Part shown: piece by piece, positions 1 through 32,842 of the stretch | How positions within the stretch are numbered: position 1 is the first letter of the stretch | Layout of the letters: every line of letters starts with the position of its first letter | Source: Spirochaetes bacterium ADurb.Bin215 | Lineage (GTDB): Bacteria; Spirochaetota; Spirochaetia; Treponematales; Treponemataceae | Length of the DNA: 32,842 nucleotides | Reading direction: 5' to 3' | Assembly: GCA_002070025.1 (NCBI GenBank) | Contig: MWCL01000020.1 | Coordinates: 1-32,842, forward strand | Notes under the pieces: model-generated | Seen by the model: the letters and a program-made list of their open reading frames with translations, nothing else | What the model was told of the DNA's origin: nothing | Databases searched by the model: none | Made by a program: the position numbers and the translations under genes

Positions 1-148
1 GGGCGTCGCTGTGGCCTGGCGGCCTTGCTTGCCCTGGGCTGGTATGTCACGCCCCTTCGGGGTTAATTCGGGGACAGTGTCCGTACGTGTTCATACAGAA
101 AATCTTTTTACAAAAACAAGAAAATTTGCGATAGTAGTACGAAAAAAA
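1..148. other. Left-edge non-coding stretch with small hairpins
   Basis: No convincing gene is visible here. Two short inverted repeats are seen: CCCCTTCGGGG at 52-62 and GGACAGTGTCC at 72-82. The G/C-rich first 85 bases, ending in the hairpins, resemble dispersed intergenic elements I associate with Lentisphaerae/Planctomycetes-type genomes, but this is memory-based inference and no second copy lies in the window. The rest is A/T-rich and runs into the repeat at 149-185. Confidence 0.3.
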
Positions 149-185
149 TTCGTGCCTTTTCGTGTCTTTTCGTTGTTAAAAAAAA
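149..185 (-). repeat. ACGAAAA-type 3'-flanking repeat, copy B
   Basis: Read on the minus strand this is an oligo-T run, then AACAACGAAAA, then two further CACGAA units spaced about 10 bases apart. The stop codon of the hypothetical gene (176-178) lies inside it. It aligns almost base for base with the copy at 1141-1177, which follows asnS in the same orientation. Repeats of the form AACCACGAAnnnCACGAA are common between genes in several environmental phyla and often produce spurious ORFs reading TTKNTKK. Its function is unknown. Confidence 0.6.
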
Positions 186-1123
186 CGTGCGAAGGTGGTG
201 TTTACCTGCAATTCGGAAACGCAGTCCGGGGTGAGCAGGTTCGGGGTTCCTCCGGCGGCTTCAATTTCCATGAATCCGGACGGGTCGCAATAGGCGCTGA
301 AGCGCACGGGCCGGCCATTGGGCTCATTGGCGGGATCCTGATCGGCAATGTCAATGTAGGAAAGGCCTTCTGCCAGAGCAACAGCCGTGCGTTGAACCTT
401 GAAATGGCGGCGTTTGTCGCAGAATTCCAGTCCGTTGACTTTTTCGCTGAGCCCGAGCTGGAATCTGAAATCGGTTTTCATGGCGACCTGCCAGCCATCC
501 TGTGTTTGTTTGCGATGGCAACTGCTTTCGGGGGTATAGAGGTCCCAGATTTCGGAGGCGGGGCAGGGTGGCAGCAGCAGCTGGCACTCCGCATCGCAAT
601 CGAACTGGCACAGGGACCACGGAGCGAGCAGAGCCTGATCTTTGCTCAGGGTTTTGCGACCCAGATAACGGATGCTTTCTGTCACTTTCTGCAACATCGC
701 TCCATCCTGAAATTCGAGCGAAATCCGCCTGCTGAACAAACAGGGAATGCCCCTGCCTTCCGAATTGATCAAATCAATTTCCGCAGCAGCCAGAAGCGAA
801 TTCTCAGATTTTTCAAGCACCTGCCAGCGGGCATTGGTCAAAGACGGCGGAACCCGCCAGGAACCGGTCGAGTACTCATAGCCCAGGCGGGAACCCTCCG
901 GCGCCGGCCAAAAACCATCCCCGCCGGGATTCAAGTAAGCTGCACGCGTGCTGAATCCCGAAAACGCGTCCGGATTGACACGGTTGACAACTTCCCCGTC
1001 AAGCCAGGAAAACAGGCGCCCTTCGACATCCAAAGCAATCAACGTGCCATTCTGCGGCGTGCCAACCAGCTCATAACGGCGTTTGCCGCGCTCGAGTAAT
1101 AAAACCAGATCAATCAGTTTCAT
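176..1123 (-). CDS. Hypothetical protein, galactose-mutarotase-like (DUF6786/DUF4380-like)
   Basis: A 315-residue protein of unknown function. The motif GGDGFWPAPEG (about residues 67-77), followed by a W-rich stretch and a late segment with GFMEIEAAGG (about 284-293), recalls the beta-rich galactose-mutarotase-like families DUF6786/DUF4380, which are found mainly in Planctomycetes, Verrucomicrobia and Lentisphaerae. That assignment is from motif memory only. There is no signal peptide or membrane segment. The ATG at 1123 has a good ribosome-binding site (AGAGAGG, 6 bases upstream). It lies 54 bases downstream of asnS on the same strand, separated by a repeat, and ends inside a second copy. 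It belongs to the left, apparently foreign block. Confidence 0.6.
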   Translation of the reverse strand: MKLIDLVLLLERGKRRYELVGTPQNGTLIALDVEGRLFSWLDGEVVNRVNPDAFSGFSTRAAYLNPGGDGFWPAPEGSRLGYEYSTGSWRVPPSLTNARWQVLEKSENSLLAAAEIDLINSEGRGIPCLFSRRISLEFQDGAMLQKVTESIRYLGRKTLSKDQALLAPWSLCQFDCDAECQLLLPPCPASEIWDLYTPESSCHRKQTQDGWQVAMKTDFRFQLGLSEKVNGLEFCDKRRHFKVQRTAVALAEGLSYIDIADQDPANEPNGRPVRFSAYCDPSGFMEIEAAGGTPNLLTPDCVSELQVNTTFARFF

Positions 1124-1140
1124 GATAAACCTCTCTTATT

Positions 1141-1177
1141 TTCGTATTTTTTCGTATTTTTCGTTGTTAAAAAAAAA
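1141..1177 (-). repeat. ACGAAAA-type 3'-flanking repeat, copy A
   Basis: Immediately after the asnS stop codon, the minus strand reads an oligo-T run, AACAACGAAAA, then two more TACGAAAA units with a period of about 10 bases. It matches the copy at 149-185 in order, orientation and position relative to the upstream gene. Translating it gives TTKNTKKYENK, which explains a meaningless small open frame here. Confidence 0.6.
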
Positions 1178-1738
1178 TTAGAATTCCGCGGATTGCGGGG
1201 TTCTTGGGAATGGGATGACGTCGCGGATGTTGGCCATACCAGTGCAGAAGCGCACCATGCGTTCGAAGCCGAGTCCGAAGCCGGCATGCGGTACGGTGCC
1301 GAAACGGCGCAAATCACAATACCACCAGTAATCTTCGGGCTTCATGCCAATTTCGCGGATGCGGTTTTCGAGGACATCAAGGCGTTCTTCGCGCTGACTG
1401 CCTCCGATGATTTCGCCGACCGTGGGCAACAGCACATCCATTGCTGCGACAGTCTTCTGGTCGTCATTCATGCGCATATAAAAGGCCTTGATCTCCTTGG
1501 GATAATTCATCACAATCACCGGCCCCTTGAAAAGGACTTCAGCCAGATAACGCTCATGCTCCGATTGCAGGTCAATGCCCCAGTATGGCTTGAATTCAAA
1601 CTTTTCCGCATTCTTCTCCAGCAACGCAATCGCTTCAGTGTAGGTAATGCGGGTGAATTTCGCTTCTGCCAGACGTCCCAGATTGTCCAGGAGGCCTTTC
1701 TCAGTGCGGTCATTGAAAAATTGGAGGTCATCGGGTCT
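1178..1738 (-). pseudogene. asnS: Asparaginyl-tRNA synthetase, C-terminal fragment cut at a junction
   Basis: This encodes the last ~186 residues of class II asparaginyl-tRNA synthetase, which charges tRNA-Asn with asparagine. The fragment reads through the typical core: [47 protein letters not shown] and motif 3 ([11 protein letters not shown]), ending [12 protein letters not shown]. Similarity stops near 1730-1738 (around RPDDLQFF); beyond it the open frame continues only to an in-frame stop at 1817-1819 with no AsnRS-like sequence. About 270 N-terminal residues, including the anticodon-binding domain and motifs 1-2, are absent. There is no frameshift or decay inside the fragment, which fits a recent or artificial break better than an old pseudogene. 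The ending resembles Lentisphaerae/Verrucomicrobia enzymes (inference). Confidence 0.88.
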
Positions 1739-1771
1739 GAGGCGGAGGACTTCCCGGAAAAGGAAACGGCG
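1739..1771. other. Junction between two unrelated DNA blocks
   Basis: On the left, AsnRS (minus strand) loses similarity at about 1735. On the right, a spirochaete-type transglutaminase-like protein (plus strand) is already in mid-sequence by about 1772. Both genes are truncated at the same ~35-base interval and they face each other through it. No transposase, tRNA or clear direct repeat marks the site. The break is best explained by a chimeric assembly; a genomic rearrangement is the alternative. Confidence 0.6.
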
Positions 1772-2371
1772 GGAACGGTAGCTTGCGGCGGGCGTACACG
1801 TATGGTTCCTTTCAACTCAGTTGATCAGGATGCCAATCAGGCTATTGTTAACCGGGAATTCTCGCTACTCACCGCGTACCTGAATACGCCGCTCGTATAT
1901 CCGGCGTGGAACCGGTATTACCGCATGATTTATCGGGATGCCTGGAAGCGCATTGAACGTGCGGCGTTTGTCATGGAATCATGTTTGCCCGAAACGGCAG
2001 AAGAAAAAACGGCGTCCATTCTATCATGGACCCAGGAGTTCACCTATGAGCGGGACCGCGACGGCGCCGACTTCATGAACATTCCGCAGGCATTCATGAC
2101 AAGAACCGGCGACTGCGACAGCAGGGCGCTGCTCATGGTTCTTTTGCTGAAACAGATGGGCGTTGACGCGATCCTGCTGGTTTCACCCGAATTCAGCCAT
2201 GCCCTCGCAGCGGTAGACTGTCCGGGCACGGGAGCCCGTTTCTCATATGAGGGTAAAGACTACCTGATCGCGGACACAACCGCGAAGGTCGCGCCCGGCC
2301 GTATCGCGAGCGACATGGCCGATCCGGACAAGTGGTTCGCTGTCAGCTTCCACGATCCGGCGCTTCCCTGA
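1772..2371 (+). pseudogene. Transglutaminase-like cysteine protease domain protein, N-terminus missing
   Basis: The visible ~199 residues contain a transglutaminase-like catalytic triad: Cys in TGDCDSRALL (about 2106-2135), His in SHALAAV (about 2197-2217) and Asp in LIADTTAK (about 2265-2288). The preceding region is helical with many aromatic residues (WNRYYRMIYRDAWKRIERA). Such proteins act as peptidases or amide-bond hydrolases; the substrate is unknown. The true start, and any signal peptide, lies beyond the junction at 1739-1771. The plus-strand frame happens to stay open leftwards to 1193, but that part is only the antisense of asnS. It converges with the HTH-EIIA gene, with one base between the two stop codons. 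Confidence 0.75.
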
Positions 2372-2372
2372 C

Positions 2373-3026
2373 CTACTCCCGGGAAACCAGGAGGTTATAG
2401 GCGTCCATGGGTGTTTGCGCGGCAAGGAGCCCTTCGCGAAGCTCTGCGTTCTTGAGGCGGGTACTGAAAAATGAAAGTGTTTGCAAATAATACGCGTGCT
2501 GGTTGTATGCCGCTGCTATCATGAACAGAAGGCGTACCGGCACGTCGTCGATGGTATGAAAATCAATGATGTCGTGCTTGCAAAGACCGACGGCCATAAC
2601 GAGGTCAGTTACCGACGAGAGGCGCACATGCGGGATCGCGATACCGCGCCCGATCGCAGTGGACATGAGTTCCTCGCGCTTTAGTATTTCGATTGAGAGT
2701 TCATTCCGGTTCTTTATCTGGGGCGCGGTGCCGAGGGTTTCTGCAAGTGCCACAAGAGCGTCATGCTTGGTGGCATGATCAAGAAGCACAATCCGGTCGG
2801 GAGACAGAATATTCTGTACCTGCACATGCGGATTCGCCTGGTGCGAACGTACGGAACAGGTGAGCCGCTCGTTTACCCATTTTTCAATCTCGTCTTTTTT
2901 AAAACGCCAGACAGTACCGATCTTTCCCGCGGGTATTTCTCCCTTTTGCGCCCAGTCGTACACCGTCCGTTCAGAAACACGCAGATATTTGGCCACTTCC
3001 TCAATGGTAAGTATATCGTCAGACAA
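2373..3026 (-). CDS. HTH-EIIA fusion: excisionase-type DNA-binding domain plus PTS EIIA(Ntr/Fru) domain
   Basis: A 217-residue, two-domain protein. Residues 1-55 form an excisionase/MerR-like helix-turn-helix (LTIEEVAKYLRVSERTVYDW, then a winged KIGTVWRFKKDEI). Residues 70-215 are a PtsN-type EIIA domain with the phosphorylatable His133 in GRGIAIPHVRL. EIIA(Ntr) proteins receive phosphate from a PTS phosphorelay and regulate rather than transport. Joining one directly to a DNA-binding domain suggests a phosphorylation-controlled transcription factor (inference). No EIIB/EIIC permease is nearby. The start is TTG at 3026, chosen because GGAGAG lies at proper spacing and the HTH begins at once. 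It lies downstream of cdd on the same strand, with a 56-base gap. Confidence 0.85.
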   Translation of the reverse strand: MSDDILTIEEVAKYLRVSERTVYDWAQKGEIPAGKIGTVWRFKKDEIEKWVNERLTCSVRSHQANPHVQVQNILSPDRIVLLDHATKHDALVALAETLGTAPQIKNRNELSIEILKREELMSTAIGRGIAIPHVRLSSVTDLVMAVGLCKHDIIDFHTIDDVPVRLLFMIAAAYNQHAYYLQTLSFFSTRLKNAELREGLLAAQTPMDAYNLLVSRE

Positions 3027-3054
3027 GGTTTTGCTCTCCTGTTCTTTATTTTAC

Positions 3055-3083
3055 ACTATCTTGCATCATACCGTATCATATGT
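3055..3083 (-). promoter_or_regulatory. Possible promoter of the HTH-EIIA gene
   Basis: The minus strand shows a perfect -35 hexamer TTGACA (plus 3078-3083), overlapping the cdd stop codon, then 17 bases and a weak CAAGAT (3/6) as -10. The good -35 with a poor -10 makes this a tentative call. Read-through from cdd is also possible, since no terminator is seen. Confidence 0.35.
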
Positions 3084-3505
3084 CAAGCATTATCATCATC
3101 AGCAAGCTCGTGGAGAGCGTCGTACGGATAGAGTATACCAACGGTTGTATGTACCGCGCGGGCATAATCGGGCCCGAAAACGACCGGTGTATCCGCCGAC
3201 ATGAATTCCGACAGGACCTGGCGGCACGCGCCACAGGGGCTGACAGGATAATCAGCGTCGGGAGTGGCAACTGCGATGGCGGCAAACTTCCGGTTTCCCG
3301 AGGATACCGCCGCGTAGATTGCGCTGCGTTCTGCGCAATTCGTCAGCCCGAATGAGCGGTTTTCCACATTGACGCCGGTTACCACCGAGCCGTCTTCCAG
3401 AAGAAGCGCAGCGCCGACACGAAACCGGGAATACGGTGCATAGGCACGGGCTGCCGCTTCAAGCGCCAGTGCAAAGAGGGATTCATCTTCTATTGCTTTT
3501 TCCAT
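3083..3505 (-). CDS. cdd: Cytidine deaminase
   Basis: A 140-residue homotetrameric-type cytidine deaminase, which hydrolyses cytidine and deoxycytidine to uridine and deoxyuridine in pyrimidine salvage. The zinc site is complete: Cys57 with catalytic Glu59 (TNCAERSAI) and Cys91/Cys94 (SPCGACRQ). The substrate loop AYAPYSRFRVGAAL is at residues 21-34. Length matches the short (about 135-residue) family. The ATG at 3505 is the only sensible start; an upstream extension in the same frame is antisense to the neighbouring gene and lacks cdd similarity. No Shine-Dalgarno precedes it. A TATAAT box ends only 6 bases before the ATG, so the mRNA is probably leaderless. Confidence 0.93.
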   Translation of the reverse strand: MEKAIEDESLFALALEAAARAYAPYSRFRVGAALLLEDGSVVTGVNVENRSFGLTNCAERSAIYAAVSSGNRKFAAIAVATPDADYPVSPCGACRQVLSEFMSADTPVVFGPDYARAVHTTVGILYPYDALHELADDDNA

Positions 3506-3511
3506 ACAGCT

Positions 3512-3540
3512 ATTATACCATTGGAAGTCATGAACATCAA
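3512..3540 (-). promoter_or_regulatory. Strong sigma70 promoter of cdd, predicting a leaderless mRNA
   Basis: On the minus strand: TTGATG (plus 3535-3540), a 17-base spacer, then a perfect TATAAT (plus 3512-3517). The cdd ATG starts 6 bases after the -10 box, which places the expected +1 at or within a base of the start codon. The -35 box lies inside the first codons of the divergent gene at 3530. Confidence 0.7.
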
Positions 3541-4615
3541 AGGAAATATCAAGTACCTTCTCGCGGGAACCATCGTTTTTTTGCTTGTATACCTCCTCCT
3601 TGCGGCGATTCCCATGGGCCGGGATTTTTATTTCGAACCAACCTGGGTACGCTATCTGCCGGAAAATTCTGAAGAACAAAACCCCTCCGAACAACAGCTT
3701 CCGGAAGAAACGGCGGAGCCTTTTGTACTCGGTACTTCCTTTGGATACTTTACCGGAGACGGCACGCTCCTTTTTACCGGTGCCACGGAAGAGCGCGTCG
3801 CCATCTCGCCGCTTGGCTGGGCGATATATCCGCATGATGCGGAGCAAACGACCATTACCCTTGCCGCTAACGGCGCCCGGGTGCTGATCCCGGAGCCGGG
3901 ATATGTTCACCTTCAGCAGGACCGCATATATCTTTTTCACCCGGGAGGGAACCGCGTAAGCCGGTATGACGCAAGCGGATCATCGTTGTGGACCCGGGCG
4001 CATAGCGCTCCCATAACCGCATTCAACACCTCGCCTTCCGGATCGGTTCTGGGCTATGCCGACGGAAATCTTTCCATACTTGATCAGGACGGGTTGCTTC
4101 TTTCATCACTGTATCCCGGGGGCAGCGATTACGAAGTAATCCTGGGTGCGTCCATTTCCCCTGATGGATCCCTGGTTGCCTGCGTCAGCGGTATCGATCG
4201 TCAGCGTTTTATCGTTGCCAGCCGTATGGGCAACCAGTACCGTATTGTGTATCACAGCTACCTTGACGGTAATCTCCGCCGGCAAGCGTATGTCCATTTC
4301 GAGCAATCCGGCAGGTATGCCTTCTTCGAAACAGAAACGGGGCTGGGTATCTTTGACAGTACCACCCTGGCTTCCCGTGTACTTCCCATAGCCGGCAGGA
4401 TAGTAGCCACCGGAAGCGATCCATCGAACACCGTGTTCACCGTACTTGCCAGGATGGAAAACCGTTTTACCCTTTCCGTATTTGAAGAACCGGATCATCT
4501 GATTGCAAAGACGGAATTCACCGGGGAACACGCGTTTCTCCGGCAACAGGGAACAACCATCTACCTGGGAATTGATAACCGCATTTCGCGAATTGACATC
4601 AGGGGGTATGAATGA
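3530..4615 (+). CDS. Membrane-anchored beta-propeller-like (WD40/PQQ-type) protein
   Basis: A 361-residue protein of unknown function. It has one N-terminal membrane segment (about residues 8-27) with no clear cleavage site, so it is probably a signal anchor with the bulk outside the cytoplasmic membrane. The rest is beta-rich with repeating units typical of propellers, such as PITAFNTSPSGSVLGYADGN and GASISPDGSLVACVSG. ATG 3530 was chosen; TTG 3521 in frame is an alternative. Neither has a good Shine-Dalgarno (GGAAG is only 2 bases from the ATG). Its stop overlaps the ATG of the LytM-like gene by 4 bases (ATGA), implying translational coupling and a shared envelope role. It is divergent from cdd, with their start regions almost touching. 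Confidence 0.7.
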   Translation: MNIKGNIKYLLAGTIVFLLVYLLLAAIPMGRDFYFEPTWVRYLPENSEEQNPSEQQLPEETAEPFVLGTSFGYFTGDGTLLFTGATEERVAISPLGWAIYPHDAEQTTITLAANGARVLIPEPGYVHLQQDRIYLFHPGGNRVSRYDASGSSLWTRAHSAPITAFNTSPSGSVLGYADGNLSILDQDGLLLSSLYPGGSDYEVILGASISPDGSLVACVSGIDRQRFIVASRMGNQYRIVYHSYLDGNLRRQAYVHFEQSGRYAFFETETGLGIFDSTTLASRVLPIAGRIVATGSDPSNTVFTVLARMENRFTLSVFEEPDHLIAKTEFTGEHAFLRQQGTTIYLGIDNRISRIDIRGYE

Positions 4616-5475
4616 ACAGGACCATTATGACCGCCCTGATACTGGCGGCCACCGTACTTGCCGGTGCGTCCGCATTTGAATGGCCGGTATCGGAATTGTA
4701 TCCGGTCTCAATTTTCGGTCAGAAAAAGGAGCAATCCGTTGAGTGCGGGATTGTTCTTGAGAAAACGGAGCTCGTGCGAGCAGCCGGCAACGGAACCGTA
4801 CTGTTGACCATTGACTCGGGGTATTCACCACATGGGTTTCCCGGAACGCTCGGAAATGCGGTTATCGTTGCGCACGATGAGGGACTCGTTACAATTTATG
4901 GAAATCTTTCCTCGCTGGACCGGATCGAACAGCGAACTACTGTTGAAACCGGTACCATTCTGGGAGAAGCAGGGGCAAGCGGCTGTACCCGGGAGAAAGA
5001 CCTGCTTTTCCAGGTAATGGACCAAACCCGCCGTCTGTATCTCAATCCCCTCCTCCTCCTGCCGGCACAAACCGATACCCGCCGACCAGTTATCAGGAAA
5101 GCGTCATTGACCGGAGGAAATGGCCGGGTGTATCCCCTTGAGTCGACACGTTCGGTCCGTCAGGGAAAATATCGTCTGTATGCGGATATTTCGGACACGA
5201 TTAACAACAGCGCCAATACGCTTGCACCATTCCGGGTGACCATTCTCCTGAATGGCTCGGAATACGCGACAATTCCATTCGAAATCATTACCGCCAACTC
5301 GGGAACGCTGCAGCTCGGTTCCACCGGGCAAGACTCCGGAATTCTCTATGATGACAAGGGGTTGCTATATCTGGGAGAAATTTCTCTTGCCCGGGGAAAA
5401 AACGATATAAGTATCATTGCCCGGGATATTACGGGCAATGAACGCGGAGAAGCCTGGAGCATCTCCGCGGAGTAG
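4612..5475 (+). CDS. Secreted LytM/M23-like protein lacking the zinc ligands
   Basis: A 287-residue exported protein with a signal peptide cleaved probably after AGASA (residue 21). Residues 30-150 show the LytM/M23 fold pattern (ECGIVL; VRAAGNGTVLLTI; GNAVIVAHDEGLVTIYGNLS; TGTILGEAG; LLFQVMD). At positions where active M23 peptidases carry His and Asp ligands it has Glu44, Val48, Asn98 and Leu132, so it is unlikely to cut peptidoglycan itself. Degenerate LytM proteins such as EnvC and NlpD activate amidases; a similar regulatory or scaffold role is inferred. Residues ~155-287 form an Ig-like beta domain ending near IIARDITGNERGE. It is coupled by ATGA to the propeller gene, with AGGGGG 5 bases before its ATG. 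Confidence 0.8.
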   Translation: MNRTIMTALILAATVLAGASAFEWPVSELYPVSIFGQKKEQSVECGIVLEKTELVRAAGNGTVLLTIDSGYSPHGFPGTLGNAVIVAHDEGLVTIYGNLSSLDRIEQRTTVETGTILGEAGASGCTREKDLLFQVMDQTRRLYLNPLLLLPAQTDTRRPVIRKASLTGGNGRVYPLESTRSVRQGKYRLYADISDTINNSANTLAPFRVTILLNGSEYATIPFEIITANSGTLQLGSTGQDSGILYDDKGLLYLGEISLARGKNDISIIARDITGNERGEAWSISAE

Positions 5476-5480
5476 CAGGA

Positions 5481-6077
5481 TTATTCCCCGTACAAGTGCT
5501 CCAGCTCATGAAGGAACTCGAGCGTTCGTTCCTTGCAGCTTCCGCACGCTGTTCCGATCTTGGTTCTTGCCTGAAGATCCTCCCAACTCCGGTCTCCTGC
5601 CTTGTACGCTTCCTCTATATCACGATCGGTTATATTCAAACAACTGCAGATTACCTCTACATTCTCCCGGCCGGCCAGGGGCGGAAGATTGTTCTTTTCA
5701 AGATAGTCGTCAATCGCGGCACGAAGTGCCTTGTCCCCCAGAACGGAACAATGAATCTTGTTGGAAGGCAATCCACCGAGCTTCGACACGATATCCTCCG
5801 GCTTGAGGATGTATGCATCTTCAATACGCATACCTTTTACCGCTTCCGAAAGGATGGACGTGGAAGCTAGCGCGCTCGCGCATCCGTATGTTTTCCAGCG
5901 GCAATCGGTAATGATGCCGTCCTTGATACGGAGCAGAATGAGCATCTGGTCTCCGCATTTGATATTGCCCACGATTCCCCTGCCGTCACAGGGCCAGTCG
6001 GCCTCGTCGGTATCGAGAACGTTGCGGGGATTCATGAAATGGTCTTTTACCGTATCCGAATATAACCAGTCATTCAT
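5481..6077 (-). CDS. nifU: NifU-type iron-sulfur scaffold: IscU domain plus BFD-like [2Fe-2S] domain
   Basis: A 198-residue scaffold on which iron-sulfur clusters are assembled from NifS-derived sulfur. Residues 1-130 are the IscU/NifU_N domain with the three cluster cysteines Cys41 (IKCGD, with Asp43), Cys66 (YGCASALAS) and Cys110 (IHCSVLG). Residues 141-190 are a BFD-like [2Fe-2S] domain with Cys144, Cys146, Cys178 and Cys181 (VICSCLN; ACGSCKE). The C-terminal Nfu domain of full-length NifU is absent, giving the shorter architecture seen in several anaerobes. ATG 6077 has AAGGAG 9 bases upstream. It follows nifS by 6 bases and is certainly co-transcribed. It converges with the LytM-like gene with 5 bases between stops. 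Confidence 0.92.
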   Translation of the reverse strand: MNDWLYSDTVKDHFMNPRNVLDTDEADWPCDGRGIVGNIKCGDQMLILLRIKDGIITDCRWKTYGCASALASTSILSEAVKGMRIEDAYILKPEDIVSKLGGLPSNKIHCSVLGDKALRAAIDDYLEKNNLPPLAGRENVEVICSCLNITDRDIEEAYKAGDRSWEDLQARTKIGTACGSCKERTLEFLHELEHLYGE

Positions 6078-6083
6078 GGCGAA

Positions 6084-7304
6084 TTACTCCTTGTGTATTA
6101 CTGTTGAAAACGACCGCAGCCGCGCTATGATGGGGGGAACTTTTTCAAGCACATAGTCAATCTCTTCCACCGTAGTCTCATTGCCCATACTGAACCTGAT
6201 GGAACCATGGGCAAGCTCGGGACCGACACCGGTCGCGACGAGTACATGGGAGGGTTCAAGATCACCGGACGCGCAGGCGGAACCGGTGGAAACATCAATG
6301 CCTTCCAGATCCATGCTTAACAGGATAGCCTCACCCTCCGCCCCGGGGAATGATACATTCAGGGTATTGGGAAGCACCTGTTCCGGATGTCCGTTTATCC
6401 TGATATCGGGTACCTTTGCGATAAAGCCGTCGCGAAGCCGGTTGCGGAGAGAACGCATCCGGGTGCCCCACTCGTCCAGGCGCTCTGCGGCAATGAGCGC
6501 GGCTTCACCGAAGGCGATTATCGCCGGTGCGTTGTAGGTTCCCGCGCGAAGCCCTTTTTCCTGGTGTCCGCCCCTGATAAGCGGGTCAAGCGGTGCTCCT
6601 TTCGCAAAATACAGGGCGCCAATCCCTTTGGGGCCATAAATCTTGTGTCCTGAATAGGTAAGATAATCAACACCGAGCACGGAAACATCAACCGGAATTT
6701 TTCCCGCAGCCTGAACGGCATCGGTATGAAACAATGAGCCCGCTTCATGGGCAAGTGCGGAAAGACGCGAAATATCCTGAATGGTTCCAATCTCGTTGTT
6801 TGCCATCATTATTGATACAAGCAGGGGCATGAGATCGCGGCGTCCGGTTTTTTCACCTTCAAAGAGCAGTTCCCGGTAGCGATCCTCGTCCACACGGCCG
6901 TCTGCGTCCACCGGTATGAAATGGACATCCATACCGAGCGTGGCAAGATATTTTGCCGATTCCATAACACAGGGATGTTCTATGGCGGAAACCAGGATAC
7001 GCTTTCTCCCGGAGAACCGCTCTTTCCGTGAGGTCGTTGCTTCCATGGCCGGTGAAGCCATGGTTCTGAAAATGGTATTGTTCGATTCCGATCCACCGGA
7101 AGTGAATAGAATCTGTTCAGCGTCTACGTTAATAAGTGTCGCAACCCGTTTTCGCGCTTCATTCAGTGCCGCCGCGACGGTACGACCGTCCTCATGCATG
7201 CTGGACGCGTTGGCAAAATTGTTCAATTCACGAATGAATATATTCTGTACCCGGCTGTCAACCGGAGTGGTTGCGTTGTAGTCAAGATAAATGCGTTTGT
7301 TCAT
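6084..7304 (-). CDS. nifS: Cysteine desulfurase NifS
   Basis: A 406-residue PLP enzyme that removes sulfur from cysteine, giving alanine and an enzyme persulfide for cluster assembly on NifU. Visible features are the N-terminal YLDYNATTP, His110 (AIEHPCVM), the PLP lysine Lys221 (YSGHKIYGPKG) and the persulfide cysteine Cys344 (TGSACASG) in the long loop of group I (NifS/IscS) enzymes. The start is ATG 7304, where similarity begins and GGGAG precedes; the open frame extends upstream to 7373 without similarity. It is first gene of the nifS-nifU pair, with its own promoter facing a divergent phosphohexomutase gene. No iscR or iscA is adjacent. Confidence 0.95.
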   Translation of the reverse strand: MNKRIYLDYNATTPVDSRVQNIFIRELNNFANASSMHEDGRTVAAALNEARKRVATLINVDAEQILFTSGGSESNNTIFRTMASPAMEATTSRKERFSGRKRILVSAIEHPCVMESAKYLATLGMDVHFIPVDADGRVDEDRYRELLFEGEKTGRRDLMPLLVSIMMANNEIGTIQDISRLSALAHEAGSLFHTDAVQAAGKIPVDVSVLGVDYLTYSGHKIYGPKGIGALYFAKGAPLDPLIRGGHQEKGLRAGTYNAPAIIAFGEAALIAAERLDEWGTRMRSLRNRLRDGFIAKVPDIRINGHPEQVLPNTLNVSFPGAEGEAILLSMDLEGIDVSTGSACASGDLEPSHVLVATGVGPELAHGSIRFSMGNETTVEEIDYVLEKVPPIIARLRSFSTVIHKE

Positions 7305-7344
7305 CGTTTGGTAACTCCCGTTCCTGCTCCTGATATGCAAATCA

Positions 7345-7373
7345 AATATACAAAAAAATCTCGGTAATGCCAA
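7345..7373 (-). promoter_or_regulatory. Sigma70 promoter of nifSU
   Basis: On the minus strand: TTGGCA (plus 7368-7373, 5/6), a 17-base spacer with a T-run, and TATATT (plus 7345-7350, 5/6). The expected transcript start lies about 30-35 bases before the nifS ATG. No obvious IscR-type palindrome was seen. Confidence 0.65.
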
Positions 7374-7396
7374 TCGGAAAGATAAGAAATGGAAAA

Positions 7397-7425
7397 TTGA
7401 TTATTACCGTTCTCTATGCTACACT
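7397..7425 (+). promoter_or_regulatory. Promoter of the phosphohexomutase gene
   Basis: TTGATT (7397-7402), a 17-base spacer and TACACT (7420-7425, 4/6). The start of transcription would fall near 7432, just before the GGAGG that serves the TTG start at 7445. It is divergent from the nifS promoter, with the two -35 boxes 23 bases apart. Confidence 0.6.
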
Positions 7426-7444
7426 GCCGGACCGGAGGTCTCAA

Positions 7445-9325
7445 TTGAAAACAACAGCTCCCCTTTCGGACAATCTTCCGTCTCCCGGTAAACTGGCGGC
7501 GGAATTTGACACACTCATTCTTTCAGCCTCCGGATGGAGAAAGATTTTCACCGGGAGCGGCGACGAGGAAGACCGGAACAGCGCAATCGGGGGAGCAAAC
7601 ACGGTTATTGCCGCGCTCATGGCCGATACCTTTGCGTCTTTCATCCTTGACAACCCCGTCTTCGGTCGGGACGTACTGATTGGACGAGATACACGACCCA
7701 CCGGCGCACCGATTGCCGACATCTTTTGCCGCGTCCTGATCGCACACGGTCTTTCGGTATTGTATGCCGGTATTGCTGCCGCGCCCGAGATTATGGCTTT
7801 TGCCCGTACCACCGGACCCTTCGCGTACATTTCCGCAAGCCACAACCCGATTGGCCACAACGGGGTAAAATTCGGTTCACGGGACGGCGGGGTTTTTGAC
7901 CGCGACCGTGCGGCAGTTCTGGCGGAGGCCTTCCGGGCTCGAATGAACAGCGGCGATCCCGTACAGAAAGCCGCAACATTGCTTTCCGCTTGTGATCCCG
8001 CAACACTCGCTTCGGTATACGAACGGGAACAAACGGTAAAAAAATCAGCTCTTGCAGCATACGAAGTTTTTTCGCGTGAGGTTATCGGAGGAACGAATTC
8101 TGATACTTTTTTCTCCGACATGCGCGCAGCACTTGAAAAACGTTCAAACTCGGGAAATCCTGTTGCGATCCTCGCCGACTTCAACGGCAGTGCCCGTACG
8201 GTGTCCATAGATCGTTCCTTCATTGAAAAGGCCGGTCTCCATCTGAGCGTCATGAACGAGAACCCTGGTGATATCCGCCACCGAATCGTACCGGAAGGTG
8301 AAAGCCTTTCATATTGCGCAGAACGTATGCGTCAACTCAGAACCGGCGGTTCCGGCGCGGAACGCCACACCCTGTTCGGGTATGTACCGGACTGTGACGG
8401 TGACCGGGGAAACATCGTGTTCTGGGATGAAGACACAGAGGAACCGCGAATTCTTGAAGCCCAGGAAGTGTTTGCCCTCTCGGCCATATCCGAGCTCTCA
8501 TTTTTGGTATATTCCGGGCAAATTGACCCGGTTCCCGGCGGAACCACTGCTCCTCCCTGCGCCATCGCGGTAAACGGTCCCACATCCCTGCGGATAGACG
8601 CCATAGCCCGTGCGTTCGGCGTCCGGGTCGCCCGGGCCGAAGTCGGAGAAGCCAATGTGGTGAACCTCGCACGGAATCTCCGGGATACCGGTACCATTGT
8701 CCGGTTCCTGGGAGAAGGATCCAACGGTGGAAACATAACCCATCCGGCAGCCGTACGCGATCCCCTGAACACGGTATTCGCCCTCGTCAAGCTCCTTACC
8801 ATCGGTGACAGCGGAACCCGCAAGGGCCTCTTTCACCTCTGGTGCAGCCTGTCCGGTCAGGAGGAAGCCTGGCGGGAAAATTTCACGTTTACCGATATCC
8901 GACGCACACTTCCCGCCTTTACCACAACCAGCGTCTTTGAAGACTTCGCACAGTTGAAAATTTCCAGCAAGTCCCATGGTGAGTTGAAAAAACGGTTCCG
9001 TTCCGTGTTTCTCCGCGAATGGGAAGCCGGAACCTTCCCCCTTGCCGCGGACGGAGCGTCCTGGCAATGGAAGGCGGTAAGCTACAACGGAACCGAAACC
9101 ACCGAACCGGGGAACGATTTCTCGGTATCGGGAACCGGCGGATTGAAAATCCTTTTTTCCCGTGACGCAGGCGCGGATGAAGCTTTCATCTGGATGCGGG
9201 GATCGGGAACCGAACCGGTGTTCCGTATCATGGCGGATGTAGCGGGAAGTTCGCCGGATAACGAAGAAAAACTCCGACAATGGCTGGTCCGCATGGTACT
9301 TGAGGCAGACGGCCAAATACGGTAG
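7445..9325 (+). CDS. Phosphoglucomutase/phosphomannomutase family protein
   Basis: A 626-residue alpha-D-phosphohexomutase, which moves phosphate between C1 and C6 of a hexose. All signature loops are present: the phosphoserine loop SASHNP (Ser132), the metal loop DCDGDRG (Asp316/318/320), the sugar-binding GEGSNGG (423-429) and the phosphate-binding GSGTEPVFRIM near the C-terminus. It is longer than typical PGM/PMM enzymes (about 450-580 residues), so the exact sugar cannot be assigned. The start is TTG 7445, supported by GGAGG at 6 bases and a promoter just upstream; an earlier in-frame ATG at 7367 would sit upstream of that promoter and inside the nifS promoter. The PUR-domain gene follows 30 bases later. 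Confidence 0.88.
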   Translation: MKTTAPLSDNLPSPGKLAAEFDTLILSASGWRKIFTGSGDEEDRNSAIGGANTVIAALMADTFASFILDNPVFGRDVLIGRDTRPTGAPIADIFCRVLIAHGLSVLYAGIAAAPEIMAFARTTGPFAYISASHNPIGHNGVKFGSRDGGVFDRDRAAVLAEAFRARMNSGDPVQKAATLLSACDPATLASVYEREQTVKKSALAAYEVFSREVIGGTNSDTFFSDMRAALEKRSNSGNPVAILADFNGSARTVSIDRSFIEKAGLHLSVMNENPGDIRHRIVPEGESLSYCAERMRQLRTGGSGAERHTLFGYVPDCDGDRGNIVFWDEDTEEPRILEAQEVFALSAISELSFLVYSGQIDPVPGGTTAPPCAIAVNGPTSLRIDAIARAFGVRVARAEVGEANVVNLARNLRDTGTIVRFLGEGSNGGNITHPAAVRDPLNTVFALVKLLTIGDSGTRKGLFHLWCSLSGQEEAWRENFTFTDIRRTLPAFTTTSVFEDFAQLKISSKSHGELKKRFRSVFLREWEAGTFPLAADGASWQWKAVSYNGTETTEPGNDFSVSGTGGLKILFSRDAGADEAFIWMRGSGTEPVFRIMADVAGSSPDNEEKLRQWLVRMVLEADGQIR

Positions 9326-9328
9326 TAT
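9300..9328 (+). promoter_or_regulatory. Possible promoter of the PUR-domain gene
   Basis: TTGAGG (9300-9305, 4/6), a 17-base spacer and TAGTAT (9323-9328, 4/6), overlapping the end of the phosphohexomutase gene. Read-through from that gene is equally plausible, because no terminator intervenes. Confidence 0.35.
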
Positions 9329-9355
9329 CTTGCTTGCACGTAAGGATGGATATAG

Positions 9356-9715
9356 ATGGGAATACGAGGCGAATTATTTACTACCGAGGTGACACTCGAC
9401 AACCGGACCTATTTTTTCAATGTGAAAGAAAACCGGATGGGAGATGCGTTTCTCCAGGTAGTTGAAAGCAAGAGTACGGACGGATCCGGCTTTGACCGGC
9501 ATGCCATAGTCGTTTTTGAAGAAGACATGCAGCGCTTTCTCGCAGGACTGGAAAGCAGTTTGCAGTTCATGGAAAAATCACGGAAGAATCGTCAGAAAAA
9601 GACAACAGACGCAGGAAAGAAGAAAGTTATTCGCAGGAGCGCGGCTGCTCCGGTGTCCGAACGACCGGCTCCGAAACCCGGACGCCGAGTAACGGTCATT
9701 CCGAAGAAAAAGTAG
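9356..9715 (+). CDS. PUR-domain (DUF3276) nucleic-acid-binding protein with basic tail
   Basis: A 119-residue protein. Residues 1-70 match the bacterial PUR-alpha-like domain (DUF3276): GELFTTEVTLDNRTYFFNVKEN-like strands, then GDAFLQVVES and IVVFEEDMQRFL. The Borrelia relative binds DNA and RNA and acts as a regulator, so a similar role is likely here. Residues 80-119 form an unstructured, strongly basic tail (many Lys/Arg, Pro/Ala), which should add non-specific nucleic-acid affinity. AAGGA lies 9 bases before the ATG. It converges with rnhB, with 6 bases between stops and no visible terminator. Confidence 0.8.
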   Translation: MGIRGELFTTEVTLDNRTYFFNVKENRMGDAFLQVVESKSTDGSGFDRHAIVVFEEDMQRFLAGLESSLQFMEKSRKNRQKKTTDAGKKKVIRRSAAAPVSERPAPKPGRRVTVIPKKK

Positions 9716-9721
9716 CCGTTC

Positions 9722-10345
9722 TCAGAACAGCTCACCCTGGCCTTCGCCCTTGAGACGGAATGATTTCCGCTGTATGGGAGAAGGCCCGTTTTTTTTGAGC
9801 GCTTCGATATGTTCCCGGGTGGCATACCCTTTATGCCGTTCATATCCGTATTGGGGATACAGCCATGAATACCGCTTCATCATGCGGTCCCGGGCGGTTT
9901 TTGCCAGTATGGACGCGGCCATGACCGCCGGCACACTTGAATCCGCCTTGGGAAGCGCACGGCAATTCTCGTGAGCTATATCCGGAACGAACAACCCGTC
10001 AACAATAACTTCGAGCGAATCAAGGTTATCCCGCAAGTCGCTCCGTCCGGCCGAACGGTCAAATAGCCCGTCGAACGATCGTTTCATTGCCAAAAGGGAT
10101 GCGCGCAAGATGTTTATCCGGTCTATTTCTGCCGAGGATGCCCAACCAATACACCAGGCAGACGCATGCAGCATTATTTCCCGCATCGCGCGTTCACGCT
10201 TGGTCTCTGTAAGCTTTTTTGAGTCATTAAGCAGGGACAAATCAAAATCCGCCGGTAGAATAACAGCGGCAGCGCATACCGGTCCGGCCATGGGACCCCG
10301 CCCGGCTTCATCGAGACCGCAGACGAGACAAGTGTCACCGGCCAT
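9722..10345 (-). CDS. rnhB: Ribonuclease HII
   Basis: A 207-residue type 2 RNase H, which removes RNA from RNA-DNA hybrids and single misinserted ribonucleotides. The family signature GLDEAGRGPMAGPV supplies Asp12 and Glu13; Asp116 (VIVDGLF) and Asp135 (PKADSSVPAVMAASILAK) complete the metal-binding acidic set. The C-terminal YGYERHKGYATREHIEALKKNGPSPIQR-type block is typical. Length is normal. It is the last gene of a minus-strand operon: its ATG lies one base after the stop of the large beta-helix gene (TGA-A-ATG), implying coupled translation. Confidence 0.95.
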   Translation of the reverse strand: MAGDTCLVCGLDEAGRGPMAGPVCAAAVILPADFDLSLLNDSKKLTETKRERAMREIMLHASAWCIGWASSAEIDRINILRASLLAMKRSFDGLFDRSAGRSDLRDNLDSLEVIVDGLFVPDIAHENCRALPKADSSVPAVMAASILAKTARDRMMKRYSWLYPQYGYERHKGYATREHIEALKKNGPSPIQRKSFRLKGEGQGELF

Positions 10346-10346
10346 T

Positions 10347-12974
10347 TCAGCGCTCTCCGGACTTTTTCCGATAGCGGAATCCGGTTACGTCAAATGCCTT
10401 TTCCGATACAATAACGGTGTTCCGGTCCGTCCACAACGCCGTGTCGGCATTGGTACCGGTCGTCCCCGATCGAACCAGACGAAGTCCCGAAATCACGAGC
10501 CGTGAACCCCAGCATTCAATCGCCCGCGCAGCCCGTTCCGCGGATACGACAATATCCGAATTGATGAACGTCGCGCGACCGCCCGTTACCGCGACAGCGG
10601 ATACAATGCGCGCAGAGGATTCAATGTGACAATCCCGAACATGGAAATTCGAGTTTCGAACATCCACTGCGGTTCCGTAGTCTACCGATTCAGTGTGTAT
10701 TTTCACGGATTTGAATGTAGCATGTGAATTCTCGACGCGAATAACCGGCGCGTTTGTTGCGGTACGATCAAGGATTGCACACTCGTCAATGGAAAGCGTT
10801 CCGTTCGCTACTTCCATGAGCGGAACCGGCGAAACCTGCTGAGTCCGGTCTATTTCACGGCCGTTCCGTTCAAGAGTGATTCCCGACAGCGAAAGATTGT
10901 TCGAATACGAACGAAGCACCGCAGCCGGACCGGCTTGAAGTACCGCTTTAGTCCCTATAAGCGAAACTGATGAACGAAGCGTGTGCGGACGTTCCAGGGC
11001 AACAGAGCCTCGTACCAGTATACGCCAGGGATCCGGCCCCTCGACAAGGTCAAGCGCTGAATCAAGATCGGTAAATGGCGCTGAAGGACTCCCGTCGGAA
11101 GGGAGCGTACCGCGGTACCCCGAATCGACATACACCGCATTCCGGTCAATAGTCATTGTTTGTTCAACTATCGGGCTGCGGTTTCCGGCGCGGTCAACGG
11201 AAAACGACCGTATCGTATAGGTAATTGACTTCGCCGGATTACCGGTTAATACCCAGGCTGATCCGGTATGTTCATACTGCTCCGGAACCAGGGAAACCTG
11301 TACCATGTCCTCACCGCTCACACGAAGCGGCAAAGGTTCACGCGACCATGAAAGATCTGCAGGAATTCCGAGAGAAGGAACACGGGGCGGTTTTCGGTCC
11401 AGTGTAAACCGGGCAGTAAGTTCACCGTGCATGATACCGTCATGATACGCAGCCAGACGAACAGTACAGGTTTCGGAGGCGCCGTGCGGTGTTTCCAGCA
11501 ACAGACCGCTTGCAAGAACCGGCGAATGTTCATATACCGGAGGTCCGGGAAGAAAATCCCCGCCGGTTGAATAATACAACGTAAAGGGAGACGCACTGGC
11601 GGAAAGAAAAACGGGATTCGCCGTTACGCCGCCGGCCGGAAGTCCGGATAACTGCGGTTTTGCCGGAAGCGAAATGGTGCGAACCTTTCCGCCATCCCAT
11701 GACGGGGAATACCAGTGAATGACGGCATCTTTCTTCCGGTCAAGAACAACCGGCTCAGTGTACTGTGTCCATGAAGATCCGTCACGAGAATAAAAAACCG
11801 GTGCGGAATGGGATACGGAAAAGAAATGCCAGTCGTGAATCGAGACTTTCGGTTGAAGGGGGTTCTCTCCGTCCGTCTTTTCGGACGGCAGGGCAGACGG
11901 CGAAGTTCCGACGGCACAAATCCAGCGCCAGTAAACGGCACCGTTGCGGACGGTAACCGGATACATGCGGCGAACTCCCTCGGGAACGGTAAAAAGAAGA
12001 CTCTTGCGGGGCTGACCGGAATTCCATGGATTTCCGATTGTTGCGGTAAATCCTTCGGGAAGGGTTGCTTCATAAAATGGACCGGCCTCGAATACTCCAT
12101 CGGTAAGCGATATCGACTGATCCAGGACGGATGCTTGTTCAGCAACCGTATACAAGACTGTTTCGGTCCACGGCGTGCCATCGGCTCCCCGGGCGCTTAC
12201 CCGGAGCGTTACCGGACCCGATTCATCAAGAAGTACCGGTCCGTTATAGGTCTTTCCCGAAACAAGCGGATCGCTTCCATCGGTTGTATACCGAATCTCC
12301 GTTTCCGGCCGGGTATCAAGCAGCAGTGTCTGACGATTCGCCCAGGAACCGGGAACAGGATTCACCATAACAAAGGGTTTCCCCGCATGTACGCCGTTTT
12401 CTGCGGTTGCCGACGACGGCAGACTCCGGTTCCCGGCACGGTCTTCCGCGAAGGCGCAGATAACCGTGTCCTCGGGAATAAACACAGAGTCACGATCGGA
12501 AACGGAACCCCGGGATACCGCTTGGTAATACGGATGATAAAGCACATAGTGCATAACCGCCGGTTCGTCTGAACGTATTCTTGCCTGTGCGCCACCGTCG
12601 ACCCGGTTAAGCACAAAGCGCGGCGAAGCCGGCTGTTTTTTGTCAATTATCCATTCAAAAACCCGGGATTCAAGAAGCGGCGAATCCGGATCGAGGCTGC
12701 GAAGTTCTGTCTGAATGCGGTAGGAACGCTGCTCACCGTATTCTGCGTAGAGCAACAGGGGTGATGCGATATCGTCGAGCCGTTTCCCGTCAAGGTACAC
12801 CGTAAGACGGGCGTCAGGCGGGGTTCGTATGGAAAGCAACTGATCAGTCGCATAAGAGCCGGGAACGGGAATCACGGTTACCCCGTGTTCAGCATGAAGC
12901 AGGAAACCCGCCAGCAGGAGAAGTACCGTGAGAGCCGGTTTTACACTTCCGATCACATGCCTTCCCGGTTTCAT
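10347..12974 (-). CDS. Large exported protein: chitobiase-like repeats plus C-terminal beta-helix
   Basis: An 875-residue protein with a signal peptide (hydrophobic core about residues 13-26, ending near LLHAEHG). Residues ~30-620 hold repeating beta-sandwich units like the chitobiase/hexosaminidase C-terminal (CHB_HEX_C) module, for example NPVPGSWANRQTLLL followed by IRYTTDGSDP, and two copies of DRAGNRS. Residues ~630-860 look like a right-handed parallel beta-helix: PFTDLDSALDLV, then short turns such as LSLSGITLERNG, TFKSVKI and ISGLRLVRSG. No catalytic residues are recognised, so it may be a surface or periplasmic adhesin or carbohydrate-binding protein. Its ATG overlaps the phosphoribosyltransferase stop by one base (TAATG), and rnhB follows at once. 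Confidence 0.72.
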   Translation of the reverse strand: MKPGRHVIGSVKPALTVLLLLAGFLLHAEHGVTVIPVPGSYATDQLLSIRTPPDARLTVYLDGKRLDDIASPLLLYAEYGEQRSYRIQTELRSLDPDSPLLESRVFEWIIDKKQPASPRFVLNRVDGGAQARIRSDEPAVMHYVLYHPYYQAVSRGSVSDRDSVFIPEDTVICAFAEDRAGNRSLPSSATAENGVHAGKPFVMVNPVPGSWANRQTLLLDTRPETEIRYTTDGSDPLVSGKTYNGPVLLDESGPVTLRVSARGADGTPWTETVLYTVAEQASVLDQSISLTDGVFEAGPFYEATLPEGFTATIGNPWNSGQPRKSLLFTVPEGVRRMYPVTVRNGAVYWRWICAVGTSPSALPSEKTDGENPLQPKVSIHDWHFFSVSHSAPVFYSRDGSSWTQYTEPVVLDRKKDAVIHWYSPSWDGGKVRTISLPAKPQLSGLPAGGVTANPVFLSASASPFTLYYSTGGDFLPGPPVYEHSPVLASGLLLETPHGASETCTVRLAAYHDGIMHGELTARFTLDRKPPRVPSLGIPADLSWSREPLPLRVSGEDMVQVSLVPEQYEHTGSAWVLTGNPAKSITYTIRSFSVDRAGNRSPIVEQTMTIDRNAVYVDSGYRGTLPSDGSPSAPFTDLDSALDLVEGPDPWRILVRGSVALERPHTLRSSVSLIGTKAVLQAGPAAVLRSYSNNLSLSGITLERNGREIDRTQQVSPVPLMEVANGTLSIDECAILDRTATNAPVIRVENSHATFKSVKIHTESVDYGTAVDVRNSNFHVRDCHIESSARIVSAVAVTGGRATFINSDIVVSAERAARAIECWGSRLVISGLRLVRSGTTGTNADTALWTDRNTVIVSEKAFDVTGFRYRKKSGER

Positions 12975-13582
12975 TACACTCCGTTCAACAGCGAAAGAAT
13001 GGGTTTAAGCTCGGGATCCTGACGGTAGTAATTTTCCTCGAGTTCTTTTTCGCTCAATCCGATCAGTTCATGGCTCATGTAATGAATCCAGCAGTCATCC
13101 TCGGGTTTATCAATGATGTGTTTTCTGCACCAATAGTCCGGTTGAATGGGGAGCTGCTCCTCATGAAATGAAAAATACTTGTAGTCGTGGACGGCAACCT
13201 TGATATCCCTGCGGGGGATGCCTTTTTCCAGCAGTATTTCAACGAGATGATTGATGGTCTTTCCGGTATCAAAAATATCGTCGATAAGCAGGATGCGGTC
13301 TCCATGACGAAGGTGTTCCGGAGAATAAGTCCACCCGTCCACCATAACCCGGTCTCGTTGACGAATATCCGAATAGGACCGCGCGACAACGGCGGCATAG
13401 AGTACCGGATGGGTATCCCGACGTACAATCTTGAAAAACTCGCTGACAACATTGGCAAGATACGCCCCGCCCCGGAGGGAAACATAAATGACGTCGGGCA
13501 CAAAGCCGTCGTTATAAATCTTGTAGGCCATCTTGAGCGCGTTGTTGCGGACAGTTTCGTAGGGTAAGAATTCTTTGTGCAT
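12974..13582 (-). CDS. Purine-type phosphoribosyltransferase (Hpt1/Gpt-like)
   Basis: A 202-residue type I phosphoribosyltransferase, which transfers ribose-5-phosphate from PRPP to a base, probably a purine in salvage. The PRPP motif ILLIDDIFDTGKTI is at residues 97-110 and a loop I-like SLRGGAYLA at 35-43. The extended C-terminus with WCRKHI and WIHYMSHELIG is less usual, and the base specificity (hypoxanthine, xanthine or guanine) cannot be read. The start is ATG 13582, with AGAGG 7 bases upstream; an in-frame extension to 13633 runs into the promoter and terminator region. First gene of the operon with the beta-helix protein and rnhB. Confidence 0.82.
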   Translation of the reverse strand: MHKEFLPYETVRNNALKMAYKIYNDGFVPDVIYVSLRGGAYLANVVSEFFKIVRRDTHPVLYAAVVARSYSDIRQRDRVMVDGWTYSPEHLRHGDRILLIDDIFDTGKTINHLVEILLEKGIPRRDIKVAVHDYKYFSFHEEQLPIQPDYWCRKHIIDKPEDDCWIHYMSHELIGLSEKELEENYYRQDPELKPILSLLNGV

Positions 13583-13604
13583 ACGTAAACCTCTTGTGCC
13601 CTTT

Positions 13605-13633
13605 ACTGTAACCGCTTTTTGACGATTGCTCAA
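13605..13633 (-). promoter_or_regulatory. Promoter of the phosphoribosyltransferase operon
   Basis: On the minus strand: TTGAGC (plus 13628-13633), a 17-base spacer and TACAGT (plus 13605-13610, 4/6). It sits directly downstream of the htrA terminator and about 22 bases before the start codon. Confidence 0.55.
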
Positions 13634-13641
13634 GAGAAAAC

Positions 13642-13675
13642 AAAAAAAGGCATTTGCCGCGCCGCGACAAATGCC
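13642..13675 (-). terminator. Rho-independent terminator after htrA
   Basis: Minus strand: GGCATTTG pairs with CAAATGCC (8 bp; plus 13668-13675 and 13649-13656), with an inner CGC/GCG pairing and a GGC loop, followed by seven T residues. It closes transcription of the long minus-strand array ending in htrA. Confidence 0.88.
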
Positions 13676-13695
13676 CCTGTTTGAATCTTATGTTG

Positions 13696-15198
13696 CTACT
13701 TCTTGTAGCGCATGGTTGAAACCGTTTGTCCTTCACGGAGAACATCGAACCATACTTCCTTCACGGAACTGTCCGCGATGTACCGGTAGAACTCTCCGAT
13801 ATTTTTCACCGTTTTGTCGTTGACCGCGGTAACAACATCTCCGTTCTGAAGCCCCATGACCGCGGCAGGGCTTTTTGCCTGAACACCGTGTACAAGAACC
13901 CCTTTCAAATCATTATCAAGTTTGAGTTCCTTGAGGATATCTTCCGTGAGGGGAATCGGAATGAATCCAGGCCAGAGTTTTGAAGCATCGGCCACAAGGC
14001 CTTCTTTGCGCTCTTCAATGCGCACGGTTATCTTCTTTTTCTTTCCCTGACGAATAACTTCAAATACGGCGGTTTCCCCGCTTTCAAGATCGCCAACATC
14101 GCGAACCAGCTGGTCCACGGTCCGGACTTCGCGGCCGTTCAGCGATACCACAAAGTCGCCCGGAACCATGCCGCCCTTTTCCGCGGGAGAGCCGATAAAT
14201 ATCTGGGACGCGAGAGCGCCGCGAGTTTCATCAATACCGATTTCTTCAAGCAACTCCTGATTGGCCGAGACGAGTGACACACCGAGCCATCCATAGCGGA
14301 TCTTGCCCGTTTTGATAAAATCGTCAATTGATTTGCGTACATTATTTACGGGAATCGAGAACCCGAGCCCCTGTGATCCGCCGGTCGATGAGGCAATCCA
14401 GGAGTTTATCCCGATAACTTCCCCGTAGATATTTACGAGCGGACCGCCGGAGTTACCCCGGTTGATCGCGGCGTCAGTCTGAATAAAGTCGTTGATGTTA
14501 TTGTTCGGTCCGCCTGAACGGCCTACCGCGCTGACAATACCCTGAGTAACCGACGACATGTACCCGAGCGGCGCTCCAAAGGCAAATACAATGTCTCCGG
14601 TGCTCACGGTATCCGAGTCGCCCAGAACGGCAACCGGGATATCCGCATCGTCGGATTCAAAGGAAACGAGCGCAATATCCTTCCGTTCATCGCCTCCGAC
14701 CAGCTTTCCGGTAAACTCGCGTTCATCAAAGAGCTTTACCTTGATTTCGCTCGCGGTGCCCACAACATGCTGGTTGGTAAAGAGGTAGTAGGTGTTGCCG
14801 GTTTTCCGGACAATCACGCCGGAACCGAGTCCTTCCGCCCGATACTCACGCTGCCGTGGTTTTTCATTCTCACCATTATCGTCCTCATCCCCGGGACCCC
14901 TGAAAAAGAACCAGGGGAAGCCCTCAAGGGGCGTAGAAGGTACGGTCTTGGTCTCAACAACATCCAGAGTTACCACGGCGGGCAATACGGCGGATGCGAC
15001 AGCCCGGTTGGCCTGCTGCATCCCCTCAAGAAGGGAAATGCTTTCCTCGGGTATGGGCTTCACTTCAAGGCTGTCTGCAAAAGCGGTCTGGGCTGAACCC
15101 GGTATCCGGGTGCAGGCGAGAACAACCAACGCAAAGGTAAAAAAGGCTGCTGCCGATACGAGAAGCAGCTTTCCTGCTTTTCTACTAGTATGTTTCAT
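13696..15198 (-). CDS. htrA: HtrA/DegP-family serine protease, probable lipoprotein
   Basis: A 500-residue periplasmic protease/chaperone that degrades or holds misfolded envelope proteins. The trypsin-like domain (about 65-290) has the full triad His144 (TNQHVV), Asp174 (RKDIALV) and Ser250 (RGNSGGPL). Two PDZ domains follow (about 300-390 and 405-495). The N-terminal hydrophobic segment ends in VVLAC (Cys29), which fits the relaxed spirochaetal lipobox, so it may be lipid-anchored instead of freely soluble. A Gly/Asp/Glu-rich linker (about 100-118) lies before the core. ATG 15198 has GGAGG nearby. It is separated from map by 93 bases, in which no confident promoter was found, and is followed by a strong terminator. 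Confidence 0.93.
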   Translation of the reverse strand: MKHTSRKAGKLLLVSAAAFFTFALVVLACTRIPGSAQTAFADSLEVKPIPEESISLLEGMQQANRAVASAVLPAVVTLDVVETKTVPSTPLEGFPWFFFRGPGDEDDNGENEKPRQREYRAEGLGSGVIVRKTGNTYYLFTNQHVVGTASEIKVKLFDEREFTGKLVGGDERKDIALVSFESDDADIPVAVLGDSDTVSTGDIVFAFGAPLGYMSSVTQGIVSAVGRSGGPNNNINDFIQTDAAINRGNSGGPLVNIYGEVIGINSWIASSTGGSQGLGFSIPVNNVRKSIDDFIKTGKIRYGWLGVSLVSANQELLEEIGIDETRGALASQIFIGSPAEKGGMVPGDFVVSLNGREVRTVDQLVRDVGDLESGETAVFEVIRQGKKKKITVRIEERKEGLVADASKLWPGFIPIPLTEDILKELKLDNDLKGVLVHGVQAKSPAAVMGLQNGDVVTAVNDKTVKNIGEFYRYIADSSVKEVWFDVLREGQTVSTMRYKK

Positions 15199-15291
15199 AA
15201 CACCTCCGCATACGTGTACTAACTGTTTTTACTGTCTCTCAGTAATCTAATACCATTTGGGGGTAATCGGGTTACATCTGATGCGAATTTT

Positions 15292-16053
15292 TTACTCGTC
15301 TTCAGGACCGAGCATGGTGAGAATTTCGGTATGATCCTCAAATACGGCAACCGTGTGCTCCATGTGACAGGAAACTTCACCGTCCGCGGTGAGAACGGTC
15401 CAACCGTCCTCATGGAGAACGATGTCACCGGTTCCCATGTTGATCATGGGTTCAATGGCCAGTACCATTCCCGGCACAATCCGGGGATTCGGTCCGCGTT
15501 CCGGCACATTGGGAATCTGCGGATCTTCGTGAACACTCAACCCCACCCCGTGTCCGCAGTATTCATGGACAACACCGAAACCCTGCGCGGTCGCGACATC
15601 GTATACGGCACGGGATATGTCGCCGATACGGTTTCCCTTCCGGCATGCCGCGATTCCCGCTTCAAGAGCCCTGGTTGTAGTATCAACAAGCAGACGTTCC
15701 CGCTCAGAAATCTTCCCGACCGGAACCGTTACCGCTGAGTCGCTGATATATCCGTCAAGATCAATACCGATATCCAGGGACACAAGATCACCTTCCTGAA
15801 TCACACGTTTTTTTGACGGTATCCCATGAATTACCTCATCATTAACCGAAATACACGCAGCACCGGGAAAATCCTGGGAATACCAGGCGGGGGTGCCCCC
15901 GTGCGCCGTAATGAAATCCACACAGAGTTTGTCAATATCCCAGGTAGTCATACCGGCTTTGACCCCGGGCACGAGCTCACGGTACAACCGCGCAAGCAGC
16001 TTGCAGGAACGGCGTATACCGTCAATCTGTTTTTCGTTCTTAATTCTGATCAT
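15292..16053 (-). CDS. map: Methionine aminopeptidase, type I
   Basis: A 253-residue enzyme that removes the initiator methionine from new proteins. All five metal ligands are present: Asp94 (SLDIGID), Asp105 (YISDSAV), His168 (YCGHGVG), Glu201 (AIEPM) and Glu232 (HMEHTV); His76 (EVIHGIP) is the usual substrate-contact histidine. There is no N-terminal zinc-finger extension, which is normal for type Ia. ATG 16053 is preferred over the adjacent TTG 16056 because GGGGGAGG is 4 bases before the ATG but would almost touch the TTG. It lies 21 bases after the J-domain gene. Confidence 0.95.
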   Translation of the reverse strand: MIRIKNEKQIDGIRRSCKLLARLYRELVPGVKAGMTTWDIDKLCVDFITAHGGTPAWYSQDFPGAACISVNDEVIHGIPSKKRVIQEGDLVSLDIGIDLDGYISDSAVTVPVGKISERERLLVDTTTRALEAGIAACRKGNRIGDISRAVYDVATAQGFGVVHEYCGHGVGLSVHEDPQIPNVPERGPNPRIVPGMVLAIEPMINMGTGDIVLHEDGWTVLTADGEVSCHMEHTVAVFEDHTEILTMLGPEDE

Positions 16054-16074
16054 CAATCCTCCCCCGGGTTACGG

Positions 16075-16887
16075 TCAACAGCCGAGGCGGCGCCGTAAAT
16101 CCCTCGTTCCCGTAAGGAACGGTTCGCGCCGGAGCGCTTCTTCAAGACAGACACGGGCGGTCGGAATGTCTCCGATCCGCTCATAACATTGAGCCATAAG
16201 TTTCAGGATAACCGCGTCATCCTTTTTTCCGAACCCCAGTTCCAGCGCGGATTCAAGACAGTCCAGCGCAAGCTCGTCGGACAGGGTACCGGCAAGATGA
16301 TTCCGGACGATACCCCGCGCGAATGACAGTACTTCAGGAAAAAAATGCCGGAAATACGCCCGTTCACGTTCAAACTCTATTACTTCCTCGAGTAATAAAA
16401 ACGCTTCATAGTACTCTTCACGAATTACGAGTTCCTCCGCGAGAACGAAGGCGCAGTCCATGAAATCTTCCCGGGCAAAATGAGCGGAAAGGACGAACCC
16501 GCCGGAATCCCCGCGGCGGGTTCGATACTCCTGTACGGCTTCATCTTCCAGTTCATGAAACAGATCAAAGAAAATCAACTTTGCCCGGCTTTCCTGGTCT
16601 GTCCGTTCCATGAGCCATGAACGGTAGTCAAACCCTCCATGGCGATCCATACCCCGGGACCGACGGTATACACTGTACAGCGCATCGAATTCGGCTCGCC
16701 GTTCCGGATCGGACAGAGTTTCATACGCCTTGATAAGTTCCCGCATGCGTTCCGCGCGTTCGGCGGAGGACCGCAGTGTATCGGGTATGTCGGGATGCAA
16801 TTCCTTTGCCCGGCGCCGGTATGAACGCTTTACCTCGGCCGCGGATGCCGTTGCCGGTATGCCGAGTATCTCGTAACAGTTCTGCAC
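16075..16887 (-). CDS. J-domain (DnaJ-like) protein with helical C-terminus
   Basis: A 270-residue co-chaperone. Residues 1-70 are a J-domain with the essential HPD (31-33), which stimulates DnaK ATPase. The Gly/Phe-rich linker, zinc-finger and substrate-binding domains of true DnaJ are missing. Residues ~120-270 are mostly helical and TPR-like (repeated Leu/Ala/Glu patterns, for example AQCYERIGDIPTARVCLEEA), suggesting it brings a specific client to DnaK (inference). The start is GTG 16887; the J-domain begins immediately, so no later start is possible. No clear Shine-Dalgarno is seen; translation may be coupled to the gene ending 7 bases upstream. Confidence 0.85.
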   Translation of the reverse strand: MQNCYEILGIPATASAAEVKRSYRRRAKELHPDIPDTLRSSAERAERMRELIKAYETLSDPERRAEFDALYSVYRRSRGMDRHGGFDYRSWLMERTDQESRAKLIFFDLFHELEDEAVQEYRTRRGDSGGFVLSAHFAREDFMDCAFVLAEELVIREEYYEAFLLLEEVIEFERERAYFRHFFPEVLSFARGIVRNHLAGTLSDELALDCLESALELGFGKKDDAVILKLMAQCYERIGDIPTARVCLEEALRREPFLTGTRDLRRRLGC

Positions 16888-16894
16888 GGTTGGT

Positions 16895-17305
16895 TCAGCC
16901 TACCATTGCACCTGCGGTCAGGGCATGCGCCGCATCGAAAATCACGTCAAAGTAATCGAGCAACAGCCCCTGGGCTTCTAGCAGTTCCATGAGGTTTCTG
17001 CAGGTTTTCCCCGAACGAAGTCCCGACTTGAGTACAAGGGCGCAGCCCTTTTTCCCGGACAGGGATCCGCTTCCGCGGAAATACCGTTGTACCGCGTCGG
17101 GAACACGCGCGGATAAAATACCTTCCGGTCGGATTACGACCGCTATATACTCGTGCATCATCAACGTGTTTGCAGAGGCATCCTTGAGTGCATTGATAAC
17201 CGTGACTGTATTCCCGTTTTTACCTGAAGCTTCTTTTACGTTCTCAAGAACGGCTTCGTCGGCTTTCGTGGGGTTGTCAAGAAAATGTAGAATCGCAACT
17301 CGCAT
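16895..17305 (-). CDS. Small conserved-type protein with a flavodoxin-like pattern, function unknown
   Basis: A 136-residue protein I cannot assign. It shows alternating strands and helices: MRVAILHFLD, NTVTVINAL, YIAVVIRPEG, KKGCALVLKSG and LLDYFDVIFDA, as in flavodoxin-like alpha/beta folds. The phosphate loop T/SxTGxT that binds FMN is not present, so flavin binding is doubtful. GSLSGKKGCALVLKSGLRSG (about 83-102) corresponds to a strand and loop that in flavodoxins contact the flavin. ATG 17305 was chosen, with GGGAGAA just upstream, over a longer frame to 17332 that overlaps the usp stop. It sits between usp and the J-domain gene in the same transcription unit. Confidence 0.6.
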   Translation of the reverse strand: MRVAILHFLDNPTKADEAVLENVKEASGKNGNTVTVINALKDASANTLMMHEYIAVVIRPEGILSARVPDAVQRYFRGSGSLSGKKGCALVLKSGLRSGKTCRNLMELLEAQGLLLDYFDVIFDAAHALTAGAMVG

Positions 17306-17324
17306 TATATTTCTCCCGGTAGCA

Positions 17325-17813
17325 TCAGGCAAGTTTGAATAACTGTTCTATCAGACGCTCTTTGACGATGAGCACCGAACAGCGCGCGTTCAGCATGATT
17401 GAACGGTACGAAGCCGAAATGATCTCTTTCTCGTCTCCGCTTTCACTATCGTGACCGCCAAGCAGAATAACATCTATCTTTTTTTCTTCTGCCGAAGCCA
17501 CAACTTCGGACCAGATCGCCCCGCGCCGAAGTTCGGTTTCCACCTTTACTCCCTTGGCCTGGGCCATCTCTTCCACAAAAGAAAGATAGCGTTTTCCGTT
17601 GTCTTCGAGGCTCTGCTCATATTCACGGCTTTCTTCCTCGATAAAGATACGGTTAAGCGTTAGCTGTTTGATGGTTGCGGTATCTACCACATAGGTCGCG
17701 TAGACCCGGCAGCGGTAGAGCTTTGCCATAAGAACGGCATAGCGGACCGCATTGATTGAGGCGTCTGTGCCATTAACCATGACCAGTATGTTTTGAAACA
17801 GTGGTTTTATCAT
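17325..17813 (-). CDS. Universal stress protein (UspA family)
   Basis: A 162-residue single-domain Usp. The N-terminal strand FQNILVMVNGTDASINAVRYA and the late GAIWSEVVASAEEKKIDVILLG, then ARCSVLIVKE, are family hallmarks. The ATP-loop G-x2-G-x9-G(S/T) is not clearly preserved: GGHDSESGDEKEIISASYRS is longer and lacks the usual glycine spacing, so nucleotide binding is uncertain. Its ATG overlaps the V-ATPase subunit D stop by 4 bases (ATGA), so it is translated with the ATPase operon. Usp proteins respond to energy and redox stress, so a link to the pump is plausible but inferred. Confidence 0.85.
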   Translation of the reverse strand: MIKPLFQNILVMVNGTDASINAVRYAVLMAKLYRCRVYATYVVDTATIKQLTLNRIFIEEESREYEQSLEDNGKRYLSFVEEMAQAKGVKVETELRRGAIWSEVVASAEEKKIDVILLGGHDSESGDEKEIISASYRSIMLNARCSVLIVKERLIEQLFKLA

Positions 17814-18439
17814 TTCCGGGAGCCCCCACTCCTGGACTTCAGCGCTTTCAGGACGAAAATGCTCTCACGTTCCCGTTCTTCAAGAATACTTTCAATGTAT
17901 GTCTTGGTTTCACGGGTTTGCGGGATAACCTGTTTGTCGAGGGCGTTAACCCGGCGCTGGGTCTTTTTGACTTCTTTCGCAAGCCGCCAGACGATGGTCC
18001 GGATGGAAGCCATCTCGGTAAGCAGACGAAGCAACTCGAAAAAGTCTATCATGACTTTGTCACAATCTGCAAACGAATTTAAATAGGACCAGGCAAGCTT
18101 TCTCCGTGGAAGCTCGACCGACACCGTTGAAAAGGTCATACCGGCAAGAATGACCCGCTTTTCACGTATATCATAGTCGTAATTGACCGTTTTCGCCACC
18201 CGTTCCGTACGATTGCGTCCAACGGTCATGAACATGTTCCTGAGCGAGGGATACGCCCGGTCAATCTGTTTTTCAATGTCGTTTTCCAGAAGCTTGACCT
18301 TTTCCACCATCTGCATGAGCTCCATAACCAGGATCTCGCGCTTTTGTTCGAGCAGATCATACCCATCCTGGGCAATGGACAGCTGTTCCTTCATGGTGAG
18401 AAGATTCGACTTTGTAGGCGCTACCGGTAACCGGGCCAT
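17810..18439 (-). CDS. atpD: V-type ATPase subunit D
   Basis: A 209-residue central-stalk subunit that rotates inside the A3B3 head and couples it to the membrane ring. The start LPVAPTKSNLLTMKEQL and the two long helices (about 10-75 and 125-200) forming an antiparallel coiled coil are typical, as is the late RRVNALDKQVIPQ. Its ATG follows the subunit B stop after 2 bases and its stop overlaps usp by 4. It is the last structural subunit of the operon. Confidence 0.94.
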   Translation of the reverse strand: MARLPVAPTKSNLLTMKEQLSIAQDGYDLLEQKREILVMELMQMVEKVKLLENDIEKQIDRAYPSLRNMFMTVGRNRTERVAKTVNYDYDIREKRVILAGMTFSTVSVELPRRKLAWSYLNSFADCDKVMIDFFELLRLLTEMASIRTIVWRLAKEVKKTQRRVNALDKQVIPQTRETKTYIESILEERERESIFVLKALKSRSGGSRK

Positions 18440-18441
18440 GG

Positions 18442-19869
18442 TTAACTACCCGCCTTCTTTGTCAGCGCGGGATCGCGCGAACCGTAGGTATCAACCGCGT
18501 TCTGCATGTATTTTTCGATGAATTCAGGCTTGATCCGGTACAGCTCGTTCCGCGGCAGATAGGAAAGAACCCACCAACCGATATCGAGGGTCTCGCCAAT
18601 GCTCCGGTTCTCGAACTCACCCTGGGAAAGAAACTGTTGTTCAAACAGTTCGCCGAAGCGGAGGTACATTTTATCCGTGTCCGAAAGCTCTTCCTCGCCG
18701 ATGATCGACGCGAGGTTGCGGATGTTCTTTACCTTGGAATACGCGGCAAAAAGCTGACTCGAGACATCCTTGTGGTCTTCCCGGGTCATACCCTCGCCGA
18801 TACCGTCCTTCATGAGACGGGAAAGGCTCGGAAGCCCGGCAACCGGCGGATACACCCCTTTTTGCGAAAGCTCGCGGCCAAGCACGATCTGGCCTTCGGT
18901 AATATAACCGGTAAGGTCCGGAATGGGGTGACTGATGTCGTCGTTGGGCATGGTAAGTATGGGAATCTGGGTAATGGACCCCTCAGAACCCTTTATGCGC
19001 CCCGCCCGCTCATAGAGCTCGGCGAGATCGGAATACAGATAGCCGGGATACCCTTTCCGTCCGGGTACTTCCCCTCGGGTGGTCGAGATTTCGCGAAGCG
19101 CCTCACAGTAGTTGGTCATGTCCGTAAGCACCACGAGTACATGCATGTTCTTTTCGTACGCGAGGTATTCAGCCGCGGTCAGGGCGCAGCGCGGCGTTAT
19201 GATGCGCTCGATGGACGGCGCGTCCGCGAGGGACAGGAACATGGCTACACGGGAGAGTACCCCCGATTTTTCGAAGTTGTCGATGAAAAAACGTGCAACG
19301 TCGTATTTGATACCCATGCCGGCAAAAACCATCACGAAACTCTCGTCGGCCGAAAGAATTTTCGCCTGACGGATAATCTGGGCGGTAAGCCGGTTATGGG
19401 GCAGACCGTTCCCTGAGAACACCGGAAGCTTTTGTCCGCGAATGAGGGTATTCATGCCGTCTATGGCCGATATGCCGGTCTGGATAAAATCTCGGGGATA
19501 AATACGCGCATAGGGATTGATGGGATACCCGTTTACATTGATCATTTTCGACGAGTAGAGTTCGGGATACCCGTCTATCGGCTTTCCGAGGCCGTTGAAA
19601 ATGCGGCCCATGAGTCCTTCGGAGACCCGAAGCTCCATCGGAGTTTCAAGGAATTCAACAGTCGTTTCATCAAGCGAAAGCCCCGAAGTTGAACCGAAGA
19701 CCTGTACGACACAGACGTCGTCGGACACATCGATAACCCGGCCGGTACGTACCGCTCCCCGGATGTCGCGTACGGACACGATCTCTCCGTACGACACGTT
19801 TTCCCGTCTCTTGACTATGACAATGGGACCGTCAACCAATTCGACGCCCCGGTATTCAACACCTCTCAT
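18442..19869 (-). CDS. atpB: V-type ATPase subunit B
   Basis: A 475-residue non-catalytic head subunit, three copies of which alternate with A. The P-loop is replaced by [15 protein letters not shown], the normal B-type sequence, so it binds but does not hydrolyse nucleotide. The blocks [20 protein letters not shown] and [20 protein letters not shown] are characteristic. The start overlaps the subunit A stop (ATGA). Length is slightly above the usual ~460 residues because of a polar C-terminal tail. Confidence 0.96.
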
Positions 19870-21638
19870 ACAAGTTCCGCCTTCCGGTACAACCGTTCCA
19901 GTTCATCAAGCTGCTGGTTCATGCGGGTTTCCACACCGGTAATTCCCGCAAGATCCTCGTTAGTATAGGTGGTTTTAATACGGACGATATCCTCCCGGCA
20001 GGGAAGATTCACCAGTTTTTCCAGGGGCGCACCGTTGCGGATAATGCTCCGGGCACGCCGGTAAAATTCCATGATGATGGCGAGAATCATGATTTGTTTT
20101 TCCGGAACGGAGAACATGTCGGTCTCGTCAAAGGCGCTTTGCTGCAAAAACCCGTTCTTGATCATTTCAGCGGCGACCAGAATGATGCGCTCCGTGTCCG
20201 GCAGCGCGTCCGGCCCGATGAGGCGGACAATCTGTTCAAGGCGTTGTTCCCGCTTGAGCAGATCAAGCGCCTTGAGGCGGACATCGTTCCAGCGCGGATC
20301 AAGCCGATCCCACCAGGGGCGAATTTCATCGGCGTATTCCGAATAGGATTCTATCCAGCCGATGGCCGGATAGTGCCGCGCGTTCGCGAGATCCCGGTCA
20401 AGCGCCCAGAAACAGCGGATAAAGCGTTTGGTATGCTGGGTAACCGGCTCGGAGAAGTCGCCTCCGGGCGGAGAAACCGCGCCGATAATGGAAACCGATC
20501 CCCCATCTCCGCAGAGCGCGGTGATGCGGCCGGCGCGTTCATAAAACTCGGCAAGCCGGGTGGGCAAATAAGCGGGAAATCCTTCTTCCGCGGGCATTTC
20601 TTCCATGCGACCTGAAAGCTCGCGCAGCGCTTCCGCCCAGCGGCTGGTGGAGTCGGCCATGATGGCAACATCCATACCCATGTCGCGGTAATATTCAGCG
20701 AGCGTTATGCCGGAATACAGGGAAACTTCACGCGCCGCGACCGGCATGTTCGAGGTATTCGCAATGAGGATGGTCCGTTCCATGAGGGACCGTCCCGTTC
20801 GGGGATCGATGAGTTCGGGAAATTCGGATAGAACGTCCGTCATTTCGTTTCCGCGTTCGCCGCAGCCGATATACACGATGATGTCCGCGTCGCACCATTT
20901 GGCGACCGCGTGCTGGGTCATTGTTTTACCGGTGCCGAATCCGCCGGGAATCGCGGCGGTGCCTCCCTTTGAAAGGGGGAAGAACACGTCGATAACCCGC
21001 TGTCCGGTAATGAGCGGTTCGGACACGGAAAGCTTTTCACGGTATGGGCGGGGTTTCCGCACCGGCCAGTAATGGGCCATGAAAATTGTTTCGTCTTGGT
21101 CTGTCTTCGCGATGGGTTCGTCTATGGTATAGTCGCCTTCCGGTGCGATCCAGACAAGCTTGGTACCGAGAATGGTCGGGGGCACCATGATCTTGTGCAC
21201 TACCGATTCGGTTTCGCGGACCGTTCCAAGTACGAAACCCGTATGTATATCCTGCCCGGCGGCTGCCGGGGTAAAATGCCATTTTTTCGTTTCATCAAGC
21301 GGTACGCTTCTGACGCCGGGAAGGAGAAATGACCCGGACGAGTCAAAAAGTGTCTTCAGGGGACGCTGGATTCCGTCGTAGATGGTCCCAACGAGTCCGG
21401 GTCCCAGCCGAACCGAAAGCGGTCGGAGATGACATTCAACCGTTTCACCGATACGCATACCGGTATCATCTTCATAGACCTGTATGGTCGCGATGCCGTC
21501 TCGAAGACGGATAATCTCACCGATCAGGGAGGATTTTCCCACATACACCACGTCGTACAATCCGCACGATTCAAGTCCGGAGGCATATACGATCGGGCCT
21601 GATATTCGGGTTACCGTTCCCTGTATAATTTCGTTCAT
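19866..21638 (-). CDS. atpA: V-type ATPase catalytic subunit A
   Basis: A 590-residue catalytic subunit, which hydrolyses or makes ATP in the A3B3 head. The Walker A motif is GGFGTGKT (232-239); the Walker B region reads [17 protein letters not shown]. The non-homologous insert found in V/A-type but not F-type ATPases is present (about 115-190, with [14 protein letters not shown]). [17 protein letters not shown] and [13 protein letters not shown] are further signatures. ATG 21638 overlaps the subunit E stop by 4 bases and has GGGAGG upstream. Confidence 0.97.
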
Positions 21639-22261
21639 TCAGGCAACCTCCCGCCCATGAGCGCCAGAGCGAGTTCCTGACGATACCCGTCCATGAGTTC
21701 GGCAAAAAGCTCCTCGCGTGTCGCACGGCATACTATGGCCCGGTCCGCCGTTTCAAGATAGAAGCCGTCGGAAAAACCGAGCTTCGCCGCTTCCTCGGCG
21801 GACAGTTCCTGAACCGAGCACTGCGAGTCTGATTCAAAAATGCCGCACAGGAGTTCTCCCACCTTCGCCGTATCATAGCCGATAAAGCGGACCGTTACGG
21901 ATTTGTCCGCAAGAATTGACCGGAACTTTGTGATCATTCCGGCATATATTTTAAGGCGCCGCTCGTGACTGATTCCTTCAAACCAGTCGGCAAGCGCGTT
22001 CATGACCGCGGTATCAACAAACGAGACAATCCGCCGCTGTTTTTCCAGCGGGATGGCGGATCCGGTGTCCGCGCGATAGGATTCGGCCATACGTTCATAT
22101 TCACGGCGTTTCTCTTCGCGTATCGTTTCGATACGAAGGGAAACGTCGTCAAGAATTCTGCCGGCTTCCTTCTCGCCGTCTTTGAGTATCTTTTCCGCTT
22201 TTCGCCGGGCGTCATCCTGTATTTCCCGGTCAAGTATTTCCGTAGAACGTAGCTCTTCCAT
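21635..22261 (-). CDS. atpE: V-type ATPase subunit E (peripheral stalk)
   Basis: A 208-residue peripheral-stalk subunit. The first ~85 residues are a charged helix ([26 protein letters not shown]) expected to pair with the small coiled-coil subunit; the C-terminal half is the globular head-binding domain. ATG 22261 fits AGAGAG 8 bases upstream better than the TTG at 22267. It lies 12 bases after subunit F. The identity rests on length, coiled-coil pattern and position. Confidence 0.82.
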
Positions 22262-22273
22262 TATCAAATCTCT

Positions 22274-22615
22274 CTATACACGTATACCGATCGCTTCCCG
22301 AATGGAATCGGTAAGGGTTTTCCGCCCGGGCAGATGCCCATGCAGGCCGGGTATTTCAACAATGAGCGGATATTCGGCGCTCATCTGCCATTCGCGGACT
22401 TCTTCTTCCAGCATGGCGGACGCTTCCTCGGTCAGGATCAGCACCTTCGCACGATCTTCGGCAACCGGTGCGCCACCGGCAAGGAGGCTTCCACGGCCGG
22501 TTACCCGGTAAAAAGCGTCGAGGGCTTCTTCCCGGTTACGGACGACCGTACCCGGGACGCCAACCAGAGAAAAGCCGAGCACAAGCTCGCGTTCCCCGAT
22601 TATCCAGTACTTCAC
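22274..22615 (-). CDS. atpF: V-type ATPase subunit F
   Basis: A 113-residue central-stalk subunit that sits beside D. The pattern KYWIIGERELVLGFSLVGV, then ALDAFYRV, AKVLILTEEASAMLEEEVREW and PLIVEIPGLHG, is the standard F-subunit Rossmann-like fold. The start codon is GTG 22615, supported by AGGG 6 bases upstream and by similarity beginning there. It lies 13 bases after the subunit K stop. Confidence 0.92.
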   Translation of the reverse strand: MKYWIIGERELVLGFSLVGVPGTVVRNREEALDAFYRVTGRGSLLAGGAPVAEDRAKVLILTEEASAMLEEEVREWQMSAEYPLIVEIPGLHGHLPGRKTLTDSIREAIGIRV

Positions 22616-22628
22616 AACAAGCCCTGCG

Positions 22629-22937
22629 TTAAAAGAGAATGATCAGAAGCGCGACCAGAAAGCCCCAGAGACAAATTCCTTCGGCAAGACCGACGAAGGG
22701 CAACGCCTTTCCGGACAGTTCGGCGTTTTCACTCATGGCTCCCATGGCCGCGGCGCCGATGCGTCCAACAGCCATTCCTCCGGCGATACAGGCAATACCG
22801 ACGGCGATGGCGGCGGCAATGTACTTGAAAGCCGAAGACGTAGCGGCCGCGGCTTCCGGTGTAGCGGCACCTTCATTGGCGAAAACCAGCACGCCTGCAG
22901 CTATGAATCCCGCAGCAATTAACAATTTACGATTCAT
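22629..22937 (-). CDS. atpK: V-type ATPase membrane-ring subunit K (c-type)
   Basis: A 102-residue proteolipid of the rotor ring. It has a hydrophobic N-terminal segment (about 4-20), probably a signal or extra membrane helix, an Ala/Glu linker, then the c-type hairpin (about 38-66 and 79-102). The ion-binding carboxylate is likely Glu86 in GLAEGICLWG. It has the single-hairpin form rather than the double-length (about 155-residue) K of Enterococcus. Whether H+ or Na+ is carried cannot be decided by eye. ATG 22937 has AAGGAGA 6 bases upstream; the open frame extends to 23015 but that part overlaps subunit I. One base separates it from the I stop. Confidence 0.92.
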   Translation of the reverse strand: MNRKLLIAAGFIAAGVLVFANEGAATPEAAAATSSAFKYIAAAIAVGIACIAGGMAVGRIGAAAMGAMSENAELSGKALPFVGLAEGICLWGFLVALLIILF

Positions 22938-22938
22938 G

Positions 22939-24921
22939 TCATTTCTCCTTGTAAGTAAATCTGAAGGGCGTAAATTCCCTCCCGGTTTCAGTAAAGAACT
23001 TTGAAAAGAATTCATAGTACTGGAGACGTATTACCTGAATGGTAACAATGAGCCCTTCCAGAACAATGATGACCAGATTGCCGAATATACCGATTATCAG
23101 ACCTCCGGCGGAAAGCGACCCGCCTACCAGATCCGACATGGTGAAAATGATGAAACTTAATACCGCGTGGGAAAGCGCGAACGCTCCGACACGGAGAAAA
23201 CTGACCGAGTTCGAAATATTGGTGGAAACCACTTCCAGAACTTCAACGACACCCTCGATCATGGCCGAAAAAAGCCCGTTCTCAAGAATGGGCCGATGTC
23301 CTTCCACAAGCCGGCTGAAGGGCTCGGCAAAGAAAAGACCCAGAAGGATTGTTCCCAGCACCACTGCGTCTATCCAGACGAAGGGAATCGAGAACACCAG
23401 AATCCGGACGATCATGAATACGGAATACCAGAAAAAGAAGGCGCCCAGCAATCCGGTTTTACTGAAGATGGCTTTTGCCGGCCGTCCCAGCGAGAACTGG
23501 TTGATGATGTTTATGATCAGTCCTATCGAGTTGATGACGAATCCGATACAGAGCGTAAACCCGAAGAAATATATCAGTTTGTCCAGGGAGTCCTTGCTCG
23601 GCATCATTTCCAGTATCGCGTGACGCGGCTCACCCCACAAACCGGTGACCCAGTGGCCGAACGGTGCAAGCAGGGTTGAATTGGCAAAGAACTCTCCCGT
23701 TAGCAGACCCATTATCGTGCTCGATATGCCGATCGCGACAAATATGGGTCCGAAATGATTCCATTGGTACAGGGGAGGAATCAGTTTCTTGATCAGAAGA
23801 AAGCCAACGAGAAGAAAGACCAGTCCTTGTCCGGCGTCGCCGAACATGATCCCGAACAGCAGGGTAAAGAAAAAGGCGACCACCGGGGTAGGATCAATGG
23901 TTCCGTACAGGGGCGCCCCGTAACTGAAAATCATGCGTTCAAAACTTTTTACGAACTTTCCGTGCCGGTAGCGGACCGGTACTTTTTCCCTGCCGGCCTG
24001 TACGGACGGTACTTCTTCGGGTTCGTACACCCGGATGGCAATCCTTCCTTCGGTACAGTTATCCAGATCCTGCATGAGGGTGGTACTGTCATCCGCGGCT
24101 ATCCAGCCGAGAATGCGGTAAACCAGCTGGGTTGATTCCAGGGACTCCCGGACCGCCTGTACTCCAGCGGCAAGAGAAAAGGTTAACAGGAGCCGGATGA
24201 TTTCTGCCCTATGAATCGACGCGAACCGGGTCCGGTCTTCGATCACCCGCACCGCTTCGTCATTTGACTCGGCAACCTGCGCCTTGAGCCCTTCAATGAC
24301 ATCATCGGGAATTCCCTTGAAATCCGTGGGGATATCGAGGGGTATGAATCCGTATCGTTTCAGTTCGGTATCAAGCGCGAACCGCCCTTTTTTGGAGGAG
24401 GCGGCGAGAATGCGCGTATGGTCCTCACCGAGCGGAATGATTACGCCGCGGTCGCCGACCGCGAATTTGAGCTCATCCAGGTACTGGGGATCAATCTTTC
24501 CGAACCGCATCGACAAAAAGGTGAGATGTTCAAATTCACTGTAGGCAACTTTAAGGTTCGCGAAAGCCATTGCCTCGTCGTACGCGTTGGTTACCCGTTT
24601 TTTATGATCCAGGGCTTCCATCTCACGAGCCCTCAGATCCTCCACATCCGCCAGAATCTGCCGCGCCGAGCGATCATCGTCTTCTGTGGGGAGTGTTGTT
24701 TCAGGGGTATACTCAAAAACATCGGGAATACCGAGGTACGTACGGACCCCCTGAAGATTTGCTACCATCTCGCTGTAAGAATTATTGTGGTCAGCTCCGG
24801 AAAAATCAGTCTCGTTCTGAATCTGGAAATTGGCGTTCTTGCCGAGATACTCGAGTACACGGTCAATGTCCTGTTTGAGGATCATCAGTTCCACGAGCTT
24901 CATCTTCGATGTTCTAAGCAT
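22939..24921 (-). CDS. atpI: V-type ATPase membrane subunit I (stator, a-type)
   Basis: A 660-residue two-part subunit. The cytoplasmic half (about 1-330) is helical and binds the peripheral stalks. The C-terminal half has about seven to eight membrane helices, beginning near TPVVAFFFTLLFGIMFGDAGQG, and includes the conserved RVGAFALSHAVLSF whose Arg faces the rotor ring and completes the ion path. ATG 24921 is preferred because GAGGG lies upstream; it overlaps the end of subunit C by 8 bases. ATG 24903, where family similarity starts (MKLVELMILK), is an alternative. Confidence 0.95.
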   Translation of the reverse strand: MLRTSKMKLVELMILKQDIDRVLEYLGKNANFQIQNETDFSGADHNNSYSEMVANLQGVRTYLGIPDVFEYTPETTLPTEDDDRSARQILADVEDLRAREMEALDHKKRVTNAYDEAMAFANLKVAYSEFEHLTFLSMRFGKIDPQYLDELKFAVGDRGVIIPLGEDHTRILAASSKKGRFALDTELKRYGFIPLDIPTDFKGIPDDVIEGLKAQVAESNDEAVRVIEDRTRFASIHRAEIIRLLLTFSLAAGVQAVRESLESTQLVYRILGWIAADDSTTLMQDLDNCTEGRIAIRVYEPEEVPSVQAGREKVPVRYRHGKFVKSFERMIFSYGAPLYGTIDPTPVVAFFFTLLFGIMFGDAGQGLVFLLVGFLLIKKLIPPLYQWNHFGPIFVAIGISSTIMGLLTGEFFANSTLLAPFGHWVTGLWGEPRHAILEMMPSKDSLDKLIYFFGFTLCIGFVINSIGLIINIINQFSLGRPAKAIFSKTGLLGAFFFWYSVFMIVRILVFSIPFVWIDAVVLGTILLGLFFAEPFSRLVEGHRPILENGLFSAMIEGVVEVLEVVSTNISNSVSFLRVGAFALSHAVLSFIIFTMSDLVGGSLSAGGLIIGIFGNLVIIVLEGLIVTIQVIRLQYYEFFSKFFTETGREFTPFRFTYKEK

Positions 24922-25933
24922 TAAAGATATCCCTCACATATTCATTCAACTGGGTTTCATTTGCCCCGAGACGAAGTCCCTCAGCGGCGACACGGATCAT
25001 CTGGTCCTCCAGCTGTTTAATCTTGAGAAACGAAACCAGCACACCCACGGTGAACGGATTTTGGTGAAACAGGGACATTGCTGTCCGGAACAAGTACTTG
25101 TCCGCGGTTAACTGCGCCCAGCGGGGATCAAGCGTCCAGGGGAATCCCTCTTCATGGGGATTCAGCAACCATCCGTATTTCCAGCCGGTCCAGTCGGCAT
25201 GGGAATCAAACGCGCGGTCAAGCACGGAAAGGGCCGGCCCGCAAAGAATTTCACGGGTGGATTCCGGTTCATCATGACCGGCCAGCATTGATTCAATTTC
25301 GTCCGCACTGGTATTGTAATACGAAACGAGGCGCATCGCCCAGACTATGTTTTGCAGAATTATCTCTTCACGGATAAGGTTTTCCGTCGCGGCCCGATCC
25401 TTGCCGGAAAGCTGGAGGAAAGCACGCCACACGGACCGGTAATACTCATGATCTAGCCGGTTCTCCCAGGCGAGGTGTTCCGCTTCTTTTGGGACACGGT
25501 TAAACCAGGCGAGCGGTCCGTTTTTGGTCATCTCAGCGATATCGGGCCACTTTGTCCGGTCAAGAATTGAAAATTGCTTCAAGTCCACCATGAACGGAGG
25601 ATCTTTCTCTCCGGTGATAACGGCGGTAACCGCAGCCTTGAGATTGTTGTAGTCGTAGAAGGAAAGAAGGGCTTTCGATAAAGGATCCGGTGTGTCGTAC
25701 GAGGAAAGGAGTGTAATAAATTCGTCAACCGCTTTTTGTTCCGCCCGCCGTTCGAGATACAGCGTCAGTAATCCTTCAGGAACCAGGGGAACTTCATCGT
25801 TGAAGAGTGTTGTCCAGAGATCACGGAGGCGTTTTGCCTCAAACAGGCGCGGGGTCCGTTTTCCTACGAAAGAACGGGCATAAATACCGCTTGCTTTTGC
25901 ATATACATAGGAATCGGCGGCGAATCGGTCCAT
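24914..25933 (-). CDS. atpC: V-type ATPase subunit C (d/AC39 type)
   Basis: A 339-residue helical, funnel-shaped socket linking the central stalk to the membrane ring. The start YVYAKASGIYARSFVGKR, the middle YDYNNLKAAVTAVITG and the ending PFTVGVLVSFLKIKQLEDQMIRVAAEG are typical of the AC39 family. It begins 3 bases after the small coiled-coil gene and overlaps subunit I by 8 bases. Confidence 0.92.
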   Translation of the reverse strand: MDRFAADSYVYAKASGIYARSFVGKRTPRLFEAKRLRDLWTTLFNDEVPLVPEGLLTLYLERRAEQKAVDEFITLLSSYDTPDPLSKALLSFYDYNNLKAAVTAVITGEKDPPFMVDLKQFSILDRTKWPDIAEMTKNGPLAWFNRVPKEAEHLAWENRLDHEYYRSVWRAFLQLSGKDRAATENLIREEIILQNIVWAMRLVSYYNTSADEIESMLAGHDEPESTREILCGPALSVLDRAFDSHADWTGWKYGWLLNPHEEGFPWTLDPRWAQLTADKYLFRTAMSLFHQNPFTVGVLVSFLKIKQLEDQMIRVAAEGLRLGANETQLNEYVRDIFNA

Positions 25934-25936
25934 GAA

Positions 25937-26239
25937 TCAGGCACCGGGAAAGAGAGAATCAAGATATCCTGAAAACGCGCCCCTGTCCTGTTCAATGGAT
26001 TCAAGGCGAGCCTGCAGTTCGGCATATTCCGTATCACGGGATGCGTCGCATTCCCGCTTCTGTTTGTCCAATCCTGTTTCCAGTTCTGCGACAATGGCTT
26101 CGTACGCCGAACGGAATTTCTGCTCGGCCTCTTCTCTTGCCGCTGTTTTGCGCTTATCGGCTTCGTTTTGGGCATCCATCATCAGGTCAAACGCCGAGCG
26201 TTCAACGTCAATCAAATGACTAATAACATCTTGTTCCAT
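25937..26239 (-). CDS. V-ATPase-linked coiled-coil protein (G/H-like stalk subunit)
   Basis: A 100-residue, highly charged helical protein: VISHLIDVERSAFDLMMDAQ, then long Ala/Glu/Lys/Arg heptads. This matches the small peripheral-stalk subunit (G, also called H) that pairs with the subunit E helix. It is first gene of the ATPase cluster. ATG 26239 was chosen, with GAGGTGA 5 bases upstream; the open frame to 26272 adds no plausible sequence. The identity rests on coiled-coil character and location. Confidence 0.75.
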   Translation of the reverse strand: MEQDVISHLIDVERSAFDLMMDAQNEADKRKTAAREEAEQKFRSAYEAIVAELETGLDKQKRECDASRDTEYAELQARLESIEQDRGAFSGYLDSLFPGA

Positions 26240-26313
26240 CAGGGTCACCTCACATGTTTCGGTGCCGGTCATGACGGCCGGAGCGCCGCTTCAGGAAACT
26301 TGTCCCGGATCAC
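26240..26313 (-). other. Gap before the V-ATPase genes
   Basis: A 74-base gap between the EIIA gene and the first ATPase gene. It holds the perfect 8-base palindrome GTCATGAC flanked by GCCG/CGGC, enough for a weak hairpin, but no T-run follows, so it is not a terminator. A TATAAG at the end of the EIIA gene lacks a -35. No confident promoter is seen, so the ATPase genes may be read from upstream. Confidence 0.4.
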
Positions 26314-26790
26314 TTATACGAATGCTGACAGTAGCACATCCTCATACTTGCAGATTGTTGAATATACTCCTTCCGATGACCGCTGTTCAAGCATGGACGG
26401 GAAGAAGGCGGGGTCCTTGAGAAGTGTCGCAACCCGGTGCAGAACACCCAGATGAAACGAACAGGAAGAACAGGATGAAAAAAGCATGAATACCAGATGA
26501 ACCGGTTCCCCGTCCAGAGAATCGTATTCGATTCCGTTCCGGGATATACCGATCACACCCTTTACGCCGGAGATGCTGTCGAGCTGGCCATGCGGGATGG
26601 CAATACCCCGCATGATACCGGTCGACTGCTTGTCTTCCCGTGCACGTATCGCGTCCAGGAGATCCAAACGGGATACATGCGGGTTATTCGCGACGAATAC
26701 CTCTACCAGTTCTTCAAAAACTTCGTTCTTGTCCTCACTTTCCAGATCTACCTTGATCAAGGAGGGAGAAAAAATGCTGCCCAATACCAT
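26314..26790 (-). CDS. ptsN: PTS EIIA(Ntr/Fru)-type regulatory protein with a CxxC motif
   Basis: A 158-residue single EIIA domain with the phosphorylation site His67 in RGIAIPHGQL and the second histidine His113 in FHLGVLHRVATLL. Just before His113 lies CSSC (Cys107, Cys110), where relatives have a non-cysteine loop. No EIIB or EIIC is nearby, so a regulatory PtsN role is likely, not sugar transport. ATG 26790 has GGAG 6 bases upstream; TTG 26793 is less likely. It lies between secG (12 bases) and the V-ATPase genes (74 bases) and may be co-transcribed with both. Confidence 0.88.
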   Translation of the reverse strand: MVLGSIFSPSLIKVDLESEDKNEVFEELVEVFVANNPHVSRLDLLDAIRAREDKQSTGIMRGIAIPHGQLDSISGVKGVIGISRNGIEYDSLDGEPVHLVFMLFSSCSSCSFHLGVLHRVATLLKDPAFFPSMLEQRSSEGVYSTICKYEDVLLSAFV

Positions 26791-26802
26791 CAAAAACTCC
26801 GC

Positions 26803-27153
26803 TTATTCCGCGGCTGACGCTTCGGGAGCGGTTTCTGTGGCGGCAGTATCATCGTTCCACCATTCAGAATCCGTATCAGCCTGCTCTATGCGTGCAGCTT
26901 CCTCAAGGCCCTTGTCGGACGGACTCTTGTGGATAAAGGCAAGAAGAAAGGCCGTAATAAAAAACAGGGTAACGACAACATAGGTTGCCTTCGTGAGCAC
27001 ACTGGCGGAACGTGATCCGAACGCTGAGTTGCTGCCGCCTCCGAAGAGACCGCCAAGCCCGCCGCCCTCTTCATTCTGGAGCAATACCAGAATAACAATG
27101 AGGACACATACAATCACAAAGAACACCAGTAAAACCGCACCAATTATTGCCAT
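26803..27153 (-). CDS. secG: Preprotein translocase subunit SecG
   Basis: A 116-residue membrane subunit of the SecYEG export channel. Two membrane helices (about 5-25 and 55-75) flank the signature LLQNEEGGGLGGLFGG and SNSAFGSRSASVLTKAT. The C-terminal ~40 residues are an acidic, Ala/Thr/Glu-rich tail (EQADTDSEWW onward), longer than in E. coli or Bacillus. ATG 27153 has TGGAG 6 bases upstream. The pgk-tpiA-secG order is common in bacteria. Confidence 0.94.
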   Translation of the reverse strand: MAIIGAVLLVFFVIVCVLIVILVLLQNEEGGGLGGLFGGGSNSAFGSRSASVLTKATYVVVTLFFITAFLLAFIHKSPSDKGLEEAARIEQADTDSEWWNDDTAATETAPEASAAE

Positions 27154-27182
27154 ATGAAACTCCAAGTAATATTTCGGACCTT

Positions 27183-27211
27183 ACTATACCCAAATGCCCG
27201 CGGTTATGCAA
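27183..27211 (-). promoter_or_regulatory. Possible promoter of secG
   Basis: On the minus strand: TTGCAT (plus 27206-27211), a 17-base spacer and TATAGT (plus 27183-27188, 5/6). It lies in the 67-base tpiA-secG gap. The -35 is poor; it may add to read-through from pgk. Confidence 0.4.
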
Positions 27212-27220
27212 GAGACGATC

Positions 27221-27970
27221 TTACTTGCACAGAGCGATGGGAGCGAATGTATCAGCCTTGAGCGCGGCTCCGCCGATAAGACCGCCGTCAATGTTTTCCT
27301 TGGCCAGAAGCGCTTCGGCGTTCTCCGCTTTCATTGAACCGCCGTACTGGATAACCATGGCAGCAGCAGCGTCCGCACCGTACATTTCGCCGACAACCTT
27401 GCGGATAAAGGCATGGATGGCATCCGCGTCTTCGGGAGTCGCGGTTTTTCCCGTTCCGATTGCCCAAACGGGTTCATAGGCGATGGTTACGCGCTTGAGA
27501 TCATCAGCTGAAACACCGGCAAGGCCCTTGCGGGTCTGTTCTTCGCACACTGCTTCCGCTTTTCCGGCTTCGCGTTCTTCCAGGAGTTCTCCCACGCAGA
27601 GGATTACTTCAAGGCCGTGGCTCAGCGCGAGCTTCACCTTGCGGTTGATCATGTCGTCGGTTTCGCTGTAGGTGTGGCGGCGCTCGGAGTGACCGAGAAT
27701 GACCACCTGGACGCCGAGGTCCTTGAGCTGGAGGACGGACACCTCGCCGGTGTGCGCGCCCTGCTCGTCGGTACTCATGTTCTGTGCGCCGAGAAGAATA
27801 TTGGTTCCGGAAACGACCTTCGATACGGCGTCGAGCGCGGTAAATGAAGGAGCGATCATGTATTTGTTGGGTCCGCCGGCGAGGGCGGAAACGAGGTCCT
27901 TGGCAAGAGCGACCGCTTCACCGGTGGTCTTGTGCATTTTCCAGTTGCCTGCAATAAAGTTCTTTCTCAT
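27221..27970 (-). CDS. tpiA: Triosephosphate isomerase
   Basis: A 249-residue TIM-barrel enzyme that interconverts dihydroxyacetone phosphate and glyceraldehyde 3-phosphate. The catalytic set is complete: Lys11 (GNWKMHK), His94 (ILGHSERR) and Glu166 (AYEPVWAIGTGKTAT). ATG 27970 has AGGAG 8 bases upstream; the open frame to 28078 is an artefact overlapping the end of pgk. It lies 25 bases after pgk, in the same operon. Confidence 0.98.
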   Translation of the reverse strand: MRKNFIAGNWKMHKTTGEAVALAKDLVSALAGGPNKYMIAPSFTALDAVSKVVSGTNILLGAQNMSTDEQGAHTGEVSVLQLKDLGVQVVILGHSERRHTYSETDDMINRKVKLALSHGLEVILCVGELLEEREAGKAEAVCEEQTRKGLAGVSADDLKRVTIAYEPVWAIGTGKTATPEDADAIHAFIRKVVGEMYGADAAAAMVIQYGGSMKAENAEALLAKENIDGGLIGGAALKADTFAPIALCK

Positions 27971-27995
27971 CGTATAGTCTCCTGATTTGGTGTAC

Positions 27996-29255
27996 TTATT
28001 TTGATTCAAGCGCGGCGATTCCGGGAAGGGTCTTACCTTCGAGGAACTCGAGCGAGGCGCCACCGCCGGTTGATACATGACTCATCTTCGAAGCAAGGTT
28101 GAACTTGTTGACCGCCGCGACCGAATCACCGCCGCCTACAACACTCATCGCGCCTGCGGCAGTCGCGTCGGCTACGAGATGGGCTACATCGCCGGTTCCC
28201 TTCGCGAATGCGTCAAACTCGAATACCCCGACCGGACCGTTCCAGACGATGGACTTCGATGCGAGAATGGTTTCCTTGTAAATAGCCCGGGTCTTGGGAC
28301 CAACATCCATACCCATCTTGCCGTCGGGGATGTCCAGCGCATCTACATTGGTAACCGGTGTGTCGGGAGCGAAGCCGTCGCCGCAAACATGGTCTACCGG
28401 AAGGATAATCTTGACATTCTTTGCCGAAGCGGCGGAAAGAAGGCTTTTTGCGGTATCGATAAAGTCGTCTTCAACGAGGGATTTTCCCACGGTGTGCCCC
28501 TGGGCCTTGAGGAAGGTGTAGGCCATACCGCCGCCGATGATGAGGGCGGAGGCGTTCTTGAGCAGGCTTTCGAGCACCGCGATCTTCGAGGAAACTTTCG
28601 CGCCGCCGATGATGGCGGTCATGGGCTTGGGAGGATTGGTAACCATGGGTTCGAGATATGCAACCTCTTTTTCCATGAGGAAGCCGCCGACCTTGACCTG
28701 CATGAACTTCGCGATGGTCGCGGTAGAGGCATGGGCACGGTGCGCGGTTCCGAACGCGTCATTTACATAGACATCGCCGTACGCTGCAAGTTCTTTTGCG
28801 AGCACTTCCTGTTCAGCAAGGTCTTTGGAAGTTTCTTCCTTGTGGAAACGGGTATTTTCGAGCATGAGGATGCCGCCCTCGGGAAGCGCGTCAACAGCGG
28901 CTTTCTGTCCGATGCAGGAATCGGCAAAGGCAACCGGAAGACCGAGCTTGCCGGAAAGATACTCGGCAACGGGTTTCATGCGGTGCTTGCCGGCGATGAA
29001 CGCGTCCATGTCAAACGCCTTGCCGTCTTTTTCCGCTTTCTCTTTGGCCTTCTTGGGGTCCTTGGCGGGATCGCCGAGATGGCTCATGAGCACGATTGAG
29101 CGGGGTTTTTGCTCGAGTATATATTTGATGGAGGGAAGCGCCGCGGTAATACGGGTATCATCCTGTACAACTCCGTCTTTCATGGGCACATTGAAATCTA
29201 CACGCATGATGATGCGCTTGCCTGAAAGGTCAACATCCTTGATTGTCTTTATCAT
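27996..29255 (-). CDS. pgk: Phosphoglycerate kinase
   Basis: A 419-residue glycolytic kinase, which transfers phosphate from 1,3-bisphosphoglycerate to ADP. The N-terminal substrate block [15 protein letters not shown], the hinge region and the nucleotide-binding [12 protein letters not shown] near the C-terminus are all present. Length is normal, with a small Lys/Asp-rich insertion after [23 protein letters not shown] 29255 has AGGAGG 8 bases upstream. First gene of the pgk-tpiA unit, with a near-consensus promoter overlapped by a palindrome. Confidence 0.98.
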
Positions 29256-29306
29256 ATACTGTTCCTCCTGGGGAAAATAAATAACGAGGCGTGGTTAATC
29301 GTCCAA

Positions 29307-29335
29307 AATATAGCAATTTACACCTGTTATGTAAA
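29307..29335 (-). promoter_or_regulatory. Sigma70 promoter of pgk-tpiA
   Basis: On the minus strand: TTTACA (plus 29330-29335, 5/6), a 17-base spacer and TATATT (plus 29307-29312, 5/6). The start of transcription would be about 45 bases before the pgk ATG. Confidence 0.68.
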
Positions 29336-29336
29336 T
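29316..29336. promoter_or_regulatory. Operator-like palindrome over the pgk promoter
   Basis: A perfect inverted repeat ATTTACA-N7-TGTAAAT on the minus strand (arms at plus 29330-29336 and 29316-29322). It covers the -35 hexamer and most of the spacer, the usual place for a repressor site. It does not match the Rex or CIRCE consensus as I know them. Confidence 0.5.
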
Positions 29337-29358
29337 AGGAGGTACCCCGTGGCAGCTG

Positions 29359-30222
29359 CTACCCGTTCTTCTTGATCCAGCTGTTTATGCCTTTCGCCGC
29401 ATGGGTGCCGTCGGAAACTGCCTTCGCGATCTGCAAAAATCCTCCGGTACAGTCGCCGGCAGCAAAGACACCGGGAATGTTGGTCATGAACTCGTCATTC
29501 ACCACAATATCCGTACCGTTGAGCTCCATCCCCAGGGTTGCCGCAAAGCTCGCGGCTCCAGCGGTTCCGAGCGCGGCGAAGACGCCGTCTACCGGACGCT
29601 CAGTTCCGTCTTCCGTGGTAATGGACGAAACGGAGTCCCCGCCGGAGAATGCGGTTATTTTTTCGGTGACAAAACGGGTATCATCAGGGAAATGGCCGGT
29701 TATCTCCGCGCCGTTGGTAAACACAACACGATCAGACGTAAAAGCGGCAAGTTCGGCGTATTCGTTTGCGGCATATTCGCCTGCGCCAAGCAGGGCAAGT
29801 TTTTTACCCCGGTAGAAGAAGCCGTCGCAAGTAACGCAGAAACTAATGCCCCGTCCGCGGAATTCTTCAAACCCGGGTACCTTGAGCGCGGCGCGCGCCT
29901 TACCGGTCGCAATGAGTACGGTCTTTGCGGTATGGTTTCCGCTGTCAGTCTTGACTGACCAGAGCTCCTCCATGCCGAGATGTACCACTTCTTCAGCCCG
30001 GACTTCGGCGCCGAGCCGTTCCGCCTGGGCTACGCCCCGGGCGGCAAGTTCTGCACCGGTCAGGGTTTCGGGAAATCCGTAGTAGTTTTCGATTGATTCC
30101 GCCCGTTCGAGCGCTCCTGCGTCTTTTCCGAGCACGAGCACCGTATGCCCCGACCGGACGAGATAGACCGCGGCGGAAATTCCCGCCGGTCCTTTTCCAA
30201 TGATTATTGTGTCGTATGTCAT
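29359..30222 (-). CDS. Thioredoxin-reductase-like flavoprotein lacking the NADPH signature
   Basis: A 287-residue flavoprotein disulfide reductase. FAD binding is shown by GKGPAG (9-14), and AGDC (255-258) in the late FAD block. The redox pair is Cys129/Cys132 in FCVTCDG, where thioredoxin reductases have CATC. The second nucleotide loop GAGEYA (146-151) is present, but the following HRRxxxR that grips the NADPH phosphate is missing (FTNG at 168-171 instead) and the domain is about 20 residues short. That is the pattern of pyridine-nucleotide-independent (ferredoxin-linked) thioredoxin reductases. It lies 45 bases after hom; no thioredoxin gene is adjacent. The Shine-Dalgarno is weak. Confidence 0.82.
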   Translation of the reverse strand: MTYDTIIIGKGPAGISAAVYLVRSGHTVLVLGKDAGALERAESIENYYGFPETLTGAELAARGVAQAERLGAEVRAEEVVHLGMEELWSVKTDSGNHTAKTVLIATGKARAALKVPGFEEFRGRGISFCVTCDGFFYRGKKLALLGAGEYAANEYAELAAFTSDRVVFTNGAEITGHFPDDTRFVTEKITAFSGGDSVSSITTEDGTERPVDGVFAALGTAGAASFAATLGMELNGTDIVVNDEFMTNIPGVFAAGDCTGGFLQIAKAVSDGTHAAKGINSWIKKNG

Positions 30223-30267
30223 ACTGTTAAATCTCGCGGATTATTGCACACAAGTAAAGTGACCAAA

Positions 30268-31563
30268 TCACAGTTGTTCGTCGCCGAGACCAACCCGGAT
30301 AACCGAGGCAACTTCCTGCACACAGGGAAGACCTTCAATCTCGTTGAGCGCGGCGCGCATTTTTTCCTCATTTACCCGATGCGTTACAATGGTAATGGTC
30401 GCCTTGCCGGCCTCGGCGTCAATCTGCTGGATCGCCTGGATACTCACCTCGTTGTTCGCGAAAATGTTCGAAAGCTTCGCGAGAACACCGGGCGCATCGT
30501 CTACCACACAGCGAATAAAGAAGCTGGTGAAGCATTCATTGATGGACATGACCTTTCGTTCGTTCAGCGCGAACTCGGTATCCCGGCTGAATGCGGTATC
30601 CCCCCGGAACGCCAGGTTCATCACATCGCCTACTACGGCGGAAGCAGTGGGAAGCTCCCCTGCCCCGCGGCCGTACAGCATGGACTCACCAAGGCTTTCG
30701 CCCTTGATATAAATCGCGTTAAAGGCATCCGAAACCGTGGCAAGGGGATGGTTTTTCTCTATCATGACGGGATGCACGCGGAGCTCGATGGCGTCCGGGT
30801 GATTGATACCCATGGCAAGCATCTTGATGGTGTAGCCGAACCGGTCTGCGGAACGGATATCCTCCGCCGAGATGCGGGTAATGCCCTCGCGGTAAATATC
30901 GTTGAAGCTTACCGAGCAACGGAACGCAAGCGACGCAAGAATCGAAAGCTTGTAGGCGGCGTCATAGCCCTCCACGTCGTTTTTGGGGTCCGCCTCCGCG
31001 TAGCCGAGCGCCTGCGCTTCCCTGAGGGTTTCACCGAAATCGGCGCCGGTTTCCGTCATCTTTGAAAGGATAAAGTTGGTCGTCCCGTTCACGATACCGA
31101 ATACCTTTTCGATACGATTAGCCGACAGGGAATTGCGGATCGCATGGAGTACGGGAATTCCGCCGCCCACCGCCGCTTCATAGAGGATAGTACAATTGTT
31201 TTTTTTCGCGAGATCGGTAAAACTCTTGCCGTGCTTGGCGATTACTTCCTTGTTGGAGGTAACTACATTCTTTCCGGCTTCGAGTGCCTTTTCAATAAAG
31301 CTGCGTGCCGGGTTTTCACCGCCGATTACTTCAACAACGGTATTTATTTCAGAGTCTTCAAGAATTGCGGCAATGTCATCGGTGAGCATTCCGGCGGGAA
31401 GTGTTATTCCCCGGTCAGTAGTGGTATCAAGGTCCACGATGCGTTTGAGTTCCACCCGGCATCCGGTGCGCTGCTCGAGAATTTCCCGGTCATTCAGGAG
31501 AATCTTCACGACACCCTTTCCCACCGTTCCAAAACCGATTACACCAACAACAATATCAGACAT
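30268..31563 (-). CDS. hom: Homoserine dehydrogenase
   Basis: A 431-residue enzyme of the aspartate pathway, which reduces aspartate semialdehyde to homoserine for threonine and methionine. The N-terminal Rossmann motif is GVIGFGTVGKG; the catalytic domain carries GIVNGTTNFIL and the KNDVEGYDAAYKL block with the catalytic Lys/Asp. A C-terminal ACT domain (about 350-425, VDDAPGVLAKLSNIFANNEV) suggests feedback control by threonine. ATG 31563 has GAGGAG 6 bases upstream; the frame upstream to 31638 runs through the gapA terminator. Confidence 0.97.
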   Translation of the reverse strand: MSDIVVGVIGFGTVGKGVVKILLNDREILEQRTGCRVELKRIVDLDTTTDRGITLPAGMLTDDIAAILEDSEINTVVEVIGGENPARSFIEKALEAGKNVVTSNKEVIAKHGKSFTDLAKKNNCTILYEAAVGGGIPVLHAIRNSLSANRIEKVFGIVNGTTNFILSKMTETGADFGETLREAQALGYAEADPKNDVEGYDAAYKLSILASLAFRCSVSFNDIYREGITRISAEDIRSADRFGYTIKMLAMGINHPDAIELRVHPVMIEKNHPLATVSDAFNAIYIKGESLGESMLYGRGAGELPTASAVVGDVMNLAFRGDTAFSRDTEFALNERKVMSINECFTSFFIRCVVDDAPGVLAKLSNIFANNEVSIQAIQQIDAEAGKATITIVTHRVNEEKMRAALNEIEGLPCVQEVASVIRVGLGDEQL

Positions 31564-31591
31564 GCAAGACTCCTCTTTTTCATTTTTTCCA

Positions 31592-31600
31592 CTATAGCAA
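31592..31600 (-). promoter_or_regulatory. Possible extended -10 promoter of hom
   Basis: The minus strand reads TG-C-TATAGT directly after the T-run of the gapA terminator. There is no -35, but an extended -10 needs none. It lies about 30 bases before the hom start codon. Confidence 0.4.
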
Positions 31601-31633
31601 AAAAAAGACCATCCGGCTAGCGGATGGTCTTTT
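31599..31633 (-). terminator. Rho-independent terminator after gapA
   Basis: A perfect 13-bp inverted repeat: AAAAGACCATCCG (minus strand, plus 31621-31633) pairs with CGGATGGTCTTTT (plus 31603-31615) around a 5-base loop, followed by an eight-T run. It starts 17 bases after the gapA stop. Confidence 0.92.
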
Positions 31634-31650
31634 CTCACGAGTGAGGTGTC

Positions 31651-32658
<1,008 letters not shown>

Positions 32659-32681
32659 CTAATCTATAAAATGTTACCTAT

Positions 32682-32710
32682 ATTATAGTCAACGCGGGCT
32701 TCAAGGTCAA
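32682..32710 (-). promoter_or_regulatory. Strong sigma70 promoter of gapA
   Basis: On the minus strand: TTGACC (plus 32705-32710, 5/6), a 17-base spacer and a perfect TATAAT (plus 32682-32687). The 5' leader would be about 25 bases and contains AGGAG for gapA. Confidence 0.85.
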
Positions 32711-32758
32711 TGGGTGAAGCGCGGAGAGTGCGGTTAGCTTGCAAATTACTGCAAATAT

Positions 32759-32842
32759 TCAGTTATTCTGCGGTTCAATCCGTCGGCAGAGAAAACCGGC
32801 ATCTTCAAGATACTGACGGCGCGAAATGACGAGCTGGATAAG
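32759..32842 (-). CDS. C-terminal end of an unidentified minus-strand gene
   Basis: From the right edge the minus strand reads 27 codons in frame, LVISRRQYLEDAGFLCRRI and a few more residues, then TGA at 32761-32759. The composition looks like a real protein end and the next gene, gapA, starts after its own promoter. The product cannot be named from so little sequence. Confidence 0.4.
   Translation of the reverse strand, partial: LIQLVISRRQYLEDAGFLCRRIEPQNN

Follow-up and report, generated by a model that had tools for sequence, protein, structure and literature searches.

A TRi-type thioredoxin reductase in a spirochaete genome and its candidate electron donor

The window analysed here, the whole 32,842-nucleotide stretch of contig MWCL01000020.1 from Spirochaetes bacterium ADurb.Bin215 (assembly GCA_002070025.1), carries a gene (Table 1) whose product is, judged by its sequence, a new spirochaete member of the known TRi family of thioredoxin reductases and not one of the ferredoxin-linked flavin thioredoxin reductases (FFTRs). 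The best explanation, and very probably the correct one, is that it is an NAD(P)H-independent, FAD-containing thioredoxin reductase of the TRi type. Also new here is the wide occurrence of TRi proteins, by sequence searches, among anaerobes of the Firmicutes, Mollicutes and Spirochaetes. Ferredoxin is the leading candidate for the electron donor; whether it is the donor, as we infer, is evenly balanced in our judgement.

The family takes its name from the 'isolated' thioredoxin reductase of Desulfovibrio vulgaris (DvTRi). In the available part of PMC5627308, neither NADPH nor NADH significantly reduces its FAD or supports benzyl viologen activity; once dithionite or the xanthine/xanthine oxidase system has reduced it, the enzyme goes on to reduce Trx1. 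Its Cys134 probably begins the exchange, and the second cysteine is likely the attacking one. A strain deleted for DvTRi has been published. According to the same part of that paper, 17 TRi homologs were known in 2017, from Deltaproteobacteria and Clostridia, a TQ/NGK motif was stated for all of them, and the authors left the donor open, giving a sequence argument against ferredoxin and naming flavodoxin as a candidate. For FFTRs, the accessible sections of PMC12796991 describe a dependence on ferredoxin and a flavin of very low potential; in the Gloeobacter enzyme GvFFTR the FAD lies below the disulfide, itself at about -356 mV. The clostridial enzymes are described in the accessible sections of PMC10880999. 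A search of the open-access literature found no later paper on the electron donor of TRi.

Family assignment, motifs and predicted structure

In a phmmer search of solved structures the top match of the spirochaete protein was 5nii, the structure of DvTRi (E 6.7e-64, 219 bits), with NADPH enzymes at 154 bits or less and the clostridial FFTRs 6gnc, 6gna and 6gnd at 100-105 bits. A profile built from 75 sequences, namely 74 of the 80 proteins of the scan described below plus the spirochaete protein, ranked the structures with 5nii first (299 bits), followed by NADPH-type reductases (NTRs, at most 222), 6gna (201) and 5j60 (180). Pairwise identity is 42.7% to DvTRi over 281 residues, 29-30% to three FFTR sequences and 31.9% to the NADPH-type thioredoxin reductase of the same genome (locus L002). 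The protein matches, well above chance, Pfam Pyr_redox_2 (E 1.1e-28) and the NCBIfam model for thioredoxin-disulfide reductase, TIGR01292 (E 1.6e-58), yet its 197.9 bits fall below the curated cut-off of 343.45, so it is akin to an ordinary thioredoxin reductase but is not scored as one.

An unrooted maximum-likelihood tree, made by a quick method from 123 rows of which 119 differ, resolved three groups, each on a branch with SH-aLRT 99: 34 NTR-like proteins, three FFTRs, and 85 TRi proteins together with the spirochaete protein. DvTRi lies inside the TRi clade as a long branch. The NTR-like set leaves out L115, L131, L133 and L134 of the 22 loci L113-L134, and the FFTRs of the tree are of the clostridial type only; the Gloeobacter enzyme GvFFTR (5j60/6xtf, the latter a complex with its donor) is set against our protein by fold and profile alone. 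As a yardstick we used L021, an FFTR homolog carried by another spirochaete of this family (genome G023); its scores run in the reverse direction, with 251 bits for 6gna and 96 for 5nii. These reversed scores, the separate clades and the identity of 29% to clostridial FFTRs against 43% to DvTRi led us to reject membership of the FFTR family, to which the original prediction had matched the gene, and an FFTR query found no such gene in the organism's own genome (95.5% complete). The yardstick itself (L021:1453-2340, minus strand; 6gna E 1.5e-73) is a clostridial-type FFTR homolog that was unexpected in a spirochaete lineage.

The FAD motifs and the redox pair are kept, as had been predicted. 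Besides GKGPAG the protein has ATGK (residues 105-108) and AAGD (residues 254-257); across the 75 aligned sequences G9, G11, P12, C129 and C132 are invariant, and K10, A13 and G14 are at least 90% conserved. The CVTC form of the redox motif, earlier singled out as a notable difference, turns out to be one of eight variants among the best 80 of 301 relatives (CAVC 31, CAIC 16, CTTC 14, CATC 9, CVTC 5, CSTC 3, CVVC 1, CSVC 1), and we no longer regard it as a special feature.

The NADPH site is altered in several respects. HRRxxxR was not found in the 287-residue protein, where the alignment places TNGAEI at the equivalent position, and GGGxxAxE reads GAGEYAANE. Strict HRRxxxR occurs in 0 of the best 80 of 301 relatives versus 19 of the 34 NTR-like proteins, and GGGxxA in 0 of the same 80 versus 28 of 34. 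Loss of HRRxxxR by itself is weak evidence, because 15 of the 34 NTR-like proteins also lack the strict motif. In the flavin loop, 33 of 34 NTR-like proteins carry RQ, against 0 of the best 80 of 301 TRi relatives and 0 of 3 FFTRs; an alignment of 15 rows shows this loop one residue shorter in TRi and FFTR. The NADPH-type domain is indeed shortened, with 15 gap positions relative to the genome's own NADPH-type enzyme, nine of them in the region of the 2'-phosphate helix; the loss of about 20 residues first proposed for this domain fits instead the difference in total length (287 aa versus 302-316 aa in a sample of NTR-like lengths, with fusions cut at 330). At the position of the TQ/NGK motif the spirochaete protein retains TNG with the lysine replaced (TNGA), unlike the TQGK of DvTRi. 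TNGK is present in only 19 of the best 80 of 301 relatives, so its lysine is not general in the clade and was dropped as a family marker.

Use of NADPH is unlikely because both NADPH motifs are gone from the protein and from the whole clade, and because neither NADPH nor NADH reduces DvTRi. NADPH independence, the central claim of the original prediction, is thus well supported by homology.

An AlphaFold2 model built with the 75 sequences had a mean pLDDT of 93.6 and a pTM of 0.85. VIA-align ranked 5nii first (Z 37.9, rmsd 1.8 Å over 285 residues); the FFTR chains (6gna 28.7, 6xtf 27.9, 5j60 27.8, 6gnc 26.9, 6gnd 26.7) are not set apart by Z from NADPH-type chains at about 26-28. Whole-chain rmsd was 4.3-6.8 Å for FFTRs versus about 13-16 Å for full-length NADPH-type chains, large in the latter because their domains are turned differently; three further VIA-align rows with low rmsd cover only about 170-176 residues. 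Foldseek gave a TM score of 0.90 for 5nii; among the chains listed, FFTRs scored 0.64-0.72 and NADPH-type enzymes about 0.56-0.60, so that FFTRs are nearest after DvTRi to the open domain arrangement of the model. The NADPH-independent enzyme of T. acidophilum (3cty, 14.2 Å) is a counter-example, since it groups with the NADPH-type domain arrangement. The predicted fold fits DvTRi best, not an FFTR. Structure 5nii was probably among the data on which AlphaFold2 was trained, and for this reason the modelled conformation is not independent evidence.

Taken with DvTRi, the spirochaete protein shares its clade, its predicted fold, the loss of the NADPH motifs, a GxGxxAxN-type pyrophosphate site, the thioredoxin-binding G[R/K]G and FF, and the presence of a companion NADPH-type reductase in the genome. 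It differs in its host, which as a spirochaete belongs to neither of the groups (Deltaproteobacteria, Clostridia) given for TRi in 2017, and in the position of its gene between hom and pgk. With FFTRs (C. acetobutylicum 6gna, 6gnc and 6gnd; Gloeobacter 5j60 and 6xtf) it has in common the CxxC and the open domain arrangement, and with the clostridial-type sequences the absence of the NADPH motifs and of RQ; the available part of PMC12796991 shows ferredoxin dependence for FFTR, not for TRi. The overall fold, FAD site, CxxC and thioredoxin-binding residues are shared with NADPH-dependent reductases of the E. coli TrxB type such as L002, which differs by carrying GGGDAACDE, HRRDEFRA and RQ in its flavin loop and by having about 20 more residues.

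Table 1. Features of the gene, of its neighbourhood and of the rest of the window; the promoter-like sites come from a scan that found 7 against 3.5 expected
Feature	Position	Strand	Basis or remark
TRi-type thioredoxin reductase gene (tri)	29359..30222	(-)	ATG start, 287 aa; profile, tree and model evidence
FAD-binding GKGPAG, residues 9-14	30181..30198	(-)	sequence
GRG, thioredoxin-binding motif G[R/K]G, residues 123-125	29848..29856	(-)	sequence; motif as defined in the available part of PMC5627308
Redox-active CVTC, Cys129 and Cys132	29827..29838	(-)	sequence
FF, thioredoxin-contact phenylalanines, residues 135-136	29815..29820	(-)	sequence; at least 90% conserved
GAGEYAANE, degenerate pyrophosphate motif, residues 146-154	29761..29787	(-)	compare GEGxxAxN of DvTRi; replaces GGGxxAxE
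TNG replacing HRR, residues 169-171	29710..29718	(-)	compare TQGK of DvTRi
Flavin loop GDCTGGFLQ, residues 256-264	29431..29457	(-)	against NTR loop GDxRxxxxRQ one residue shorter, Arg absent (alignment)
gapA, homoserine dehydrogenase (hom), tri, pgk, tpi	27221-32649	(-)	short gaps; hom by Pfam; gapA, pgk, tpi by eye
Promoter-like site (11 of 12)	32710-32682		before gapA
Promoter-like site (10 of 12)	29335-29307		before pgk
V/A-type ATPase genes	18442-25933	(-)	two ATP-synt_ab subunits, subunit I, C/AC39 subunit (Pfam)
875-aa protein	10347-12974	(-)	only Fn3-associated and chitobiase C-terminal-like matches
392-aa ORF	1193-2371	(+)	no Pfam match at E 1e-8

Distribution and gene neighbourhood

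TRi was found in 11 of 12 genomes of the source genus (identity at least 58%, on our reading of the identities), in 3 of 24 genomes from the rest of the family (51-55% identity, one over partial length) and, at this identity level, in none of 23 genomes from the order's other families. A scan of named genomes returned 301 relatives, of which the best 80 all fall in the TRi clade and come from Spirochaetes, Clostridia, Oscillospiraceae, Acholeplasmataceae, Erysipelotrichales and one Fibrobacter. One relative, 45% identical and outside the tree, came from a plasmid search; it lies on a plasmid of Treponema saccharophilum and is annotated as an NAD(P)/FAD-dependent oxidoreductase. In four clostridial genomes (G104, G090, G079 Herbivorax and G099 Acetivibrio alkalicellulosi; loci L114, L116, L117 and L118) TRi stands in tandem with a second TrxB, whose motifs are GGGNSA and an altered, HQLDHFQA-like one. 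The organism's own genome carries the canonical NADPH-type reductase L002 (HRRDEFRA) on another contig, one WCGPC thioredoxin (trxA), a TlpA-like protein, a 2[4Fe-4S] ferredoxin and a rubredoxin.

The gene is preceded by gapA and hom and followed by pgk and tpi; along the run gapA, hom, tri, pgk, successive genes are 12, 45 and 103 bases apart. Each of hom, gapA and pgk has homologs close to tri in three to four loci. Among 79 of the 80 TRi loci (the best 80 of 301 relatives), counted by match coordinates with L039 missed, a gene for a WCxxC thioredoxin-like (trxA-like) protein adjoins tri on the same strand in 19 and lies within three genes in 26, with only two more at 4-10 genes. No trxA was found near tri in the near relatives of the spirochaete protein (eight of L033-L041 analysed). 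Some clostridial loci hold CcdA-like, TlpA-like and glutaredoxin-like genes in addition, as judged by eye. A pattern search for small ferredoxins and rubredoxins found neither within three genes of TRi in the 79 loci; larger iron-sulphur proteins occur within five genes in four loci, and none of the 30 most widespread listed neighbour families looks, by eye, like a carrier.

Candidate electron donors and alternative readings

The genomes examined for a donor were 47 TRi genomes, part of the 80 behind the scan loci; the near spirochaetes (L033-L041) are among the 33 left out. TRi is the sole match to TIGR01292 (E 1e-40) in 23 of the 47, and in all 23 of these TRi-only genomes an FFTR query (E 1e-12) also gave a single match. 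Searches for Fer4_9, rubredoxin and Flavodoxin_4 covered the 23 together with G000, G008, G010 and G011. Fer4_9, a 2[4Fe-4S] domain, is present in 23 of 23 and rubredoxin in 17. Flavodoxin_1 occurs in 20, mostly in frames of about 380-610 aa, and Flavodoxin_3, Flavodoxin_4 and Flavodoxin_5 in 10, 4 and 15, respectively. Over all four Pfam families, flavodoxin-like frames under 240 aa turned up in 16 of the 23 and in none of the other seven (G078, G084, G087, G089, G093, G094 and G095); the limit of 240 aa is more cautious than 220 and counts as flavodoxin the 231-aa frame of G102, a strong Flavodoxin_4 match. In four of these seven (G089, G093, G094 and G095) no rubredoxin frame under 120 aa was found either; each of the four does have a ferredoxin-like frame below 120 aa. 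In G094, whose genome has one Fer4_9 match in all, this frame is a typical 61-aa 2[4Fe-4S] ferredoxin.

These absences argue against flavodoxin or rubredoxin as a general donor and would leave ferredoxin, but as a case of elimination and not of proof, because most TRi-only genomes are metagenome-assembled (MAGs) and ferredoxin domains are near universal. Some absences may be gaps for that reason, the more so in G087 and G089, which share contigs with G027 and G017 (listed at 59% and 70% completeness) and are probably incomplete. Likewise the presence of ferredoxin proves little, since Fer4_9 was found in 13 of 14 control genomes among the matches listed and a ferredoxin in 14 of 14 by the search of frames under 120 aa. 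The loss of RQ from the flavin loop, common to TRi and FFTR, is a hint and would be a second pointer to ferredoxin; on an unrooted tree it may reflect either shared ancestry or convergence. Reduction of thioredoxin from ferredoxin, first proposed for this organism by way of an FFTR, is therefore now a reasonable hypothesis for the TRi family instead.

A TRi enzyme that takes its electrons from flavodoxin, the candidate of the DvTRi authors in the available part of PMC5627308, is unlikely: it would fit the 16 TRi-only genomes with short flavodoxin-like frames and not the seven without, incomplete as such MAGs may be, and in the organism's own genome, searched for two families, Flavodoxin_1 was confined to frames of 409 and 430 aa and Flavodoxin_4 had no match. 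We consider it just as doubtful that TRi receives its electrons from rubredoxin, from some other protein or from a donor in the membrane. The rubredoxin of the own genome and the TlpA-like, CcdA-like and glutaredoxin-like neighbours of some clostridial TRi genes are in keeping with such a donor, but rubredoxin had no match in 6 of the 23 TRi-only genomes, and rubredoxin potentials are usually too high for thioredoxin reduction. A relaxed enzyme that retains weak use of NADH or NADPH is highly improbable; NTR-like proteins without strict HRRxxxR show that this motif can be missing from that group, but the pyrophosphate motif is kept in none of the best 80 of 301 relatives, and DvTRi, in the accessible text of PMC5627308, had neither significant FAD reduction by NADPH or NADH nor benzyl viologen activity. 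That the protein is a true clostridial-type FFTR reduced by ferredoxin, as its lost NADPH motifs and RQ and its domain arrangement might suggest, can be dismissed as extremely improbable in view of its identities, its separate clade and the opposite scores of L021.

Returning to a ferredoxin-reduced TRi, we infer by analogy that the spirochaete protein would share the chemistry of DvTRi. A one-electron carrier, presumably a small 2[4Fe-4S] ferredoxin, would reduce the FAD in two steps; after a domain swing the flavin would hand the electron pair to the Cys129-Cys132 disulfide, and Cys132 would then attack the disulfide of the cell's WCGPC thioredoxin. With ferredoxin as the carrier, TRi would be a second entry of electrons to thioredoxin, beside the cell's own NADPH-type enzyme.

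We tentatively suggest, as a wider reading that may well prove wrong, that TRi forms, alongside the distinct FFTRs, a second family of flavin thioredoxin reductases that depend on ferredoxin. Spread through anaerobic Firmicutes, Mollicutes and Spirochaetes, TRi would in many small-genome anaerobes be the sole route to thioredoxin, so that thiol balance would follow the ferredoxin pool and not NADPH. The TRi-only genomes, among them the four in which neither a small flavodoxin nor a small rubredoxin was found, make the donor question directly testable. With ferredoxin as the donor, many anaerobes of gut and sediment would have their thioredoxin reduction tied to pyruvate and hydrogen metabolism rather than to NADPH.
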